Shown here: piece by piece, positions 1 to 59,462 of the stretch | Position numbering within the stretch: the first letter of the stretch is position 1 | How the letters are laid out: every line of letters starts with the position of its first letter | Virus record (IMG/VR): IMGVR_UViG_3300042197_001662 | Coordinates: 1 to 59,462 of that record | Strand: one strand, 5' to 3' | DNA: 59,462 bases | Source: a virus | Made by a program: the position numbers and the translations under genes | Notes under the pieces: model-generated | Seen by the model: only the letters and a program-made list of their open reading frames with translations | Database searches by the model: none | What the model was told of the DNA's origin: nothing

Positions 1-1
1 G

Positions 2-142
2 AAGCAGATTCCTGGCGCTGATGCCATTGCGGCAGAGGAAGCTCGCCAGCAGATCCGCGACAAGTACGCCCAAGTGCAGGAGCAGATCGACGCTGCTGCA
101 AGTCCTGATGACATCAAAGCCGCCCTGGAGGTGACCCCATGA
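2..142 (+). CDS. C-terminal fragment of fibre-associated small protein
   Basis: An open frame runs in from the left edge and ends at a TGA that overlaps the ATG of the next gene (ATGA). The 46 visible residues closely match the C-terminal part of the protein at 1475-1930: both share KQIPGADA, then an AA-rich helix and a D/E-IKAALE ending. It is therefore a truncated paralogue of that protein. Such proteins commonly sit right after a tail-fibre gene, so a fibre gene probably lies just outside the left edge. Function is unknown; a role in fibre assembly is inference from position. Confidence 0.75.
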   Translation, partial: KQIPGADAIAAEEARQQIRDKYAQVQEQIDAAASPDDIKAALEVTP

Positions 143-804
143 CCTTAAGACTCGCAGGAAGCACCTCGGGCTATACCGAGATCGACGCTCCGGCGGTAGC
201 TGGTAGCAACACGCTGGTGCTTCCGACTGGGAATGGCACCGTTCGCCAAACCTTGATGACTGATGGTGCTGGTGCGCTGTCGTTTGTCAATGATGCAGGG
301 GCGTTCTACTACCGCCTCGACGCCAACCTTGCTGGTGCAAACGCTACTGGCGCACAGTCAGTATTTGGTGTTGGCGTGACGCTGGCGGCCAGTACGGTGT
401 ATCAGTTTGAAACAAACTTTACGATTACAAAAACAGCAGGAACAACAAGCCATAGCACAAGTATTGGATTTGGCGGCACGGCTACATTAAATAACATTCA
501 ATGGAGCAACCTTTTGAATGGACAAGCCGTTGCCTACAACACACAGTTAACAAATAGCTCTGTCTTGGATAGTGCCAACGCGGCAGCGGCAAGAGCTTAT
601 TTTGCGGGTGTTACGGGTGCAAATTACACTCAAACTTATCGCATTTTTGGTACTGTTAGCATCAACGCAGGCGGCACTTTCATCCCGCAATACACCCTCA
701 GCGCAGCTCCTGGTGGTGCCTATTCCACCGTGGCCGGCAGCTACATCAGGTTTGTGCCCATCGGTGCAGCCGGTAGCGCATCATCTCAAGGCACCTGGAG
801 CTGA
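139..804 (+). CDS. Putative tail-fibre / virion surface protein
   Basis: 221 aa, rich in Gly, Ala, Ser, Thr and Asn, nearly free of Cys, with alternating beta-prone segments typical of phage fibre or receptor-binding tips. The N-terminal LRLAGSTSGYTEIDAPAVAG pattern resembles short fibre proteins in which every gene starts with a conserved beta-strand repeat. The start ATG overlaps the previous stop and the next gene follows after 2 bases, so translation is coupled. No enzymatic motif is visible. Surface location is inferred from composition and from neighbouring fibre-type genes. Confidence 0.6.
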   Translation: MTLRLAGSTSGYTEIDAPAVAGSNTLVLPTGNGTVRQTLMTDGAGALSFVNDAGAFYYRLDANLAGANATGAQSVFGVGVTLAASTVYQFETNFTITKTAGTTSHSTSIGFGGTATLNNIQWSNLLNGQAVAYNTQLTNSSVLDSANAAAARAYFAGVTGANYTQTYRIFGTVSINAGGTFIPQYTLSAAPGGAYSTVAGSYIRFVPIGAAGSASSQGTWS

Positions 805-806
805 TC

Positions 807-1469
807 ATGAGCACACTATCTACAACCAACCTCAAGAACGCCAGCTCAGCCAGCAACAACATCGTGCTAAACACCGATGGCACGATTGGCGGCGCAGCAC
901 TGGCTGCTACATCCGACATCACAGGCGTCAATACCACGGGCACCGTCACCAGCGGCAGCGCCAGCCTGACCGTTGCATCCGCCACCGGCATTGCTGCTGG
1001 CATGTATGTGGTCGGTGAAGGCATTACGCCTGGCACCACAGTCAGCAGCATTGCCAGCACGACTGTCACACTTAGCGCCAACGCAAACGCCACACTGAGC
1101 AGCGATCCGGTCACCTTCTACAGCGCCAGCAAAATCGTCACACCTGCGGTTATTGGCGGTCAACTGTGTCGCGCTTGGGTGAATTTCAACGGCACCAGCA
1201 CCGTTGCAATCCGCGCCAGCTACAACGTGAGCAGCATTACGGATAACGGGACGGGGGACTATACGGTGAACTTCACGACGGCACTTGCGGATGCGAATTA
1301 TTCCGTTGTTGGTACTTCAAATATAAATACCACAGGATCGAGCAATCGTGTAATTTCAGCACCGTATAACAGCACCCCCACTACAGGACAGATTCGAATA
1401 CGAACGACCCGGGCAGATACTGCTGCTTCTGAGGATCATGAATATGTCAACGTCGCCATCTTCCGCTAA
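807..1469 (+). CDS. Putative tail-fibre protein
   Basis: 220 aa of Ser/Thr/Gly/Ala-rich beta sequence. The C-terminal third has a segment FNGTSTVAIRASYNVSSI, then DNGTGDYTVNFTTALAD, a pattern recurrent in phage fibre C-termini. The middle part (about residues 45-100) looks like an Ig-like or beta-helix spacer built from repeated T/S/A strands. It lies 2 bases after the preceding fibre-like gene and 5 bases before a fibre-companion protein, which supports a fibre cassette. Host receptor binding is inferred, not shown. Confidence 0.6.
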   Translation: MSTLSTTNLKNASSASNNIVLNTDGTIGGAALAATSDITGVNTTGTVTSGSASLTVASATGIAAGMYVVGEGITPGTTVSSIASTTVTLSANANATLSSDPVTFYSASKIVTPAVIGGQLCRAWVNFNGTSTVAIRASYNVSSITDNGTGDYTVNFTTALADANYSVVGTSNINTTGSSNRVISAPYNSTPTTGQIRIRTTRADTAASEDHEYVNVAIFR

Positions 1470-1474
1470 CCGCC

Positions 1475-1930
1475 ATGAACAGAATTATCTTCCAAACTGA
1501 ATCCGGCGGCGTGGCGGTGATCATCCCCACCGAGTCCGTCGAACTGGCTCTCAAGGACGTTCCCGAAGGCGTGCCCTACGAGATCGTGGACGAAGCCGAC
1601 ATTCCCAGCGACCGTTACTTCCGCAACGCATGGGTGATGGATGACTGCTGCGTGGAGCACGACCTCGACAAGTGCAAAGAGATCGGCCACGACCGTCGCC
1701 GCCAGCAACGTGCTGAAGAGTTCAAGCCATACGATGAGGTGATCATGAAGCAGATCCCCGGTGCGGATGCCACTGCGGCAGAAGTTGCTCGCAAGGATAT
1801 TCGCTTCAAATACGCACTGATTCAAGAATCCATTGATCTGGCGGCAACACCGGAAGCCATCAAGGCAGCCCTAGAGGCGATTAACCCTGCACCCGAGCCG
1901 CTGCCGGCTGATGATCCGGAAGCGGAATAA
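1475..1930 (+). CDS. Fibre-companion small protein (paralogue of left-edge fragment)
   Basis: 151 aa, acidic C-terminus. The N-terminus contains VPYEIVDEADIPSDRYFRNAW, a motif common in small proteins encoded directly downstream of phage fibre genes, followed by helices with KxCKEI and RRRQQRAEEF. The C-terminal half is shared with the truncated gene at the left edge, so the genome has at least two copies, each next to fibre genes. A chaperone or assembly role is plausible from position only. Confidence 0.6.
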   Translation: MNRIIFQTESGGVAVIIPTESVELALKDVPEGVPYEIVDEADIPSDRYFRNAWVMDDCCVEHDLDKCKEIGHDRRRQQRAEEFKPYDEVIMKQIPGADATAAEVARKDIRFKYALIQESIDLAATPEAIKAALEAINPAPEPLPADDPEAE

Positions 1931-1946
1931 CTAATAAATTCCAGAA

Positions 1947-2573
1947 ATGGAACCCCCAAGGATTCCAGATCCTGGTCAGGTTCCTAAACCACACCTACCG
2001 GACGTTTTATCCCTACCAGCTCCTATCCTGGAGCTGCCTAAGGCGCAGATTCCGTCCTACACACCTCTTATCTATCCCTATGCAGACGGGGGTGCTAGCG
2101 GTTCCTTTGGTGTAAATACCTCAGAAGCTCAGGCCGAGCCTCAGGAGAAGAAGCCTGCGCCACCCGTAGTACCATCCATAGCGGTACCAGCGCTAACAAT
2201 CCCACAACCGTTATCCCAATCACCTGTATACACGCCTTCTGTACAGCTCGACACAAAGGATCTTCCACAACTTGCAGAGGCCACTACAGTTACTCTACCG
2301 GGAACAGATATACAAATTCCTGTACCAAAAGCGGAGATTGTGACAGCTGCCGCTGTTACTTCTGCTGTTAGCGTGGCGGCAACATTGACGGCTACATCCT
2401 TATTTAAACGGCTTGTATCACTGTTTAAACCCGTTATTAACATCGCAATTAAACGGATTAATAAACTTTTAAATAAGAAACAGCTTACTTACGGGCGGCA
2501 GAAGCTTCTACTACGTCGGCACAAACGCTTGCATACGGGGAAGAAGGGTGGATCATATACCCTGCCTTCTTAA
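1947..2573 (+). CDS. Proline-rich hypothetical protein with C-terminal hydrophobic segment
   Basis: 208 aa. Residues 1-125 are strongly Pro-rich (repeated PxP, IPVP, LPAP), suggesting an extended domain. Residues about 130-165 are hydrophobic and helical (AAVTSAVSVAATLTATSLF then LVSLFKPVINIAI), possibly membrane-interacting. The end is highly basic. The last 89 bases overlap, in antisense, the 3' end of the minus-strand gene at 2485; the basic tail may be partly a consequence of that overlap. I do not recognise the family. Confidence 0.6.
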   Translation: MEPPRIPDPGQVPKPHLPDVLSLPAPILELPKAQIPSYTPLIYPYADGGASGSFGVNTSEAQAEPQEKKPAPPVVPSIAVPALTIPQPLSQSPVYTPSVQLDTKDLPQLAEATTVTLPGTDIQIPVPKAEIVTAAAVTSAVSVAATLTATSLFKRLVSLFKPVINIAIKRINKLLNKKQLTYGRQKLLLRRHKRLHTGKKGGSYTLPS

Positions 2574-2958
2574 TCTCTACACATTTAAGAACACGAACAA
2601 GCTCATAATCCAACCGCTCCTTCTCAATCTTCCGCCTGGCAAGATCTTTACACAATCTGACCATTTCAAAATCAAGCGGTAAACTTAAACTAATTTGCGC
2701 CCCATAATTTTGGTTACGCAGATACGGCGCCTCAACATTATTAACATCATTTCCTAAATAAAATGGTGTAAAAACTAAGGTACTGGAGTTACAGGTGTGA
2801 CCAACACCAAAACCTTGCTGGCTATAACTCCCTTGGTTAATCTGTACAGCCTGATTAGATACTGATCCCGTTGATGTGGCAACAGGATTAGCAATTGCCG
2901 TAGTCCCCCCATCTTGTGCCCTGACAGGCAAACACAGAATTACTGCGAGAAGACCGAT
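2485..2958 (-). CDS. Exported hypothetical protein, start codon unclear
   Basis: An open frame of about 157 aa whose N-terminal part (LLIGLLAVILCLPVRAQ) looks like a signal peptide ending in an A-x-A-like site, followed by a mature part with a C-terminal helical basic region. There is no in-frame ATG, GTG or TTG near the signal peptide: the next one upstream is at 3291, through sequence that is only an antisense or out-of-frame shadow. The boundary given (2958) is an ATC just before the hydrophobic stretch and is a guess. It overlaps the preceding minus-strand gene and converges with the plus-strand gene ending at 2573. See findings. Confidence 0.45.
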   Translation of the reverse strand: MGLLAVILCLPVRAQDGGTTAIANPVATSTGSVSNQAVQINQGSYSQQGFGVGHTCNSSTLVFTPFYLGNDVNNVEAPYLRNQNYGAQISLSLPLDFEMVRLCKDLARRKIEKERLDYELVRVLKCVEIKKAGYMIHPSSPYASVCADVVEASAARK

Positions 2959-3293
2959 AAGGAGTTGGTCGTAGCGTTTGTTGTGATCGTGCGGGTAATG
3001 TCGGTTTGCTCCACCACACCAGCAGCCCTGGTCACCACCTCCAGGCTGTAAGGTTTGGTCGTATCTGTAACCGAAAATGTCGTGCCAGAAGTGTTGATGT
3101 CTCCGCTTGGCGTCACGTTGCTGGCGCTGACATTTCTGTAGTTGCCGCCAAACACCTGAACTTGGATCGTTTCGTTGATCGTCTGCGTTGTTGTCGTGGT
3201 GCTGGTCATGCTGCCCTGAGTGAAATTCGGTGTTACAGATTGAGCCAGGGCGGGAGAAGACAACAGCAATAAAGCGAAAAATGATCTCCACAT
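2940..3293 (-). CDS. Small exported protein with signal peptide
   Basis: 117 aa from the ATG at 3293, chosen because it gives a clean signal peptide (MWRSFFALLLLSSPALAQ, cleavage predicted after ALA or AQ); an in-frame ATG six codons upstream is possible. The mature part is Thr/Ser/Asn-rich and beta-prone. It is the first gene of a two-gene minus-strand unit with the overlapping exported protein downstream. Export of two overlapping proteins suggests an envelope or virion-surface role, perhaps in lysis given the endolysin gene 67 bp away on the other strand, but nothing proves it. Confidence 0.6.
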   Translation of the reverse strand: MWRSFFALLLLSSPALAQSVTPNFTQGSMTSTTTTTQTINETIQVQVFGGNYRNVSASNVTPSGDINTSGTTFSVTDTTKPYSLEVVTRAAGVVEQTDITRTITTNATTNSLSVFSQ

Positions 3294-3359
3294 GTTGATC
3301 GTGGCGTGCAATAAATTAATCCTATCATCGGGGTAAGATAGAACTAAATCAGTAAGATC

Positions 3360-4592
3360 ATGAAGATTTCCCAGAAGGGTCTCGATCTCATTAAATCCTT
3401 TGAGGGACTGCGACTTGAGCCCTACTACTGCAGCTCACAGGTACTAACCATCGGCTACGGCAGTACAGGTCCTCATGTCAAACAGGGCATGAAAATTACA
3501 AAGGAAGAAGCGGAAGATTTGCTACGTAAAGATGTCTCCCGTTTTGAAACTGGTGTAGACAAACTCATTAATATCGATTTAACTCAAGAGCAATTTGATG
3601 CCCTTGTTTCCTTTGCATTCAACTGCGGTGTTGGTGCTCTAGAAGAATCCACACTGCGACGCCGCCTTAACGCCGGGGAAGATCCAAACACTGTCGCTCA
3701 AGAGGAACTCAAGCGTTGGACCAACGGTGGACTTGCTGGCCTGGTGCGGCGCCGTAAAGCTGAAACCGATCTGTTCTGTAGCTCTGGTTCTATGACATCC
3801 AAACTGATTGACATTCGCTCCAGCCAGCAAACCTGGTTTAAAAAGGAGCCGATTCCCAGCTCTGAGCTGCCCAACGAGAAGCTCGCCAAGGTTCATCAGG
3901 GCCGTGATTACAAAGGCTGCAAAGTGCTGCAGCAAAAGGACAAGCACACCCAGCTGGAACTCCCTGGCGGCCTTGGTACCTGGTGGGTCTACGACCAACA
4001 CTTCGAAGGACTCGGCGGTGTTGTAATTGAAAGAAAAAATGAAAATGTTTCCAAAGACCACATCGCCCGCAAGATCCTCGATGTTCCCTACCAATCGCAG
4101 CGGGATAACTACAGGGACGCCAGCCGCACCTGCTTCTCCAGCTCCTGCGCCATGGCCGCGATGTTCCTAAAGCCCGGCATCGTCAAAAACGACGACGAGT
4201 ACGTCCGTAAAGTCTTTGCCATTGGCGACAGCACCGACAGCAGCGTCCAGGTTTCTGTCCTCAAGGGTCTTGGTTTTAAGCCGGCCTTTAAGCAAAACGG
4301 CACCCTAGACAAACTCAAGAACAACCTAGAAGCTGGTATCCCGATCCCCATCGGCATCCTGCACCACGGGCCAGCAACAGCTCCCTCTGGTGGCGGCCAC
4401 TGGATCTGCGTCATTGGCTACGACGACAGCCGCAAAACCTTTATCGTCCACGACCCCTGGGGTGAGATTGATCACAAGAGCGGCACCTACGTCAGCACTG
4501 ATGGCAAGAGCAAGGAGTACAGCTACAACCTGATTAGCAAACGCTGGACCGTAGAAGGTGTTGGCACTGGTTGGTTCATTGATCTATCGTGA
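3360..4592 (+). CDS. Bimodular endolysin: GH24 lysozyme + C39-like peptidase
   Basis: 410 aa. Residues 1-140 are a phage-type GH24 lysozyme with the known Glu-8aa-Cys/Asp-5aa-Thr triad at E15, C24, T30, then IGYG. Residues about 145-225 look like an SH3-like spacer. Residues 238-410 are a papain-like C39-type domain with C258 (RTCFSSSCAM), H347 (GGHW) and D365 (HDPWG). The enzyme should cut glycan strands and perhaps peptide bonds of host peptidoglycan. Its GTG-started neighbour overlaps the stop and looks like a holin, forming a lysis pair. The C-terminal domain is paralogous to that of the endolysin at 20881. Peptidase activity is inference. Confidence 0.85.
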   Translation: MKISQKGLDLIKSFEGLRLEPYYCSSQVLTIGYGSTGPHVKQGMKITKEEAEDLLRKDVSRFETGVDKLINIDLTQEQFDALVSFAFNCGVGALEESTLRRRLNAGEDPNTVAQEELKRWTNGGLAGLVRRRKAETDLFCSSGSMTSKLIDIRSSQQTWFKKEPIPSSELPNEKLAKVHQGRDYKGCKVLQQKDKHTQLELPGGLGTWWVYDQHFEGLGGVVIERKNENVSKDHIARKILDVPYQSQRDNYRDASRTCFSSSCAMAAMFLKPGIVKNDDEYVRKVFAIGDSTDSSVQVSVLKGLGFKPAFKQNGTLDKLKNNLEAGIPIPIGILHHGPATAPSGGGHWICVIGYDDSRKTFIVHDPWGEIDHKSGTYVSTDGKSKEYSYNLISKRWTVEGVGTGWFIDLS

Positions 4593-4837
4593 TTAAGCGC
4601 GATAACAACGGATTGCGAAAGTTTCTCGCCACGGTCGTACCCGCTGGGGTACTGTCGTGGGCACTGGCGATGCTCACCGTTAGTTATCTTGGTTACGCCA
4701 AAGTAGATGCTGCCTTCATCTCTTCTTTGGTGACCAGCGTTCTTGCCGTCTATGGCATCAGCCGTAAGGAAGAAGATAAAGGTGAACCGACCAAACCCCC
4801 TGGTCCCGGACGGCCACCTAAATCTGGCGCTTCCTGA
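4589..4837 (+). CDS. Putative holin (two membrane segments)
   Basis: 82 aa starting at a GTG that overlaps the endolysin stop (GTGA), so translationally coupled. Two hydrophobic helices are visible, about residues 12-34 (FLATVVPAGVLSWALAMLTV) and 40-58 (AAFISSLVTSVLAVYGI), followed by a charged, Pro/Gly/Lys-rich tail. Size, topology and position after an endolysin gene fit a class II holin. No family motif proves it. Confidence 0.6.
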   Translation: MIKRDNNGLRKFLATVVPAGVLSWALAMLTVSYLGYAKVDAAFISSLVTSVLAVYGISRKEEDKGEPTKPPGPGRPPKSGAS

Positions 4838-4839
4838 TC

Positions 4840-4854
4840 AATAGTGTTACTATT
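4840..4854 (+). promoter_or_regulatory. Extended -10 promoter candidate within inverted repeat
   Basis: AATAGT-GTT-ACTATT is a perfect 6-bp inverted repeat. It contains GTGTTACTAT (4844-4853), the same decamer found at 16035 and similar to sites at 32469 and 36105. TGn-TACTAT fits an extended -10 element. The next ATG is 20 bases downstream. The symmetry suggests a repressor could overlap the promoter. Confidence 0.4.
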
Positions 4855-4874
4855 TCCTTAGAAAAAATCTGATT

Positions 4875-5093
4875 ATGAACAAAGCAATTGATGAATTAGA
4901 TAATGGACTCAAGGCCCAGCTCGCTAGCCTGGCTGATGAGATCCGCAGCTCTGAGGAAACATTGATCCGCACTAAAGAGGGTTACCTCAAAGTGCAAGGT
5001 GCCATTGAAATCCTCGCTATCCTCAAGCAAAAGGTTTCCGCTGAAGAGAACAACAAACTGGCAGACGCACTGACTGATCCGCTGGCAGAATGA
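4875..5093 (+). CDS. Small coiled-coil hypothetical protein
   Basis: 72 aa, almost entirely helical and charged, with heptad-like spacing of Leu/Ile (ELDNGLKAQLASLADEI and GAIEILAILKQKV). It starts 20 bases after the candidate promoter at 4844 and its stop overlaps the next ATG, so the two small genes form an operon that ends at the tRNA genes. Family not recognised. Confidence 0.6.
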   Translation: MNKAIDELDNGLKAQLASLADEIRSSEETLIRTKEGYLKVQGAIEILAILKQKVSAEENNKLADALTDPLAE

Positions 5094-5323
5094 TGTTGGG
5101 AGAGTTCACGCGAGATCGATATAGAGCCCTGGAACTGATTGCAGATTTTATTCGGGAGCCATCTCGTGAACTGCGATTAAATGCCATTGTCTGTGACATC
5201 AGCGATGAAGACCTGCGCTGGGTCACAGACAAACTCCATTACTACTTACTGAGGCTCCTGGAGGATGCCCAGTACGATCCAGCCGAAGATGAGCTGGAGG
5301 AAGTAATTGGTTTAACTGATTAA
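5090..5323 (+). CDS. Small acidic helical hypothetical protein
   Basis: 77 aa, acidic and helical (ELIADFIREPSRELRLNAIV; EDAQYDPAEDELEEVIGL). The ATGATG start overlaps the stop of the preceding gene; the second ATG is an alternative start. The stop TAA is directly followed by the 3' end of a tRNA gene on the opposite strand. Function unknown. Confidence 0.6.
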   Translation: MMLGEFTRDRYRALELIADFIREPSRELRLNAIVCDISDEDLRWVTDKLHYYLLRLLEDAQYDPAEDELEEVIGLTD

Positions 5324-5394
5324 GCTGAATACCCGGCTCGAACGGGTGACCTGAGACTTACAAAATCCCTGCTCTACCACTGAGCTAATCCAGC
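5324..5394 (-). tRNA. tRNA-Thr (UGU)
   Basis: Read on the minus strand, a 71-nt cloverleaf folds: acceptor GCTGGAT / ATTCAGC, D-stem GCTC / GAGC, anticodon stem GGGAT / GTCTC with loop TTTGTAA (anticodon TGT), and T-arm ACCCG-TTCGAGC-CGGGT. CCA is not encoded. The T-loop matches the consensus. It would read ACA codons, which may be rarer in the host than in the phage; that explanation is inference. Confidence 0.88.
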
Positions 5395-5442
5395 GGAGCC
5401 CCGGACCTTCTAGGCTATCTGCCTAGCGTCACCGACGGGCAG

Positions 5443-5524
5443 TACCCCGGACAGGCCACGATCCTGCACGCCTTTCGGCAACGAGGCTTAAACTCGTTGT
5501 GTCTGCCAATTCCACCACCGGGGC
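5443..5524 (-). tRNA. tRNA-Leu (UAA), degenerate T-loop
   Basis: Read on the minus strand, an 82-nt class II tRNA: acceptor GCCCCGG / CCGGGGT (first pair G-U), D-arm with TGGTGGAATTGGCAGAC, anticodon stem ACGAG / CTCGT with loop TTTAAGC (anticodon TAA), long variable arm TGCCGAAAGGCG, and a T-stem GCAGG / CCTGT. The T-loop is ATCGTGG, departing from the usual TTCRANN at positions 54 and 58. The gene may be functional with an odd T-loop or decaying. Between this gene and tRNA-Thr lies a perfect hairpin, CTAGGC-TATCT-GCCTAG (5410-5426). Confidence 0.75.
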
Positions 5525-5595
5525 TAACGGTACAAGGATAGCGCACAGGGAAGGTGTATGCACCATATCTTTTGGTTAGGGTTTGTGAACATCAA

Positions 5596-6006
5596 ATGTT
5601 TCACAGCGAGGATGATTTCCTAGTTAATTTAATTGTTTTAACTCCGAAACTTGCTCGTAAAAAATTTCGAGAATCAATATTTGAAGCCTGGGGCTGGCGC
5701 TGCGCTTACTGCGATAAGCATTTGTGCCAGGACACAGCCACCATCGATCACATCGTCCCTAAGCACAAAGGCGGTCACAACACCCGCAACAACCTAGCCT
5801 GCTCCTGCACCAGCTGTAACCGCTCCAAGGCATCAGAAATGCCTTTCGACTGGTTCGATCAAAGCAACAAGAACTATTCGGATCTTAGGGCTGATAAACT
5901 GAAGAAATGGTTAGAACAGAAACCCTGTTCAATCAAAATTAGTAGCTCAGATAGCGCAGTCCCTTATCTCGCCAATGATGCAACAATCGGCTGGATCGCA
6001 ACCTGA
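5596..6006 (+). CDS. HNH endonuclease
   Basis: 136 aa from the ATG at 5596, chosen because it aligns with the start of the paralogue at 20303-20623; a GTG at 5554 is upstream but has no properly spaced ribosome site. The core has zinc-binding CAYC, the catalytic DHIVPKHKGG, an N-N-L helix and a second C-x-x-C pair (CSCTSC). The signature is the classic HNH_1/McrA-like type. Free-standing HNH genes beside tRNAs are usually homing-type mobile genes; whether it nicks DNA here is not shown. Confidence 0.8.
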   Translation: MFHSEDDFLVNLIVLTPKLARKKFRESIFEAWGWRCAYCDKHLCQDTATIDHIVPKHKGGHNTRNNLACSCTSCNRSKASEMPFDWFDQSNKNYSDLRADKLKKWLEQKPCSIKISSSDSAVPYLANDATIGWIAT

Positions 6007-6160
6007 TCCCACTCAGTTTGCTCAAGGTTATGCCGCCAAGGTGGCAGACATCATTGAGAGATTACGGGGCTACCGCAGTGCCGGTCAGGGGGATCGCGCT
6101 CTTAAAGGGGAGGAAGGGATGACCGTCTCTCCTGATCGCGCTCAGTATTACAAAAGCTGA
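5975..6160 (+). CDS. Small hypothetical protein
   Basis: 61 aa, starting at ATGATG inside the 3' end of the HNH gene and ending in a TGATG overlap with the next gene. It contains a helical stretch (AKVADIIERLRGYRSAG) and a polar tail. Tight overlaps on both sides support translation. No family recognised. Confidence 0.5.
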   Translation: MMQQSAGSQPDPTQFAQGYAAKVADIIERLRGYRSAGQGDRALKGEEGMTVSPDRAQYYKS

Positions 6161-6531
6161 TGGCAGATCGAGCAAAGGCCAAGCGACTGGCGAAGGAGCA
6201 CATGAAGTGCAACCAACCCCAGCGCACACCAGATCATCCCACTAAATCCCACATTGTTAAGGCTTGTGGGTCTGATGTTCCTGGCGGCGAAAAAATCATC
6301 CGCTTTGGTCAACAAGGTGCTGCAACAGCTGGTAAACCTAAAGAAGGTGAATCAGATCGGATGAAAAAGAAACGTGCTAGTTTTAAAGCGAGGCACGCAA
6401 AAAACATCGCTAAAGGTAAAAGTTCGGCTGCGTACTGGGCAGACCGCGTGAAGTGGATGATCGTAAGTGGTATACTTTCTGCAGAGTTGCTTTCCCAATG
6501 CCTTCAGCACGTTGGAACTACGTTGACGTAA
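6160..6531 (+). CDS. DUF6321-like protein, C-terminus altered by insertion
   Basis: 123 aa. Residues 18-99 match the 91-aa protein at 41548-41823 closely: HPTKSH, then IIRFGQQG, FKARHA, AYWADRVKW. The paralogue stops right after the final KW, while this copy runs on for 24 extra residues because an endonuclease gene is inserted at the stop codon. The family (DUF6321-like, found in phages) has no assigned function; the basic composition and conserved RFGQQG suggest nucleic-acid or capsid association. The start overlaps the previous stop. Confidence 0.75.
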   Translation: MADRAKAKRLAKEHMKCNQPQRTPDHPTKSHIVKACGSDVPGGEKIIRFGQQGAATAGKPKEGESDRMKKKRASFKARHAKNIAKGKSSAAYWADRVKWMIVSGILSAELLSQCLQHVGTTLT

Positions 6532-7079
6532 GTTGCCTTAAATGCAGTAAAGCGGGGAGAATTCGAATAGATCAGTTTAATCGAAAGGATAAAAAGTGGG
6601 AGTGCAGATCTTGCGCGCGTAGTGGAATAAAGGTAAAAGTAAAAAACCCGTCAGCAAAACATGATCCCATCAAACAGGGAGCTTATAAAAGTTATTGGCG
6701 TGCTAGAAAAAGGGTTATAGACAATCACAAAGGAGCCTATGGCCACGTTCAATTTAAATTCACATCTTTTGAACAGTTTTATTCCGAACTAGGCCCTAGA
6801 CCGGAAGGCTGCACGCTAGATAGGATTGATGTTAACGGTCATTACGAACCTGGAAATGTTAGGTGGGCAACAATTCAAGAGCAGGCTAGAAACAGAAGGT
6901 CCAATATTTTTGTGATCTATAACGGAAAAACAATGTGCCTGACCGATGCTGCTAGAATATCTGGTAAAGATCCAGGGGCGCTTAAACGGCGGTTAGAAAC
7001 TGGATGCCCAGAGGAATTTTTATTTGCAGATGGCAAATGGTTTGTTGGCAGCAAAAAATTTGTCCCCGCAGAACTATAA
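6453..7079 (+). CDS. HNH homing endonuclease with N-terminal zinc finger
   Basis: 208 aa from a GTG at 6453; the ATG at 6498 (residue 16) is an equally plausible start and would leave 193 aa. Residues about 26-58 hold two CxxC pairs (CLKC, CRSC), a zinc ribbon. Residues about 75-135 hold the endonuclease core: YKSYWRARKRV, then FYSELGPRPEGCTLDRID, GHYEPGNVRWAT. The C-terminus has a helix-turn-helix-like region (LTDAARISGKDPGALKRRL) for DNA binding. Domain order matches phage homing endonucleases. Base composition is more AT-rich than its neighbours, which supports recent transfer. Confidence 0.8.
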   Translation: MDDRKWYTFCRVAFPMPSARWNYVDVSCLKCSKAGRIRIDQFNRKDKKWECRSCARSGIKVKVKNPSAKHDPIKQGAYKSYWRARKRVIDNHKGAYGHVQFKFTSFEQFYSELGPRPEGCTLDRIDVNGHYEPGNVRWATIQEQARNRRSNIFVIYNGKTMCLTDAARISGKDPGALKRRLETGCPEEFLFADGKWFVGSKKFVPAEL

Positions 7080-7082
7080 ATG
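6457..7082 (+). mobile_element. Homing-endonuclease insertion at a stop codon
   Basis: Left of the insert the DUF6321-like gene reads GTG AAG TGG (V-K-W); right of it the sequence ATGG-TGA-CCCTT-ATG restores a W codon, the missing TGA stop and the start of the Dps-like gene. The intact paralogue at 41821 has the same AAATGG-TGA end. Removing roughly 626 bases therefore rebuilds a normal gene junction. The insert is almost all endonuclease coding sequence, lower in GC than its neighbours. Exact boundaries could shift by a few bases because of the repeated TGG. Confidence 0.75.
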
Positions 7083-7091
7083 GTGACCCTT

Positions 7092-7559
7092 ATGGCAAAA
7101 CTGGACAAAAGAAACGCTTGTTATACCGCGTTAGTGCAAACACTGCGGGATACTTCGTATCTTCTTAACCAAACTTACATTGTCCATTGGAACCTGATGG
7201 GCACGAAGTTTTACTCCATTCATAAACTAACTCAGGAGATCTACGAAGAACTTCAAGGTGGTCTTGATACCGTTGCTGAGCACCTACGCTCTCTTGACAT
7301 TGCAGCCCCCAAGAGCGTGGAGGATCTCAACTACTCCAACCTCTCACCGCTTCCTGATGACTGCTTTGATCAAGACGGTTTAATCACCACCCTGGCAACC
7401 AATACCGATATGCTGGCTGAGAAGTTCGCAGCTGTTGCGGCCCAGGCAGAGGCCATCGGTGATCAGCTGACCCTTGATGTTGCCGTAGAGCGCGGACGCG
7501 CCCACAAGAAGGCGCAGTGGCTGCTGAAGTCGAACCTCCCCTGCGGCTGCGATCACTAA
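7092..7559 (+). CDS. Dps-like ferritin (DNA-binding protein from starved cells family)
   Basis: 155 aa from the ATG at 7092 (a GTG/ATG at 7080 lies inside the ancestral stop of the upstream gene and was rejected). Ferroxidase ligands of Dps are placed correctly: H32 in HWN, H44, D59 and E63, with the E. coli H51/H63/D78/E82 spacing. The Asp67-equivalent is Q48. Dps proteins form dodecamers that oxidise Fe(II) with peroxide and may bind DNA. Length fits the family, though no Lys-rich N-terminal tail is present and the C-terminus ends CGCDH. A role in protecting phage DNA or controlling iron and peroxide in a photosynthetic host is inference. Confidence 0.85.
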   Translation: MAKLDKRNACYTALVQTLRDTSYLLNQTYIVHWNLMGTKFYSIHKLTQEIYEELQGGLDTVAEHLRSLDIAAPKSVEDLNYSNLSPLPDDCFDQDGLITTLATNTDMLAEKFAAVAAQAEAIGDQLTLDVAVERGRAHKKAQWLLKSNLPCGCDH

Positions 7560-8353
7560 GGCATCAGGCTCCAGCTGCGCCACCACTTGGTAATCACATA
7601 CTTATTACCACTAATGGGCGGCAACGCCTCGTGCATGGTCTTAGGATTCGGCAGGCCAAAGGGATAAAGATTGCTCCAGAAGACAGCCTTACCTTGCTCT
7701 GGCTTGATCTTTAGATTGAGGTGTTTGAAATAAGTTTCACCACCTTCTTCTACATCATTTAAGTAAATCATGAAGGTCCAGGTTCGCTGGCCCATCCATT
7801 CGGTATAAACTTTATATTCACTGGTGTGAGGGTAGAAGAAATCACAGTGTTCTTTATAGTATTGACCAGGCTCATAACGCTGGATCTGCATCATCTCTCC
7901 TAGAAACGGGTTGATATTAAGGGCTCTGCCAATCTTGATATCAATTTGATTAACAAAATCACTGTGCTGCCACTCCAGATCAGCCGTCCAGCTGGTGCGA
8001 TAATCGGTAGACAGCGCTTCGTCCTTGGGGTTTGCCACGCAGGAGCGGCGGACCTTAACATCAGCCATATCCATCAAGCCGTAGCAATCTGATGGGCACA
8101 AAAAATTTTTGTACTCATAAATTTTGGTGCAAGGAAAATAAATCGGCGTGGCGCCTTCTGGTATATCAATGTTGTAATGCTTGAAGTAATTAATGTAATC
8201 AGGTTTTTTGGCAAGTCCCAAGTTATCTAATATTGTGTTGGCTTCCTTTTCGGTAATATCAAACGCTGTCATTAGGTGCGTACGCAACTGCGTCTTACTG
8301 ACACCGCCCAAAGCTGAGTCGGTAATATTTTCAATCGCAGTCCGACTGAGCAT
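7556..8353 (-). CDS. 2OG-Fe(II) oxygenase, prolyl-4-hydroxylase-like
   Basis: 265 aa from the ATG at 8353; upstream in-frame codons to 8545 look like shadow sequence. The metal triad H169-x-D171 (EHCDFF) and H241 (MHEALPP) and the 2-oxoglutarate-binding K251 are visible, with RTWTFMIYLND and GGETYF strands typical of the P4Hc domain. Such enzymes hydroxylate protein or other substrates and occur in many cyanophages; the target here is unknown. It converges with the Dps-like gene, overlapping by 4 bases. Its N-terminal 130 residues are family-specific and unrecognised. Confidence 0.8.
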   Translation of the reverse strand: MLSRTAIENITDSALGGVSKTQLRTHLMTAFDITEKEANTILDNLGLAKKPDYINYFKHYNIDIPEGATPIYFPCTKIYEYKNFLCPSDCYGLMDMADVKVRRSCVANPKDEALSTDYRTSWTADLEWQHSDFVNQIDIKIGRALNINPFLGEMMQIQRYEPGQYYKEHCDFFYPHTSEYKVYTEWMGQRTWTFMIYLNDVEEGGETYFKHLNLKIKPEQGKAVFWSNLYPFGLPNPKTMHEALPPISGNKYVITKWWRSWSLMP

Positions 8354-8403
8354 TTGTGTACTGAGGTTCTTTAAAATATAGTAGTTTGGAACTGAACTAG
8401 CAA

Positions 8404-8565
8404 GTGGAATCCGTCCTACTGATCTTTGGTCTGGTCTTTGGTTCCACCTACGCAATCGGCACAGTCCTAACCAGGCCCCATGTCCGGCACCATGAGCGAA
8501 ACACAACGCTTTCTCCAAAATTACAAAGCCGAAAGGTTGCCACAATTGGTTCCAGGCGTATTTAG
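8404..8565 (+). CDS. Possible small membrane protein
   Basis: 53 aa from a GTG, with one hydrophobic segment (LLIFGLVFGSTYAIGTVL) and a basic tail with HVRHH. It overlaps the next small frame by 86 bases in another register, so only one of the two may be real beyond the membrane segment. No clear ribosome site is visible. Confidence 0.35.
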   Translation: MESVLLIFGLVFGSTYAIGTVLTRPHVRHHERNTTLSPKLQSRKVATIGSRRI

Positions 8566-8638
8566 TGGTGCCCTAGATCTGCCTGATTTTACAGTCGATC
8601 AACGGTACATTCCGCCCCAAAAGCCAGTGGCTGCCTAG
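8480..8638 (+). CDS. Possible small hypothetical protein
   Basis: 52 aa from ATG 8480, or 48 aa from ATG 8492. It is polar, with a helical N-terminus (SETQRFLQNYKAERL) and a Pro-rich end. It fills the space before the promoter at 8642 and overlaps the 53-aa frame at 8404. Family not recognised. Confidence 0.4.
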   Translation: MSGTMSETQRFLQNYKAERLPQLVPGVFSGALDLPDFTVDQRYIPPQKPVAA

Positions 8639-8641
8639 TAA

Positions 8642-8694
8642 TTGCCAAACAGTTCACCGCTGTTAGGATGTAATCACAGATTGGTAATTACCAA
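8642..8694 (+). promoter_or_regulatory. Promoter with palindromic operator
   Basis: TTGCCA (8642-8647), a 16-base spacer and TAGGAT (8664-8669, preceded by TG-T) make a sigma70-like promoter with an extended -10. Immediately downstream, at 8681-8694, is the perfect 14-bp palindrome TTGGTAATTACCAA, whose last A is the first base of the start codon of the NblA-like gene. A bound repressor would block both transcription and translation. The element is inferred from sequence alone. Confidence 0.5.
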
Positions 8695-8915
8695 TGGATG
8701 CAGGCGCTTCGGGTCTGAGTGTGGATAGCGAATTTGCAATCCATGCTGCGGCCATGGCGATTCGAGAGCTGGATCGTGATGAACTGGAAGAAGCTTTCAT
8801 TGACATGCTTCACCAGAAACTCGTAGACCGTCAGCTGTTCCTCAGCATCCTTAAAGAACACGGCATTGACGCCGACTTCTCCTTCCAATACCAAACGGAA
8901 AGTCAACTTTCTTAA
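8694..8915 (+). CDS. NblA-like small protein (phycobilisome degradation adaptor candidate)
   Basis: 73 aa. The layout resembles the NblA family (about 60 aa): an opening LSVDSEF (family: LSxEQEF), an amphipathic helix (AIRELDRDELEEAFIDML), then a second helix (DRQLFLSILKEHGI). NblA delivers phycobilisomes to Clp protease in cyanobacteria, and freshwater cyanophages are known to carry nblA. Similarity here is by pattern, not exact. It stands alone behind its own promoter and operator. Other two-helix proteins could look alike, so the assignment is tentative. Confidence 0.5.
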   Translation: MDAGASGLSVDSEFAIHAAAMAIRELDRDELEEAFIDMLHQKLVDRQLFLSILKEHGIDADFSFQYQTESQLS

Positions 8916-8920
8916 TCAAG

Positions 8921-9307
8921 ATGGCAACACGCACGATCAAAGGGACTCTGGATACTTTCCAGGTTGACGCCGGCTCTGAAGTCACCTACCTGGGCAACAC
9001 CTCTGCAGGTAGCACCGGCGGCCTCAACATCCGCGCCTTCAAGGTTAACCCCGGAACCACTGGCGACATCATCGTCAAGCTGGACATTTCCAGTGGTGTG
9101 GACACCATGGAGATTTTTCAGGACGACGATTACTCCGCAGGTAACGCCCCCTCTGGCTACACCAAGTACAGCAACATCGTTAAAAGCGGCAAGGGCAAAG
9201 GTGCTGTGGCTGTGACCGTCAGTAACGCCAGCAAGAACTACGTTGTGTTGCTGCGCCTGGACGGTTATTCTGAGGTGAGCTACACCGGCAGCGTTGTAGT
9301 GCCGTAA
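8921..9307 (+). CDS. Hypothetical beta-rich protein, possible virion decoration
   Basis: 128 aa, Gly/Ser/Thr/Val-rich with regular beta-strand alternation (NPGTTGDIIVKLDISSGV; VAVTVSNASKNYVVLLRL), a composition typical of beta-sandwich domains. It starts 5 bases after the NblA-like stop, so it is probably cotranscribed with it. No Cys, no membrane segment. I do not recognise the family; decoration or outer-capsid protein is a guess. Confidence 0.55.
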   Translation: MATRTIKGTLDTFQVDAGSEVTYLGNTSAGSTGGLNIRAFKVNPGTTGDIIVKLDISSGVDTMEIFQDDDYSAGNAPSGYTKYSNIVKSGKGKGAVAVTVSNASKNYVVLLRLDGYSEVSYTGSVVVP

Positions 9308-9314
9308 TTGGCCT

Positions 9315-9344
9315 ATACTGGGCAAAAGATTTTTCCCAGTGTAT
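9315..9344. promoter_or_regulatory. Inverted repeat upstream of lysozyme-like gene
   Basis: ACTGGG (9317-9322) and CCCAGT (9335-9340) face each other across 12 bases, with AT flanks (TAT.../...GTAT) that extend the symmetry. It lies between the stop at 9307 and the ATG at 9364. There is no T-run after the repeat, so it is more likely an operator or RNA hairpin than a terminator. Confidence 0.35.
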
Positions 9345-9363
9345 CACTACGTTTACTGCTCCT

Positions 9364-10098
9364 ATGAACCGTGGGGACGCGTTGGACGATCAATTTAAAC
9401 TTGATCATCCGTTTTTAGATATTGAAACGGTTCGGTTAATTTGTTGCTACACGCCGGCCAGGACTCACTTGGGTTTTGGCCGGTATGCTGCTTATAGGGA
9501 CAGAGGTGACTTCACCTGGCGCATTGGCTACGGCAGCCTCCGCATCGGCAAGCGGTTCGTCCATGGCGGAGATAAAGCCAGCGAACTTCAAATTACAACC
9601 CAGCTGATTGAAGACCTCAAGAATCTGACAGATCTGGTGGTTCCGTGTGTCTACATGCCGATGAACAAAAAGAAGCGTTCAGCCATCATCAGCTACGCTC
9701 ACAGCATTGGCATCAGTGCATTTAAAGAGTGTTATTTAAGAGAACTCATTAATACAAACGCTAGTAAGAACGCCATTATTAAGGAGTGGTCGCCTTACAT
9801 CAACAAACAATATCTCTATGGACCATCGCTTCTAAGGGAGCGCAGGCGGGTGGAGCTGAATTACTACCTGGCACCAGACAAAGAAATTCCAACCTTCTAT
9901 CCCCACCGCTGCGAAGCCAAGCACCAGTGCCTGCTCAACCTGGCGGAAACCTGGCAGCACACGCCAAACCAGATCAAAGCGGTTGAATATCTGGAGCGGA
10001 AGCTTCTCGACTGGGATCCGACAGGAGAGAGCATGCGTCGGTTTTGGCGGTATTGGAATCAGGATCCAGGAGCTTTGGGATCTCCCAAGAACATTTAG
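9364..10098 (+). CDS. Degenerate lysozyme-like protein
   Basis: 244 aa. Residues about 30-165 follow the GH24 plan: RYAAYRDRGDFTWRIGYGS (active lysozymes: aY.D..G.wTIGYG), a middle helix, KKRSAIISYAHSIGISAFKE (family: Q..aL.SfaYN.G...f) and a W near residue 142. The catalytic Glu is missing (Gly/Phe at its place) and the Thr before IGYG is Arg, so the classical triad is lost. The C-terminal 80 residues are unrelated and rich in His, Cys and Trp. It may bind peptidoglycan without cutting. The 3' end is overlapped in antisense by a minus-strand frame. Confidence 0.5.
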   Translation: MNRGDALDDQFKLDHPFLDIETVRLICCYTPARTHLGFGRYAAYRDRGDFTWRIGYGSLRIGKRFVHGGDKASELQITTQLIEDLKNLTDLVVPCVYMPMNKKKRSAIISYAHSIGISAFKECYLRELINTNASKNAIIKEWSPYINKQYLYGPSLLRERRRVELNYYLAPDKEIPTFYPHRCEAKHQCLLNLAETWQHTPNQIKAVEYLERKLLDWDPTGESMRRFWRYWNQDPGALGSPKNI

Positions 10099-10180
10099 AT
10101 TGGCTCTTGATCCAATCCAACATGTCGATAAGTTGTAATTCAGGGCAGTAATTATGCAGAATCTCGTCAGCTCTGTCCAT
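9974..10180 (-). CDS. Possible small protein, coupled to upstream minus-strand gene
   Basis: 68 aa starting at an ATG that overlaps the end of the gene at 10167-10496. The N-terminal half (MDRADEILHNYCPELQLIDM then LDWIKSQSK) looks protein-like; the C-terminal half lies antisense to the lysozyme-like gene for 125 bases and looks less so. The overlap arrangement is typical of phage operons, which is the main support. Confidence 0.4.
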   Translation of the reverse strand: MDRADEILHNYCPELQLIDMLDWIKSQSKCSWEIPKLLDPDSNTAKTDACSLLSDPSREASAPDIQPL

Positions 10181-10496
10181 AAATAGGTTGACGTGCTAAA
10201 GCTATCTTAAGAAGCACAAGATAACCAATCAAATCATTGATGACATCTTCATCAGATGCCACAAGGCCTGCACCTTTTTGAATGCGGTTTAATTTATCAT
10301 CAATGCGCACCAGGATTTGCTCTACAGAATCCGCCTTGCTAAAGATTCGGCATGGGGTCAAAGCAGAATCACCGTACTTTTTATTTTTTTCAATCAGAAG
10401 ATTTTTAATATCCTCGCAAATTATGCTGATGTGAGTTGGTGTGTCCAACCAGATCTCATTAGAAAGGTTGAGAATGTAGTTGGTATCTGGCTCCAC
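10167..10496 (-). CDS. DUF1599 / nucleotide-modification-associated helical protein
   Basis: 109 aa from a GTG. The central block LLIEKNKKYGDSA, then RIFSKADSVEQILVRIDDKL and DVINDLIGYLVLLKI matches the all-helical, MazG-like family annotated as DUF1599 or nucleotide modification associated domain 1. These proteins are common in phages that make modified nucleotides or manage nucleotide pools; no reaction is established. No nucleotide-modifying enzyme is obvious nearby apart from the Dam-like protein at 10815. Confidence 0.65.
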   Translation of the reverse strand: MEPDTNYILNLSNEIWLDTPTHISIICEDIKNLLIEKNKKYGDSALTPCRIFSKADSVEQILVRIDDKLNRIQKGAGLVASDEDVINDLIGYLVLLKIALARQPIYGQS

Positions 10497-10521
10497 GGTT
10501 TAGATCTGACAGAATGGTGTT

Positions 10522-10818
10522 ATGACACATCATCTTAGCCAAAGCTACGGCGTTGACAACCGTTACCGTGGCCTGGAAGAGGCCCAGGACAACGCCGCTG
10601 GCATGAGATTTTTGTCACAATATATGGAGCGTGGCCGCCAGGGCAAACAGGATGATGTATCTGTTCAGCGACAAGGCGATGATCGTTTTGTGCTCGCTGC
10701 ACAAGGCGGAACAGTTCCAACCACTGCACTCCCCTATGAGCCAAGGGGTGCTGCTTACATCAGCAATACTGACCGGCGGATTGGTTTCCGTAATCTTTTT
10801 CGCGCTCAACCGTCTTAG
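10522..10818 (+). CDS. Hypothetical protein
   Basis: 98 aa from an ATG embedded in GGTGTTATGACAC. The N-terminal half is helical and polar (YRGLEEAQDNAAGMRFLSQY). From about residue 38 a second plus-strand frame overlaps it, encoding a membrane segment; the coding frame of the second half is therefore uncertain. A frameshift joining the two frames is possible. Confidence 0.45.
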   Translation: MTHHLSQSYGVDNRYRGLEEAQDNAAGMRFLSQYMERGRQGKQDDVSVQRQGDDRFVLAAQGGTVPTTALPYEPRGAAYISNTDRRIGFRNLFRAQPS

Positions 10819-10936
10819 CCAACAATCTTCCCTATATTCGAAAAAATCTCACGGAATCGGTGAGCTGGGTCGAACCCCAGGCTCCGAGGCGGTAGATACA
10901 CAAAAAACCCCCACGTCAGAGGGGCCTGAAACGTAA
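10736..10936 (+). CDS. Possible small membrane protein overlapping two genes
   Basis: 66 aa from ATG 10736 with one clear transmembrane segment (GVLLTSAILTGGLVSVIFFAL) followed by a polar tail. It overlaps the preceding plus-strand frame by 83 bases and the Dam-like gene in antisense by 122 bases. The hydrophobic segment is better formed than chance usually gives, but the heavy overlap keeps confidence low. Confidence 0.35.
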   Translation: MSQGVLLTSAILTGGLVSVIFFALNRLSQQSSLYSKKSHGIGELGRTPGSEAVDTQKTPTSEGPET

Positions 10937-11435
10937 ATAACCGGTCCCCGTGGATTAGGTTGGCACGGTCAGTGGGAATACAAATTGGGTAATCCCACAT
11001 CTCTGTCATCGTGCGGAAGCACTCGTGGTGAGTTGAGAACAATAAACCCTCAGACACATTGCCCAGCTTCCACTCCCGAACCAGCCGCTTGAACCAGGCG
11101 GCGGTTGGTGTCATGGAACCAGATCCTCCTCTCAGGCCCCACTTCCAGGTGCCACGTGGTGCGCTCCAGGAGCATCGGCCATAGGTAGGAGGAAACAGAT
11201 AAACCTTCCCGGTCCACGGAATCTCAGTGTTTAAGCCGTCATCTTCTTTGGTATAGAAATTTCTGGCCCTGAGAAATTGACCGTTTGCTTTTTCTGTGGT
11301 GCAAGGATCAAGATCAATGTCACCAAAAAGCGCATCAATGTAAGGAAGGTAATCGACTGGCGTCAGCCAATCTTCCTCCAGACGCTTGATGAGTTGAGCG
11401 TTTCTAAAACGCTTATAGCTTTCAGATTTAATCAA
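10815..11435 (-). CDS. Phage Dam-like N6-adenine methyltransferase homologue, altered motif
   Basis: 206 aa. The order WLTPVDYLPYIDALFG, IDLDPCTTEKAN, FYTKEDDGLNTE, W.GKVYLFPPTYGR follows the phage DNA N-6-adenine-methyltransferase family (PF05869). The catalytic (D/N)PPY loop reads FPPT, so the Asn/Asp that holds the adenine amino group is missing and the Tyr is displaced by one. It may be inactive, may use TY in a changed geometry, or may modify another substrate. The start overlaps the upstream gene by 8 bases. It is the last gene of a four-gene minus-strand operon. Confidence 0.65.
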   Translation of the reverse strand: MIKSESYKRFRNAQLIKRLEEDWLTPVDYLPYIDALFGDIDLDPCTTEKANGQFLRARNFYTKEDDGLNTEIPWTGKVYLFPPTYGRCSWSAPRGTWKWGLRGGSGSMTPTAAWFKRLVREWKLGNVSEGLLFSTHHECFRTMTEMWDYPICIPTDRANLIHGDRLFTFQAPLTWGFFVYLPPRSLGFDPAHRFREIFSNIGKIVG

Positions 11436-11832
11436 CGAAAGCCTCTAAAGCGTTATCTCGTTTGTAATGAATTAAAGACATATACTGCTCATCCTGCAGG
11501 ATAAACAGCGCCTCCTTTTGGATGTCCAGTGATTCTGCCCTGGCGATGGCCTTCTGCATCACGTCCGCCGGCCCCTCCATGTCCCGGTCACGGAAGTCCT
11601 TAAGGGCGGTCATCAGGCAGGAGACCGTCAGATAGAACATAGTGTCCTCATCGTTCTCCGCCCGTGGCGCATAAATAATCGCGCCAGGTCCCTCCTGGGC
11701 ATAGAACTTGTCATAGAAGTCGCACATGTCCGCACAGATCCGCTCGATCACCAGCTGCGTCATGCGGCGCTCGGCTTCAGTCGGATTCGCTTTGCTCAGG
11801 TGTCGAAGTAGTTTCGTGCGGCGGTCTGTCAT
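11428..11832 (-). CDS. Hypothetical helical protein
   Basis: 134 aa, helical, with conserved-looking EAERRMTQLVIERI and FYLTVSCLMTALKDFRDRDM segments. It overlaps both neighbours in the operon (8 and 56 bases). No motif recognised. Confidence 0.6.
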   Translation of the reverse strand: MTDRRTKLLRHLSKANPTEAERRMTQLVIERICADMCDFYDKFYAQEGPGAIIYAPRAENDEDTMFYLTVSCLMTALKDFRDRDMEGPADVMQKAIARAESLDIQKEALFILQDEQYMSLIHYKRDNALEAFVD

Positions 11833-12382
11833 TGTTCTTAATAAATTGCCCTAAACCAGAGCGCTGAAGGGTTGCGCGGATCTTATCAAGTGGTTGATAG
11901 ATGACAACCATCTTCTGCATGTTACCAACTTTCTTAATGAGCTTTCCTCGCTCATCTTTCAACTTGGTCAGCTCACCCTGGCGGATTAGATATTCAGCAA
12001 CACAACGATAGCGTCTTTTTGTTGCTAAATCGATATCGGGAAACCGCTCACAAATTGTGGCAGGCCGCATATCGCTAAACGTAATCCGAATTTGATCCGC
12101 CAACGACAAACCCAGAATCAAGTCATTGGTTGAGGTCTCATAGCTCCTGACCAGCTCCAGGTAGCGCCTGAGGTCCGGTGTCTCGAAACTTCCTGACGGC
12201 GGCAGGAACATCTCCACCTGCCTGGCGAGGCTCGGGGTCAGCAGGTCCTTATGATTTTCAACGGTCACATCCTCGATCACCAGGCTACTGAAGCGATAAC
12301 TCAGGTACTTACTGGGCTCTTGAGGGATGTACTCCTCAAAATCCAGCTCATCCTCCGATTCAAGCAACGCTTCTGGATCCAT
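11777..12382 (-). CDS. Hypothetical protein, possible winged-helix
   Basis: 201 aa. An acidic N-terminus is followed by a mixed region; residues about 115-170 (FPDIDLATKRRYRCVAEYLI then RQGELTKLKDERGKLIKK) look like a helix-turn-helix or winged-helix fold. The last 56 bases overlap the next gene in another frame, an unusually long overlap that may reflect an extended C-terminus. Function unknown. Confidence 0.55.
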   Translation of the reverse strand: MDPEALLESEDELDFEEYIPQEPSKYLSYRFSSLVIEDVTVENHKDLLTPSLARQVEMFLPPSGSFETPDLRRYLELVRSYETSTNDLILGLSLADQIRITFSDMRPATICERFPDIDLATKRRYRCVAEYLIRQGELTKLKDERGKLIKKVGNMQKMVVIYQPLDKIRATLQRSGLGQFIKNNDRPPHETTSTPEQSESD

Positions 12383-12389
12383 CTGGACC

Positions 12390-12794
12390 TTATTTTGTAC
12401 CCTGTTGTTCGCGTAGTTTAACGTTTTTTGTGGCTTCGGCCCACTGTCTTTCGTGATCCAGCAGTAGAACCAGCTCGTAATATGTCCGCACTGGCTCCAT
12501 GTGATCCGACAACTTTGTCATGGACCTCCACTGGCTTCCGTAACGTTCTTGTAAGCTTTTAATGCACTTACTTTCAGAGCCGCCATAATTCTGTGCCTCC
12601 CACAGGGCTTCTGCAAATAAACGCTGCTGGTTAGTCATCAGCGTGAATTTGAGAACCTCGGTGGACACCTTACGGAGAAGTTGGCTAAACTCCTCAATAT
12701 AAGGACTACACGATTCATGCGAAGACCCATCACTTACGCAGAACTTTTGCTGATCCTGGTCCTCGGCCCCCTTGGGGTCATTGGTGTCCAGCAC
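12390..12794 (-). CDS. Hypothetical protein, first gene of minus-strand operon
   Basis: 134 aa from a GTG, with helical segments (FSQLLRKVSTEVLKFTLM; RTYYELVLLLDHERQWAEA). It faces the plus-strand gene at 12854 across a 59-bp intergenic region that probably holds divergent promoters. Family not recognised. Confidence 0.55.
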   Translation of the reverse strand: MLDTNDPKGAEDQDQQKFCVSDGSSHESCSPYIEEFSQLLRKVSTEVLKFTLMTNQQRLFAEALWEAQNYGGSESKCIKSLQERYGSQWRSMTKLSDHMEPVRTYYELVLLLDHERQWAEATKNVKLREQQGTK

Positions 12795-12853
12795 TTAGCG
12801 GGGTTCATCAACGATAGAATCACTATAGAGATTCATGTTAAAAAGTAAACGAT

Positions 12854-13219
12854 ATGGGCGGATCTCCAGGAACGGCACCCACCATGATGATGCCGGCGCC
12901 GACGCCACCTCCCACCCTGTACCGCTCCGTTATCCCGGAAGAGGACTACGAGCGCGTTGCAGAACGCATGAAGCGAATCGATGCAGCTACTAAAGAAGCC
13001 CTGGCTCGACGCGACGCCATGGTCGGTACCCCTACTGATATCGCTAAACGTACTGCTCAGCGTGATGTGCTTACTGCTGCTGCGTACCAGTCAGCTTTAC
13101 CTACAGGTGAGGGCACTGGAAAGTACGATGCAGTGAAGGCAGCTGCCGCTCAGGCCCTGGAGCTAGCTAAGGCCCGTAAGGAAGAGGTCGATAAACAACT
13201 GCCGATGTCGTCAACCTAA
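12854..13219 (+). CDS. Hypothetical Pro/Ala-rich protein
   Basis: 121 aa. The first 20 residues are Met/Pro-rich; the rest is a long charged helix with Ala repeats (AAAAQALELAKARKEEVDKQ). It is divergent from the 12390 gene and converges with the Phd-like gene (4-base overlap). A helical scaffold or minor virion protein would fit the composition, but nothing proves it. Confidence 0.55.
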   Translation: MGGSPGTAPTMMMPAPTPPPTLYRSVIPEEDYERVAERMKRIDAATKEALARRDAMVGTPTDIAKRTAQRDVLTAAAYQSALPTGEGTGKYDAVKAAAAQALELAKARKEEVDKQLPMSST

Positions 13220-13476
13220 CTGAGGACCTCAGGTTCGGCGCTACCTTCATAAGAAACGGGAAGAGGTTTGTGGTCAAAGCCATCAACCTCCTCATTTTCA
13301 GGCTGCGCTACCCAGTCTTCATACACGTCCTGGAAGATGCCGTAGTCATCAGCCGGAATCAGCATGAGCGACTCACCGCTTTCTAACTGAATGCGGTAAT
13401 GGACGTGATTGTCGGCACAGTCATCGATAACTTCTTCGAACCTGGCCTCGAAATCGTTAGCGGTGATGACCTTCAT
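13216..13476 (-). CDS. Phd/YefM antitoxin-like protein
   Basis: 86 aa. The first 55 residues follow the Phd/YefM fold: MKVITANDFEARFEEVIDDC (strand-helix start), then YRIQLESGESLMLIPADDYG (the r.gkp.avl.p..dY strand) and a helix. These antitoxins bind DNA as dimers and neutralise partner toxins with a C-terminal tail. No adjacent Doc, YoeB or RelE toxin is present; the downstream genes are beta-rich or unknown. The acidic tail could neutralise a host-encoded toxin. Stand-alone Phd-like genes occur in cyanophages. Confidence 0.6.
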   Translation of the reverse strand: MKVITANDFEARFEEVIDDCADNHVHYRIQLESGESLMLIPADDYGIFQDVYEDWVAQPENEEVDGFDHKPLPVSYEGSAEPEVLS

Positions 13477-13512
13477 TGAACCGATAAAGCTCTAATAAGC
13501 CTAGCAGATTTT

Positions 13513-14199
13513 TTAACCGAGAACAGTGAAGAGGTCTGAACCAAAATCAATAATTTCGTCGACACTTTCTGTAATCAAATCAAAGTCTAAAGATTCTTCT
13601 ATATCTTCTGCCACAAATCTCCAGTCCGTTAAGAACGATTCAATCGTGATGGAGTAAGTAGTTTCTAGGTAACGGATATCATTTGTAATTAAGATGATGT
13701 ACGTACCTGGAGCCAGCACTTCTGATGGATAGTCGTCCCCATTGACGCTTTCATCATCGTCATAATTGATTCCGGTTTCCTTATAAACGTAACCATTGTT
13801 GTTAATGGGTAGCTCCCTGCGGTACGTACCATTCTCAACAACATAAAAAGAAAGCAGAGTGTTCCTATTAGTGTTAGATGTTAATGCAAATTGGCTGTAA
13901 TTTTGTGTAAATTGGATGGCACGGGGCTTTAATAATTTGAGTTTATAAAACGTCGATTGTTTGCGGCTTAAGCCACCGTGCGCATTATTTAACGTCAGTG
14001 TTCTAAATACAGACGTAAAATCGCCTAAATCAATCGGCGTGTTAATTGAATCCCCTGCCTGCGCTGGCAGAGGATCACTTCCAAAATAACTTGTGGGACC
14101 GTATGCAGTAGGACCAGTTCCGCCAGTGGGGTAGGACTCTACTGTTCCTAAATTGACGTAACCTAAATTAGTCGGCAGTGTCGTTAAAAACCTGGCCAT
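13513..14199 (-). CDS. Beta-rich protein with pre-peptidase C-terminal-like domain
   Basis: 228 aa. The N-terminal 60 residues are Gly/Pro/Thr-rich. Residues about 50-195 (INTPIDLGDFTSVFRTLTL; FYKLKLLKPRAIQFT; LAPGTYIILITN) resemble the PPC beta-sandwich often found on secreted or surface proteins. The end is acidic and helical. The start overlaps the upstream gene by 32 bases. It may be a virion surface protein. Confidence 0.5.
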   Translation of the reverse strand: MARFLTTLPTNLGYVNLGTVESYPTGGTGPTAYGPTSYFGSDPLPAQAGDSINTPIDLGDFTSVFRTLTLNNAHGGLSRKQSTFYKLKLLKPRAIQFTQNYSQFALTSNTNRNTLLSFYVVENGTYRRELPINNNGYVYKETGINYDDDESVNGDDYPSEVLAPGTYIILITNDIRYLETTYSITIESFLTDWRFVAEDIEESLDFDLITESVDEIIDFGSDLFTVLG

Positions 14200-14497
14200 C
14201 GCACATATTTAAACCAGTGTACAAGCCGTTTGTACGACCACTGGCTTGATACTTTTCTTCCATTATTGTAGCGCGCTCCGGATACATGCCTTCCATCTCC
14301 AGTGTTTCAATCAACTCATAGCTGAGAGATTTCTCCAAACACCGCAGCTCAAGCAAAGCTTCCTCCTTGGTGGGGAAATAAGAAGTCTGCTTTACAGTAC
14401 CGCCGACATAAACGGAACCTGCATACTTAGGGTTCTTTAGGTGGTAGCAGCTAGGTAGAACCTGGCTGGTCTTTTGGGTCGGCTTTGAAGTATCCAT
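14168..14497 (-). CDS. Hypothetical protein, AP2-like repeat possible
   Basis: 109 aa. The segment YAGSVYVGGTVKQTSYFPTK followed by EEALLELRCLEKSL has the strand-strand-strand-helix look of an AP2-type DNA-binding repeat, but the match is loose. It overlaps the HNH gene upstream by 47 bases and the PPC-like gene downstream by 32 bases. An accessory DNA-binding protein is a guess. Confidence 0.45.
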   Translation of the reverse strand: MDTSKPTQKTSQVLPSCYHLKNPKYAGSVYVGGTVKQTSYFPTKEEALLELRCLEKSLSYELIETLEMEGMYPERATIMEEKYQASGRTNGLYTGLNMCDGQVFNDTAD

Positions 14498-15038
14498 AAT
14501 TCAGCTGAACTTTTTCAATTTTAGTTGGCTCAGGTATTGATATTAGCTGGCTTAAACGCAGGTGGAGTGGGTTGCAGCACAGAATGTCGCAGCCCGGTTT
14601 GTGCAGAATTTTGTGCTTACCGGTGTAACCACGGGCAGTCCAGAACGCCACCCGAGCTGCAGACTGCATCGTCCCTTTGTGGAAGGGGCTTGGCATGTAG
14701 GCGGCTGTTTCTGTGTTGCCCTTCCGCGTGGCACCGGTCCAATGCCAGCACTCATCTGTGCCTTTGATGTCCACCTTGAGCCAGAAGTTACGGACTGTCC
14801 AATAGGTGTTGAAATCAAAGTTGCAGACATCGATGGTGCACCTGCCCTTCTTGATTTCCTCCATGCAGTCCAGGCAGTCTCCCATGAGTCCAAAGTTGCC
14901 TTTATGTACCATGTTGCCCTTGTGGTGCCAGGGGCAGCAGAGATCCTTGTGTTGATCCATTCTTTCTTGAACCTTCTTGGTAAGGGCCGGAGCTGAGGTA
15001 AGGATTTCTTGAATCCTTTGTTCCAGATCAACCGTCAT
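14451..15038 (-). CDS. HNH endonuclease (HNH_3-like)
   Basis: 195 aa from the ATG at 15038, chosen because it sits just inside the previous stop; upstream in-frame codons belong to the neighbour. A Cys-rich N-terminal part (CCPWHHKGN, then GDCLDCM) probably binds zinc. The endonuclease core has ECWHWTGA, then AARVAFWTARGY, and HKPGCDILCCNPLHLRL, the HNH_3 pattern with NP-x-HL. It is overlapped at both ends and sits directly after another HNH gene, suggesting serial invasion or duplication. Confidence 0.75.
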   Translation of the reverse strand: MTVDLEQRIQEILTSAPALTKKVQERMDQHKDLCCPWHHKGNMVHKGNFGLMGDCLDCMEEIKKGRCTIDVCNFDFNTYWTVRNFWLKVDIKGTDECWHWTGATRKGNTETAAYMPSPFHKGTMQSAARVAFWTARGYTGKHKILHKPGCDILCCNPLHLRLSQLISIPEPTKIEKVQLNYGYFKADPKDQPGST

Positions 15039-15531
15039 AGGACTGACCCCGGCAGATGCGACCGACGACGTGTGTAGGCAGTCTATAGAGGCTTGCCAAC
15101 TTGGCATACGTCCAGCGCCTAGGGTCTTCCTCCCGCTTCGATTTAATCTCATTAATAATTTTGAGACTTAATTTGAGACCAGATCTGCGTTGATGTTCCA
15201 ACCGCACGTCAGCCCTGGTGCCATAGAAGTAGTGGTTGGGGTTAACGCAGTGCGGTGACTTGCAGATGTGACGCCTCACGATGACCGGCTTGAGGTCGTC
15301 ATAAAACTGATCCACCAGTGCCAAACTTAAGACTCGTGCGTCTCGACCTTTGAATTGAGGCCTGCTGGGGTGGGTCACGGTAAAGCTTTCCAGTACGGAG
15401 TAGTCCGCTGCTTTGACGCACCAGCAGGATTCTTTACCGACAACTTCTTGAAATACGTTCAAAGCAGTTGCAAAAGCGATCAAATCTTCTGTAGATAGAT
15501 ATTCATCCCGGAAGATTGTGACGTAATCCAT
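15028..15531 (-). CDS. HNH_3-like endonuclease with C-terminal helix-turn-helix
   Basis: 167 aa. The core VIVRRHICKSPHCVNPNHYF carries the H-x-C...C-x-N-P-x-H signature of HNH_3 enzymes; the N-terminal Trp/Cys segment ESCWCVKA matches the zinc side. Residues about 120-165 (LKIINEIKSKREEDPRRWT then YAKLASLYRLPTHVVGRICR) form a helix-turn-helix used for target recognition. The stop overlaps the start of the next HNH gene. Confidence 0.75.
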   Translation of the reverse strand: MDYVTIFRDEYLSTEDLIAFATALNVFQEVVGKESCWCVKAADYSVLESFTVTHPSRPQFKGRDARVLSLALVDQFYDDLKPVIVRRHICKSPHCVNPNHYFYGTRADVRLEHQRRSGLKLSLKIINEIKSKREEDPRRWTYAKLASLYRLPTHVVGRICRGQSYDG

Positions 15532-15592
15532 GATAAATCTTGCAGGGGAAGCCCAGGATAGGCCAAGAACCCAGTCGTGTCAAGGGTGAATT

Positions 15593-15761
15593 GGGACTGC
15601 CAAAAACGACAAAAAAAGCCCATATTTCATTCTATAGAGATTATTTGTTGTCCTTAGGTGTACGTTCCTAATTGTACTGATACATAGAACGGACACCTTG
15701 GGACCACAGTTACTTTCCCTTAAATAAAAAGTCCCTTTATTTTGGAAATTTTGGCAGTCCC
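15593..15761. repeat. Nested inverted repeats in a 290-bp gap
   Basis: The space 15532-15821 has no convincing gene. Outer arms GGGACTGCCAAAA (15593-15605) and TTTTGGCAGTCCC (15749-15761) are a perfect 13-bp inverted repeat. Inside, TGTCCTTAGGTGTACGTTC (15649-15667) pairs imperfectly with GAACGGACACCTTGGGACCA (15687-15706). A promoter-like CTATAGAGATT lies at 15632-15642 and recurs at 12823-12833. The layout could be a MITE-like element, a structured leader or a regulatory site. Confidence 0.55.
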
Positions 15762-15821
15762 TACACAACACTACCAAAACCCTTGTGGCACAACGCCTCT
15801 CAAATCAAGTCCAGCTGAGAC

Positions 15822-16028
15822 TCAGTCACCCCTGCAGGCATCAGAAACTGTTTTGAAGTATTCCTCATAAGTTTCGGCACATGTTTGGGCGCAGTGCCAT
15901 GGCTCCGTGTACCTACATAGCGATCCGGAGCTATTACAAACTCGATAAACCTGATTACCGTGACTATCAAAACCAAATTCAATCGTGGTCCCGTTCGGGT
16001 AAGTGGTAATGATGTCCATCAAATTCAT
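15822..16028 (-). CDS. Small Cys-containing hypothetical protein
   Basis: 68 aa. Pattern G-x-x-V-Y-R-V-C-x5-L-C-R-Y-T, then W-H-C-A-x-T-C. The plus-strand protein at 20140-20325 has the same plan (G-E-L-Y-Y-R-A-C-x4-C-R-Y-A), so the two are probably paralogues. The paired Cys residues may bind metal or form a disulphide. It diverges from the gene at 16070; the space between holds the promoter candidate at 16035. Confidence 0.55.
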   Translation of the reverse strand: MNLMDIITTYPNGTTIEFGFDSHGNQVYRVCNSSGSLCRYTEPWHCAQTCAETYEEYFKTVSDACRGD

Positions 16029-16034
16029 TGGTCA

Positions 16035-16044
16035 GTGTTACTAT
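16035..16044 (+). promoter_or_regulatory. Extended -10 promoter candidate
   Basis: GTGTTACTAT, identical to the site at 4844. It lies 25 bases before the GTG chosen as start of the next gene and just upstream of the divergent minus-strand ATG at 16028. A weak AAAGGA ribosome-site-like run follows. Confidence 0.4.
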
Positions 16045-16069
16045 TGTAAGAAAGGATTGTTGTAAACAA

Positions 16070-16978
16070 GTGGCTGGTTTTAATCCTCACGGCGGGAAGC
16101 GTGGACCCAAAGGTTTCGATATCCCAGCTGCTGTTGGCGGTTTCTTTGCTGACCGTGGCCTTAGGTTTGGCATTCCTGCTGGACGCTCAGCCCAAGCAGG
16201 CCAGCTGACCCAGTACAATCCCCCTGGATTTGATCCCAATAAACCAGTTACTGGAGCGGATCTGCTTCAGAGTGTTCGTGCCGTTGTTGGTGCTGACATC
16301 GGTGGTGATGGACGCAGCGACGAAGCCCGTGCTTTGGCGTCTCAATATGCGCCCAAACCGTTCCCAATGACACAAGAGGGTCAGTTTGATCGTTACTTCA
16401 AGACCCCCGAGATGGATTACGTTTTTGGCGCCCAGACTGGTAAGGGTCCAAAGACAGCAGCTGAGATGGTGACTTTAGGCACTCAGCGTCAAGCTCCGAC
16501 CACGGCTCCTTTATCTGATTACTACCGCTCCCAGAGTGCATTGGGCCGCGTCAATCAGGAAGAAATCCAGAAGATGTATGCAGATCGTCCTGACCTGCAG
16601 AAGTGGGCAGCTGCTAATCCGATGCTGGCCCAACGGGAGTACATCAAGCGTCAAGGTGGTCGCCCCCTGGCGCCGGACCAAGAAACTGTGATGGGTGATC
16701 TGGGAAGTCGAGCCCAAAGTGAGACAGGTTATACACCTGAAGCCTTTGGTATGCCTGCCAACCCTGTGCCCCCGACTCAGCAACCTGGTCCTGGTGGCAT
16801 GGATCAAGGTTCACGCGTTAGCTACTTCCGTGGTAGCGAGAACATCGCACCTCTTCAGGCGATGAAGACGACCGGAGAGGGGATGCCTGCATTCTCAACA
16901 ACCAGTGGATCCCTGAGTGATGCCGCCGATGCATTTGTTAAGGCAATGAAAACCAAGTCTGGAGCTTTCGGGTCATGA
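16070..16978 (+). CDS. Hypothetical Gly/Pro/Gln-rich protein, possible virion component
   Basis: 302 aa from the GTG at 16070, preferred because it follows the -10 site and an AAAGGA run; a TTG at 16028 would give 316 aa but would sit in the promoter. The sequence has no membrane segment and is low in hydrophobics, with repeated Q/P/G spacers (GPGGMDQGSR, NPVPPTQQPG). It resembles disordered internal or scaffold-type virion proteins. The stop overlaps the next ATGATG. No family recognised. Confidence 0.55.
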   Translation: MAGFNPHGGKRGPKGFDIPAAVGGFFADRGLRFGIPAGRSAQAGQLTQYNPPGFDPNKPVTGADLLQSVRAVVGADIGGDGRSDEARALASQYAPKPFPMTQEGQFDRYFKTPEMDYVFGAQTGKGPKTAAEMVTLGTQRQAPTTAPLSDYYRSQSALGRVNQEEIQKMYADRPDLQKWAAANPMLAQREYIKRQGGRPLAPDQETVMGDLGSRAQSETGYTPEAFGMPANPVPPTQQPGPGGMDQGSRVSYFRGSENIAPLQAMKTTGEGMPAFSTTSGSLSDAADAFVKAMKTKSGAFGS

Positions 16979-17313
16979 TGATTGACAACGATTTCCCAGT
17001 CGCTTACGAAACACCAAATCCAGCAGGTCCACGGGATGTGTACAAGCGTCCTGATGAAAGCAAAGAGAAGTATGGACCACCGCCTGAAGGTTTTCAGCGT
17101 CCTGTCCCCAGCAAGAAAGCAAAAGAATTTCTCCAGAATTATTTTGCCCAGAGGATTCCAGTGGGTGAGGATCCCATCTTCCCCATGGACCAAGAAGAGT
17201 TTAGCGATTATGTTCGTGGGCGCCTGGAGCAGCGAAAAGGGATCAATAATCCCTTACCAGAGGAAATTCGGCGTAGAATTCCAGGTATTAGAGCCCGGCT
17301 TGGCTTGGTGTAA
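16975..17313 (+). CDS. Hypothetical protein
   Basis: 112 aa, starting at ATGATG over the previous stop. Polar, Pro-rich N-terminus (PNPAGPRDVYKRPDESKEKY), helical middle (KAKEFLQNYFAQRIP) and an Arg-rich end. Part of a four-gene plus-strand unit that ends with the S74 fibre gene. Function unknown. Confidence 0.55.
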   Translation: MMIDNDFPVAYETPNPAGPRDVYKRPDESKEKYGPPPEGFQRPVPSKKAKEFLQNYFAQRIPVGEDPIFPMDQEEFSDYVRGRLEQRKGINNPLPEEIRRRIPGIRARLGLV

Positions 17314-17315
17314 CA

Positions 17316-17501
17316 ATGCCTACACAGTTGATCCGCAAACATCTTGAGGAGTTTGCACGTTGGCTGCGTAATCAACAAGACTATTGTGATTGGTCTGTAG
17401 GCATGGAGCCGATTCCACACGATAAAACCTGGATAAAGAAAGGATGTAAGAAGAATTGCGAGTCGTGTGAATGTAAAATTGTAAATAAGACAGACAATTA
17501 G
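17316..17501 (+). CDS. Small protein with EPIP motif and Cys cluster
   Basis: 61 aa. Contains YCDWSVGMEPIPHDKTWIKK, closely matching DDWEYGTEPIPGDTHWVK in the minus-strand protein at 28543. A Cys cluster (C-x3-C-x2-C-x-C) ends the protein and may bind zinc. It sits directly upstream of a fibre gene. Function unknown. Confidence 0.55.
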   Translation: MPTQLIRKHLEEFARWLRNQQDYCDWSVGMEPIPHDKTWIKKGCKKNCESCECKIVNKTDN

Positions 17502-17507
17502 TAGATC

Positions 17508-18518
17508 GTGGCTCAGACCAAAGCGCAATTAATTGACGGCAAGGGTGCGGTTGATTTAGGTGCCTTCAGTATTAGTGGTAGTGCTCCAGATAATTCTGTA
17601 AATCTTGACTCCAGCGGCAGGCTCTTAGTTGGTACGTCTACGAGTATTGCCGGCACAGGAGGCACCGCCGGACAGATTCAGCTACATGGAGCTTCAGGTA
17701 GCGGCGCGACACAATCCGTCAACAACTGGTCAAGTTCAGGAAGTGACCCAGCAAGGATTCTCCTTGGGAAGAGCTTAGGTGGCAGCGTTGGGACTCGTGG
17801 TGTTGTTACTTCTGGAAGTCATTTAGGTCTTATTCGCTTTGCCGGTGACGATGGCACTAATTTTATTGATGCCGCCACAATCTCAGCTTTTGTAGACGGC
17901 ACCCCTGGCGCTAACGACATGCCAGGCCGCCTAGTGTTCTCGGTGACGAGGGATGGCCAGGCATCGCCAACTGAGGCGCTCAGGATTACAAATGGTGGAG
18001 CAATTTCTTGTGGGCCGCAAGTTAGCGGTGCAGATCTTGTTGGAACAGAAGCCTGCGGTTTTGCTGCAGATGGTACTTTTGCACCCGTTTACAAAATAAA
18101 ATCTGCCTTAACTTCTAGCAAGTACGCCGCACTCTTTTTTAATGGGAATGGCCAAGTCGGCAACATTCTGATGAGCGGTTCAAGTACCGCTTACAATACC
18201 TCTTCCGACTACCGCCTCAAAGAAAACATCATTGCAGTCACTGACGGCATCACCCGCCTGCAGCAACTAAAACCAAGCCGGTTCAACTTCATCGCGGATC
18301 CCGACAAGACGGTTGACGGCTTTATTGCTCACGAAGTCCAGACCGTTGTTCCTGAAGCAATTCACGGAACCAAAGATGAAGTGGATGACGACGGCAATCC
18401 CGTCTACCAAGGCATTGACCAATCCAAGTTGGTGCCCCTGCTGACGGCTGCGCTGCAGGAAGCCATTGGTGAGATCGAAGCACTGAAGGCTCGTGTTGCT
18501 GCGCTTGAAGCGTCGTAG
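17508..18518 (+). CDS. Tail fibre with C-terminal S74 intramolecular chaperone
   Basis: 336 aa from a GTG. Residues 1-230 are Gly/Ser/Thr-rich fibre sequence with the repeat-like LDSSGRLLVGTSTS. Residues 233-336 are a peptidase S74 (endosialidase chaperone) domain: S233-D-Y-R-L-K238-E-N, HEVQTVVPEA, IDQSKLVPLL and a terminal coiled coil. Such domains trimerise the fibre and then cut themselves off at the Ser of the Ser-Lys dyad. A 127-bp stretch is nucleotide-identical to the cut-off fibre gene at the right edge. Confidence 0.85.
   Translation: MAQTKAQLIDGKGAVDLGAFSISGSAPDNSVNLDSSGRLLVGTSTSIAGTGGTAGQIQLHGASGSGATQSVNNWSSSGSDPARILLGKSLGGSVGTRGVVTSGSHLGLIRFAGDDGTNFIDAATISAFVDGTPGANDMPGRLVFSVTRDGQASPTEALRITNGGAISCGPQVSGADLVGTEACGFAADGTFAPVYKIKSALTSSKYAALFFNGNGQVGNILMSGSSTAYNTSSDYRLKENIIAVTDGITRLQQLKPSRFNFIADPDKTVDGFIAHEVQTVVPEAIHGTKDEVDDDGNPVYQGIDQSKLVPLLTAALQEAIGEIEALKARVAALEAS
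17936..18062 (+). repeat. Internal copy of 127-bp exact repeat
   Basis: Identical base for base to 59336-59462, the last 127 bases of the window. It encodes the region just before the S74 domain. The sequences differ immediately upstream. Its length equals a common maximum assembly k-mer, pointing to a graph-overlap artefact over a real repeat. Confidence 0.95.
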
Positions 18519-18564
18519 TCCCCTTCACTACCCGCCCTGCAGCTTTTCCCCCAACCACCACCCC

Positions 18565-18744
18565 ATGACTGACACCTTCATCATCAGCGCCGAAGACAAC
18601 GACGAAGACGTGACCGATCTGGTCAAGCACGTTGCCGAACAGGTCAATGGCGTGACTGTTGAAACCAAACCGGGCGGCTCCATCAAGATGACGGGTGGCG
18701 CCAGCATCACGATGAGCGCAGACGGCGGCATCAAGATTGGCTGA
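18565..18744 (+). CDS. Small hypothetical protein with beta-repeat end
   Basis: 59 aa from ATG 18565. The acidic N-terminus (ISAEDNDEDVTDLVKHVAEQ) is followed by a Gly-rich beta segment (KPGGSIKMTGGASITMSADG) similar in style to spike-tip beta-helix ends. It directly follows the S74 fibre gene and may be a fibre accessory protein. Confidence 0.5.
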   Translation: MTDTFIISAEDNDEDVTDLVKHVAEQVNGVTVETKPGGSIKMTGGASITMSADGGIKIG

Positions 18745-18781
18745 GCTTTTTAGTCTTTGACCCTAACGAACTTCTAATTTG

Positions 18782-18795
18782 CTCCTAATTAGGAG
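18782..18795. promoter_or_regulatory. 14-bp palindrome overlapping ribosome site
   Basis: CTCCTAATTAGGAG is a perfect palindrome. Its right arm AGGAG is also the ribosome-binding site, 6 bases before the GTG of the DUF433 gene. Compare TTGGTAATTACCAA at 8681: the same length, TAATTA core and position at a start codon. DUF433 or another small DNA-binding protein could bind it, which would give autoregulation. Confidence 0.5.
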
Positions 18796-18801
18796 TTGCC
18801 T

Positions 18802-18984
18802 GTGATTTCAACCGATCCTGCAATCTGTTCAGGTCAACCTGTTTTTACTGGCACCCGCGTGCTGGTTTCCTGTGTTGTTGAACGATTGAGAGCTGGGCAT
18901 CCTTTGCCCGAATTGCAGGCGGATTACCCAACGCTTAGTGCTGAGGCGCTTGCCACTGCAATTAAACTTGCCGTACAGCCTTAA
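18802..18984 (+). CDS. DUF433 family (VapB-like antitoxin/DNA-binding) protein
   Basis: 60 aa from GTG 18802 (AGGAG spaced 6 bases); a TTG at 18796 is too close to the ribosome site. It has the DUF433 signature ISTDPAICSGQPVFTGTRV, then a helix, and LPELQADYPTLSAEALATAI. DUF433 proteins are helix-turn-helix antitoxin-like proteins usually paired with a PIN-domain toxin. No toxin gene follows; the next gene is an unrelated phage protein. A stand-alone antitoxin or repressor role is inference. Confidence 0.75.
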   Translation: MISTDPAICSGQPVFTGTRVLVSCVVERLRAGHPLPELQADYPTLSAEALATAIKLAVQP

Positions 18985-18989
18985 TCCTC

Positions 18990-19331
18990 ATGGCAAAAGC
19001 CGCTGAACAAGTCCCAGGCGTTGATTTTCCCTTCACCAACTGGGACATCGCCAACATGGAGCGCACCATCGCTGATGGCGTGGTCTATACCGTCCACTAC
19101 ACCGTGACGCGGTTTGAGGATGGCGAACAGGCTGGCGCCTACGGGTCAATTGGTCTGGAACCGCCAGAAGCCGATCAACTCATCCCGTATGCCGACCTCG
19201 ATAAGGCGACCGTGGTGGGCTGGGTGAAAGCTAATTTTGGCGATGAAAAGGTGGCCGAGATCGAAGCTGCCCTGTCCACCGCCATCCAAGAAAAACTGCA
19301 CCCCACTAAAACCAACGGGGTGCCCTGGTAA
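18990..19331 (+). CDS. Conserved phage hypothetical protein (DUF7936-like)
   Basis: 113 aa. The middle DGVVYTVHYTVTRFEDGEQA is the hallmark of a family widespread in cyanophages (annotated DUF7936), followed by a conserved acidic helix. The stop overlaps the next ATG. Function unknown. Confidence 0.6.
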   Translation: MAKAAEQVPGVDFPFTNWDIANMERTIADGVVYTVHYTVTRFEDGEQAGAYGSIGLEPPEADQLIPYADLDKATVVGWVKANFGDEKVAEIEAALSTAIQEKLHPTKTNGVPW

Positions 19332-19468
19332 TGGCGGTCAAATCCAAAGTAGGAACCGCTCGCGTCCAACACGTCCCAGGTAAGCCGAAACGCACTCGTC
19401 AAGGACAGGGGCAACATTCCCTGCCTAATCACGGGCGCAAAAAGATGCGCGGCCAAGGTAAGGGCTGA
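19331..19468 (+). CDS. Small basic Gly/Lys/Arg-rich protein
   Basis: 45 aa, starting in TAATG overlap and ending in TGATG overlap with the next gene. Very basic: KSKVGTARVQHVPGKPKRTR, then NHGRKKMRGQGKG. Similar short basic proteins are common in cyanophages. Nucleic-acid binding is likely from composition. Confidence 0.65.
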   Translation: MAVKSKVGTARVQHVPGKPKRTRQGQGQHSLPNHGRKKMRGQGKG

Positions 19469-19725
19469 TGCCCAGCTGGCTCTGGCGCTCCATCGTCGCC
19501 ACGTCCCTGGCGATAACGGTGGTCGCCACAACCCAGTGGGCATCCTGCCGTTTCTACATCCTGCCCAAAGTTGTGTGGCCCTGGTATGCCAAGTGGGTCG
19601 GCACACCCCAAGGCGGAATGATCGACCCAACACCCATGGGCTGCAACGACACAGATTCGCGTACCATCACAGTCTTGATGGGAGTTCTTACAACTTTGAT
19701 TAGCCTTAGTAGGAAAGCAGAATGA
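19468..19725 (+). CDS. Small membrane protein
   Basis: 85 aa with an N-terminal membrane segment (WRSIVATSLAITVVATTQWA), a Trp/Pro-rich loop (VVWPWYAKWVG) and a second hydrophobic helix at the end (TITVLMGVLTTLISL). The start overlaps the previous stop. Its position in the chain of membrane proteins before the second endolysin makes a lysis role possible. Confidence 0.55.
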   Translation: MPSWLWRSIVATSLAITVVATTQWASCRFYILPKVVWPWYAKWVGTPQGGMIDPTPMGCNDTDSRTITVLMGVLTTLISLSRKAE

Positions 19726-19729
19726 AAAA

Positions 19730-19879
19730 GTGGACGATCGAATTAAAGAGAACTGGCGCAAGGTAAAAGATGCGCTTGAAACTGCCGGTAAAACCGATAG
19801 TTTCTTCTACCGTCGCGCCGCCGCAATCCTAAAAACTGGGCGCGACCCGGACGATCCTCCGGCACCGAATAAGATATAA
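19730..19879 (+). CDS. Small hypothetical protein
   Basis: 49 aa from a GTG following AGGAAAG. It has a charged helix (DDRIKENWRKVKDALETAG), an Arg/Ala helix (FFYRRAAAILKTG) and a Pro-rich end. It fits between two membrane-protein genes with short spacing. Confidence 0.5.
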   Translation: MDDRIKENWRKVKDALETAGKTDSFFYRRAAAILKTGRDPDDPPAPNKI

Positions 19880-19897
19880 AAAGATCCGTTGGGACCC

Positions 19898-20140
19898 GTG
19901 GCTGAAACCCCGTCAGGCAACAGTTTTTGGCGGGGCGTCAAGCAAGAAGCCACAGCCGGCCTCCTGGTACTTCTTGCCGGCGGCGCAATCACTGGCATCG
20001 GCTTCTTGGTTTACACAGTTCCAGCAAAACTCGACCACGTAATTCAAAACCAAGAAACCTTCAAAACTCGCGTTGGTGAGCTGGAAGACTCCGTTAAAGA
20101 TCACGATGTTCGTATCATCAAACTAGAAATGCGCCGCTGA
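19898..20140 (+). CDS. Small membrane protein with C-terminal coiled coil
   Basis: 80 aa from GTG 19898 (TTG 19889 is an alternative). A membrane segment at about residues 18-40 (GLLVLLAGGAITGIGFLVYT) is followed by a coiled coil (FKTRVGELEDSVKDHDVRII). The same two parts in other order occur in XhlA-type lysis proteins. The stop overlaps the next ATG. A lysis accessory role is inference. Confidence 0.55.
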   Translation: MAETPSGNSFWRGVKQEATAGLLVLLAGGAITGIGFLVYTVPAKLDHVIQNQETFKTRVGELEDSVKDHDVRIIKLEMRR

Positions 20141-20325
20141 TGCCCGTCATCCATTCCACTGACCATGGCAACGGCTTCACGCTGGATCAACTAGAGAACG
20201 AACGCGGCGAACTGTATTACCGCGCCTGCAAAGACAGCATCTGCCGCTACGCCGAAGACCAATACATCGCGGTGATGTATCTCGAAGGAATGGGCTGGGA
20301 CCCTAAGCAACAAGACCCCCAGTAA
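20140..20325 (+). CDS. Small Cys-containing protein, paralogue of 15822
   Basis: 61 aa with GELYYRACKDSICRYAED, matching the YRVC...CRY pattern of the minus-strand protein at 15822-16028. It ends in a 23-base convergent overlap with the HNH gene. Function unknown. Confidence 0.55.
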   Translation: MPVIHSTDHGNGFTLDQLENERGELYYRACKDSICRYAEDQYIAVMYLEGMGWDPKQQDPQ

Positions 20326-20623
20326 TCCAAAAAACAATTTGATCTTCCCGCTCGGGCGTCCAAAACGGCTGGCGCCTGTACCACTCCAGCCAATCCTCGG
20401 ACGACTTGCCAATATTGCAAGCGAAGCAGCACGCCACCAAATTCCACTGGTGCGTAAGCCCTCCTTTCATCTTCGGATGCACGTGATCCAGCGTGGGATT
20501 CCGGTGCAGATCATCTCCGCAATATGCACACCGGTTATCCCATTCGCTGAGGATTGATTGCCTAAACCTTAACTTTGCCTCTTTTTTGTTTAAGTATTCG
20601 CCATCCTCGATGCGATGGTCCAT
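20303..20623 (-). CDS. HNH endonuclease
   Basis: 106 aa with CAYCGDDL, LDHVHPKMKGG, WNLVACCFACN, the same zinc-HNH architecture as the protein at 5596. The shared N-terminal KxRFRQSI helps fix the start of both. It is minus-strand between plus-strand lysis genes, consistent with a mobile HNH gene. Confidence 0.8.
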   Translation of the reverse strand: MDHRIEDGEYLNKKEAKLRFRQSILSEWDNRCAYCGDDLHRNPTLDHVHPKMKGGLTHQWNLVACCFACNIGKSSEDWLEWYRRQPFWTPEREDQIVFWITGGLVA

Positions 20624-20704
20624 ACCGTGCAGTGGCTACTGGAACGGTAGCGGTAGAAACTATTACGTGCTCTAGACGTCTTCTCTACTACAGCTAAACT
20701 TTAG

Positions 20705-20722
20705 AAAAGCCTTCGCTTTTTT
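20705..20722 (+). terminator. Weak terminator-like hairpin
   Basis: AAAAGC-CTTC-GCTTTT followed by TT. The stem is short and AT-rich. It lies directly before the ATG at 20723, so it could end an upstream transcript or modulate translation of the small membrane protein. Confidence 0.35.
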
Positions 20723-20863
20723 ATGACCGACCAACAAATCGCCATTATTGCCATCATCGTTGCCGCCGGTAGCGAACTGATCGGCATGAGCAAACTGCGC
20801 TCCAACAGCTGGATTCAGCTGGTGCTGCAGGCGCTCCGTCTTATGTTCCCCAAGCGCCGCTGA
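20723..20863 (+). CDS. Small holin-like membrane protein
   Basis: 46 aa: one hydrophobic segment at the start (IAIIAIIVAAGSELIGM), then KLRSNSWIQLVLQALRLMFP and a basic end. I know this type from cyanophages (TDQQIA... SNSWxQL). It precedes the endolysin gene by 17 bases, so a holin or spanin-like role is plausible but unproven. Confidence 0.6.
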   Translation: MTDQQIAIIAIIVAAGSELIGMSKLRSNSWIQLVLQALRLMFPKRR

Positions 20864-20880
20864 GCCTGGAGGGCCTTGTC

Positions 20881-22008
20881 ATGGCAACCAATAAGATCCG
20901 TCTCCACGACCTCTTCCGCTTTTACAAGGCCCTTCCCCACCAGACCGCTGCCATCAGCGAACTGGAAGCTCTGATCAATAAGACCAATCCGCATATCCTC
21001 GGCCGCGACCAGGGCTGGTTCAAAACCTGGAGTGTGGCCGGCAAACAAACCACCTTTCCCAATACCTGGGAAGGCATGATCGAGGCCGCCCGAGTTGCTG
21101 GTGCAAAGTTCCCCGAACTCGTGGCCGCCCAATGGGCACTGGAATCCAACCACGGAAAGTTGGTTTCAGGCCGCAACAACTTTTTTGGCCTTAAGGGTGA
21201 AGGTAGCGCCACCAAAACGCAGGAATTTATCAACGGCCAGTGGGTCACCATCACTGACAGCTTCATCGACTTCCCCGATGTGCTGGCGTGTGTGATGTAC
21301 CTTGTCGACCACTGGTACAAGGACTACAAGCAATACAAGGGCTGCAATAACGCCGGCACCCGTGATGACGCCGCCCGCTGGCTCGTCAAAGAAGGTTATG
21401 CCACCGACCCCACCTACGCCGAAAAACTGATCGTGCTGATGAACCAGCACAGCGGTCTGACGCCCACACCAAAACCGAAAGAACGAATCCTCAAAGTCCC
21501 CTACGAATACCAACTGGGACCTGACGATGGCGCCCAAGGGTATCGCCAGTGTTTCAGCTCCAGTTGCGCGATGGTCGCCCGCTACTACGGCAAGATCTCC
21601 GGCGATTACGAGTACAACAAACTCCGCGCCCGTTTCGGTGATACCACCGACCCCAAAGCACAAATCGCCGCCCTCAAAGCACTGGGACTATCAGCCACCT
21701 TTGAGATGGACGGCACCATCGAAGAACTGGAGAGTGAAATCACCCACGGCTACCCCATGCCCTGCGGCTGGTTACACAAAGGCCCCGTCTCCAATCCAAC
21801 CGGCACCGGCCACTGGAGCGTCGTGGTGGGATTCACGCCAACCCACGTCATCATGAACGACCCCTTCGGGGAGGCAAACCTTGCTGCCGGCGGCTACGTC
21901 AGCAACAAGGGTGGGGCCGGCGTGGCTTACTCACGTAAAAACTGGCTGCCCCGCTGGCTGATCGAAGGAAACGATACCGGCTGGTTCATGAAAATCCGCC
22001 CCAGGTAA
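20881..22008 (+). CDS. Bimodular endolysin: glucosaminidase + C39-like peptidase
   Basis: 375 aa. Residues about 60-190 are a GH73-type glucosaminidase: FPELVAAQWALESNHGK (catalytic E88), NNFFGLKG, WYKDYKQYKGCNNAGT, YATDPTYAEKLI. Residues 203-375 are a C39-like domain with C224 (YRQCFSSSCAM), H311 (GHWSVVVGF) and D327 (NDPFGE). The C-terminal half is paralogous to that of the GH24 lysin at 3360, so a peptidase-like module has been combined with two unrelated glycosidases. It could be a cell-wall lysin or a virion-associated hydrolase. Confidence 0.85.
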   Translation: MATNKIRLHDLFRFYKALPHQTAAISELEALINKTNPHILGRDQGWFKTWSVAGKQTTFPNTWEGMIEAARVAGAKFPELVAAQWALESNHGKLVSGRNNFFGLKGEGSATKTQEFINGQWVTITDSFIDFPDVLACVMYLVDHWYKDYKQYKGCNNAGTRDDAARWLVKEGYATDPTYAEKLIVLMNQHSGLTPTPKPKERILKVPYEYQLGPDDGAQGYRQCFSSSCAMVARYYGKISGDYEYNKLRARFGDTTDPKAQIAALKALGLSATFEMDGTIEELESEITHGYPMPCGWLHKGPVSNPTGTGHWSVVVGFTPTHVIMNDPFGEANLAAGGYVSNKGGAGVAYSRKNWLPRWLIEGNDTGWFMKIRPR

Positions 22009-22010
22009 CT

Positions 22011-22232
22011 ATGCGCCCCATCGAACACAGCACCGAGTCGTCCTTCCACAAGGCCGCCACCGACCAGTGGCTGATCGACCGTTTCAACTCGGGCGACTAC
22101 CGTGGCCTCCTCGAAGCTGCCCTGGTACTCAACACTCTCCATCAGCTGGAGAAAACAAAGGCCAACTGGGCAATCCGCGAAGCAGCGGACAACCTAGCTG
22201 GCCAATTCGGCATGGACCGCGACTCGGCTTAG
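22011..22232 (+). CDS. Small conserved hypothetical protein
   Basis: 73 aa, helical: DQWLIDRFNSGDYRGLLEAA, then LHQLEKTKANWAIREAADNL. It follows the endolysin stop by 2 bases and converges with the minus-strand block (4-base overlap). It is the last plus-strand gene before the replication region. Function unknown. Confidence 0.6.
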   Translation: MRPIEHSTESSFHKAATDQWLIDRFNSGDYRGLLEAALVLNTLHQLEKTKANWAIREAADNLAGQFGMDRDSA

Positions 22233-22411
22233 TCGCCCTGCTCCAGCTGCTGGATATACCCCTGGTATAGACCGGTATAGAGCGAGTGGAACGGATGCTC
22301 GGGCTTATCCCGGCCATCTTGTACATAAAGCTTGTCCAAGAAGTCGGAGCGCATCTGATCGACGCAAACCCGCGCCCAAGCCTGCGTCGCCCAATCAGCT
22401 GGTGTGCTCAT
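22229..22411 (-). CDS. Small hypothetical protein
   Basis: 60 aa, Trp- and Tyr-containing helices (WATQAWARVCVDQMRSDFLD; FHSLYTGLYQGYIQQLEQ). The start lies 17 bases inside the upstream gene. Last gene of the minus-strand replication block. Confidence 0.55.
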   Translation of the reverse strand: MSTPADWATQAWARVCVDQMRSDFLDKLYVQDGRDKPEHPFHSLYTGLYQGYIQQLEQGD

Positions 22412-22649
22412 CCTGCTTTTTCTCCACGAGTTTGAGTCGCCGATTCCGTTCTTCCCTGGGACCGGCGTGCGACCGCGCCAGCCTAGGCTTCACCGCCGGA
22501 ATCGGCGGCACCTCCACCATGCAATTCGGGTAAAGATTCCTTGCCGCCTGGAGCGCGTGATTCAACGACAACCCCTTGAACAAATCTCGCTTGGCACCCC
22601 TACCGGGCATCCACACGGTCAGTTCGTAGGACTTCAACTGGGACGTCAT
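22395..22649 (-). CDS. Small hypothetical protein
   Basis: 84 aa. YELTVWMPGRGAKRDLFKG then NHALQAARNLYPNCMVEVPP is a beta-helix-beta layout seen in many small phage proteins; the C-terminus is very basic. Overlaps both neighbours. Function unknown. Confidence 0.55.
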   Translation of the reverse strand: MTSQLKSYELTVWMPGRGAKRDLFKGLSLNHALQAARNLYPNCMVEVPPIPAVKPRLARSHAGPREERNRRLKLVEKKQDEHTS

Positions 22650-22861
22650 TTCCAGGACCGTGGATAGGCGGGTTCTTCAATGCTATGAACAGCAACAATG
22701 CTGTCAGTACACAGAGCAACAACTTTTGCCGCCTCCACCGCCCTCTCGTAGGTGACCCAGCTGGAGGCATCTTCTTTGGTTGTCGTGTAGCCAATTCCGT
22801 TACCTGGACCGTAAACCGCTGTGACCCAACGATCCCCGGCCATAACCACATAACGCGTCAT
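22646..22861 (-). CDS. Small hypothetical protein
   Basis: 71 aa. A mixed beta/helical protein (RYVVMAGDRWVTAVYGPGNG; ERAVEAAKVVALC). First gene of the three-gene 3' unit; the inverted repeat GTAAT...ATTAC lies 2 bases before its start codon. Confidence 0.55.
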   Translation of the reverse strand: MTRYVVMAGDRWVTAVYGPGNGIGYTTTKEDASSWVTYERAVEAAKVVALCTDSIVAVHSIEEPAYPRSWK

Positions 22862-22863
22862 CG

Positions 22864-22879
22864 GTAATCAAAAAATTAC
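22864..22879. promoter_or_regulatory. Inverted repeat at a start codon
   Basis: GTAAT-CAAAAA-ATTAC, 2 bases upstream of the minus-strand ATG at 22861. The half-site GGTAAT (with the preceding G) also forms the palindrome at 8681. A shared repressor is possible. Confidence 0.35.
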
Positions 22880-22939
22880 TATGTAAGCCTAGTGACTCTA
22901 CCGCACCAGCATCAGACTGTGACGACTTATCACTGCGTC

Positions 22940-23215
22940 TTATGCGTCTTGATCTGATCCTGTTTCTTCTTGCTTGGAGCGCATCCTTCCCTGCACCCGC
23001 CGCTGCACCGACTCAGCCCACGCAGCTTTATCTGCTGCCTCCGCCGCCTTGTAATCCGACGCCGGCAACGCTTTTTCCAACGCCGTATAAACCATCTCCC
23101 GCAACAACCCGGTCACACGCTTGCCTTCACTGGCAGCCAATTTTTCCGCCAGCTTGTACCGATGGCTGTCCAACAACAGCTGGCAATAAATCTTCGAACC
23201 GTGCTGGAGCGGCAT
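22940..23215 (-). CDS. Ribbon-helix-helix-like DNA-binding protein
   Basis: 91 aa. KIYCQLLLDSHRYKLAEKLA followed by SEGKRVTGLLREMVYTALE fits a ribbon-helix-helix fold (strand, helix, turn, helix). The C-terminus is a charged helix. Probably a transcription regulator; the target is unknown. Confidence 0.6.
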   Translation of the reverse strand: MPLQHGSKIYCQLLLDSHRYKLAEKLAASEGKRVTGLLREMVYTALEKALPASDYKAAEAADKAAWAESVQRRVQGRMRSKQEETGSDQDA

Positions 23216-23258
23216 GGCTAGCGGTCTAGTCTCCTACACAATACCATACTGAGACACA

Positions 23259-23474
23259 CTAGACGCCCCAGCGCACATCATCGTCCACCTTTTTCCGCCA
23301 CGAATTGGACTGAGCAAACCTCGCCCCATTCCTCTTCTGCCTGGAACCCCCACGAATTTGCCTGGCCCACTCCAAAAAAGCCGCCATCCGATGCAAATCC
23401 GCCGTCTTCGCCTGGCGCACCTCCCGCATCAACCACTCCATTACCAATTCGCGGCCAGTGCGGGCTGGACTCAT
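23259..23474 (-). CDS. Small basic hypothetical protein
   Basis: 71 aa from ATG 23474 (a TTG at 23483 is possible). A helical N-terminus (TGRELVMEWLMREVRQAKTA) precedes a very basic tail (GGSRQKRNGARFAQSNSWRK). May bind nucleic acid. Sits between polymerase and the RHH protein genes. Confidence 0.5.
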   Translation of the reverse strand: MSPARTGRELVMEWLMREVRQAKTADLHRMAAFLEWARQIRGGSRQKRNGARFAQSNSWRKKVDDDVRWGV

Positions 23475-23527
23475 AAGACGCAATCTGAGACTCGCATGAT
23501 GGACTGGATCATGCAGCCAGGGTATTC

Positions 23528-23650
23528 ATGCCGCACCATCTGCTGGGCATGGAACGCATCTGGCGCCACGACAAAGACGTCGAGCATCGGGCCGTGAAGG
23601 CGATACATCCTGACCCGATACTCAAAGTCTTGGCGCGTCACTTTGCTTGA
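23528..23650 (+). CDS. Possible small plus-strand protein
   Basis: 40 aa with a well-spaced AGGG ribosome site (AGGG-TATTC-ATG). Sequence MPHHLLGMERIWRHDKDVEH, then a helix. It converges with the polymerase gene, overlapping 13 bases. Being plus-strand inside a minus-strand block lowers confidence. Confidence 0.35.
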   Translation: MPHHLLGMERIWRHDKDVEHRAVKAIHPDPILKVLARHFA

Positions 23651-25464
23651 TCCCAGCTCAATCCGACCTTAGCCTCGGCCAGCGGCGGAATATCTCCAAG
23701 CCAGCGAGCCTCACATTCTTCCATGATTGTTTGCAGCTGAAGCGCCCAAGTTTCAGCGTGTTCTTCTACGACGAGCAAGATGATCTCGTCATGCACCACG
23801 CCGGCCAAGCGCACGATGTCCTCCCCGTCTGCTCTAAGGAGCGGCCACAACTTGCTGAGCGTAAGTTTGAGCACGGCGGCACCAGCTCCCTGGATGGGAG
23901 TGTTGCAACGAGTGGTGAGTTTGTTGTTCTCGCCCGGAAGAAACCGCCGGAGCCCCGATATGCGGATGTTGATAGATGGATTGTTCGTAGCCGCATCAGC
24001 AGCGCGAGCATTTTTGTACTGCCAATCGTGGATCCCCGTATAAGCAGCGTGGAACTTTTCCCGCACTTCTTTCGCCTCATCAATATCCATCTGGATTCCC
24101 ATTGTTGCTGCATAGTTTCTGAGTCCTTTTGCACCGCTTCCGTATAACAAACCGAAGTTGGCCGACTTTGCAATCTGCCGCTGTTCCTTCGTAACCTCAT
24201 CCTCGGCAACCCCGTAGATCTGCATCGCCGTAATCGTATGCAGGTCTTTCCCCTGCTGGAACGCCTGAGTCATAAGCGGGTCTTGAGCTTCGGCAGCCGC
24301 CAGCCGCATCTCCATCCCGCCGTAGTCCGCTACAACCAGTCGCCAACCAGCTGGAGCCTGCACGCACGCCCTAAACCGCTGATCCCGTGGAATCTGTTGC
24401 AAGTTGGGACTCATGCAACTCATCCGCCCAGTATCAGCCCCCATCTGCAAATAACTGGCACGAATAAAGCCATCTTTCGACAAATTCTTTAACAAAGTCT
24501 CCGCCATCTGCCGCCGCTTTTCTACACGCTTCCACCGCAAATAATCAGCAATAACTTTATGTTCCGCCACATACTCTTGGAGCGCAGCCTTACTTGCACT
24601 TTTCTTTTCCGTCTTTGGATCAATCGGCGGTTCACCCAACAACGCGGTGAACTTCTTGAGCAACTGCACCGGACTATTTAAGTTAAAAATCTCGGCGTCA
24701 ATCTTTTTACCTTTCGCTCCAGGCTTTGTCTGGTACAGCAGTTTCCCGTCCAACCCGCGACACAGTTTGGCGCCTTCGGGCAGTGCAGCATCAAAGTCCT
24801 CGATGAACTTCTCGCCGATCTCGTGGTGCTCGATGTCGAGGTCTTCGATTAGTTGAATAAGGGAATCCTTATTAAAGGGAAGGCCGGTTCGCCATAATTG
24901 CGCCATCGCCGGCAATGCCTTGCACTCCAGCTGCCACGCCGGATAGAGACCACCAGTAGCCATCCGCTGTGCGACCTGCCGCTCCAGCTCGGTCAATACC
25001 ACCACATCCTTGGCGGCATAGGCCATTTGGCTCTCGGTGAGATCACCCGACCAATCACTCTTCTGCTCCTCCTTGGAGATCTCCTCCTTGAGATACCGCT
25101 TCACCACATGCTGGAGGCCGTGCTTGACGTTGGCCAAACCGTTGGTGAGCACCCGGCTGGCGAGCATGGTGCACAAGATCGTGCCAGCGGGATAGATCTC
25201 ATATTCCTGGAGCCAACCCAGATCAAACACCGCGTTGTGCGCGATCCAAGTGCGCTCGGTCTCAAAGAACTGCTCCAGCTCAATCCAATCGTTGGTCTCA
25301 AGCTGGAAGCAGTCGATCACAACGGGCGCCTGCCCCAGCGTGCACAACTGCAATAACCGTAACCCGCCAAATGTCGGCTGGAGCCCAGTCGTCTCCACGT
25401 CAAACGCAACCGTTTTCGCCCCCTCCAGAGTGGAGAGGTGCTCGATGCCAAAAAGGATTTCCAT
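23638..25464 (-). CDS. polA: DNA polymerase I-type (family A) with 3'-5' exonuclease
   Basis: 608 aa. Exonuclease: D22-V-E24 (motif I), N77...D81 (motif II), Y149...D153 (motif III). Polymerase: motif A DYGGMEMRL (D380), motif B R429...K433...F437...Y441 (QRQIAKSANFGLLYG), motif C H558-D559-E560. The 5'-3' exonuclease domain is absent, as in most phage enzymes. Motif A has GGME where E. coli has SQIE. F437 is the wild-type residue at E. coli position 762, which published surveys associate with fast or lytic phages. It replicates the phage genome together with the primase-helicase at 29951. Confidence 0.95.
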   Translation of the reverse strand: MEILFGIEHLSTLEGAKTVAFDVETTGLQPTFGGLRLLQLCTLGQAPVVIDCFQLETNDWIELEQFFETERTWIAHNAVFDLGWLQEYEIYPAGTILCTMLASRVLTNGLANVKHGLQHVVKRYLKEEISKEEQKSDWSGDLTESQMAYAAKDVVVLTELERQVAQRMATGGLYPAWQLECKALPAMAQLWRTGLPFNKDSLIQLIEDLDIEHHEIGEKFIEDFDAALPEGAKLCRGLDGKLLYQTKPGAKGKKIDAEIFNLNSPVQLLKKFTALLGEPPIDPKTEKKSASKAALQEYVAEHKVIADYLRWKRVEKRRQMAETLLKNLSKDGFIRASYLQMGADTGRMSCMSPNLQQIPRDQRFRACVQAPAGWRLVVADYGGMEMRLAAAEAQDPLMTQAFQQGKDLHTITAMQIYGVAEDEVTKEQRQIAKSANFGLLYGSGAKGLRNYAATMGIQMDIDEAKEVREKFHAAYTGIHDWQYKNARAADAATNNPSINIRISGLRRFLPGENNKLTTRCNTPIQGAGAAVLKLTLSKLWPLLRADGEDIVRLAGVVHDEIILLVVEEHAETWALQLQTIMEECEARWLGDIPPLAEAKVGLSWDQAK

Positions 25465-25486
25465 GCCTGGTAGGGCTTGTACTCTC

Positions 25487-25759
25487 CTACTCTAGCAGAT
25501 CTCCAAGCTCGCGGGCAGCGCACAATTCGGCAAGGACCGTCCCACCCTCGGGAAACCCCAACGTGCAGCGGTGGTACCAGTGCACGCACCGCCGGCATAC
25601 GCCGCCATCCTCCAGCGGCTTGTACTTCTCCAACATTGTCTGCAGTCGGCGCTCCTCTTTTCCTGCATCACTGGCGCGATAACAGGTGAAGCACTCCACG
25701 GCATTTGTAGTCGCCCGGCCACAGGTAATACACGGCCGGCTGTTGATTGGGATGCCCAT
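25487..25759 (-). CDS. Small zinc-finger-like protein
   Basis: 90 aa with CITCGRATTNAVECFTCYR and later CRRCVHW...C: paired CxxC motifs suggest two zinc-binding sites. The ATG overlaps the upstream gene stop by 1 base. Directly upstream of the polymerase gene and probably cotranscribed. Function unknown. Confidence 0.55.
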   Translation of the reverse strand: MGIPINSRPCITCGRATTNAVECFTCYRASDAGKEERRLQTMLEKYKPLEDGGVCRRCVHWYHRCTLGFPEGGTVLAELCAARELGDLLE

Positions 25760-25968
25760 CAGAAAAACTTGATTCGTAAAAATCCAGATAATCGTTTCAG
25801 CTTCCCGGTGCGTGTGTGCTGCGCCGCCCCATCGGGCAACTCAACCTCGACTGTGAAGACTTTGTGCCCGCACGCCGGACACTCTCGCTGGCGCAGAACC
25901 GACTCCGCGGTATCCCGGCAACTCCGCGCCACACCCATCCGCTCAAAATCACACCTGCTGCAGCGCAT
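25759..25968 (-). CDS. NrdR-like zinc-ribbon protein
   Basis: 69 aa. MRCSRC...RSCRDTAESVLRQRECPACGHKVFTVE matches the zinc ribbon of NrdR (M-x-C-P-x-C...R-R-R-R-E-C-x-x-C), but the ATP-cone domain is missing. In bacteria NrdR represses ribonucleotide reductase genes. A short form could act as a DNA-binding regulator or decoy; no ribonucleotide reductase is in the window. Confidence 0.6.
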   Translation of the reverse strand: MRCSRCDFERMGVARSCRDTAESVLRQRECPACGHKVFTVEVELPDGAAQHTRTGKLKRLSGFLRIKFF

Positions 25969-26297
25969 CAGATGATCGTCTTGGTCTGATGGTTTGGATC
26001 CGACTCATCCAAGTGACACTCCGGCCCAAAACCAGTGGCTAGTAGCTCATCGGTTAGCGCCAAAGCAGGTTGTGGATCATCAACCACCATTTCATTAACG
26101 TCAAAACTCTTTAACCACTCTCGAAACTGATCGCCAGTCGGTGTTTTAGCCGGCCAACCCACAAACTTCAGCAGTTGTTTTTGCTCACGGAACGCCATGC
26201 TGACGTGAGGCTTCCACGCAATAAATAACGCCCCATTCCAACGATCCCACTGGCGCACAACAATCAAACCCGGTACCTGGAACGAACTCGTTTTCAT
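25968..26297 (-). CDS. Hypothetical protein
   Basis: 109 aa, mixed alpha/beta, Trp-rich at the start (VRQWDRWNGALFIAWKPHV). No motif recognised. One-base overlap with the NrdR-like gene downstream. Confidence 0.55.
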   Translation of the reverse strand: MKTSSFQVPGLIVVRQWDRWNGALFIAWKPHVSMAFREQKQLLKFVGWPAKTPTGDQFREWLKSFDVNEMVVDDPQPALALTDELLATGFGPECHLDESDPNHQTKTII

Positions 26298-26299
26298 TG

Positions 26300-26476
26300 T
26301 TAGAGGTAGATGTTGGCCCAGGTAATCAACTCTTTCCGGTTGAACGGTCCAGCTGGCTCACCATCCGGCAACTTGACCGTGTACGTCGGCATGTCGTGGG
26401 GCTGCTTCTCAACCCACCCACCTTTCCGGTGCACGGCATACGTCACCAACTTGATCGTGCGAAACCTAGTCGGCAT
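26300..26476 (-). CDS. Small hypothetical protein
   Basis: 58 aa from the ATG at 26476, which overlaps the stop of the upstream gene; 14 in-frame codons further upstream lie in that gene and were not used. Beta-rich: IKLVTYAVHRKGGWVEK, YTVKLPDGEPAGPF. Function unknown. Confidence 0.5.
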   Translation of the reverse strand: MPTRFRTIKLVTYAVHRKGGWVEKQPHDMPTYTVKLPDGEPAGPFNRKELITWANIYL

Positions 26477-26825
26477 CGGGCAGTGCCTCCAGTGCACGGC
26501 AAATAGTGGCCTTGTCAACGATTGGATCGGAACACAGTGATCCGCTGTTCAACCGAGCAAGTGCAGCCAATGCCTTTTCCTTCAAACTTGGCGACTTAGG
26601 GCGGCGGGCGGCGCGGATTTTGTTGGCAATGGCTCGGGTGCTGTAAAAACTTACGTCAGCTAAGCACGCCTCCAACTCCTGATCAGCGCCCCAGCGGGCG
26701 GCTTGGATACAAAGCAGTTGTTCGCGCTGAGGAAATTTGTAACCGTCGAATACACCAGAGGGTAATGCTGTTCTCCACTCTTGCATCAGCTCCGGCGGCG
26801 GGGTAATCGGGTGTTGTTCAGTCAT
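26466..26825 (-). CDS. Conserved phage hypothetical protein
   Basis: 119 aa. Contains ITPPPELMQEWRTALPSGVF and QAARWGADQELEACLADVSF, patterns I associate with a family found in many cyanophages. Predominantly helical with a basic centre. Overlaps both neighbours (8 and 11 bases). Function unknown. Confidence 0.6.
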   Translation of the reverse strand: MTEQHPITPPPELMQEWRTALPSGVFDGYKFPQREQLLCIQAARWGADQELEACLADVSFYSTRAIANKIRAARRPKSPSLKEKALAALARLNSGSLCSDPIVDKATICRALEALPDAD

Positions 26826-27081
26826 GGCGATAAGGCTCCGTAGCCAACGTGTTAATCAACCGGTTCAAGTACCAGCGACATTTTTCCGCATCTTCCAGCG
26901 GATCTTTTTTCAACCACATCCGGCTGAGATACTTCAGGCACTGCCACTGGAGCGCACCAGTCACAGCATCTGGAGCGTGCTGTACCCAGTCCTCCAGTAC
27001 CTCAATAACCTCCATCTTTCCGGAGGTGTAGTGAGACGGATGATTAACAACATCCGTTACGTCAACTTGAAATTCGTTCAT
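26818..27081 (-). CDS. DUF3310 family protein
   Basis: 87 aa. VNHPSHYTSGKMEVIEVLED, then LQWQCLKYLSRMWLKKDPLE and a helix ending CRWYLNRLI: the DUF3310 signature. These proteins are frequent in phage nucleotide-metabolism clusters and are sometimes annotated as nucleotide kinases, without firm proof. Here it is next to dCTP deaminase, 4-base overlap. Confidence 0.75.
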   Translation of the reverse strand: MNEFQVDVTDVVNHPSHYTSGKMEVIEVLEDWVQHAPDAVTGALQWQCLKYLSRMWLKKDPLEDAEKCRWYLNRLINTLATEPYRHD

Positions 27082-27590
27082 CCTTTAGAAGCCTGTACTT
27101 GGGTGTCGCCGTAATAACGGCCAGTCTTTGAATAGTCCTTGCTCGGCAGCAATGTCAGCGTGTGGAACACAATCTGCCCAATCCGCATCCCAGGCCACAA
27201 CGGCACCGCGTGCATGGATCGAGCGTTCTGCAATTCCAGCGTGAGCCTGCCGGCGTAACCGGGATCGACGTACCCCGCAAGGAGATGCTCGATCCCTTCA
27301 CGCGCCCGGCTGGATTTGAGCGCCAGCTGCCCAGCAATACAGTCAGGCAGCCGGAACTCCTCCAACGTCTCCGCCAGCACGAACTCATGCGGCTGGAGCA
27401 TGAACGGTTCTTCCTCCGTGTGCCCTGCAATGGAGCGGTGGACTAACTGGTAGGTCAACGGCGACTCCACCAGCAAGTTCTCGCCGAGTCTCACATCGAG
27501 ACTTGCGGGATTCACCAACTCCACCTGGAACGGCGTCACGAGATCACGCCGCGCCAACGCAAAGATGTCAACGTCCGAAAGAACCGCCAC
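27078..27590 (-). CDS. dcd: dCTP deaminase
   Basis: 170 aa from a GTG at 27590, chosen because VAVLSDVDIF matches the usual M-x-L-S-D-x-D-I start; the longer frame to 27656 lies in the upstream gene. Motifs: VNPASLDVRLG, KSSRAREGI, GYVDPGYAGRLTLEL with the catalytic Glu, GMRIGQIVF. It converts dCTP to dUTP, feeding dTMP synthesis. No thymidylate synthase or dUTPase is in the window, so host enzymes would have to complete the route. Confidence 0.85.
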   Translation of the reverse strand: MAVLSDVDIFALARRDLVTPFQVELVNPASLDVRLGENLLVESPLTYQLVHRSIAGHTEEEPFMLQPHEFVLAETLEEFRLPDCIAGQLALKSSRAREGIEHLLAGYVDPGYAGRLTLELQNARSMHAVPLWPGMRIGQIVFHTLTLLPSKDYSKTGRYYGDTQVQASKG

Positions 27591-27592
27591 CG

Positions 27593-27988
27593 TCAGATCA
27601 CCACCGTGGTCGGCTGATCCTGCTGGAGCGACACATGTTTCCAGGTCTTGCCCCACTTGATGCAGTTGATCGTGGTGCTGTGCACGCCAAACTCACGCGC
27701 AATCTTGGCCACCGACTTACCGCCAGCCTGCAACTGGCGCTTGATCTCCAGCACCTTCTTCTCCGTCAACGCCGCCCGCGTCTTGCGGCTGGACTTACGA
27801 GTCTTACTTTGAGACTGGCGTACGGACTTTGTACGGACAATTTCCTCGCCGGCGGGCAGCGGGATGGTCTGCTGGGGCTTGTTCAGGTCGATCTCAACGT
27901 GCTGGGCAGCGTTGATAGCAACGAAGGCTTGCTCCAGGGCAGTGGTGATCTGCTGGAACTGCTGGTCAGAAAGAATGTGCATGTTCAT
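27593..27988 (-). CDS. Helix-turn-helix DNA-binding protein
   Basis: 131 aa. The N-terminal half is helical; a basic hinge (RKSSRKTRAALTEKK) leads to a resolvase-type helix-turn-helix (EIKRQLQAGGKSVAKIAREF then GVHSTTINCIKWGKTWKHV). A similar fold ends the HNH protein at 15028. Preceded by a -10 candidate at 28005-28014 and a terminator, so it begins a new transcript that includes dcd. Possibly a regulator. Confidence 0.65.
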   Translation of the reverse strand: MNMHILSDQQFQQITTALEQAFVAINAAQHVEIDLNKPQQTIPLPAGEEIVRTKSVRQSQSKTRKSSRKTRAALTEKKVLEIKRQLQAGGKSVAKIAREFGVHSTTINCIKWGKTWKHVSLQQDQPTTVVI

Positions 27989-28004
27989 AGGTCGAACGGG
28001 TTGA

Positions 28005-28014
28005 AATGTAACAC
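28005..28014 (-). promoter_or_regulatory. Extended -10 promoter candidate (minus strand)
   Basis: Read on the minus strand, GTGTTACATT gives TGn-TACATT, like the sites at 4844 and 16035. It is 17 bases before the ATG at 27988 and just after a terminator-like hairpin, a logical transcript boundary. Confidence 0.4.
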
Positions 28015-28035
28015 AAGAAAGCCCTAGTGCAGGGC
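28014..28035 (-). terminator. Rho-independent terminator (minus strand)
   Basis: On the minus strand: GCCCT-GCACT-AGGGC followed by TTTCTTGTG. The stem begins at the end of the 26-aa gene and includes its stop codon TAG. It would end the transcript of the 28-29 kb small genes. Confidence 0.55.
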
Positions 28036-28104
28036 AGTACCGATGTAGAGGATGCCAATAGCAACGGCTGTAAAGACGCAGACGGCGAGGGTGAAGACAG
28101 TCAT
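28024..28104 (-). CDS. 26-aa single-pass membrane microprotein
   Basis: 26 aa: MTVFTLAVCVFTAVAIGILY then six residues. Nearly all hydrophobic, one membrane helix. The ATG overlaps the upstream TGA (ATGA), and a terminator begins inside its 3' end. The coupling and hydrophobicity argue for a real gene despite its size. May modulate a membrane process or lysis. Confidence 0.5.
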   Translation of the reverse strand: MTVFTLAVCVFTAVAIGILYIGTALH

Positions 28105-28361
28105 CGGTTCTTCAGGGCTATCTCGATAGCAGCCTGAAAGTAGCGGGCAATTTTCATGCGCCGATACTCGGTGCTGGCCTCCTCACTGTTCTTGTCCTCC
28201 ATCTGCTGGTGCTTCTCCATGGCTTCCTGGAGCGCCGCCCGTGTCTCCACGTTCAGCAACTCCAGATCACGAAGCGGCATATCGGCAATGCCGTCAAGGT
28301 GGACGGTCTTACCCAGCAAAAACGAGCGGTAAAACGGAGTGATCGAAGTGTCAGTCATCAA
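28101..28361 (-). CDS. Hypothetical helical protein
   Basis: 86 aa (ATGATG start; the second ATG is an alternative). Segments FYRSFLLGKTVHLDGIADMP and LELLNVETRAALQEAMEKHQ, then a charged helix. Overlaps the preceding gene by 4 bases and is coupled to the microprotein. Function unknown. Confidence 0.55.
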   Translation of the reverse strand: MMTDTSITPFYRSFLLGKTVHLDGIADMPLRDLELLNVETRAALQEAMEKHQQMEDKNSEEASTEYRRMKIARYFQAAIEIALKNR

Positions 28362-28546
28362 GCGAAGTAGCGTTTACGTTGTTCCTCGACCCAAGCGTCG
28401 TATTCCGCTGGGTCACTGAAGCGATGCCTGAAGACCTCAGGCACCACAGTGCTGGAGCGTAACGGCTGGCGGCGTATCTGGGCGAGATCGCTCCAGCTGT
28501 AACCGCGTGATTCCCGGTAATACCGGTCATAGGAGTCTGTGTTCAT
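28358..28546 (-). CDS. Small Tyr/Arg-rich hypothetical protein
   Basis: 62 aa with DRYYRESRGYSWSDLAQIRR and AEYDAWVEEQRKRYF. Four-base overlaps on both sides. Function unknown. Confidence 0.55.
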   Translation of the reverse strand: MNTDSYDRYYRESRGYSWSDLAQIRRQPLRSSTVVPEVFRHRFSDPAEYDAWVEEQRKRYFA

Positions 28547-28869
28547 GCAAAAAATCGGGGATCTTGCTGCCTCACCGAGATGAGACCACTGAGACGCAAC
28601 TTGAGAATCTCGTAGATGGCCAGTTCGGCGAGGCGGCTGGAGCAGATGGTGTCGCTGGTGGCGAACACGTAGATGAGGTGGCGGTAAAGCTGGGTCAAAG
28701 TTTGGATCTTGACCCAGTGGGTATCGCCGGGGATCGGTTCGGTGCCGTATTCCCAGTCGTCGTAGTCCGGGGCGTTACGAAGCTCGCGGGCTTCAGTCGT
28801 ACCAATCGCTCTGGTCGATTGGTGCCCAGTCGTCGACGCGCTGGGAGAGGAGTTCTCGGAATCCGGCAT
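28543..28869 (-). CDS. Hypothetical protein with EPIP motif
   Basis: 108 aa as an open frame from ATG 28869, but the first 25 residues lie within the upstream gene in another frame and are Ser/Thr-rich, so translation may start later at a non-ATG codon. DDWEYGTEPIPGDTHWVK matches the plus-strand protein at 17316. The C-terminal part is helical (QLYRHLIYVFATSDTICSSR). Function unknown. Confidence 0.5.
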   Translation of the reverse strand: MPDSENSSPSASTTGHQSTRAIGTTEARELRNAPDYDDWEYGTEPIPGDTHWVKIQTLTQLYRHLIYVFATSDTICSSRLAELAIYEILKLRLSGLISVRQQDPRFFA

Positions 28870-29056
28870 CGCTGGAAGGGATCACATCCTCTTCGTGAAG
28901 CTCGAAGGAGCCTCGGCACAAGGCAGGCCCCCACTCTGCTGGCTCGAAATAACTTTGCGAGCGCACCAGGACAGCATCATCAACAAGGGCATCGACAACG
29001 ATGCGGCGGCCGCCGTCTTCAAAGCTAATGGAGTCAATTTCAAGTACCTGGCTCAC
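28793..29056 (-). CDS. Hypothetical acidic protein
   Basis: 87 aa from a GTG at 29056 that overlaps the upstream TGA (GTGA). Acidic, beta-rich (QVLEIDSISFEDGGRRIVVD; AVLVRSQSYFEP). It shares 77 bases with the next frame, the longest same-strand overlap in the block. Function unknown. Confidence 0.5.
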   Translation of the reverse strand: MSQVLEIDSISFEDGGRRIVVDALVDDAVLVRSQSYFEPAEWGPALCRGSFELHEEDVIPSSDAGFRELLSQRVDDWAPIDQSDWYD

Positions 29057-29295
29057 TGGGCCTCCGTAGCAGTTAAGCGCGTTTCGATGTTGTCCATCCA
29101 CTGATCCCAGCTCAGCTTCAAGAACATTTCCAAGTCCTGGAGCTGCTCCAGCTGGCGCATGTCGTAGGTGGGGTCCAGGCCAGCCGCTTCGATGTCAGCG
29201 ATCTTCTGCTGGAGCCCGATCACGGTCCAGTGGACGGCGAAATACCAGGGGCTGAGCTTGTGGTTATCGACTGGAGTTTGAGTAAAGGCTTCCAT
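29053..29295 (-). CDS. Hypothetical helical protein
   Basis: 80 aa from ATG 29295; longer in-frame sequence to 29370 crosses the terminator hairpin and was rejected. Helical with WYFAVHWTVIGLQQKIADIE and a Gln/Leu-rich helix. First gene after the hairpin at 29301-29339. Confidence 0.55.
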   Translation of the reverse strand: MEAFTQTPVDNHKLSPWYFAVHWTVIGLQQKIADIEAAGLDPTYDMRQLEQLQDLEMFLKLSWDQWMDNIETRLTATEAQ

Positions 29296-29300
29296 TTGTA

Positions 29301-29339
29301 ATAAAGAAACAGGGCAGCCCACGTGGTGTGAGCTGCCCT
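29301..29339 (-). terminator. Rho-independent terminator (minus strand)
   Basis: On the minus strand: AGGGCAGC, a 13-base loop, GCTGCCCT, then GTTTCTTTAT. An 8-bp GC-rich stem with a partial U-tract. It would end the transcript from the helicase and RHH genes. Confidence 0.5.
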
Positions 29340-29373
29340 TAGTGTTACAGACGAATGGCAGGGGTGTCAAGCC

Positions 29374-29718
29374 CTAGGTCGGAACCCCGAGGTCTTCCGG
29401 CTGGTACTGGGTCAGCACGCAGACGTCAGCCCCCTGTGTCAAGGCAGTTTGCACGATGTAGTGGAACTGCGCCTGGGCATCCGGGCACTCCTCGATCTGA
29501 TACTCCTCCACCTCGTAGGTCATGCCGCGGCGGTACCAGGCAACCCGGATCACCGCCAGCAGCTCGAACGGGATGTCGCCCACCGTGTAGCCCAGGGTGG
29601 GCTTCCTGGGACGCTTCGGCGGCGCTGGTTCCGGCTTAGCCACAGGTTCCCTCCAGATCAGCCACGCGGCAGCCCGCATGAGCCCTAGGAAAAATTTAGG
29701 TACGGCGGAATTAGCCAT
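29374..29718 (-). CDS. Hypothetical protein
   Basis: 114 aa. N-terminal hydrophobic-basic helix (FFLGLMRAAAWLIWREP), a Pro/Lys-rich linker, then a beta-rich region (GDIPFELLAVIRVAWYRRGM; TYEVEEYQIEECP). The C-terminal domain has a sensor-like alpha/beta feel but no motif. Overlaps the RHH gene by 8 bases. Confidence 0.5.
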   Translation of the reverse strand: MANSAVPKFFLGLMRAAAWLIWREPVAKPEPAPPKRPRKPTLGYTVGDIPFELLAVIRVAWYRRGMTYEVEEYQIEECPDAQAQFHYIVQTALTQGADVCVLTQYQPEDLGVPT

Positions 29719-29917
29719 TAACGAGATCTAGGGATGGATCTGCGAACGAGTCCAGAACCTGCTCAATCTCTTCCGGTTTCCAGTGATCCGTAAATCTTTT
29801 GAAGGCGTCCCAAGTGAGACGCTCAACAAGATTGGAAACAGACCGCCGATCTTGGGTCGCCAAGTAGCGAAGGCAGGCGGCGGTCTTGGGGTTGAGAGAG
29901 ACAGTTGTGCGGGGCAT
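29711..29917 (-). CDS. Ribbon-helix-helix DNA-binding protein
   Basis: 68 aa from the ATG at 29917, giving MPRTTVSLNPKTAACLRYLA, then RRSVSNLVERLTWDAF: the strand-helix-turn-helix of the CopG/Arc family. The upstream frame to 29938 has no better start. It sits 33 bases after the helicase gene and may regulate the replication operon. Confidence 0.7.
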   Translation of the reverse strand: MPRTTVSLNPKTAACLRYLATQDRRSVSNLVERLTWDAFKRFTDHWKPEEIEQVLDSFADPSLDLVNG

Positions 29918-29950
29918 AAAAGTTATGCGGGACTGCACAAGCCTACATAA

Positions 29951-32377
29951 CTATTCCCACATTTGGGCGGCCTCAGCCATGAGTTGCTCCAGCTCCTGGG
30001 ACGAACGCCGGTCCTCTCGCGTGAAGATAACGGTGTCCAGCTGTCCCAAATCGTCAAAAGCGTTGTCCTGCAACGGATCTGCCTGATTTGGTTGTCCCAT
30101 TTTGTCCCGTTTTGTCCCAACTTGTCCTCTTGCCGTCTCGGAAGCAGGTTTGGGACAACTTGGGACAAACTGGGACAAATCAGGACAACCGGTTTCGTCA
30201 GAATCCGCTCCAGCACTGGATTCTTCTTCTTTGGGACAGGTTGTACCTCCTCCCCCCCTGCGCGCGAGAACTGCTGAGTACCTCTTGCTGGAACGATCCC
30301 CCTCAACAGCAACCAAACCTCGGTCGATCAAACGCTGGAGCGATTTCGCAATGGCGCTGACGCTGCCACCCAGCAGTGGATCAGCGTTCAATTCCGCCTT
30401 GGTCATCGGCGTGCCCTTGGTACGCAGCCGCTGGAGCACCCGGTCGATGATCGACGCGGGACTGGCGGAATCAACGCCTTCCGCAGGTGGCAGGTCCTGG
30501 AGCGAAAAGGTCAGGTCATCCTTCTGGCGCAGGATCAGCTGCTTGCCTTCGTTGCCTTCACGGCTCTTGCCGATGGTGATAAGCCGCGCAGAGGCCCCCA
30601 CATGCTCCAGCTCGGCCTTTTCTGGGCGCTTGATAGCCCAAGACTCATCCACAGCGTCCTGGAGCGCCGAGGTGCCCCTGAAGTCGCCACTCTTGGCCGC
30701 GTGGTGGATAAAGACGATGGTGGTAGCCGGGAAGCTTTCACCGTTTTCGGCGCTGTACCAGTAGATCGGCTCGGCATACTCCGCCTTGTTCTGGTCGTAA
30801 GCGCAGCCCCGCATACAGGCCGTCACCGAATCCCAGACCACCAGCTTGGGGCGATGCTCCTCGATCTGCTGGATAAACCACGGATACCAAAGCATCGAAA
30901 CCTTGTTCTGAACCACCACTGGGTCGTCAGCGGTGAAATCCAGATCCTTGAACTGCTTACGCATCCGACGGCTGTTTTGATCGCCGTTAAGCCAGAGCAC
31001 CTTGCCCTGTTCAACTGGTACTTCAGCACCACGCACGGAGAACGGAATACCACGAGCGATGTGTTTCGCCAGCGTCAACACCGCCATGGTTTTGCCGCAA
31101 CCACCCCGCCCGTGGATCAACACGGTGCCGGGTTTCGGCAGCAGATCGGGAATCAAGTATTCGATCGGCGCATCCTCCAGGGCAAAAATTTCCTGCAGGC
31201 TGCCTCCTTGGGATCCACGGCGATACTCCTGGTCCGCAATCAGCAGCCGCACAACAGCCGCCGCCTCCCGATAACCAGCCTCCAGAGCGATCTCATGGAG
31301 TTTGTGCTGCACTTCTGAGGGATTCGGCAGCGCCATCGCATCGGTGGCACGCTTGACGATCTCTTCGTGCGAAAGACCAGTGGTGCGAAACCGCTGCACC
31401 CGGTCTTGCTCAGCACTATCAACAACCTTCCGCAGATCCTCCGACAGCCACAACCGCCCAGGCATCTGCTGGTCCGCCATCCAGAACAGCGTCCCAAGGC
31501 TCACCGGCCCCTTCCGAAAACTCTTCCACGCGGCTTCGCAAGGATTGCCTTCAGCCCAATCCTGTGAAAATTCGGGGTCTTCCGCAGACCAAGCCGACCA
31601 CAGCGTCAAACCAAGGTCAGTCGGCAGCTCCGAGTGGATCGCCATCCCCACCTTCACCCAGTGATCCCGGCTGCCAGCGCCTTGCCCCGGAATCACCTTC
31701 AAGGCGGACTGGATAATCTCAGCCACCTCAGCCGGGTCTCGATCCGAGAAATCCAGTGCCTTGCGGTTCCTAATGAAGCCGGCATCCTCCACACCTTTAC
31801 CGGCACGCTCCTTCATCTCAGCGATCAGCCAATCCGGCGCCTCTGGAATCGCGTCCAGATCGCCCTCAAAGCCATACATGCCCGCCGGAGCCTTCCCATC
31901 ACTGGAACCCGGATAAGCCCCGTAGAGGACCCCCTGACGGCCCCAGAGCACCTCATAACCCGATCCTGTATCCGACAGGCCGAAGCCCTGCACAGAGCCC
32001 CACAGAGCCTCTGGAACGCGAAACAGATACTTCGCCGCGTTCGCCTTGGTGGAAGTAATAACTGGAGCCCCCTCCAGCGATTCCCCCCACTTCTTTTTGA
32101 GACGACTGAGATTCCGATCCACATCGAGAATCACGAGTCCCCTACTGCGACCGCCAGTAAAAACACCGACGGCCTGGAACACATCCGGCTTCCGCTCGAT
32201 CTGGAGCGCCACATCTGCCGGCGTCATCACGTTGTCGTGACTGTGCTTTGTGGGCGTCTTGCCTTTACTGACTGAGCCTGAGGGCAGCATCTCGCCCTTG
32301 GCGTAAATCGGGGCATACGCAAACCCAACAGGCAGCTGGCGCACAAATGCCAGCAGCTCTTGCGTCTTATGCGACAC
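29951..32377 (-). CDS. Primase-helicase: Prim-Pol N-terminus + RepA-like AAA ATPase
   Basis: 808 aa. Residues about 10-190 are an AEP primase-polymerase (VGVFTGGRSRGLVILDVD with D85 and D87; STKANAAKYLFR). Residues 230-300 are a PriCT-like domain (GSRDHWVKVGMAIHS). Residues 405-600 are a RecA/RepA-like helicase: Walker A GRGGCGKT (423-430), Walker B LVVWDS (D516), IHHAAKSGDFRGTSALQ. Residues about 650-710 are a winged helix. The tail, about residues 720-770, is low-complexity and its DNA is filled with TGTCCC/GGGACA repeats. It probably starts replication and unwinds the template for PolA. AGGAG precedes the start. Confidence 0.9.
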   Translation of the reverse strand: MSHKTQELLAFVRQLPVGFAYAPIYAKGEMLPSGSVSKGKTPTKHSHDNVMTPADVALQIERKPDVFQAVGVFTGGRSRGLVILDVDRNLSRLKKKWGESLEGAPVITSTKANAAKYLFRVPEALWGSVQGFGLSDTGSGYEVLWGRQGVLYGAYPGSSDGKAPAGMYGFEGDLDAIPEAPDWLIAEMKERAGKGVEDAGFIRNRKALDFSDRDPAEVAEIIQSALKVIPGQGAGSRDHWVKVGMAIHSELPTDLGLTLWSAWSAEDPEFSQDWAEGNPCEAAWKSFRKGPVSLGTLFWMADQQMPGRLWLSEDLRKVVDSAEQDRVQRFRTTGLSHEEIVKRATDAMALPNPSEVQHKLHEIALEAGYREAAAVVRLLIADQEYRRGSQGGSLQEIFALEDAPIEYLIPDLLPKPGTVLIHGRGGCGKTMAVLTLAKHIARGIPFSVRGAEVPVEQGKVLWLNGDQNSRRMRKQFKDLDFTADDPVVVQNKVSMLWYPWFIQQIEEHRPKLVVWDSVTACMRGCAYDQNKAEYAEPIYWYSAENGESFPATTIVFIHHAAKSGDFRGTSALQDAVDESWAIKRPEKAELEHVGASARLITIGKSREGNEGKQLILRQKDDLTFSLQDLPPAEGVDSASPASIIDRVLQRLRTKGTPMTKAELNADPLLGGSVSAIAKSLQRLIDRGLVAVEGDRSSKRYSAVLARRGGGGTTCPKEEESSAGADSDETGCPDLSQFVPSCPKPASETARGQVGTKRDKMGQPNQADPLQDNAFDDLGQLDTVIFTREDRRSSQELEQLMAEAAQMWE
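30091..30189. repeat. Dyad of 10-bp-phased TGTCCC/GGGACA repeats (iteron-like)
   Basis: Four TGTCC(C/T) at 30093, 30103, 30113, 30123 and four (G/A)GGACA at 30152, 30162, 30172, 30182. Spacing is exactly 10 bp in each arm and the two arms are mirror images about 30140. Further single copies are at 30034, 30042, 30064 and 30233. Because 10 is not a multiple of 3, the repeats fall in all three reading frames and cannot come from a protein repeat. A replication origin or multi-site binding region is the likeliest role, by analogy with iterons inside lambda gene O. Confidence 0.85.
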
Positions 32378-32465
32378 GTTGTTAGACTCCTACAGGAATG
32401 TTTACTCCGCGCCCTGGCTGCCGTACGCAGCTGGGGCGTTTTACTAGGCTAGCCATCCCGTCAAG

Positions 32466-32488
32466 AACGTGTTAGTGTCATACACGTT
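32466..32488 (+). promoter_or_regulatory. Promoter with inverted repeat upstream of SSB-like gene
   Basis: AACGTGT-TAGTGTCAT-ACACGTT is a 7-bp inverted repeat containing GTGTTAGTGT (32469-32478), a member of the extended -10 set. It lies 35 bases before ATG 32524, in the 146-bp space shared with the divergent primase-helicase gene. Early-gene regulation from here is inference. Confidence 0.45.
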
Positions 32489-32523
32489 GCCCACGGGCGA
32501 CCATCCAAAACCGAGAAACCTCA

Positions 32524-33105
32524 ATGGGATTCCTCTCTAAATCCGCCTCCGCCAGCGTCAACAGCAGCAACAGCGGCGGCGGTTACCTCAGCCTCAGCAA
32601 GCTCCCCGACGGCGGCTCCGTCCGTTTCGCGCTGCTCTCCGACGAACCGCTTGAGTTCTACGAGAGCTGGGGCACCGCCAACGGCGCCTCCAAGCCCTTC
32701 CGCTTCGACTTTGAGCCCACCTACGAGGACGTGGTGGCTGAGATGGGCGAGTTCGAGCCCCGCGAAGGCCGCGGCGGCCCCGGCACCGCCGACGTCAAAT
32801 TCGCCATCGCCGTCCCCGTCTACAACTACGAGTCGGGCAAAGTCCAAGTCCTGCAGATCACCCAGAAGTCCGTCCTCAAGGAACTGGATCAGGTGTCCCA
32901 GATGGAGGACTACGAGAACCTGCTGGAGTGGGACTTCACCGTCAGCAAAAAAGGCTCCGGCCTGCTGACTGAGTACACCCTCCGCCCGGTCCCCCGCAAG
33001 AAGGGCAGCCAAGAGCACATCGACGCCGCCTGGCTGGAAGCCAAATCCGAAGGCTTCGACATCAGCCGCCTACTGACTGGAGCCAACCCTTTCAAGGCTG
33101 CCTGA
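32524..33105 (+). CDS. ssDNA-binding-like protein
   Basis: 193 aa. A Ser/Asn/Gly-rich start is followed by a beta-rich OB-like region: YLSLSKLPDGGSVRFALLSD, EFYESWG, VKFAIAVPVYNYESGKVQVL, ITQKSVLKELDQV, YDFTVSK-like strand. This is the plan of the gp32/gp2.5-like SSB proteins of marine siphophages. No zinc motif. The gene is alone between a promoter and a strong terminator, as expected for an abundant protein, and faces the primase-helicase. Confidence 0.65.
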   Translation: MGFLSKSASASVNSSNSGGGYLSLSKLPDGGSVRFALLSDEPLEFYESWGTANGASKPFRFDFEPTYEDVVAEMGEFEPREGRGGPGTADVKFAIAVPVYNYESGKVQVLQITQKSVLKELDQVSQMEDYENLLEWDFTVSKKGSGLLTEYTLRPVPRKKGSQEHIDAAWLEAKSEGFDISRLLTGANPFKAA

Positions 33106-33123
33106 ACGCCACTAAATAACACC

Positions 33124-33149
33124 GCCCCGCCATAGCGCGGGGCTTTTTT
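33124..33149 (+). terminator. Rho-independent terminator
   Basis: GCCCCGC-CATAGC-GCGGGGC followed by six T. A 7-bp GC stem. Lies 18 bases after the SSB-like stop. Confidence 0.85.
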
Positions 33150-33182
33150 AGTGGTATTATCAAATTGGGAAAGAATAACTAA

Positions 33183-34022
33183 ATGCCTTCCAACACCCAA
33201 GACACCCTGGCAGAACTACGGAAATGGCGACTGGAGCGTGATGACACCGGCCCCTTCCGCGTCTACCGGGACATCAAGGGCAACATTTACCATAGTGTTA
33301 CACACATCCTAAAGGAGACCAGCGACAAAACCGGCCTGGAGCGCTGGGCCGCCCGCTTGGGACCCGTAGAAGCTACCCAACAGCGCAATGTTGCCGCCAC
33401 CCGAGGCAACATGGCCCACAACCAAGCGGAATATTTGCTCAAAACTGCCCAACAGCTGGCGCGTTCCACCGCAAATAAGCGCAACTCCATCCGCTGGGAC
33501 GATCAAGGGCTGGCGCGCATCCCAATCCCGATCACCCAGTGGGCACTCAACCGGGTCCGCCCCAATGTTCCCCGTGTTGGCTGGAGCGCATCAGGCTATG
33601 CCCGCGGTTTATCTGACTGGATCGCCGAGAACGTCACCGAAATTTTCGCCAGCGAATTTTCCATTCACCACCCCGCCGGCTTCGCTGGAACAGCAGACGC
33701 TTTACTCACCATAAAAGGTAAGCAAGGCATCTATGTTTGCGACTGGAAAACTAGCGTGGGACGCAAAACCGACTGCGACGATAGGCTTCCCAAAGGCCAT
33801 TCATACATTGACCAGTGTGGAGCCTATTCACTGGGACTTAAATATTTGACCGGCCTCCAACCTGCTGGGGCAGCCATCATTTTGGCCCGCCGCTGTGGCA
33901 CACCCAACGTTCATTTTATGAATGAAGATGAACTAATCGAAGCTGAAGATTCATATCTGGCACGCGTTGCCAGTTACTTTGAGAACCTGGAGCTTACAAA
34001 TCCCATTCAAGTCTCAGGCTGA
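33183..34022 (+). CDS. PD-(D/E)XK exonuclease
   Basis: 279 aa. The nuclease core is FAGTADALLTIKGKQGIYVC then DWKTS: D...D-x-K, typical of Cas4/RecB-like phage exonucleases. An N-terminal HSVTHILKETSDKTGLERWA and GNMAHNQAEYLL (His helix) match the family's first metal ligand. The Q-x-x-x-Y helix (YIDQCGAYSLGLKY) follows. Probably processes DNA ends during replication or recombination. Located after the SSB terminator, so it has its own start signals. Confidence 0.8.
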   Translation: MPSNTQDTLAELRKWRLERDDTGPFRVYRDIKGNIYHSVTHILKETSDKTGLERWAARLGPVEATQQRNVAATRGNMAHNQAEYLLKTAQQLARSTANKRNSIRWDDQGLARIPIPITQWALNRVRPNVPRVGWSASGYARGLSDWIAENVTEIFASEFSIHHPAGFAGTADALLTIKGKQGIYVCDWKTSVGRKTDCDDRLPKGHSYIDQCGAYSLGLKYLTGLQPAGAAIILARRCGTPNVHFMNEDELIEAEDSYLARVASYFENLELTNPIQVSG

Positions 34023-34071
34023 GACTTACTGGTACAATGGTTGCCTGAGCGTGGTTGGCGCCACCTCAGGC
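34009..34071 (+). promoter_or_regulatory. Inverted repeat, -10 element and leader hairpin
   Basis: AAGTCTCAG-G-CTGAGACTT (34009-34027) is a perfect 9-bp inverted repeat spanning the exonuclease stop. TGG-TACAAT (34030-34038) follows as an extended -10. The next leader segment folds as GCCTGAG-C-GTGG / CCAC-CTCAGGC (34043-34071) with a bulged C. All precede the HNH-AP2 ATG at 34097. Terminator, promoter and translation control are all possible. Confidence 0.45.
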
Positions 34072-34096
34072 CGGACAACCTACCTAACAGGCCGTC

Positions 34097-34570
34097 ATGT
34101 CACAGTCTACATACCCTGCTGTTGAACTTCTCTGGGAGAAGTACAGCTACAACCCATTCACTGGAACGCTGCACAAGCGTAAAAGCGGCATTCAGGTAAA
34201 GGGCTTCAAGACGTCAAACCAGCGTGGCTGGTGCATTCATCTGACTTGGAACGGGAAGCGCATTCAGACAAGCTATGGCCGGGTTGTTTATGCCTGGTGC
34301 ACTGGCGTATGGCCCATTCATCAGATCGACCACATCAACCGCAACCCCCGGGATAACCGCATTCATAACTTGCGGGATGTAACTAACCGGGAGAACTGCC
34401 AGAACCGCGGCAACTTCGGCCACTGGCTGGAGCGCGAGCAGTGCTGGCAGGCCCGTATCCGGATTGGCGGGAAGCTTAAATACCTAGGCCGGCACAAGAC
34501 AAGGGAAGCCGCCCAACAAGCTTACCGGGAAGCCTGCCAAGCGTACGGGTTGCCAGTGCTGGAGCGTTAG
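34097..34570 (+). CDS. HNH-AP2 homing endonuclease
   Basis: 157 aa. HNH core: VVYAWCTGVWPIHQIDHINR, then NPRDNRIHNLRDVTNRENCQN-type ending. AP2 DNA-binding domain: CWQARIRIGGKLKYLGRHKT then REAAQQAYREAC. This combination is a classic free-standing homing endonuclease. The 3' end overlaps a minus-strand gene by 4 bases. Target site unknown. Confidence 0.85.
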   Translation: MSQSTYPAVELLWEKYSYNPFTGTLHKRKSGIQVKGFKTSNQRGWCIHLTWNGKRIQTSYGRVVYAWCTGVWPIHQIDHINRNPRDNRIHNLRDVTNRENCQNRGNFGHWLEREQCWQARIRIGGKLKYLGRHKTREAAQQAYREACQAYGLPVLER

Positions 34571-34980
34571 CCGGTGCGCTTGCGGGCCTTGCCGGCATCC
34601 GAGCGCGTCTTGCGGCTGGAGCCTGCGGCCGGCTTGCGGCGTGTTGCTGGCGCTGGTGCCGGATCATCGGTGCGCGTAAAAAGTCCCGCAATCTGTGGAA
34701 AAAGTTCTGCGGGTATGTCGGCGCCGCGGTTGACCCGCTGGCAGTCTCGCCAATACGGCACCAGTTCCCGCCAGAGCTGGAGCGGGCCTTCCTTGCCGTG
34801 GGCCTGCTGGAGCGTTAGCAGGTCTGCCCAATCGGTCGCCTTAACCGTGCTGCGCTCGATTGCCCAGCGCAGGTCGCGTAGCTGGCGCTTTTCGAGGCGC
34901 AGCTGTTCGCGCTCCGCTTCCCGCTGATCAACTGCAAGCTGTTTGCGCTCGCGGGTGGTGTTCCATTCTCCGCCGGTCAC
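34567..34980 (-). CDS. Hypothetical basic helical protein
   Basis: 137 aa from a GTG at 34980 overlapping the upstream TGA (GTGA). Long charged helix (QREAEREQLRLEKRQLRDLR), Trp-containing middle (LQLWRELVPYWRDCQR) and an Arg/Lys/Pro-rich tail. Likely to bind DNA or act as a small scaffold; unknown. Confidence 0.55.
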   Translation of the reverse strand: MTGGEWNTTRERKQLAVDQREAEREQLRLEKRQLRDLRWAIERSTVKATDWADLLTLQQAHGKEGPLQLWRELVPYWRDCQRVNRGADIPAELFPQIAGLFTRTDDPAPAPATRRKPAAGSSRKTRSDAGKARKRTG

Positions 34981-35162
34981 GCTTCCACCTCCCAGCGGGT
35001 GATCACGTGCTGTATCAACTCGCGAGTGTGCTGGCACCGTTTCGCTTCCACGGTGTCGCCGGTGCGATGAAGGTGGGCAGCGGCGCCATGTAAGGCCCGC
35101 TCAATCCGTAGCCAGTGCTCACCCGCGAGGGTGACGGTAACGGTCTTGCCTGGTGTGGGCAT
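34977..35162 (-). CDS. Small hypothetical protein
   Basis: 61 aa from ATG 35162; the longer frame to 35426 is antisense to the next gene and was rejected. GKTVTVTLAGEHWLRIERAL then a His-rich helix. Preceded by a minus-strand -10 candidate at 35203-35212. First of a two-gene unit. Confidence 0.55.
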   Translation of the reverse strand: MPTPGKTVTVTLAGEHWLRIERALHGAAAHLHRTGDTVEAKRCQHTRELIQHVITRWEVEA

Positions 35163-35202
35163 GGGTGGATCCTGCCGGGGTTCGGCTGAGGGTTCGCCTG
35201 TA

Positions 35203-35212
35203 ACAGTAGCAC
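35203..35212 (-). promoter_or_regulatory. Extended -10 promoter candidate (minus strand)
   Basis: On the minus strand GTGCTACTGT, sharing GTGYTASTRT with the sites at 4844, 16035, 32469 and 36105. It is 40 bases before ATG 35162. Confidence 0.35.
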
Positions 35213-35279
35213 GGCCGCGCCAATGCGCTGGGGGTGGCCTGGTGTGGTACATTACGGGGGCACTACGGCAAACCATGCC

Positions 35280-36092
35280 ATGCAACCCCAAACCCCCAAG
35301 GCCAGCCCCGCACTGTTGGAGCGGATCGAACGGCTTACCGGCTGCGCTGGCCATTGGTGCCTGATTCGGGACGGTGAGCCCGAGCGCGACGGCTTCGGCG
35401 CGTGGCATCAGTCCCCAACGGATCACCTGCAGACTTGCCTCGCTGAACGCTGGCGCGGCGTGTCGTTAGGTTTCGTCCCCAGCTGGTGCGGTTACAGCGA
35501 TTACGCCAGCACCGGCCTAGTGGGCAAGGCGAACTTCAACGTCCTAACCGATCCCGCCAGCACCCCCGACCCCCACGGCGGCATCCTTACCGTTAGCTAC
35601 GGCTGGAACGGTGAGGGTGTGGCGCTGGACTTGCTGAGGGTTCCGGCGGACGTGCTGGAGGCGGTGGAATCGCTGGAGAGTTACCCCCTGTTGTCTGAGG
35701 ATGAGCACTCCAGCCTGGAACTTGCGGCGCAAGATGAGGCATGGCCGGAGGTGGAGCGGGACTTCCTAAAAGACCTGGCGCGAGAGCTTCAGACCTACGC
35801 GCCGGAGGATGCCGACCCCTATTGGGCAGCCGACACCCTAGAGATCTTCTCGGAGGATGGGGCCGTGGCGGAACTGTTCCGCACCGTGGCTGATCGCGCC
35901 GGAATCTATTGGGAGGCAGACGACTATTGCGGCCAATGGATCGACGCCCGCAAGGTAGCCGCCGCAGTCACCCGGGAAGAACTGGCGGAACTGGTGCGGT
36001 TGCCGCTGTTGGCACCAGATCAGGAGTGGCGCCGCGAACCTTACCCGTGGCCGGACGGTTCCCGCGATCCGCTGGCGCCCGCGCTGGTATGA
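35280..36092 (+). CDS. Hypothetical protein
   Basis: 270 aa from ATG 35280; codons to 35223 have poor start context. Acidic, with Trp-rich motifs (CAGHWCLIRDGEPERDGFGA; WHQSPTD), a middle beta region with HGGILTVSYGWNGEG and a helical acidic C-terminal half. No catalytic motif recognised. The gene diverges from the minus-strand pair at 34567-35162. Confidence 0.55.
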   Translation: MQPQTPKASPALLERIERLTGCAGHWCLIRDGEPERDGFGAWHQSPTDHLQTCLAERWRGVSLGFVPSWCGYSDYASTGLVGKANFNVLTDPASTPDPHGGILTVSYGWNGEGVALDLLRVPADVLEAVESLESYPLLSEDEHSSLELAAQDEAWPEVERDFLKDLARELQTYAPEDADPYWAADTLEIFSEDGAVAELFRTVADRAGIYWEADDYCGQWIDARKVAAAVTREELAELVRLPLLAPDQEWRREPYPWPDGSRDPLAPALV

Positions 36093-36104
36093 CGGCCGGC
36101 TGCC

Positions 36105-36114
36105 GTGCTAGTGT
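36105..36114 (+). promoter_or_regulatory. Extended -10 promoter candidate
   Basis: GTGCTAGTGT, in a longer stretch GTGCTAGTGTTTCACACGA that resembles GTGTTAGTGTCATACACGT at 32469. It is 32 bases before ATG 36147. Confidence 0.4.
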
Positions 36115-36146
36115 TTCACACGAGACCCCAACCCTAAGGCTCACCT

Positions 36147-36413
36147 ATGGCAAACACTTTCCAATGGACAGGCTCACACGTCGACGGCTCCCGGGCCTGT
36201 GCGGTGGTGCGCTATTCCGGCCCCACCAATACCCGCGGCAGTCGTTGGCTTGCTTCGATTAAGCGGGACAATCAGAACACCTGGCGCGGTTCTGCCACAT
36301 TTGAGGAAGGCCCCATCACCGCAGCGTTGCGGGCCGCCAGCAAGGCTAGCGTTGAGTGGCAAGCCGTCACCTGCCACAGCATCGACCCCGACACCTATTG
36401 CGTGGGGTTCTGA
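36147..36413 (+). CDS. Small hypothetical protein
   Basis: 88 aa, beta-rich at the start (FQWTGSHVDGSRACAVVRYS) with Trp and Arg, then a helix (ITAALRAASKASVEWQAV). The stop overlaps the next ATG (TGATG). Function unknown. Confidence 0.55.
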   Translation: MANTFQWTGSHVDGSRACAVVRYSGPTNTRGSRWLASIKRDNQNTWRGSATFEEGPITAALRAASKASVEWQAVTCHSIDPDTYCVGF

Positions 36414-36592
36414 TGCTGTACAACGTGTGGCTTTTACGTGAGGACGGCAGCCCGTCTCCGGCTGGCCCTTCCCGGATCACAGCTTCCGGGATTGTCGATG
36501 CTCAACGTGTGGCCCTGGCCACGCTGCAGGAGTTACAGGCTGCAGGTGCGCTCACCGGCTGGAGCGTTAAGACTGTGACGGAAGCGGGCTAA
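36413..36592 (+). CDS. Small hypothetical protein
   Basis: 59 aa from ATG 36413. YNVWLLREDGSPSPAGPSRI then a helix (DAQRVALATLQELQAAG). Coupled to the previous gene and followed by a strong terminator, so the pair is a closed transcription unit. Confidence 0.55.
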   Translation: MLYNVWLLREDGSPSPAGPSRITASGIVDAQRVALATLQELQAAGALTGWSVKTVTEAG

Positions 36593-36614
36593 GTCGGCAC
36601 CGGCAGACCTTACG

Positions 36615-36638
36615 GCACCGCTCCGGCGGTGCTTTTTT
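36615..36638 (+). terminator. Rho-independent terminator
   Basis: GCACCGC-TCCG-GCGGTGC followed by a run of T. It separates the accessory unit from the packaging genes. Confidence 0.85.
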
Positions 36639-36677
36639 ATGGGCGCCAGAGGTTAGCATGAGGCCAGATAGTTTGTG

Positions 36678-37145
36678 ATGCTAACCGTGGAGGATTCCAC
36701 CGGCCAGGATGTAAACAAAGAACCCCTGACGGTGGCGAACGATCCCACCAAACGGTGGCGCGGCGGCAAGGGTTCCCAGGTTCGGATGGATGAGCGGATG
36801 AACTTCGCCTATGCGGCGATGCTGGAGGGTGGCACTAGGCGCCAAGTCCTGCAGAAAGTGATGGATCGCTTTTCGGTGTCTGAGGTTACGGCGGGCCGAG
36901 ACTATTCGGCTGCCATGCAGATTCTTAAGACGGAACAAATCGAGACACGTGAGAATCTGCTAAACCAAATACAGGCACTGCGTCTAGCTACGGTTCAGAA
37001 AGCTCTCAGAAAGGGCCAGCTTCAGACTGTGGCGATGCTGTTGAAAGACATGGGCGCTGTCATCGGTGAGGCCGCACCGGAACAGCTGGCGCAAGCGGCG
37101 CCCCAGCTGTCGATCGTTGTGGAAGATAAGCGGCAGCCGTCTTAG
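36678..37145 (+). CDS. terS: Small terminase subunit candidate
   Basis: 155 aa from ATG 36678 (GTG 36675 adjacent). A basic N-terminal linker (DPTKRWRGGKGSQVR) is followed by a helix-turn-helix-like region (GGTRRQVLQKVMDRFSVSEV), a central oligomerisation helix and ATVQKALRKGQLQTVAMLLK. This arrangement and the position before TerL fit a small terminase that recognises the packaging site. Similarity is structural rather than by signature. Confidence 0.65.
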   Translation: MLTVEDSTGQDVNKEPLTVANDPTKRWRGGKGSQVRMDERMNFAYAAMLEGGTRRQVLQKVMDRFSVSEVTAGRDYSAAMQILKTEQIETRENLLNQIQALRLATVQKALRKGQLQTVAMLLKDMGAVIGEAAPEQLAQAAPQLSIVVEDKRQPS

Positions 37146-37240
37146 GTTGAGACAGTAGACAGCGCACCAGCTGGCACAAACCGCCCTAGCCGCGGCCGCA
37201 TCCGGTTCTATTGTCATAGGGAAGCAAACACAGCTCACCC

Positions 37241-37417
37241 ATGCTCTATCGCGCAACCTTCCGCTACCCCACCACCAAGGCCGGCGGCGTTACCGGTTAC
37301 GGCTTCTACCTGGAGGCCGCCGACCTGGAGGCCGCCACCGCTAAGGCCGCAGCCCGTTGCTCCGCAGCTGCCACGCTTGAGTCCGTGACCCTGGCCCCCC
37401 AGGCCTGCCAGCGATGA
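37241..37417 (+). CDS. Small Ala-rich hypothetical protein
   Basis: 58 aa: LYRATFRYPTTKAGGVTGYG then an Ala/Glu helix with AATAKAAARC. Its last bases overlap the next ATG (ATGA). Located between TerS and TerL. Function unknown. Confidence 0.5.
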   Translation: MLYRATFRYPTTKAGGVTGYGFYLEAADLEAATAKAAARCSAAATLESVTLAPQACQR

Positions 37418-37530
37418 GAGCCGCCATCGTCGCCGGGCTGCTGGTGCTGGCCGCCAGCTGCACCGCTCCAGCGCTCACCCTTGCCCTCCTGGCCGCCGCC
37501 GCTGGCGTGGCGAGACCGCTGCGGGTTTGA
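37414..37530 (+). CDS. Small membrane or lipoprotein-like peptide
   Basis: 38 aa: MRAAIVAGLLVLAASCTAPA then another hydrophobic run. LAASC could be a lipobox with Cys at position 16. Coupled by ATGA overlap to the preceding gene. Very short, so moderate confidence. Confidence 0.4.
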   Translation: MRAAIVAGLLVLAASCTAPALTLALLAAAAGVARPLRV

Positions 37531-37584
37531 TAATCGTTCTCGTTCTCGCCCCAGGAAAAAAGAAACTTTCCGGGGCGAACACTT

Positions 37585-37665
37585 GTACTATTCGCAATAG
37601 GGGGGAGAGTTGCGAAAATAGTACGCTTGTACGGGGGTGCGGGGAACCTACTGGTACATTCGCAA
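37585..37665. repeat. Triple repeat between TerS region and TerL (packaging-site candidate)
   Basis: GTACTATTCGCAA (37585-37597), its inverted form TTGCGAAAATAGTAC (37610-37624) and GTACATTCGCAA (37654-37665) lie in the 210-bp gap 37531-37740. Nothing else in this gap looks coding. Repeated sites next to terminase genes are typical of cos or pac sites bound by TerS; regulatory use is the alternative. Confidence 0.5.
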
Positions 37666-37740
37666 TTCCTTCCTCTGTTACACACCGGGGGCAGGGGTCG
37701 AAATCGTGTAATACCCTAGAAGGTACCCGTCTACTACAAG

Positions 37741-38991
37741 ATGCCCGAAGCGGCTGGTGCACTAACGCTGAGATACGCCCAAGGCCAAGTCTTCAACAGC
37801 CGCAAACGCTTCAGAGTGCTGGTTGCAGGCCGCCGCTTCGGCAAAAGCTACCTCTCGTGCATCGAATTATTGCGTGGGGCGATCGAAAGGCCGGGCGAAA
37901 CTTTCTTCTACGCGGCCCCTACATACCGGATGGCGAAGGACATCGCCTGGAAGGTAATGAAAAAACTGGTCCCCAAAGCCTGGATCAAGAGCAAAAACGA
38001 GACCGACCTCAAGATTGAACTCGTCAACGGCTCCACCATCGAACTAAAAGGCACCGAAAACGCCATGGCCCTACGCGGCCGAAGCCTCGCTGGCGTGGTG
38101 CTCGACGAAGCCGCCTTCATGTCCAGCGACGTCTGGTTCGAAGTCATCCGCCCCGCCCTCGCCGACAAACAAGGCTGGGCACTCTTCATCTCCACGCCCG
38201 ATGGCACGGCCAGCTGGTTCTACGAACTCTGGCAATATGCCGAAACCGGCGATTCCGACTGGAGCCGCTGGCAATTCACGACGATCGACGGCGATAACGT
38301 CCCACCGGAAGAAATCGAAGCCGCCCGCAGCCAACTCGATGCTCGCACCTTCCGTCAAGAATTTGAGGCCAGCTTCGAGAATCTCAGCGGTCTCGTTGCC
38401 GTCTCCTTTGGAGACGAAAACATTTCCACAAAAGCAGTCGACATCCCCGCCTTGCCACTGATGGTGGGCGTGGACTTTAACAACGATCCGATGTCTGGAA
38501 TCGTCGCCGTCCGCCACGACAACAACCTATTTGTCATCGACGAAATCATTTTGACCGGCGGCGCCACCACCTGGGATTTTTGCGACGAACTAATCAGCCG
38601 CTACGGCGTAGAGCGCCGCATCATTACCTGCCCAGACCCAACTGGAGCAGCCCGTAAAACCAGCGGTGTCGGCTATACCGACCACAATATTCTCCGCAAA
38701 TCAGGCTTCACTGTCTCCAGTCCCCGCTCCCCCTGGAAAATCCGCGACAAGATCACCTGCGTCAACACTGCATTACTAGATGCCGCCGGCAACCGCCGTA
38801 CTTTTATCCATCCCAAATGTAAAGAGCTAATCAAGTCCCTCCGTACTTTGACTTATTCCCCTGGCACTGGCCTCCCCAACAAAAACCTTGGCGTCGACCA
38901 CGCCTTTGACGCCTTTGGGTATATGTGCCTACAAGTCTTCAACCTCGCCAAACCCGAAACCCTTGGCTCGACTAGCTATCGAATTTACTAA
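37741..38991 (+). CDS. terL: Terminase large subunit
   Basis: 416 aa. ATPase: Walker A AGRRFGKS (29-36), Walker B GVVLDEAAF (D122, E123), coupling motif FISTPDG. Nuclease (RNase H-like): D245 in GVDFNND, the second acidic region in CPDPTG, and D386/D390 in DHAFDAFGY. It powers DNA packaging through the portal and cuts concatemers. Length is typical. The 3' end overlaps an antisense HNH gene by 20 bases. Confidence 0.93.
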   Translation: MPEAAGALTLRYAQGQVFNSRKRFRVLVAGRRFGKSYLSCIELLRGAIERPGETFFYAAPTYRMAKDIAWKVMKKLVPKAWIKSKNETDLKIELVNGSTIELKGTENAMALRGRSLAGVVLDEAAFMSSDVWFEVIRPALADKQGWALFISTPDGTASWFYELWQYAETGDSDWSRWQFTTIDGDNVPPEEIEAARSQLDARTFRQEFEASFENLSGLVAVSFGDENISTKAVDIPALPLMVGVDFNNDPMSGIVAVRHDNNLFVIDEIILTGGATTWDFCDELISRYGVERRIITCPDPTGAARKTSGVGYTDHNILRKSGFTVSSPRSPWKIRDKITCVNTALLDAAGNRRTFIHPKCKELIKSLRTLTYSPGTGLPNKNLGVDHAFDAFGYMCLQVFNLAKPETLGSTSYRIY

Positions 38992-39481
38992 TTAACAACT
39001 GCACAGCATCTCTAGCTTCTTCAGCAGTATCAAAACTGGGCGTCGAGTATAACTTCTTATCTCTACGGATCTGCCCTACCCACTTACGTTTACGCCTATA
39101 GACATTTTTAAAGGGAGACTTGCGTCTTTTATGTCCCTTTTGATTAGCTACATTCTGCCCCCTTTTAACAAGCCGCAAGTTACACCATCTATTATCTAAA
39201 CCGTTTCCATTTATATGATCTACCATTAAACTGCCCGGATCTTCACTGGTCATATACATCCAAATAAGACGATGTGCATAGTAATTAATCCCCTTAAACA
39301 TTCCCGCATAGTAATACTTTGTACTGTTTGATCCTGCCGTGGGGCGATTTTTACTGCCAAAGCGTGTCCCAGCAACTACTCGACACCGAGGATCAGGCAA
39401 CTGCCATATCAAGTCCCCAGTTGCTGGATCGTAAAACAAACATTCTTGCAAGATGTCTTGGGGCGGAAGGGGTTTCGGCAT
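38972..39481 (-). CDS. HNH-AP2 endonuclease beside terminase
   Basis: 169 aa. HNH core: YAHRLIWMYMTSEDPGSLMV, DHINGNGLDNRWCNLRLV; AP2 domain: KNVYRRKRKWVGQIRRDKKL then a helix. Typical homing endonuclease. HNH enzymes next to terminase can also take part in cos cleavage in some phages, but the AP2 domain favours homing. Confidence 0.85.
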   Translation of the reverse strand: MPKPLPPQDILQECLFYDPATGDLIWQLPDPRCRVVAGTRFGSKNRPTAGSNSTKYYYAGMFKGINYYAHRLIWMYMTSEDPGSLMVDHINGNGLDNRWCNLRLVKRGQNVANQKGHKRRKSPFKNVYRRKRKWVGQIRRDKKLYSTPSFDTAEEARDAVQLLISKFDS

Positions 39482-39541
39482 GACTTGAACAGACTGTATG
39501 TAGATCCTAGCACGCTACAATGGAGTATTGACACAGGTGCC

Positions 39542-39721
39542 ATGGCCAAAAAACCTACAAAAGCCCAGAAAAAGGTCGAAAAAGTGATGCGCGAATACGG
39601 CGCTGGCACTTTGAAGTCCAGCTCGGGCCAAAAAGTAACCAGCCGCAAACAAGCAATCGCTATTGCACTGTCTGAGGCCGGCAAATCTCGCCCCAAAACC
39701 ACTAAAAAAGGTAAGAAATAG
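39542..39721 (+). CDS. DUF6496 family protein
   Basis: 59 aa from ATG 39542; upstream in-frame codons are antisense to the HNH gene. KKVEKVMREYGAGTLKSSSG then SRKQAIAIALSEAGK is the DUF6496 signature, a very common small basic phage protein usually near head genes. Function unknown; DNA or capsid binding is likely from charge. Confidence 0.8.
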   Translation: MAKKPTKAQKKVEKVMREYGAGTLKSSSGQKVTSRKQAIAIALSEAGKSRPKTTKKGKK

Positions 39722-39723
39722 CC

Positions 39724-39885
39724 ATGAAAGCCAAAAAACCCGGCCTTTACGCCAACATCGCGGCCAAACGCAAGCGCATCGCTGCCGGCAGCGGCGAAAA
39801 AATGCGTAAGCCTGGCACCAAAGGCGCCCCCACCGCCGCCGCCTTCAAAGCCGCTGCCAAAACGGCCAAAAAACCCAAAAAGTAA
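39724..39885 (+). CDS. Small Lys/Ala-rich phage protein
   Basis: 53 aa: KKPGLYANIAAKRKRIAAGS, then GEKMRKPGTKGAPTAAAFK and a Lys/Ala tail. Common companion of DUF6496 genes in phages. It starts 2 bases after the previous stop. Very basic. Confidence 0.75.
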   Translation: MKAKKPGLYANIAAKRKRIAAGSGEKMRKPGTKGAPTAAAFKAAAKTAKKPKK

Positions 39886-39891
39886 CGCCCC

Positions 39892-40257
39892 ATGGCCACT
39901 GGAACCGGCACCGTCTACGACGGCGAACTAACGATCTACCCCGCCCAAAGCCGCACCACGGCAGGCCTTTTGACGTTCAGCGACGTCACCGCAGGCCACA
40001 CCTGCTTCCAAGTCGTCGTCACCGGCTTCGTCTCGGGCCACATCGACATCGACTTCTACGGCAGCCTCGATAACACCAGCTACGGCAAAGTCACCGCCGC
40101 CACCAAACACGCTGGAGCCCAACGAATCAGCGCCAACGGCACTTACCTGTACTTCGTCCAAGACAAGCCCGTCCGCAGCTACCAATTCGAGGTCGTCACC
40201 ATCACAGAAGCCGGCCCCACCATCACCGTTACGCTTGGAGCACTTTCCGACAGCTGA
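39892..40257 (+). CDS. Structural protein candidate
   Basis: 121 aa, Thr/Gly-rich beta protein (TFSDVTAGHTCFQVVVTGFV; DIDFYGSLDNTSYGKVTAAT) resembling decoration or head-surface beta-sandwiches. It opens a dense series of structural genes. Exact role unknown. Confidence 0.6.
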   Translation: MATGTGTVYDGELTIYPAQSRTTAGLLTFSDVTAGHTCFQVVVTGFVSGHIDIDFYGSLDNTSYGKVTAATKHAGAQRISANGTYLYFVQDKPVRSYQFEVVTITEAGPTITVTLGALSDS

Positions 40258-40258
40258 C

Positions 40259-40441
40259 ATGGAAATTACCCTCGAAATGCTCGACGTAATCGAGCTTGTC
40301 AAAGGCAAGCGCAACCCCCGGCTCTGGGACCCCCGCTGCGCCCGCTTCCTCGCCAAGCAAGCCGCCCTTGCCGCAACCCCGAAAAAAGCCAAAAAAGAGG
40401 TCGCGGCTGCCCTGGAACTCGTCGAAGAAATCATCAACTAA
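40259..40441 (+). CDS. Small helical protein
   Basis: 60 aa from ATG 40259. MEITLEMLDVIELVKGKRNP then an Ala/Lys/Glu helix. It starts 1 base after the previous stop. Function unknown. Confidence 0.55.
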   Translation: MEITLEMLDVIELVKGKRNPRLWDPRCARFLAKQAALAATPKKAKKEVAAALELVEEIIN

Positions 40442-40472
40442 ACTCCAGTTATCCCCTACTGCATAACGACCC

Positions 40473-40889
40473 GTGGCATTTTTTCGCGGCGAGGAGGGCT
40501 CCATCAGCTTCAAGGACAGCAGTGGCGCCGTCGCCGCCGTGTCCGCCACCCGCAGCTGGAGCTTCACCATTAACAAAGACACCCTGGACGTCACCGATCA
40601 AGGTTCGACCAGCCGTGAGTTCATCGGCAGCCTGCTGTCCGGCAGCGGCAGCGCCGAAGTGATGTACACCGCCCCCGGCGCTGGCGAAACCCTGAACTTC
40701 ATCGACGACGTTCTTACCACCCGCGATCAAACTGACGCCCAGTTTGAACTCTTTTTGGATACCACTGGCACCAAAAAGATTACTTTTACCGGCATCATTA
40801 CGAGCGCCGATTACAGCGCCACCGTGGGCGAACTGGAAGTTGTAACCGTCAACTTCATCAGCAGCGGCGCCATCACCGCCTCCATCTAA
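40473..40889 (+). CDS. Major tail (tube) protein candidate, copy 1
   Basis: 138 aa from a GTG. MAFFRGEEGSISF, TRSWSFTINKDTLDVTDQGS, TSREFIGSLLSGSGSAEVMY, FELFLDT, ITFTGIITSADYSATVGELE match the fold pattern of phage tail-tube proteins (beta barrel with a Gly-Ser loop). The next gene encodes a paralogue of identical length, about two-thirds identical by eye. Placing tube genes before the portal is unusual. Confidence 0.6.
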   Translation: MAFFRGEEGSISFKDSSGAVAAVSATRSWSFTINKDTLDVTDQGSTSREFIGSLLSGSGSAEVMYTAPGAGETLNFIDDVLTTRDQTDAQFELFLDTTGTKKITFTGIITSADYSATVGELEVVTVNFISSGAITASI

Positions 40890-40941
40890 TAAACCCCACA
40901 ACTAGGCCATAGACTGGAGCAAAAGTTCCCCTGCTCCAGTC

Positions 40942-41358
40942 ATGGCTTTCTTTCGTGGCGAGGAAGGCTCCGTCAAATTCGAAAATGACGGCAGCACTAC
41001 AGTCGCTCTGGCATCTACCCGCAGCTGGTCCCTGACCATCAACAAGGACACGCTGGACGTGACCGACCACGGCTCCACCAGCCGCGAGTTTGTGGGCGGC
41101 CTGATCTCGGGCAGCGGCAGCGTAGAACTGATGTACACGGCTTCGAGCGCCGACGAAACCGCCGCCTTCCTGCAAGACGTCCTTACCACCGAGGACAGCG
41201 CCAACGCCGCCTTCGAACTCTTCCTTGACACCAGCGGTGGCAAGAAGATCGCCTTCTCGGGCATCATCACCAGCATGGACACCTCCGCCACGGTGGGCGA
41301 ACTGGAGGTGATTACCTGCAACTTCATCACCTCGGGCGCCATCACCGCCTCCATCTGA
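40942..41358 (+). CDS. Major tail (tube) protein candidate, copy 2
   Basis: 138 aa. Same motifs as copy 1 (INKDTLDVTDHGSTSREF; SGSGSVELMYT; ATVGELEVITCNFITSGAI). Tandem duplication is obvious. Copies may form different parts of the tail or alternate subunits. The stop overlaps the next ATG (TGATG). Confidence 0.6.
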   Translation: MAFFRGEEGSVKFENDGSTTVALASTRSWSLTINKDTLDVTDHGSTSREFVGGLISGSGSVELMYTASSADETAAFLQDVLTTEDSANAAFELFLDTSGGKKIAFSGIITSMDTSATVGELEVITCNFITSGAITASI

Positions 41359-41558
41359 TGACGATCCAAACCGTCACTGGCGGTTGCATCCACGTCGAGA
41401 TTGACGCGGAGGACGGCACTACGCACGCCACATTCGTGTTTAGAACGCCCTCCCTCCCCGAAACCCTCGGCGGTTTTATCACGATGCTCGCCCAAGGCAT
41501 CGAAATCCTGGTGCCTATCGCCGACCCAGACGACGAGGAAGACGACGATGACGATTGA
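41358..41558 (+). CDS. Small acidic hypothetical protein
   Basis: 66 aa. Beta-rich (TIQTVTGGCIHVEIDAEDGT), hydrophobic helix, then a run of Asp/Glu at the end (DPDDEEDDDDD). Overlaps the DUF6321-like start by 11 bases. Function unknown. Confidence 0.55.
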   Translation: MTIQTVTGGCIHVEIDAEDGTTHATFVFRTPSLPETLGGFITMLAQGIEILVPIADPDDEEDDDDD

Positions 41559-41823
41559 ATACCGCGGCGAAAAATTCGCCGGCTACAACAAACCCAAACG
41601 CACCCCTAATCACCCCACTAAATCACACGTTGTCCTTGCAAAACAAGGCGACGAAGTAAAACTAATCCGCTTCGGACAACAAGGCGTATCCGGCTCTCCC
41701 AAACGCACTGGAGAATCCGAGGCTGACCGCAAACGCCGCGAAGCGTTCAAAGCAAGGCACGCGGCTAACATCAAGAAAGGAAAGATGTCGGCCGCTTACT
41801 GGGCGGATCGCACCAAATGGTGA
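41548..41823 (+). CDS. DUF6321-like protein, intact copy
   Basis: 91 aa from ATG 41548. NHPTKSHVVLAKQGDEVKLI, RFGQQGVSG, RHAANIKKGKMSAAYWADRT then K-W-stop. It shows what the disrupted paralogue at 6160 looked like before endonuclease insertion. It lies directly upstream of the portal gene, which hints at a virion role. Confidence 0.75.
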   Translation: MTIEYRGEKFAGYNKPKRTPNHPTKSHVVLAKQGDEVKLIRFGQQGVSGSPKRTGESEADRKRREAFKARHAANIKKGKMSAAYWADRTKW

Positions 41824-41827
41824 CTAA

Positions 41828-43369
41828 ATGACCTACTCAGTACCCGGCCAATTCCCCACCCATATCGTCTCCACGACCTACGAAGCTGGAGCCGATAGCC
41901 CTTTCATCCGCACAGCCGCCGTGCTGGACATGATGAAGGGCTGGGAAATCATGAAAGCCGTAACCCGCGGCACCGAATATCTCCGCGAAAACAGCGAAGC
42001 CTTCCTCCCACTGGAACCCCGCGAGGACTACCGGGCTTACATGAGCCGGGTCAACCGCGCCGTCTTCTCTCCTTATACGCAGCGCCTGATTCGTGCTGCC
42101 GCCGGCCTAATCCTCCGCAAACCCATCGCCCTCGAAGGCGACCCCTACTGGCGAGAAATTTTTGCCAAGGATGTTGACGGCTGCGGCTCCGACCTGGACG
42201 AATATGCCCGCCGCCTGCTGCTGTGCAGCCTGACCTACGGCCAAGCCCACACCCTGGTGGACTTTCCCGCCCCTTCTAACGCCCGCAGCCTGGCCGAAGA
42301 ACGCGCCCAAGGCCGCCGCCCCTACTGGGTCGAGATCGACCCCTACAACATCTACGGCTGGCGCTTGGACCGCGACGCCGCCTACGGCACCCTCACCCAA
42401 GTCCGCATCTACGAAAAAGCGGTGGTGCCCGAGGGCCGCTTCGGCGAAAAAACCTACGAGCAAATCCGCGTCATCGAACCCGGCCGCTACGAGGTCTACC
42501 GCCAACGCCAAGCCATGAAGCCCCTGGGTCCTGGCTTCGCGGAACCCAACATCCAAAACGGCGACTACGAACTAATCGACTCGGGCACCTACAGCCTGGG
42601 CGCCATCCCCCTCGTGACCACCTACTCCAACAAAGTGGACACGATGGTGAGCCGCCCACCACTGATCGACGTCGCCTACCTCAACCTGGCCCACTTCCAA
42701 CGCCAGGCGGACCTCATCCACAGCCTCCACATCGCATCCCAACCGATGCTTGTCCTTGAGGGCTGGGACGACCAGACCAAGGACATGGCCATCAGCGTCA
42801 ACTACGCCATCGCCACCCAACCGGGCAACAAGGTTTATTACGTCGAGCCCGCATCTAGCGCCTTCGAGGCCCAATCCAACGAAATCAAAGAACTCCAGCA
42901 GCAGATGTCCACTTTGGGCATCAGCACGCTGAGCCAGCAAAAGTTTGTCGCCGAGTCTGCCGACGCCCGCCGCCTGGATCGCGTTGACACCAACTCAATG
43001 CTAGCCGCCGTCAGCCTCGACCTGGAGCAAACCCTCCAAAAAGCATTTGACTACGCCGCCGCCTACCTCGGTCTGGAACCGCCTGAAGTCAGCATCAGCC
43101 GCGACTTCGACATCAACCGCCTGATCGGCCAAGACGTCACCGCGATCACCGCCCTCTTCGACAAGGGCGTCATCAGCCTCGGCGAAGTCCGCGCCATCCT
43201 CGCCCAGGGCGAAATCCTGCCCTCCCTAGAAGTCGGCGATCTCCCTGAAGAAGAACCCGACGAAATCGAAGACGAAATGGAGAACGAAGAATCTCCCGGC
43301 GAGGAAGAAGACACCGAAGATCTGACCCCAGACCGCATGGAGCAGCTCATCAACGCCCTGCTCCAGTAA
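41828..43369 (+). CDS. Portal protein (DUF4055-like)
   Basis: 513 aa. Sequence order fits DUF4055 portals: an N-terminal clip region with YMSRVNRAVFSPYTQRLIRA, LRKPIALEG, then IPLVTTYSNKVDTMVSRPPL, a long helix region (QRQADLIHSLHIASQPMLVL; EIKELQQQMSTLGISTLSQQ) and a strongly acidic C-terminal tail. Twelve copies would form the DNA channel at one capsid vertex and bind TerL. Length is typical. Confidence 0.8.
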   Translation: MTYSVPGQFPTHIVSTTYEAGADSPFIRTAAVLDMMKGWEIMKAVTRGTEYLRENSEAFLPLEPREDYRAYMSRVNRAVFSPYTQRLIRAAAGLILRKPIALEGDPYWREIFAKDVDGCGSDLDEYARRLLLCSLTYGQAHTLVDFPAPSNARSLAEERAQGRRPYWVEIDPYNIYGWRLDRDAAYGTLTQVRIYEKAVVPEGRFGEKTYEQIRVIEPGRYEVYRQRQAMKPLGPGFAEPNIQNGDYELIDSGTYSLGAIPLVTTYSNKVDTMVSRPPLIDVAYLNLAHFQRQADLIHSLHIASQPMLVLEGWDDQTKDMAISVNYAIATQPGNKVYYVEPASSAFEAQSNEIKELQQQMSTLGISTLSQQKFVAESADARRLDRVDTNSMLAAVSLDLEQTLQKAFDYAAAYLGLEPPEVSISRDFDINRLIGQDVTAITALFDKGVISLGEVRAILAQGEILPSLEVGDLPEEEPDEIEDEMENEESPGEEEDTEDLTPDRMEQLINALLQ

Positions 43370-43372
43370 GCC

Positions 43373-44401
43373 ATGGCTACTAAGCAGGAATACTTAACGC
43401 TTGCCCAGGTCACCGCCCTGGTGAAGCTGGCGCGTGACATCAAGAACGTCAACAGCCTGCTGTCCGGCGACGGCCCGCCAACCACCGAAGGCCGCAAGGG
43501 CGACTGGTACATCAATACCCGCACTGCCGAGCTTTACGGCCCCCGTACCACCAGCGGCTGGAACGACAGCCCACTTCCGCTATCTGGCGACGCCCGCCAC
43601 TCTGAACTACTCATCAACGGCAACCTGAGCAGCGGTGGCGGCTCCGGCACAGCCGGCACTATCACCATCGGCACAGTCACAACCGGCGAACCCGGATCCT
43701 CAGCAACGGTCACAAACGTCGGCACCGCTGAAGCCGCAATCCTTAACTTCAGCATCCCGCGTGGGGCAACAGGTAACACAGGTGCTGCGGGCTCCACTGG
43801 TGCTACAGGCGCAACCGGCGCCACAGGACCACAAGGTCCCCAAGGCCCCCAAGGCGAACAAGGTCCAGCTGGAGCAACCGGCCCTCAGGGCATCCAAGGC
43901 GCTAAAGGCGACAAGGGCGACCAAGGTGAAACAGGTCTTACTGGGGCTACTGGCCCCCAAGGTCCTCAAGGCGATACCGGTCCTCAAGGCCCCCAAGGCG
44001 ACCAAGGACCCCAAGGTTTAACCGGCGCTACGGGCGCTACCGGAGCCACCGGCGCAACAGGTCCCCAGGGCGCCACAGGTGCAACAGGACCCCAAGGCCC
44101 TCAGGGCGAAACCGGCCCCCAAGGCATCCAAGGCGCCACAGGCCCAGCTGGCAGCGACGCCACCGTCACCGCTGGAACAGGCATCAGCGTCAGCTCAGGT
44201 GTCGTCTCCTTAAACACGACCTTCCTAACCACCAACGCATACCTACAAGTCCCAACTGGAACAACACTCCAGCGCCCCGGTACACCCGCCACCGGAATGA
44301 TCCGGTTTAACACCACCGCCGGATGCTTTGAGGGCTACACAGGCAGCGCCTGGGTCAACCTATCGCCCACCGGCATCGACGACGTTGGCGCAACTGTGTG
44401 A
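43373..44401 (+). CDS. Collagen-like virion fibre protein
   Basis: 342 aa. An N-terminal helical part and a [18 protein letters not shown] segment are followed by about 45 Gly-x-y triplets (residues about 130-265), many GPQ, GAT and GDx, then a beta-rich head with [18 protein letters not shown]. Collagen-like triple helices in phages form head or tail fibres. The repeats will vary in number between strains. Position after the portal favours a head or neck fibre. Confidence 0.8.
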
Positions 44402-44448
44402 CTTTAGTTCTTCTGCAGTAGACTACAAATGCCTAATTCCCAGTTCTC

Positions 44449-44628
44449 ATGCCTCGGTATAAAGACCGGATCATGACAAAGGAAGGTACCTACGAAAGGG
44501 TCACCGTGGAACTTGATCCACAGACTCCTGAACCTGTAGTTGCCTCCGAAGAAAAGACCGTCAAGCGCACGCGCAAAGTCGAGGCTTCTCCTGCCTCCTT
44601 CGAACCCACCGAAACCCCGGACTTCTAA
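44449..44628 (+). CDS. Small hypothetical protein
   Basis: 59 aa: PRYKDRIMTKEGTYERVTVE, then a charged linker with EEKTVKRTRKVEASPASF. It is just before the scaffold gene and likely a small head-assembly protein. Function unknown. Confidence 0.55.
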   Translation: MPRYKDRIMTKEGTYERVTVELDPQTPEPVVASEEKTVKRTRKVEASPASFEPTETPDF

Positions 44629-44631
44629 TTC

Positions 44632-45345
44632 ATGGAAGAGCAAGTCATCCAGGCGCCCGTGGCGTCTGAGACCCAGCCTGTGGCTGGAGCCGACACCGCT
44701 CCATCTCCTGACTTGAGCGCAATCCGTGCCGACTACGAGGCACAACTAAACGCGTTCAAAACCCAGGCCACCGAAGCTGAGGAACGTTTCCAAGGCATCA
44801 AGGCCAAGCTGGATGAGGTCTACAAAAAGCAGGACGAACAGCGCAAAAAAACGCTGGAAGACCAAGGCCAATGGAAAGACCTCTGGGAAGAAGCTAACCG
44901 CACTGCCCAAGAAAAAGACCAGCAAATTACGGACCTCCAAAAACAACTGGAGGACCTGCGCCACTCCAACGAAAGCGCCGCCATTCGCACCAAAGCAATG
45001 GCCGCAATCAGCCAGGCTGGCGCAATCAACGCAGAACAAATGCTCCAACTGGTGCAAAACAATCTGCGTAAAAACGACTCAGGCGCCGTCGTCGTGCTCA
45101 ACGGCGGCGTGGAACAGGACCTCAGCACCTATCTAGCCACCCTGAAAAACCCAGGTTCGGGTTACGAGCATCACTTCAAACCCAGCAGCAGTGCTGGGAT
45201 GGGCGCCAAGCCCACACCCACCGTGGCAACTGGAGGTGTAGCGAACCCCTGGAAAGAAGGTTCTCTCAACCTCACACAACAGATGCTAATTTCTAGTCAG
45301 GACCCCGAACTCGCAGCTGTGCTGAAGAGGGAGGCTGGACTCTAA
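44632..45345 (+). CDS. Scaffolding protein candidate
   Basis: 237 aa. Residues 40-125 form a long coiled coil (LNAFKTQATEAEERFQGIKA; KTLEDQGQWKDLWEEANRTA), acidic and Gln-rich, followed by a mixed helix and a Gly/Pro linker. That profile, and position just before the major capsid gene, are typical of scaffold proteins that guide procapsid assembly. No protease motif. Confidence 0.7.
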   Translation: MEEQVIQAPVASETQPVAGADTAPSPDLSAIRADYEAQLNAFKTQATEAEERFQGIKAKLDEVYKKQDEQRKKTLEDQGQWKDLWEEANRTAQEKDQQITDLQKQLEDLRHSNESAAIRTKAMAAISQAGAINAEQMLQLVQNNLRKNDSGAVVVLNGGVEQDLSTYLATLKNPGSGYEHHFKPSSSAGMGAKPTPTVATGGVANPWKEGSLNLTQQMLISSQDPELAAVLKREAGL

Positions 45346-45414
45346 ATCGCACCGGTGGTGCACATTCCTAGTCCGTGACTGGGACCCCGCAAACCACAAC
45401 TTTGGTCCATAACA

Positions 45415-46494
45415 ATGGCCGCACCATTTCAGAACTATTCCGGCGGTGTCCTCCTCGCGGATGTCGTCAAGCGCAATAACCTCAGCACCTATGTGTCTGA
45501 GGCCATCAAGGAGCGTTCCCTCTTCCTGAAGAGCGGCGCTATTGTCCGCACCCCTCTGCTGGATGCCCGCGAAGGCGGCACCCGCATCCAAGTGCCCGAG
45601 TTCAACCCTGTGTCTCCCACTGAGGAGATCATGAACGGGACCGCCACCTGGGGCACCAGCAACGCTGGTTATCTGACCCCCCAGAAGATCGGCACTGGCA
45701 CCCAAATCGCCACCATTTGCCATCGTGGTTTCGCATACGCGGTGGACGACATTGCGATGCTCGCGGCCGGTGAAGATCCCATGCTTCACATCCGCAACCA
45801 GCTGGCCGACGCCATCAACAAACTGAACAGCAAGCGTCTGTTCAGCCAACTGTGGGGTCTGTTTGCCGGTCCTCTGGCCGGTAACTCTTCGGATATTGCT
45901 GTTGCCGCCGCCTCTGGCGCTGGTGAAGCCAACTATCTGAGCGCCTCCTCCATCGCCCGCGCTCGTGCCTATCTGGGTGAGCGTGGCGAAGAGCTGGACA
46001 CCCTGATCGTTCACCCTTCTGTCGCCTACTACCTGTATCAGGTGGGGATGCTGACCTTCAGCACCTCTGCCCTTGCAGCTTCTGGCGCCGTGACCTGGGG
46101 TGGCGGTGGCGTGGGCATCGGTGCCCGTGCTGTAGGCGAGTTCGCCGGTTGCCGCGTGATCGTGGACGAGCTGGTGAACACCGTCGAGCCCGGCACTGCC
46201 GGCCACGTGCAAGAGTTTGCCTGCTATCTCGTCAAGAGCGGCAGCATCCTTGAAGGTGTGCAACAGGACCTCCGCATCGAGGCCGACCGCAACATCCTGT
46301 CCAAACAGGACGTGCTTTCGGTCGATTACCACGGCACCTATCACGTGATGGGCACCAAGTGGAACGATGCTGGTGACAACCCCACCAACGCCAACCTGTA
46401 CGACGGCACCAAGTGGGCTGCCACTTATGACATTGACCTGATCCCGATGGTGCAGATCATCTGCAACAGCCCTCTGGATCTGTCCCTGATGTGA
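45415..46494 (+). CDS. Major capsid protein
   Basis: 359 aa. VLLADVVKRNNLSTYVSEAI, EGGTRIQVPEFNPVSPTEEI, FAYAVDDIAMLAAGEDPMLH, LIVHPSVAYYLYQVGMLTF, and GEFAGCRVIVDELV are characteristic of HK97-fold coat proteins. Strong codon bias and its own terminator downstream fit an abundant protein. A GCACCGGTGGTGC hairpin sits in the leader (45349-45361). Confidence 0.85.
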   Translation: MAAPFQNYSGGVLLADVVKRNNLSTYVSEAIKERSLFLKSGAIVRTPLLDAREGGTRIQVPEFNPVSPTEEIMNGTATWGTSNAGYLTPQKIGTGTQIATICHRGFAYAVDDIAMLAAGEDPMLHIRNQLADAINKLNSKRLFSQLWGLFAGPLAGNSSDIAVAAASGAGEANYLSASSIARARAYLGERGEELDTLIVHPSVAYYLYQVGMLTFSTSALAASGAVTWGGGGVGIGARAVGEFAGCRVIVDELVNTVEPGTAGHVQEFACYLVKSGSILEGVQQDLRIEADRNILSKQDVLSVDYHGTYHVMGTKWNDAGDNPTNANLYDGTKWAATYDIDLIPMVQIICNSPLDLSLM

Positions 46495-46518
46495 TCCATA
46501 CCTGGATCTCAGCCCTCG

Positions 46519-46542
46519 GCCCCACTTCGGTGGGGCTTTTTT
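46519..46542 (+). terminator. Rho-independent terminator after capsid gene
   Basis: GCCCCAC-TTCG-GTGGGGC followed by six T; UUCG tetraloop. It probably reduces read-through from the capsid gene into the neck genes. Confidence 0.9.
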
Positions 46543-46582
46543 ATTGCAGCTACACTGAAACAAAGAATGTGCAAATAGGTCT

Positions 46583-47113
46583 GTGGCCGCCACCATCGAC
46601 GCCACTTTGAGTGGAGCATCCTCCAACAGCTACGTGACGCTGGCGGCTGCCAACAGCTATTTCGAGACCGTCCCCAGCTCCAGCACCTGGACCGACAAAA
46701 CCGACGATCAAAAGAACCGCGCCCTGATCTCCGCCACCCGCTGGATCGACAGCCTCAACTTCTACGGCGACCGCTGCGACGAAGGCCAAGCCCTCAAGTG
46801 GCCCCGCAACAACTACGACATTGATGGCGTGGAGCTGGAGTGCTCCCTGATTCCCAACGACATCAAATACGCCACTTACGAACTGGCACGCGCCCTGGCC
46901 AACGACACCAGCGCCATCACCAGCAGCACTGGCACTGACGGCCTCTACGACGAAGTACAACTCGGCGACCTCCGCGTGAAGTACAACACCAAGACCCAAG
47001 CCACGGGCATGGTGAACAACATCTTCGACGTCTACCCCTGGCTCCAGTCTTACCTTGGCGCCTACACCTTGGGCGGCGCTGGCACTTACCAATTCCGCGT
47101 TTTCCGAGGTTGA
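46583..47113 (+). CDS. Head-tail connector (DnaT-like adaptor)
   Basis: 176 aa from a GTG. SNSYVTLAAANSYFETVPSS then a helical region ending RALISATRWIDSLNFYGDRC and LKWPRNNYDIDG is the motif of neck proteins annotated DnaT-like or head-completion adaptor 1. The C-terminus is beta-rich. It binds under the portal in related phages. Confidence 0.7.
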   Translation: MAATIDATLSGASSNSYVTLAAANSYFETVPSSSTWTDKTDDQKNRALISATRWIDSLNFYGDRCDEGQALKWPRNNYDIDGVELECSLIPNDIKYATYELARALANDTSAITSSTGTDGLYDEVQLGDLRVKYNTKTQATGMVNNIFDVYPWLQSYLGAYTLGGAGTYQFRVFRG

Positions 47114-47114
47114 T

Positions 47115-47501
47115 ATGGCTGGCACGCTCGACACACTATTTACCAAGGTTGCCAAAGATCTTGTCGCCGACCTTGGCACAGCCCTCGACACAAGTATCAC
47201 TTATAGCCGCAAAGCAACCCCTAGTTACAACGTCGACACTGGAGCCCTAACTACAACAGATACCACCTATTCCAACATCAAAGTTCCGGTTGAATTTGTC
47301 GTTTCCGAAGAAGAGGAAGGCCGCGAACAACGCCAAGCCAAGATTTACATTACACCCGACAAAATCGGCAGCAATCAACCTACTCTTCAAGACCAGATCA
47401 CGTTGACTTACGCTGGTTCCTCCCGCACCGCCCAAATCACCGACATCCGCACCTACCGCGGCGGCCAAGAGTACCTCTACATCCTGCTGGTGCGCTTCTG
47501 A
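47115..47501 (+). CDS. Head-closure / neck protein
   Basis: 128 aa from ATG 47115. ITYSRKATPSYNVDTGALTT, VPVEFVVSEEEEGREQRQAK and a closing beta-strand (YLYILLVRF) fit stopper/head-closure proteins. Stop overlaps the next ATG by 1 base. Similar in size and place to HK97 gp7/SPP1 gp16-type. Confidence 0.6.
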   Translation: MAGTLDTLFTKVAKDLVADLGTALDTSITYSRKATPSYNVDTGALTTTDTTYSNIKVPVEFVVSEEEEGREQRQAKIYITPDKIGSNQPTLQDQITLTYAGSSRTAQITDIRTYRGGQEYLYILLVRF

Positions 47502-48007
47502 TGGCACGCAAACGCGGTATTAACAATATCGTCCCTGATCTCCAGCAACAGTTGAATAGCGACTTCAACGCTTTTATCCAACTCGCGGTTGAAGGTCTTA
47601 GCAGTAAAGAAAACAGTCCTGTCTATACAGGTTTCTTTGCGTCTAGCTGGAGAGCCAGTACGCAACGCACCAAACCCACCGACCGTGTACAAGATTTTGC
47701 CCCCTGGGGCGATCTTAAAAAACGCCGTGACAAAGGCGATACAACGGCTTTTCGGATTGAGCCTCGGTTCAAAGTACCCGCGTTCAAGTTCAGCGACAAA
47801 GTATTTATCGGCAACGCCACAAAGTACGCGGCTTACGCCCTGGAAAACCCAAAAGTTGCTGTGTTTATCCAAGGCGAACTGCGTTCACTCCTCCAGAGCA
47901 GTTTCCAAGAGCGCCGTGGCCCGCAAGTATTCGTCGGCGCTACGAAAGGAACAGGCATGATGGGTTTCTTGCGTGGTCGGGACTATGTTTCTTACGAGAG
48001 GATTTAA
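47501..48007 (+). CDS. HK97 gp10-like neck protein
   Basis: 168 aa. SPVYTGFFASSWRASTQRTK, then NATKYAAYALENPKVAVFIQ are the motif pair of the HK97 gp10 family (minor neck protein). It lies in the canonical position between head-closure and tail terminator. Confidence 0.7.
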   Translation: MARKRGINNIVPDLQQQLNSDFNAFIQLAVEGLSSKENSPVYTGFFASSWRASTQRTKPTDRVQDFAPWGDLKKRRDKGDTTAFRIEPRFKVPAFKFSDKVFIGNATKYAAYALENPKVAVFIQGELRSLLQSSFQERRGPQVFVGATKGTGMMGFLRGRDYVSYERI

Positions 48008-48010
48008 GCC

Positions 48011-48439
48011 GTGGCACTTGTAGACGTTCGCGCCGCATTTGAAAAAGCCGTCCGAGACGCCGTTGCCGCCGTCGACAACACGGTGACGATGATTTACGAC
48101 AACACGCCGTTTACCACGCCCGGCAAATCCACGAAATACGTCGCAATCTCAGTCAACTTCAACCGCTCCACCCTCCAAAACATGGGCGCCGCGGCCGACT
48201 TTTACTCCGGCGTCATCACCTGCAACGTCTACGTTCCTAAAAACGCTGGAACCTCCGTACTCGCCAGCATCAGCGAAGCCGTAATCGACGGCCTTACCTC
48301 GGTCAATGCCTCGGGCTACACCGACACCTATACCTGCGATCCTCGCGTCCTCGACATCGTGGGCCCCACACCCTTGGACATTGAAGACCGTTCGCATTTT
48401 GTGGGCCTGATCTCTTGCCAATTCACGGCAAACCCCTAG
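48011..48439 (+). CDS. Tail terminator protein
   Basis: 142 aa from a GTG. VTMIYDNTPFTTPGKSTKYV, SGVITCNVYVPKNAGTSVLA, SHFVGLISCQFTANP follow the small alpha/beta fold of tail terminators (DUF4128-like/lambda gpU). It caps the tail tube and joins it to the neck. Confidence 0.65.
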   Translation: MALVDVRAAFEKAVRDAVAAVDNTVTMIYDNTPFTTPGKSTKYVAISVNFNRSTLQNMGAAADFYSGVITCNVYVPKNAGTSVLASISEAVIDGLTSVNASGYTDTYTCDPRVLDIVGPTPLDIEDRSHFVGLISCQFTANP

Positions 48440-48468
48440 TGTATTATTGAACAACTAGCTCTTACCCC

Positions 48469-48819
48469 ATGCGAGCCGTCGAACTGCTCCGCAACAAGTT
48501 CGGTGTCAGCCAGCTGTACAAGCACGAAGTCAAGATCGAAGGCGAAACCGTACTGGAGATTTACTGGCACCCACTGACCATCGCCGAACGTGAGTCGATC
48601 CAGAAAAAATCCAACGCCGACGACGCCGGCGACTTTGCCCTGAGCCTGATGCTGGAGAAAGCCCTCGACAAAGACGGCAAGCGCCTGTTCCAAGACGGTG
48701 ACCGCGCCACTCTTCGCCGCGAAGTCGAGGCCAGCATCCTCCAGGACATCCAGCTCGCCATGCTGACCTCTGGCACCGAAACCAAGGTGGAGGAAGCGAA
48801 AGCCGCCCTCAAAAGCTGA
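48469..48819 (+). CDS. Tail assembly chaperone (gpG-like)
   Basis: 116 aa. Helical, with ETVLEIYWHPLTIAERESIQ and a C-terminal charged helix ending AALKS. The position between terminator and tape measure and a second frame that continues past its stop are as in lambda G/GT. Chaperones coat the tape measure while the tube forms. Confidence 0.75.
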   Translation: MRAVELLRNKFGVSQLYKHEVKIEGETVLEIYWHPLTIAERESIQKKSNADDAGDFALSLMLEKALDKDGKRLFQDGDRATLRREVEASILQDIQLAMLTSGTETKVEEAKAALKS

Positions 48820-49009
48820 TTCCAGCTGGTACTTCATTTACTTTTTGGCCACAGAACTGGGAATGACGGTTTCCCAGCTCACGAACCAGCTGACCCAAGA
48901 AGAACTAACAACCTGGGCGGCCTACTTCGAAATCCGTAACGAAGAGGAGGAAAAAGCGATGGAACGGGCCAAGCGCCAAGGTCAGACTGGAACGATGCGT
49001 TCCAAGTAA
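48815..49009 (+). CDS. T extension of tail chaperone, reached by frameshift
   Basis: 64 codons in the +1 frame relative to the gpG-like gene. The reading ADSSWYFIYFLATELGMTVS then LTNQLTQEELTTWAAYFEIR is the typical gpT domain (W..a..la..lG.t...l...E...w.ay). The likely slip is at CTC-AAA-A-GCT, just before the TGA at 48817. An internal ATG at 48863 would lose the conserved Trp/Phe part, so a fusion is favoured. +1 (or -2) shifts are less common than the -1 of lambda. Confidence 0.7.
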   Translation, partial: ADSSWYFIYFLATELGMTVSQLTNQLTQEELTTWAAYFEIRNEEEEKAMERAKRQGQTGTMRSK

Positions 49010-49038
49010 ACTACTAACAGACTCTTCTACGCCCTGCC

Positions 49039-51741
49039 GTGGCCAATTACAGCGTAGACATTGAAGTAGGGCTAAAAGGCACAGAAAAACTGCGCGATCT
49101 CCGCAGCAACATTGATGCACTAGCCAACAAAATCAACACAATAAATAGTTATGCAGATGTATTTAAAGCGCCGCTGCAAAATGTTAAAAACTATAGTAAA
49201 GCATTACAAGAAGCAGCTGAGGCACTAAATAAAGCCGAACTAGGCACAAAAGATGAGACAGATGCAGTAAAACTATATGTACAAGCACTGGGTCAAGCGG
49301 AAGGCGTCCAAAAACGTCGTATCAATTTAATTGAGCAAGAAATTGAAGCGCAGAGACGTCTTGAAGTTCAGCAAACTAAGTCATCCCGTACCATTGAATT
49401 AGGTCCCGGTGGCCCCGGCTTTAGTGGAGGTTTTAGCGCAGCCGATCGTGCCCGTGCCAACCAAGCCGCACGTGAAAAAGAAAACGCGGGCCGCCGTCAA
49501 ACACTCGAACTTTTAAACAGAGAAGTTTCATTTGAAATTCGACTGCAAAATATACGTGAGCGTAACGCTGCACTAGCTGCAAAACAAGCACGCCAAGGTG
49601 GTGCTTTATCTAATGCCGTAATCGGCGGTGCCTTCCCGCTGCTCTTTGGCCAAGGCCCTGGTGCGGCTCTTGGCGGTGCCTTAGGCGGTGGAATCGGCGG
49701 TCGCATGGGTGGACAAGCCGGATTTGGCGGTTCACTCGTCGGCACTTTTGTCGGTCAAGCGACTATCGACTTTGCTATTAACAGCGTCGTTCAACTCGGC
49801 AACGCACTTAAAAAACCAACCGAAAATATCCAAGAGCTAACAAAATTTTTGAGCATCGCTGGTACTCAAGTAAATACAACTATTGATGTCTTACGCGGCT
49901 TAGGTCTTGAATCAGTTGCAGCTTCAGTTGCACTCCAGGAACTTGAAAAACGCCTCGGCGATCAAGGTTTTAAAGACGTAAAAACTATATCTAAAGATCT
50001 ACAAGACTTTGATAATACTCTTCGTGATCTACGCCTAGCCGCCGCATTACTCGGAACAAAATTTAAACCGTTGCTTGATTTTATTACTGCAGTAGTTAGT
50101 GCGGCTGCTAAAGCAGGTCTTCCACGCGGTGGAACACTCGCCACAGTTTCCAATGTGGCTGTGGCAACCGGAGCAGGTACTGGACGTCCTGCACAAGGTG
50201 CCGGTGCACGAACTACAACTGCTGACGTAACTATCGAGAGCGTCATAGCGCGTCGCGTCGCTCTTGCCGCCAATGAAGTTTCGCTGGAACGCGAGCGTCT
50301 GTCTCTTGGACGTGTAGCCCTCGCATCCCGCCAAGGTGAACTCCAGATTCAACGTCTATCGGTGGATCTCGAAGAAAAAAGACTGAATCTACTAAAAGAA
50401 CAAGACCCGGCTAAGCGCAAACTGCTGGGACTAGAAGTTCAAATAACCGAGCAACAAAAACAGCAAGCTGAAGCTGCGCGACAGAACGCGATAATTGAGG
50501 CGCAACGTCAAGTACAGCGTGATCTTGTTGGACTTGAGATCCAAAAAGAAGGTGTAAGCGCACAGATAAATACTTTAATTGCTGAACGAATCACTCTTCA
50601 ACGCGGAGAATCAGCGGGTATTTCAGCACGAATGGATATGCTGAACGACGAATTACAGTCTCGCGCTCGCGTTCTGCAGTACCAAAGGGATATTTCTTTG
50701 ATAGGCGTAAAAGAAGCTTCCGTACGAACTGAAATAAATGAACTATATAAAGGTCAAATGTCTCAGTTACTTATTGAAGTAAACAACAGAAAAGAAGCAC
50801 TTAAACAGCAACAAGCTCAATATAATTTGAGCCAATTACAGATTGATCAACAACGCCAATTAGCAAATATCCAATCTAAAACACAATACGGCTTGCAAAT
50901 TGCAACGCTTAAAGCTGAAAGTGACCCGCGTTTCCGTGGTTTATTCGGCGGCAGCCGCCGCACTCAAGAAATAATGCAACTGGAACAGCAAGCTGCGCTG
51001 TCAACAATGACGACTCAGCTAACTGCATTGGAAGCACAGGCTGCTGTCCCAGGGATAGCTCCAGACACAAAACGCGGTCTGCAACAACAAACGGATGCGT
51101 TAAAGGATCAGATAGCTATTTACAGAGAATATCAGCCGGCAGTTATTCAAGCCACGGTTGCCCAACAGAAATTTAACGAGACGATGGCTCTAACCAACCC
51201 CATCGTCGATGGTGTATTTGAAAGTTTCATGTCAGTGGCATCCGCAACTAAATCGGCCGAACAGGCATTTGCAGACTTCTTGATGTCTGTTTCACAGATG
51301 CTATTTGACACTGTAAAGCAGATGATTGCCCAGTACATCGCACTGGGTATTGCCCGTTCGTTCGCCGGTATTCCGCCCGCCGGTGGCGGCAACGTGGCCG
51401 GGCTATTCGGAGCTGGTGCTCCAAGTGCTGTTGCTGGCGGCGGCATTTTTTCCGGCGCGGGGCCTTTTCAGTTCCGCGCAAACGGGGGTCCTGTATCCGC
51501 AGGACGCCCTTACCTCGTCGGCGAACGCGGTCCCGAACTGTTCATGCCGCGTTCCAGCGGCAGCATCTACCCCAACGATGCTATGGGCATGGGTGGTTCA
51601 AACATCGTGGTGAACGTCGACGCCGGTGGCTCTAGTGTGGGAGGCGATCCCGGCCAAGCCAACATGCTCGGCAAAGCCATCGGCATTGCAGTCCAACAAG
51701 AACTCATTAAGCAAAAACGACCCGGAGGCTTGCTCGCCTAA
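49039..51741 (+). CDS. Tape measure protein
   Basis: 900 aa from a GTG. N-terminal coiled coil, Gly-rich hydrophobic part (GGAFPLLFGQGPGAALGGAL; GGRMGGQAGFGGSLVGTF) and long Gln/Glu/Arg coiled coils between residues 400 and 680, then a Gly/Pro-rich end with AGRPYLVGERGPELFMP, a motif common at tape-measure C-termini. At about 1.5 Angstrom per residue the tail would be near 135 nm. Codon use is more AT-rich through much of the gene than in its neighbours. Confidence 0.9.
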   Translation: MANYSVDIEVGLKGTEKLRDLRSNIDALANKINTINSYADVFKAPLQNVKNYSKALQEAAEALNKAELGTKDETDAVKLYVQALGQAEGVQKRRINLIEQEIEAQRRLEVQQTKSSRTIELGPGGPGFSGGFSAADRARANQAAREKENAGRRQTLELLNREVSFEIRLQNIRERNAALAAKQARQGGALSNAVIGGAFPLLFGQGPGAALGGALGGGIGGRMGGQAGFGGSLVGTFVGQATIDFAINSVVQLGNALKKPTENIQELTKFLSIAGTQVNTTIDVLRGLGLESVAASVALQELEKRLGDQGFKDVKTISKDLQDFDNTLRDLRLAAALLGTKFKPLLDFITAVVSAAAKAGLPRGGTLATVSNVAVATGAGTGRPAQGAGARTTTADVTIESVIARRVALAANEVSLERERLSLGRVALASRQGELQIQRLSVDLEEKRLNLLKEQDPAKRKLLGLEVQITEQQKQQAEAARQNAIIEAQRQVQRDLVGLEIQKEGVSAQINTLIAERITLQRGESAGISARMDMLNDELQSRARVLQYQRDISLIGVKEASVRTEINELYKGQMSQLLIEVNNRKEALKQQQAQYNLSQLQIDQQRQLANIQSKTQYGLQIATLKAESDPRFRGLFGGSRRTQEIMQLEQQAALSTMTTQLTALEAQAAVPGIAPDTKRGLQQQTDALKDQIAIYREYQPAVIQATVAQQKFNETMALTNPIVDGVFESFMSVASATKSAEQAFADFLMSVSQMLFDTVKQMIAQYIALGIARSFAGIPPAGGGNVAGLFGAGAPSAVAGGGIFSGAGPFQFRANGGPVSAGRPYLVGERGPELFMPRSSGSIYPNDAMGMGGSNIVVNVDAGGSSVGGDPGQANMLGKAIGIAVQQELIKQKRPGGLLA

Positions 51742-52082
51742 TGGCTACCTTCCCTGCGATAACTCCAACTTATGGCGCCCAAAAAGCCAGCCGCCCCGTG
51801 GTCCGCACGGTCCAGTTCGGCGACGGTTACCAACAACGCCTGACCTACGGCCTCAACCAAAACCCCAAGAGCTGGAGCCTGACCTGGGAAGTCTCCGAAA
51901 CCGACGCCGACACAATCGAAACCTTCCTCAACAACCGCGCTGCTGACAACGCCAGCTTCGACTGGACGCCACTTGATGAAGGCACTTCCTACAAGTGGAT
52001 TTGCCAGGAATGGAGCAAAACTGTTCCATATAAAAATCGCGCCACGATTACAGCAACATTCCAGCAAGTATTTGAACCCTGA
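51741..52082 (+). CDS. Minor tail protein (gpM-like)
   Basis: 113 aa. FPAITPTYGAQKASRPVVRT, VQFGDGYQQR, SWSLTWEVSETDADTIETFL, FDWTPLDEG is the signature of the phage minor tail protein M family (PF05939). One-base overlaps on both sides. Located in the tail tip. Confidence 0.85.
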   Translation: MATFPAITPTYGAQKASRPVVRTVQFGDGYQQRLTYGLNQNPKSWSLTWEVSETDADTIETFLNNRAADNASFDWTPLDEGTSYKWICQEWSKTVPYKNRATITATFQQVFEP

Positions 52083-52975
52083 TGGCGTACTCAGCCTGGG
52101 CTTCCACTACCGCCTACGTCGTCGGTGACATTGTTCGCGCCACGACGCTGCAATCGTCTGGTCTTGTTTTCCAATGCACCACGGCTGGCACCAGCGGCAG
52201 CACGCAGCCCGTCTGGGCAACGGATATTGGCAGCACCGTCACTGATGGCACGGTCACGTGGACCGCGATTGCCAGCACCTACGAAGAACTTGCGGCGATT
52301 GCTCCCAGCGCGATCATCGAACTATTTGAGCTGACGCTGGACGCCACACTGCATGGCAGCAGCGATACCTACCGCTGGCACAACGGTTGCAACGCCAACG
52401 TCACCGGCAACGTCACCTGGAACGGCAACGCCTACACCCGCCTTCCGGTCAAGGCAGATGGCTTTGAGTACACCAACACGGGTACGCTGCCGCGCCCCAC
52501 GCTGACCATCGCCAACTTGGATGGCACGATGACGACGCTGTTGTTGCTCGTTAATGCGACCACTGCGGGCAACGATCTCGGCGGCGCCACGGTCAAGCGT
52601 ATCCGCACCCTGAAGAAATACCTAGACGGTGAAGCCAACGCCGACCCGCACGCCAAGTTTCCCGACGAAATCTGGTATGTGGACCGCAAGGCAAGTGAAA
52701 CCCGCGACGCCGTGAGCTTTGAGCTTGCCAGCAAATTCGACCTGGCTGGTGTGATGATCCCGAAGCGCCAGATCATCGCCAACATCTGCCAGTGGAAATA
52801 TCGCAGTAGTGAGTGCGGCTACACCGGCAGCAACTACTGGAACATCAACGATCAGTCGGTTGGCACTTTGGCGGAAGATAAGTGCGGCAAGCGCCTCAGC
52901 TCGTGCAAATTACGGTTCGGCGCCACTGCTGAATTGCCCTTCGGCTCGTTCCCCGGCGCAGGTTTGACCGAATGA
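52082..52975 (+). CDS. Minor tail protein (gpL-like) with N-terminal carbohydrate-binding module
   Basis: 297 aa. Residues about 1-65 (STTAYVVGDIVRATTLQSSG; GSTQPVWATDIGSTVTDGTV, TWTAIA) look like a chitin-binding/CBM5-12-like module. The rest matches gpL, ending in a Cys cluster CQWKYRSSECGYTG...DKCGKRLSSCK (four Cys), as in the Fe-S-binding C-terminus of lambda gpL. The added module is not part of lambda gpL and may help adsorption. Confidence 0.8.
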   Translation: MAYSAWASTTAYVVGDIVRATTLQSSGLVFQCTTAGTSGSTQPVWATDIGSTVTDGTVTWTAIASTYEELAAIAPSAIIELFELTLDATLHGSSDTYRWHNGCNANVTGNVTWNGNAYTRLPVKADGFEYTNTGTLPRPTLTIANLDGTMTTLLLLVNATTAGNDLGGATVKRIRTLKKYLDGEANADPHAKFPDEIWYVDRKASETRDAVSFELASKFDLAGVMIPKRQIIANICQWKYRSSECGYTGSNYWNINDQSVGTLAEDKCGKRLSSCKLRFGATAELPFGSFPGAGLTE

Positions 52976-53685
52976 GGCTCACCGACAGCATCAAAGAACA
53001 GGCACTGGAGCACGCCAAGGCGGAATTTCCGGCTGAATCCTGCGGTCTTGTTGCCGTCGTCAAAGGGCGCAAACGGTATTTCCCATGCCGCAACCTTGCG
53101 GAAACGCCGGACGAGCACTTTGTTCTTGACCCGCTCCAGTACGCCGAGGTTGAAGATCAGGGCGAAATCGTGGCGGTGGTGCATAGCCACCCCAAAACCA
53201 ACCACGCGCCGTCCCAAGCTGATCGCGTCGCCTGCGAAAAATCTGGGTTGCCTTGGCACATCGTCAATCCCCAGACCGAGCAATGGGGCTACTGCGAGCC
53301 GGAAGGCTTTGAGCTGCCCTACGTGGGGCGTGAGTTCGTCTTTGGCATCGTCGATTGCTATTCGCTCTGCCGCGACTGGTACAAGCGGGAGTTTGGACTG
53401 GATCTCAAGGACTACGACCGCCGCGATCAGTTCTGGCTCAAGGGCGAGAGCCTCTACATGGACAACTTCGCCAACGAAGGCTTCCACCGCATCCCACTGA
53501 AAGAGCTGCAATACGGCGACGCCATTTTGATGCAACTGGAATCGTCACTACCCAACCATGCAGCGATTTACCTAGGCGATCAGTTGATCCTGCACCACCT
53601 GCAAAGACGCCTCAGTAGCCGGGATCTGTACGGCGGTTATTATTTGAAGAGCACCGCCTGCGCCCTGCGGCATGAAAGTCGTTAA
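52972..53685 (+). CDS. Tail-tip hydrolase (gpK-like): JAMM + NlpC/P60
   Basis: 237 aa. N-terminal JAMM/MPN+ domain: E22 and HSHPKTNHAPSQAD (H71, H73, D84). C-terminal NlpC/P60 peptidase: C129 in GIVDCYSL, H196 in NHAAIYLGD. Lambda gpK has the same pair. It is thought to act on the cell wall or on tail-tip assembly. Overlaps both neighbours. Confidence 0.9.
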   Translation: MRLTDSIKEQALEHAKAEFPAESCGLVAVVKGRKRYFPCRNLAETPDEHFVLDPLQYAEVEDQGEIVAVVHSHPKTNHAPSQADRVACEKSGLPWHIVNPQTEQWGYCEPEGFELPYVGREFVFGIVDCYSLCRDWYKREFGLDLKDYDRRDQFWLKGESLYMDNFANEGFHRIPLKELQYGDAILMQLESSLPNHAAIYLGDQLILHHLQRRLSSRDLYGGYYLKSTACALRHESR

Positions 53686-54346
53686 GGTCTACGGCGCACT
53701 CCGCAAACGACTGGGGCAGTGTCGCTTCCAATTTGATGTTGACACCCCAGCGCAAGCATTTAAAGCGTTGTGTGTTAATTTTCCCGGTCTAGACAAGTGG
53801 TTAATTGATAGTGAACAAGAAGGGGTTGGTTATCGGCTAACAATCGGCAAGGAAAAAATAAACGAAACCAATGCTGTTTTAATCGGCTGCCCGTGGAGTG
53901 AGCAAGAAGTTTTTAGCATCACACCCGTTATTGCTGGTGCCGGTGGTAATGCTGCCGCAAGTATCGGCATTGGCGTCGGCTTGGTATTTGCCTCGTTCTT
54001 GCTGCCCGGTGCTGGTCTTTTTGGCGCTACAAGCTTGTTTGGAGCTACTGCTACAGCCACTGGTGCGGCTGGCGCTTTAACCACCTTGGGCGTTGCGTTG
54101 AGTGGATTAGGTGCGTCGCTGGTTATTGGAGGTATTGCACAAGCAATTTCACCGTCTCCAATAATGTCTACCGCTGCAAATAACTCGTTTGAACGTGGAC
54201 GTGAAGCTGCCAAGTTTGAGTCGTTTACCTTCAGCGGAATTGTCAATACCGCCAAGCAAGGTTTACCCGTGCCAATCGCCTACGGGCGCTGCTTCGTAGG
54301 TTCCGCTGTGCTCTCCAGCGGTCTTGACGTGGATCAAATCCTATGA
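53672..54346 (+). CDS. Tail assembly protein (gpI-like)
   Basis: 224 aa. MKVVKVYGALRKRLGQCRFQ, then AQAFKALCVNFPGLDKWLID (ubiquitin-like N-terminus), two hydrophobic Gly/Ala segments (GIGVGLVFASFLLPGAGLFG and GALTTLGVALSGLGASLVIG) and AISPSPIM. Typical of gpI. The C-terminus PIAYGRCFVGSAVLSSGLDV is also in family members. It overlaps the J-like start by 4 bases. Confidence 0.85.
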   Translation: MKVVKVYGALRKRLGQCRFQFDVDTPAQAFKALCVNFPGLDKWLIDSEQEGVGYRLTIGKEKINETNAVLIGCPWSEQEVFSITPVIAGAGGNAAASIGIGVGLVFASFLLPGAGLFGATSLFGATATATGAAGALTTLGVALSGLGASLVIGGIAQAISPSPIMSTAANNSFERGREAAKFESFTFSGIVNTAKQGLPVPIAYGRCFVGSAVLSSGLDVDQIL

Positions 54347-57300
54347 CTCGCATTGTTGGTGCTGGTGGCGGCGGTGGTGGAGGCGGTTGCTTTCTTGGGC
54401 ACACGCTTGTTGCCACACCAACGGGCGAACGCCGCATTGATGAGCTACGCCCCGACGATCTTGTCTGGAGCTTCGACCACAACGGCGGAATCCACGAAGC
54501 CAAGGTGCTCAAGGTTCACAAGCACGAAAACGAGCGCGTCATCCGTTACACGCTCTGGGGCGGTCAGATCCTTGATGCCACGCCAAACCACTGGGTACTC
54601 AACCAGTTCAACGCCTTCGTCGAAATCGACACCCTTGGCGCGGACGACTGCCTAGTCGATCACAACGGGCACCTGCGCCCCATCGTCAGCAAGGCTGAAT
54701 TTTGCAATGGCACCGTCTACAACCTGACGGTCGAAGGGCACCACACTTTTATTGCTGGCGGAATCCGCGTCCATAACGCCGGTCTAGGTCTGGGTATCGC
54801 CGGTTCCGGTGGAGGCGGTGGAGGCGGCGGTGGCAGCAAAGGTGGCGGCGGTGGCGGTGGCGCCAGTCGTACCCCTACCGAAGCCGACGACTCGCTTCAG
54901 TCTGTCCAATTTGGCAGCGTGCTGGATCTGCTGTCGGAAGGCGAAATCCAAGGCATCGAAAACGGCAACAAGGGTATTTATCTCGCTGGCACACCGATTG
55001 AAGATGCTGCCGGAAACGTCAATTTCTCCGGCTTCACGATCGAAAGCCGCACTGGTACACAAGCCCAGAGCTATATCAGCCAACAGATTGGCACCGAAAG
55101 CGAAAAAGGCGTCAACGTCGAAGTCTTCAAAGACACCCCAGTCGTTCGCACCATCACCGATTCAGACGTTGATCGTGTTCGCGTAACGCTGCAAATCCCG
55201 GCGCTACAAATCTTCCTGGATAACGGCGACATTATCGGACACAGCGTACAAATTCAGATCCAAGTTCAGTACAACTCCGGCGGCTACACAACAGTTGTCA
55301 CCGACACGATTAGCGGCAAGACCAGCAATCCTTACCAGCGCGATTACATGTTGTTGCTGTCTGGAGCATTTCCTGTTGACATCAAAGTTGTCCGCGTCAG
55401 TGACGACGAAACAACCGCCCGCCGCCAAAACCTGACCTACTGGTTTAGCTACACCGAAATCATTGATGAAAAACTGCGTTACCCCAACAGCGCACTGGCA
55501 TACCTGCGTTTTGATTCGCGCCAGTTTGATTCAATCCCAACCCGCAAATATCTGATTCGCGGCGTCAAAGTACAACTGCCATCTAACGCCACTGTTGATA
55601 CCACCACTTACCCAGGTCGCGTGACCTACGCAGGCATCTGGGACGGCACATTTGGCGCGGCGACATGGTGCAGTGACCCTGCCTGGTGTTTATACGACCT
55701 GCTCACTAACACCCGTTATGGCGCGTCAATTCCCGCCAGCAGCCTCGATAAATACGACTTCTACGCCATCAGCCAATACTGCAACACGCTGGTAAGCAAC
55801 GGACGCGGCGGGCAAGAACCGCGCTTCTCGTGCAACCTGCTCATCAACAGCCGCGACGAGGTTTACAACGTCATCCAAGAGATGACAAGCCTGTTCCGTG
55901 GCATCGCGTATTACGGCGCTGGCTCGCTGGTACTGCAGCAGGACAAACCCACCGATTCGCAGTATCTGATTGGTCCCAGCAACGTTATTGACGGCAACTT
56001 TGTTTATAGCGGCACCTCACAAAAAGCCCGCCATACCACCGCCACTGTTGCTTGGCAGTCCTACGACACCCTTGGTGAAGTCGAATACGAATACGTTGAA
56101 GACGCCGACGCTGTAGCCAAATACGGCATCATCAACAAAGATATCAAGGCGCTGGGTTGTTACAGCCAAGGGCAGGCACATCGCGCTGGTAAGTGGGCGC
56201 TACTGAGCGAACAAAACCTGACCGAAACTGTCACCTTCTCGGTGTCAATCGACAGTGGCATCATCTTGCGCCCCGGCATGGTGATCGACGTTGCCGATCC
56301 GTTGAAAGCTGGCTCACGCCGTAGCGGTCGCGTCAAGTCCGCCACGACAACCGCCATCACGATTGACAGCAGCACTGATCTGACCGTCAACCTATCCAAC
56401 AGCCCAACAATTTCGGTGTTGATGCCAACGGGCTTGGTGGAAACCAAATCCATCAGCAGCATCAGCAGCGGCGTTATAACCGTCAGCAGCGCCTTCAGCG
56501 AAGCTCCTAACGCCAACAGCGTCTGGCTCATCCAAACCAGCGACATCCAATCCCAGCAATATCGCGTTTTGAATGTTGCTGAAGCGGAAGATGGAATTTA
56601 CGGCGTCACCGCACTGGAATACAACAGCAGCATTTATGCCGCCATTGAATCAGACATCAATCTGACCGAACGAGACATCAGCAACCTGTCTAACAAACCT
56701 GATGCCCCAAGCAGTCTGGGTGGAACGGAATATCTATACCAAGACGGGCAAAGTGTATTTTCCGGCTTCGACCTGAGCTGGACTAGCCCGAAACAGCGCG
56801 TCAACGAATTTCGCGTTAAGTGGCGCATTGATAACGACAACTGGAGCCAAGCCAACACCACGTCACCGTCCCTGCAGATCAAAAACACCCGCAAGGGCAC
56901 GCTGTATGTCCAAGTCACCGCCGCCAACTACCTCAATAAGGTCAGCGAAATTGCCGTTGCCCAATTTGACCTGATTGGCAAAACCGCTGTTCCCGGCAAC
57001 GTCCAAAACCTCACGTTTGAAGCAATCAATAACAACTCCGGTCGCCTGCGCTGGACCGAAACCGTTGACCTTGACGTGAAGGTTGGTGGCAAGATCCATA
57101 TTCGCCACAGCAGCCTCACTGACGGCACCGCCACTTGGAGCAACAGCGTTGACCTGATCCCAGCAAAATCCGGCTCTTCTACTGAGGCGATTATTCCGCT
57201 GGTGGAAGGCGAAGTGCTGGTGAAATTTGAGGATGACGGTGGACGACAAAGCGCCAGCGAAACCAGCGTCATCATTGATCTGCCCGACACCATCGCCCCG

Positions 57301-58110
57301 CTCACGATCCAAACCCGGCGAGAAGATCAAGATGCCCCACCGTTCCAAGGATCGAAGGTGGATGTGTTTTACAGCGACGAGTTCGATGCGCTCACGCTGG
57401 ATGGCGACACCGCTTTCGACACCGTTGTTGATGTTGACGCCATGGTCAACTTTGACGTGATTGGCGAAGTCCTTGGCTCAGGCAATTACACCTTCCTGAA
57501 CACGTTGGATCTGGGCAACACCTTTGCCGTTGACCTGCGCCGTTATTTCGTCACCCGTGGCTACTACCCGTCCGATCTAATCGACTCCCGCACCAACACG
57601 GTGGACGACTGGAGCGATTGGGACGGCGCCGTGACCGACAAGGTAAATGCCAAGCTGATGTTGCGCTCCACCACCGACAACCCAAGCAGCAGCCCGACTT
57701 GGGGAAGCTGGCAGGAGTTTGTCAACGGCACCTTCCGTGGTCGCGGCTTCCAGTTCCGCGCTGACCTCACCAGCAGCGCCATCGACCAAAACATCTTGGT
57801 GGACGAGCTGGGCTATGACGCCACCTTCCAGCGTCGCGCTGAAAACAGCGATGGAGCGGTCAGCAGCGGTGCAGGCGCCAAGGCGATCACCTTCGCCAAT
57901 CCGTTCTGGACTGGTACGGCAAGCCTCGGCGGGGTCAACGCCTACCTGCCAAGCATCGGCATCACGGCCCAAAACATGGGCACCGGCGATTACTTTGAAG
58001 TCACCAGCGTCAGTGGCACCGGCTTTACGGTTACCTTCAAAAATTCGGGTGGCACTGCCGTCAGCCGTAACTTCAACTGGAGTGCGGTTGGTTATGGCAG
58101 AGGCGGTTAA
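54343..58110 (+). CDS. Tail-tip host-specificity protein (gpJ-like) with Hint domain
   Basis: 1255 aa. Residues 1-15 are Gly-rich; 16-145 are an intein-like Hint domain; 146-175 are again Gly-rich; from about 176 the gpJ plan begins: ADDSLQSVQFGSVLDLLSEG, EIQGI, then the J core (FAYYGAGSLVLQQDKPTDSQ-like region at residues 520-550), EDGIYGVTALEYNSSIYAAI and two fibronectin III-like domains around 780-960. The last 250 residues are beta-rich receptor-binding sequence. It forms the central tail tip. The Hint insert is unusual; see findings. Confidence 0.88.
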   Translation: MTRIVGAGGGGGGGGCFLGHTLVATPTGERRIDELRPDDLVWSFDHNGGIHEAKVLKVHKHENERVIRYTLWGGQILDATPNHWVLNQFNAFVEIDTLGADDCLVDHNGHLRPIVSKAEFCNGTVYNLTVEGHHTFIAGGIRVHNAGLGLGIAGSGGGGGGGGGSKGGGGGGGASRTPTEADDSLQSVQFGSVLDLLSEGEIQGIENGNKGIYLAGTPIEDAAGNVNFSGFTIESRTGTQAQSYISQQIGTESEKGVNVEVFKDTPVVRTITDSDVDRVRVTLQIPALQIFLDNGDIIGHSVQIQIQVQYNSGGYTTVVTDTISGKTSNPYQRDYMLLLSGAFPVDIKVVRVSDDETTARRQNLTYWFSYTEIIDEKLRYPNSALAYLRFDSRQFDSIPTRKYLIRGVKVQLPSNATVDTTTYPGRVTYAGIWDGTFGAATWCSDPAWCLYDLLTNTRYGASIPASSLDKYDFYAISQYCNTLVSNGRGGQEPRFSCNLLINSRDEVYNVIQEMTSLFRGIAYYGAGSLVLQQDKPTDSQYLIGPSNVIDGNFVYSGTSQKARHTTATVAWQSYDTLGEVEYEYVEDADAVAKYGIINKDIKALGCYSQGQAHRAGKWALLSEQNLTETVTFSVSIDSGIILRPGMVIDVADPLKAGSRRSGRVKSATTTAITIDSSTDLTVNLSNSPTISVLMPTGLVETKSISSISSGVITVSSAFSEAPNANSVWLIQTSDIQSQQYRVLNVAEAEDGIYGVTALEYNSSIYAAIESDINLTERDISNLSNKPDAPSSLGGTEYLYQDGQSVFSGFDLSWTSPKQRVNEFRVKWRIDNDNWSQANTTSPSLQIKNTRKGTLYVQVTAANYLNKVSEIAVAQFDLIGKTAVPGNVQNLTFEAINNNSGRLRWTETVDLDVKVGGKIHIRHSSLTDGTATWSNSVDLIPAKSGSSTEAIIPLVEGEVLVKFEDDGGRQSASETSVIIDLPDTIAPLTIQTRREDQDAPPFQGSKVDVFYSDEFDALTLDGDTAFDTVVDVDAMVNFDVIGEVLGSGNYTFLNTLDLGNTFAVDLRRYFVTRGYYPSDLIDSRTNTVDDWSDWDGAVTDKVNAKLMLRSTTDNPSSSPTWGSWQEFVNGTFRGRGFQFRADLTSSAIDQNILVDELGYDATFQRRAENSDGAVSSGAGAKAITFANPFWTGTASLGGVNAYLPSIGITAQNMGTGDYFEVTSVSGTGFTVTFKNSGGTAVSRNFNWSAVGYGRGG
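54388..54777 (+). other. Intein-like (A-type BIL) Hint domain inside gpJ-like gene
   Basis: 130 residues (16-145). Begins C16-F-L-G-H-T with TPTGERRIDELRPDDLV (block A), LDATPNHWVL (block B, T-x-x-H), TVYNLTVEGHHTFIAGG (block F) and ends GIRVHN (block G, His-Asn). The next residue is Ala146, not Cys, Ser or Thr. No homing-endonuclease insert. Both flanks are poly-Gly. Confidence 0.85.
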
Positions 58111-58145
58111 AGTGAGACAAATACTGTCCTGAAGCGGGCTAGCTC

Positions 58146-59462
58146 ATGGCTCAGCACGATTACGTTATTGCCAACGGCACTGGTGCAGCCGTCCGCAGTG
58201 ACCTCAATAACGCGCTTGCTGCGATTGTGTCACAGAACAGTGGCGCAACGGAACCCGCAACGACCTACGCGTTCCAGTTCTGGGCAGATACCACCACCAG
58301 CACCTTAAAGCTCAGAAATAGCGCGAACAATGCCTGGATCGAGCTGCTGCAGCTTGACGGCACGCTGACCATGGAAGACGGCACCGAGGCGCTGCCCGGT
58401 CTTGCCTTCCGCTCCGACCTCGATACCGGAGTCTGGCGCCCAGGAACCAACTCACTGGCGATCAGCACCAACGCCGTGGAGCGCGTTGAATTTGGCGCCA
58501 GCGAAGTTGTTTTCAATGACGGCGGCGCTAACTACGACTTCCGCGTCGAAGGTGATACAAACGCAAACCTGCTATTTGTTGACGCCTCGGCAGATGCGGT
58601 AGGCATAGGGTCTTCGACGCCTCAAGATTCTCTACAAGCGCCAAATGCACGCTTTACAGTTTTTTCGGCAGGCGGATCAAGTGGCTCAACATTTGATAAT
58701 GGTGTTCGGATTCTTTCGGGTGACGGAGGCCCTGGAAATAGACCTTCTATACAAATCAGTGGTGGTGGCACCGCTGGACTTAGCAACAAAAGTTTCCGCA
58801 CCTATTACGACAACGGCGGAACAGAATCTTTGTATTTTACCTACCAGGGCGGTGCTTATTTCGGAGCAGCGGTAGGGATTGGCGTTACGAGTCCTACGCA
58901 AGCACTAGAAGTTGCCGGTTCAATTCGCCTTAACAATGATCTTCTTGTTGCCGATGCAACTGCAACTCGTGGTCGCATTTATGGTGACTCCACTGGATTG
59001 GTTGTTCGCGCTGACACGGGACTTCAACTCCGATTCCATGCTGATGCTCAAGAGAAGGCGCGTATTGATACATCAGGACGCCTGTTAGTTGGCACGTCTA
59101 CGAGTGCTAGCGCGGGTGATGCTCAATACGCAAAGTTACAAGTTCAAGGAAACACAAATAACAACGCCGGTAGCGCCATTTTTGCTCTTTTAAGAGGAGA
59201 AGCGGCAACAAGTATTACTTCGGGCGAGTCAATCGGCTTGCTTCAATTTGCGGACAGTTCTGGCAATCCATTTGGGTATATTCAGTGTGTAGCCGATGGA
59301 AATGCGGGATCGGGTGATTACCCAGGACGCATAGAGTTCTCGGTGACGAGGGATGGCCAGGCATCGCCAACTGAGGCGCTCAGGATTACAAATGGTGGAG
59401 CAATTTCTTGTGGGCCGCAAGTTAGCGGTGCAGATCTTGTTGGAACAGAAGCCTGCGGTTTT
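58146..59462 (+). CDS. Long tail fibre, 3' end cut by window edge
   Basis: 439 codons with no stop before the edge. N-terminal MAQHDYVIANGTGAAVRSDL is a known tail-fibre attachment motif (ANxTGAAVRADxN). Then RSDLDTGVWRPGTNSLAIST and repeated beta blocks (GIGSSTPQDS; IDTSGRLLVGTSTS). Its last 127 bases equal 17936-18062, so it very probably continues into an S74 chaperone domain like that of the 17508 gene. Confidence 0.85.
   Translation, partial: MAQHDYVIANGTGAAVRSDLNNALAAIVSQNSGATEPATTYAFQFWADTTTSTLKLRNSANNAWIELLQLDGTLTMEDGTEALPGLAFRSDLDTGVWRPGTNSLAISTNAVERVEFGASEVVFNDGGANYDFRVEGDTNANLLFVDASADAVGIGSSTPQDSLQAPNARFTVFSAGGSSGSTFDNGVRILSGDGGPGNRPSIQISGGGTAGLSNKSFRTYYDNGGTESLYFTYQGGAYFGAAVGIGVTSPTQALEVAGSIRLNNDLLVADATATRGRIYGDSTGLVVRADTGLQLRFHADAQEKARIDTSGRLLVGTSTSASAGDAQYAKLQVQGNTNNNAGSAIFALLRGEAATSITSGESIGLLQFADSSGNPFGYIQCVADGNAGSGDYPGRIEFSVTRDGQASPTEALRITNGGAISCGPQVSGADLVGTEACGF
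59336..59462 (+). repeat. Terminal copy of 127-bp exact repeat
   Basis: Identical to 17936-18062. The contig stops at the end of this repeat. See findings for the assembly interpretation. Confidence 0.95.

Follow-up and report, generated by a model that had tools for sequence, protein, structure and literature searches.

The stretch of DNA analysed here, hereafter the window, comprises the whole of the 59,462 nucleotides of the IMG/VR virus record IMGVR_UViG_3300042197_001662. It carries on the minus strand a gene coding for a putative primase-helicase, and inside the last part of that gene lies a mirrored array of short repeats (iterons). The features of the locus, with the evidence for some of them in brackets, are the following.

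29951..32377, minus strand: primase-helicase gene, 808 aa (Pfam, PHROGs, AF2 model, Foldseek)
30326..30367, minus strand: recognition-helix motif GGSVSAIAKSLQRL, residues 670-683 (covariation, out-of-sample test)
30257..30463, minus strand: predicted winged-helix domain, residues 639-707, putative reader of the iterons (AF2, fold and profile matches)
29957..30001, minus strand: conserved C-terminal helix, residues 793-807 (AF2 model, alignment)
30034..30039, plus strand: TGTCCA, core match outside the dyad
30042..30047, plus strand: outer iteron TGTCCC of the left arm (sequence match, dyad geometry)
30064..30069, plus strand: TGTCCT, core match outside the dyad
30093..30128, plus strand: left arm, with TGTCCC at 30093, 30103 and 30113 and TGTCCT at 30123, in 10-bp steps
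30129..30151, no strand: central spacer containing the dyad centre 30140.0, not notably AT-rich
30152..30187, minus strand: right arm, with GGGACA at 30152, 30162 and 30172 and AGGACA at 30182, in 10-bp steps
30233..30238, minus strand: outer iteron GGGACA of the right arm, mirroring 30042

In the encoded protein Pfam recognised PriCT_2 (residues 222-301) and AAA_25 (residues 401-565, 9e-22). An earlier reading of the sequence (the first-pass annotation) had named it a Prim-Pol/AAA primase-helicase; Prim-Pol, however, fell below the Pfam threshold in the window protein and was weakly matched in one close relative. The AF2 model predicts a primase-like N-terminal part, a RecA-fold helicase, a winged helix, a disordered tail and a terminal helix, although with a pTM of 0.41 for the whole protein only the individual domains were trusted. 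The best Foldseek matches of the helicase domain were the RSF1010 RepA structures 1nlf and 1olo (1nlf with an E value of 3e-11 and 18% identity), 1g8y ranking sixth, and the TM scores (target) for the RSF1010 RepA structures were 0.65-0.68; the protein was thus found to carry a helicase domain of its own, of the RepA-like RecA fold. The winged helix is predicted to consist of helices at 643-654, 660-665 and 673-685 and wing strands at 689-692 and 699-702; modelled separately it reached a pLDDT of 83 and matched wHTH folds at Z of about 10, and its profile matches were GntR/TrmB/MarR wHTH domains. A sequence-profile search of the PDB with the protein gave no match, searches for close annotated phage relatives by the whole protein or the winged helix gave weak part-matches at best, and among cellular genomes a single distant match was found, in a proteobacterial MAG (L352). 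Single-strand-binding and exonuclease-like genes adjoin the primase-helicase gene in the window (32524-34022), and in the Roseobacter phages CRP-811 and CRP-823 an annotated ssDNA-binding protein and a PD-(D/E)XK nuclease adjoin the helicase gene in the same order.

All hexamer positions given in the first-pass annotation were recovered by sequence match, and the mirror symmetry it had described about 30140 proved to be exact, involving ten sites as against the eight it had seen: about 30140.0, five core sites stand in each arm, with a spacing of 51, 10, 10 and 10 bp in both. Four copies that it had set apart as extra (30034, 30042, 30064 and 30233) are present, but those at 30042 and 30233 belong to the dyad. 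The array lies about 90-290 bp before the end of the gene, so that the two iteron sets are within the gene and not directly downstream of it, and with 10-bp steps successive copies fall in different reading frames. No AT-rich unwinding element was found between the arms, the central 50-bp blocks being 48-50% AT and hardly above their flanks. The residues encoded by the array fall in the tail (residues 705-790, pLDDT about 25-35), which is predicted to be disordered; a linker of this predicted kind, joining the winged helix to the conserved terminal helix, would explain how the coding sequence can accommodate the array. Past this tail the terminal helix (793-807, near ...ELEQLMAEAAQMWE) is still recognisable, a possible docking peptide for some other protein of the replication machinery.

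Two copies of the triple TGTCCC-N4-TGTCCC-N4-TGTCCC are present in the window, against none in 100 shuffles of it, and Tandem Repeats Finder called both arms independently with a period of 10. When synonymous codons were re-drawn with the amino acids fixed, none of 20,000 shuffles reached the observed 8 exact hexamers (mean 1.1, maximum 6) or the 12 core pentamers. Third codon positions in 18 close G-type sequences were conserved at 97.5% inside the iterons and at 81% in the rest of the tail. The two 6-mers that cluster most in the window are GGACAA and GGGACA of the array, an unrelated CCAAGG cluster at 43.8 kb tying with the second. These CCAAGG repeats, the sole other 6-mer cluster of comparable density in the window, belong to a collagen-like protein (G-x-y repeat, 43373-44401) that is probably part of a tail fibre. 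Outside 30020-30260, TGTCCC is scarcer than a Markov expectation (12 against about 20) and TGTCCA, TGTCCG and TGTCCT are not; the effect, a small one, might mean that off-target sites are avoided.

In scans of IMG/VR, 107 distinct coding tails were collected, the window's among them; 102 could be typed, and all 102 have GGACA-core sites at the same place in the tail, although in the alignment no other part of the protein is conserved so little. The base preceding the core is G in 61 homologues, A in 19, C in 14, T in 5 and mixed in 3; it is uniform within most genomes and switches between lineages, whereas the core is fixed, so that relatives which first seemed to be without TGTCCC were found to carry CGGACA, TGGACA or AGGACA at the same place. 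The mixed arrays are in the gene tails of L014 and L015 (A and G first bases) and L042 (T and C), and could be intermediates, that is, origins caught in the middle of a change of specificity. In the window's clade the arms keep the spacing of 51, 10, 10 and 10 bp while the centre varies by 12 bp among relatives; a second clade has arms of mixed orientation, for example with offsets 0<, 44>, 61<, 71< plus the mirror. An exact mirror dyad with at least 6 sites was found in 77 of the 99 cleanly typed genomes. Inverted identical arms yield a dyad automatically, and this geometry suits two assemblies loaded head to head, without proving it. The first-pass annotation had argued for selection on DNA, and had named as the outcome that would count against it the keeping of amino acids with loss of hexamers and spacing; the opposite was found among the homologues, and the conservation of sites and spacing, the concerted switching of one base and its covariation with the recognition helix together support the claim well.

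That covariation also points to the probable reader of the array. By mutual information, residue 677 ranks top among the positions before the array-encoded tail, and the recognition-helix residues 677, 680 and 681 track the iteron base, with D or E at 681 going with the C type (14/14) and G at 677 with the A type (19/19, all A types sharing one helix). The 99 cleanly typed genomes have 27 distinct recognition helices, and not one of these occurs with two iteron types. The top 20 type-separating positions among residues 1-707 all lie in 632-704 (69 representatives), and none of 5,000 triples of N-terminal residues drawn at random classified as well. Among pairs at least 90% identical in their N-terminal part, 65% of those of the same type share the helix, as against 0% of the 349 that differ in type; in one such pair, L326 (T type) and L334 (G type), the N-terminal parts are 99.4% identical and the helices differ solely at residue 680 (T vs V), 16 other winged-helix positions also differing. 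At least 12 changes of iteron type were counted on an N-terminal tree and at least 6 on a winged-helix tree (FastTree, the latter poorly resolved), few of the switches being independent, and the larger number on the N-terminal tree suggests that helix and array travel as a cassette.

A three-residue rule, fixed beforehand, was tested on 31 further distinct homologues, four of which had been fetched earlier but omitted from the first set. The rule was right in 24, wrong in 4 and undecided in 3, as compared with 20 right for a guess of always G; in all 7 failures residue 672 is K or T, not S, and the rule is therefore incomplete. Even so, no helix with two clear iteron types was found. Since the winged helix adjoins the array, part of the association is linkage. 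In other RepA-like families the C-terminal KAFxRA-type motifs gave no clear rule from residue to base, and so no universal code is claimed. Taking these comparisons together, it is very likely that the array is read by the winged helix of the very protein it helps to encode.

What the array does once it is read was approached by comparison, and the self-recognising origin that the first-pass annotation had thought plausible is well supported by it: we consider it likely that the array is a replication origin lying inside the gene of its own initiator. We infer a mechanism in which the winged helix (residues 639-707) would bind the iterons, each a GGACA core with one lineage-specific base and five to an arm, so that a helicase assembly would be recruited to each of the inverted arms, the two facing opposite ways and having six subunits each if the protein is hexameric like RSF1010 RepA. 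Thus doubly loaded, the assemblies would open the DNA lying between them and the origin would fire bidirectionally, starting two divergent forks that may be primed by the primase part of the same protein.

The most serious alternative is that the winged helix of the encoded protein does bind the array, but for purposes of control, such as incompatibility, copy-number handcuffing or autoregulation, and that the true origin is elsewhere. The covariation indicates a probable binder and not the consequence of binding, and plasmid iterons are generally known to serve control besides initiation; moreover, a switch of GC skew near 30.1 kb, proposed in the first-pass annotation as a check, was looked for and no change of sign was found there, so that skew lends the origin no support. 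An array for control would, on the other hand, sit oddly in the last part of the gene, a long way from the promoter, it is the sole such cluster of the iteron word in the window, and its position and two-arm design match those of SaPI/PICI origins. We therefore regard control without initiation as unlikely.

A function of the mirrored arms as a hairpin or cruciform, either in DNA, as has been proposed for pRN1-type origins, or in mRNA, appears more doubtful still. The region does fold far above shuffles (z -7.9 as DNA and z -8.2 as RNA), which mirrored iterons must do in any case, and between the arms the spacers agree at about 44-53%, as against 25% when shifted. In the window's clade, however, spacers pair no better within a genome than between genomes (0.441 vs 0.435), so that pairing is not maintained by compensating changes, and the other clade shows a small excess (0.528 within vs 0.462 between); Rfam gave no match, and folding would account neither for the uniformity of one base along an array nor for its agreement with a helix of the protein. 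The arm spacers of the window itself (30042-30238) resemble each other above chance (about 0.44 vs 0.25) yet do not covary, as if an inverted copy of one arm had given rise to the other.

Slightly less probable again is that the array is a centromere or operator for the ribbon-helix-helix-like (RHH) protein encoded at 29711-29938, which the first-pass annotation had put forward as a possible reader. Proteins of the ParR/CopG type do bind phased short repeats, the gene is directly downstream of the helicase gene, and some other G-type relatives have different small proteins there, one type of which looks RHH-like by eye. A cognate RHH gene conserved with the array, as in ParR/CopG-like systems, was nevertheless not found: by tblastn the gene is present in 6 of the 95 homologues with enough downstream sequence, the window included, and is absent from the A, C and T types, whereas arrays are present in all; neither Pfam nor PHROGs matched the protein, and the iteron base tracks the recognition helix of the helicase. 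The slot after the helicase gene holds different small proteins by lineage and is a spot of gene turnover. Lastly, chance repetition or low-complexity coding sequence in a tail predicted to be disordered can practically be dismissed, given the synonymous shuffles, 10-bp steps that cross all frames and concerted base switches with a geometry fixed across homologues.

Phased arrays at or near genes of this kind were also found in other viral sequences. Scans of IMG/VR for phased triples gave at least 119 stretches for TGTCCC and at least 120 for TGTCCG, and 27 in all for the reversed control word CCCTGT; among the matches listed, both orientations occurred within 300 bp in 47 of 71 TGTCCC and 41 of 93 TGTCCG clusters, compared with 5 of 21 for CCCTGT. 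At loci fetched by phased TGTCCC or TGTCCG triples, thus by DNA alone, 17 RepA-like genes were recognised by motif, three of them from the window's own family, and among the matches listed the array is no further than 350 bp from the stop codon in 16 of the 17; the same test with the control pattern gave none. The commonest family beside the arrays, again among the matches listed, is AAA_25 (17/69 for TGTCCC, 13/82 for TGTCCG and 0/14 for control ORFs), the neighbouring ORFs having been picked mechanically and some being surely spurious. Many of the phased arrays in the viral contigs L082-L200 and L379-L498 are without a recognised replication gene alongside. In unrelated families the array is mostly 15-75 bp downstream of the stop codon; the window's family and L403 have it within the gene. 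An origin normally situated beyond the gene may, in the window's family, have been overrun as the coding sequence lengthened.

Unrelated RepA-like phage genes, that of Rhizobium phage 16-3 among them, have different iteron words just past the stop codon. At the 3' end of the homologous helicase gene, Rhizobium phages 16-3 and RHph_X2_25 have 15-16 CGTGAC sites and Roseobacter phages CRP-811 and CRP-823 ten ACTACAAA sites, in both orientations. The words GCGTGACAA and ACTACAAA were seen at the 3' ends of RepA-like genes in L499 (3995-4370, Rhizobium phage 16-3), L500, L501 and L507, and these four arrays are probably unannotated origins. No such array was found at the six genes inspected in Caulobacter RW, Microcystis Mae-JY30, Gordonia Gustav, Salmonella SGPC, Synechococcus S-CBS4 and ctyzp037.

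That no origin of this form has been described, as the first-pass annotation put it, is too strong, as SaPI/PICI, SCCmec Cch2, P4 alpha, pRN1 and PY54 repA are comparable, and the principle of a self-recognising primase-helicase replicon is already known. Lambda O binds iterons inside its own coding sequence, and here too the iterons are inside the gene of the putative initiator, but those of lambda are longer, internally symmetric elements; lambda O is not a helicase and recruits DnaB through the loader P, whereas the protein of the window has its own helicase domain. RSF1010 RepA, the best Foldseek match to that domain, is not known to read the iterons, which is done by a separate protein, RepC. 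P4 alpha is an SF3 helicase whose origin elements are not known to lie within the last part of its coding sequence, and the RepA proteins of N15 and PY54 are P4-alpha-like. As summarised in PMC4234260, P4 alpha combines priming, unwinding and, by way of its winged helix, recognition of origin repeats in a single protein, as is predicted here, but its primase is of the Toprim type. PY54 repA alone was described as a circular minimal replicon (Ziegelin et al. 2005, as cited in PMC10612081), which implies an origin within the gene, and the linear prophage replicons N15 and PY54 appear to be like the window in this respect.

In SaPI/PICI, Cch2, pRN1 and P4 alpha the initiator is a helicase or primase-helicase whose C-terminal domain binds DNA, and the origin mostly lies at its gene or just past it. 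In PICIs the origin follows directly on the 3' end of the initiator gene and has an AT-rich region flanked by two iteron sets (PMC6092414); SaPI Rep uses its C-terminal domain, apparently as two hexamers, to read iterons a short way past its own gene, and SCCmec Cch2 behaves similarly in vitro (PMC7581432). The window shares with SaPI/PICI and Cch2 a helicase domain in the putative initiator, which in those systems is sometimes primase-fused, and two sets of short iterons at the 3' end of its gene; where those systems have a C-terminal DNA-binding domain, the window protein has a predicted winged-helix fold that covaries with the sites and may bind them. It differs from P4 alpha and SaPI/PICI in helicase fold, the SaPI/PICI proteins being DUF927 or D5_N/Primase_Cterm helicases and this one a RecA-fold AAA_25, in a probable origin inside and not downstream of the gene, and in the AT-rich stretch found between PICI iteron sets and not seen here. 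Crenarchaeal pRN1 orf904 is a primase-helicase with a C-terminal winged helix and an essential origin at the gene's 3' end (PMC4234260), although it is an SF3 helicase and its origin a stem-loop without iterons past the stop codon; stem pairing kept by compensating changes was not found in the window's clade.

For the switching of a single base the likeness is to begomoviruses, in which the base N of the geminivirus iteron core GGNGTCC changes with a single Rep residue and the two can recombine together to give incompatible replicons (PMC2974675). There too a one-base iteron change is tracked by reader residues and moved by recombination, but Rep is a rolling-circle HUH protein of plant ssDNA viruses with intergenic iterons and no homology to the protein here. 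No TGTCCC origin in phages was found in the open-access literature, nor was the combination of a RepA-like RecA-fold initiator, an origin overlapping the coding tail and four one-base specificities matched by the helices, which is weak as evidence of absence. As the features compared differ, array and gene are filed apart from PICI, P4 and lambda-type origins, as a variant of the self-recognising primase-helicase replicon.

Beyond the origin itself, we lean somewhat towards the reading that winged helix and overlapping array form a portable origin cassette of a few hundred bp which recombines between phages, with at least four mutually exclusive specificities (A, C, G and T) that may be set by a few residues of the recognition helix. 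If this is true, co-circulating phages would be split into replication-compatibility groups, which would explain what keeps the replication of co-infecting phages apart. That a single iteron position takes each of the four bases, matched each time by the recognition helix of proteins that are otherwise nearly the same, is a natural experiment on how initiator and origin, as a lock-and-key pair, change specificity jointly, and it would give orthogonal pairs of origin and initiator encoded in single genes. It would also point to a widespread and largely unannotated phage module in which a RepA-like primase-helicase gene carries a self-iteron origin at its 3' end.
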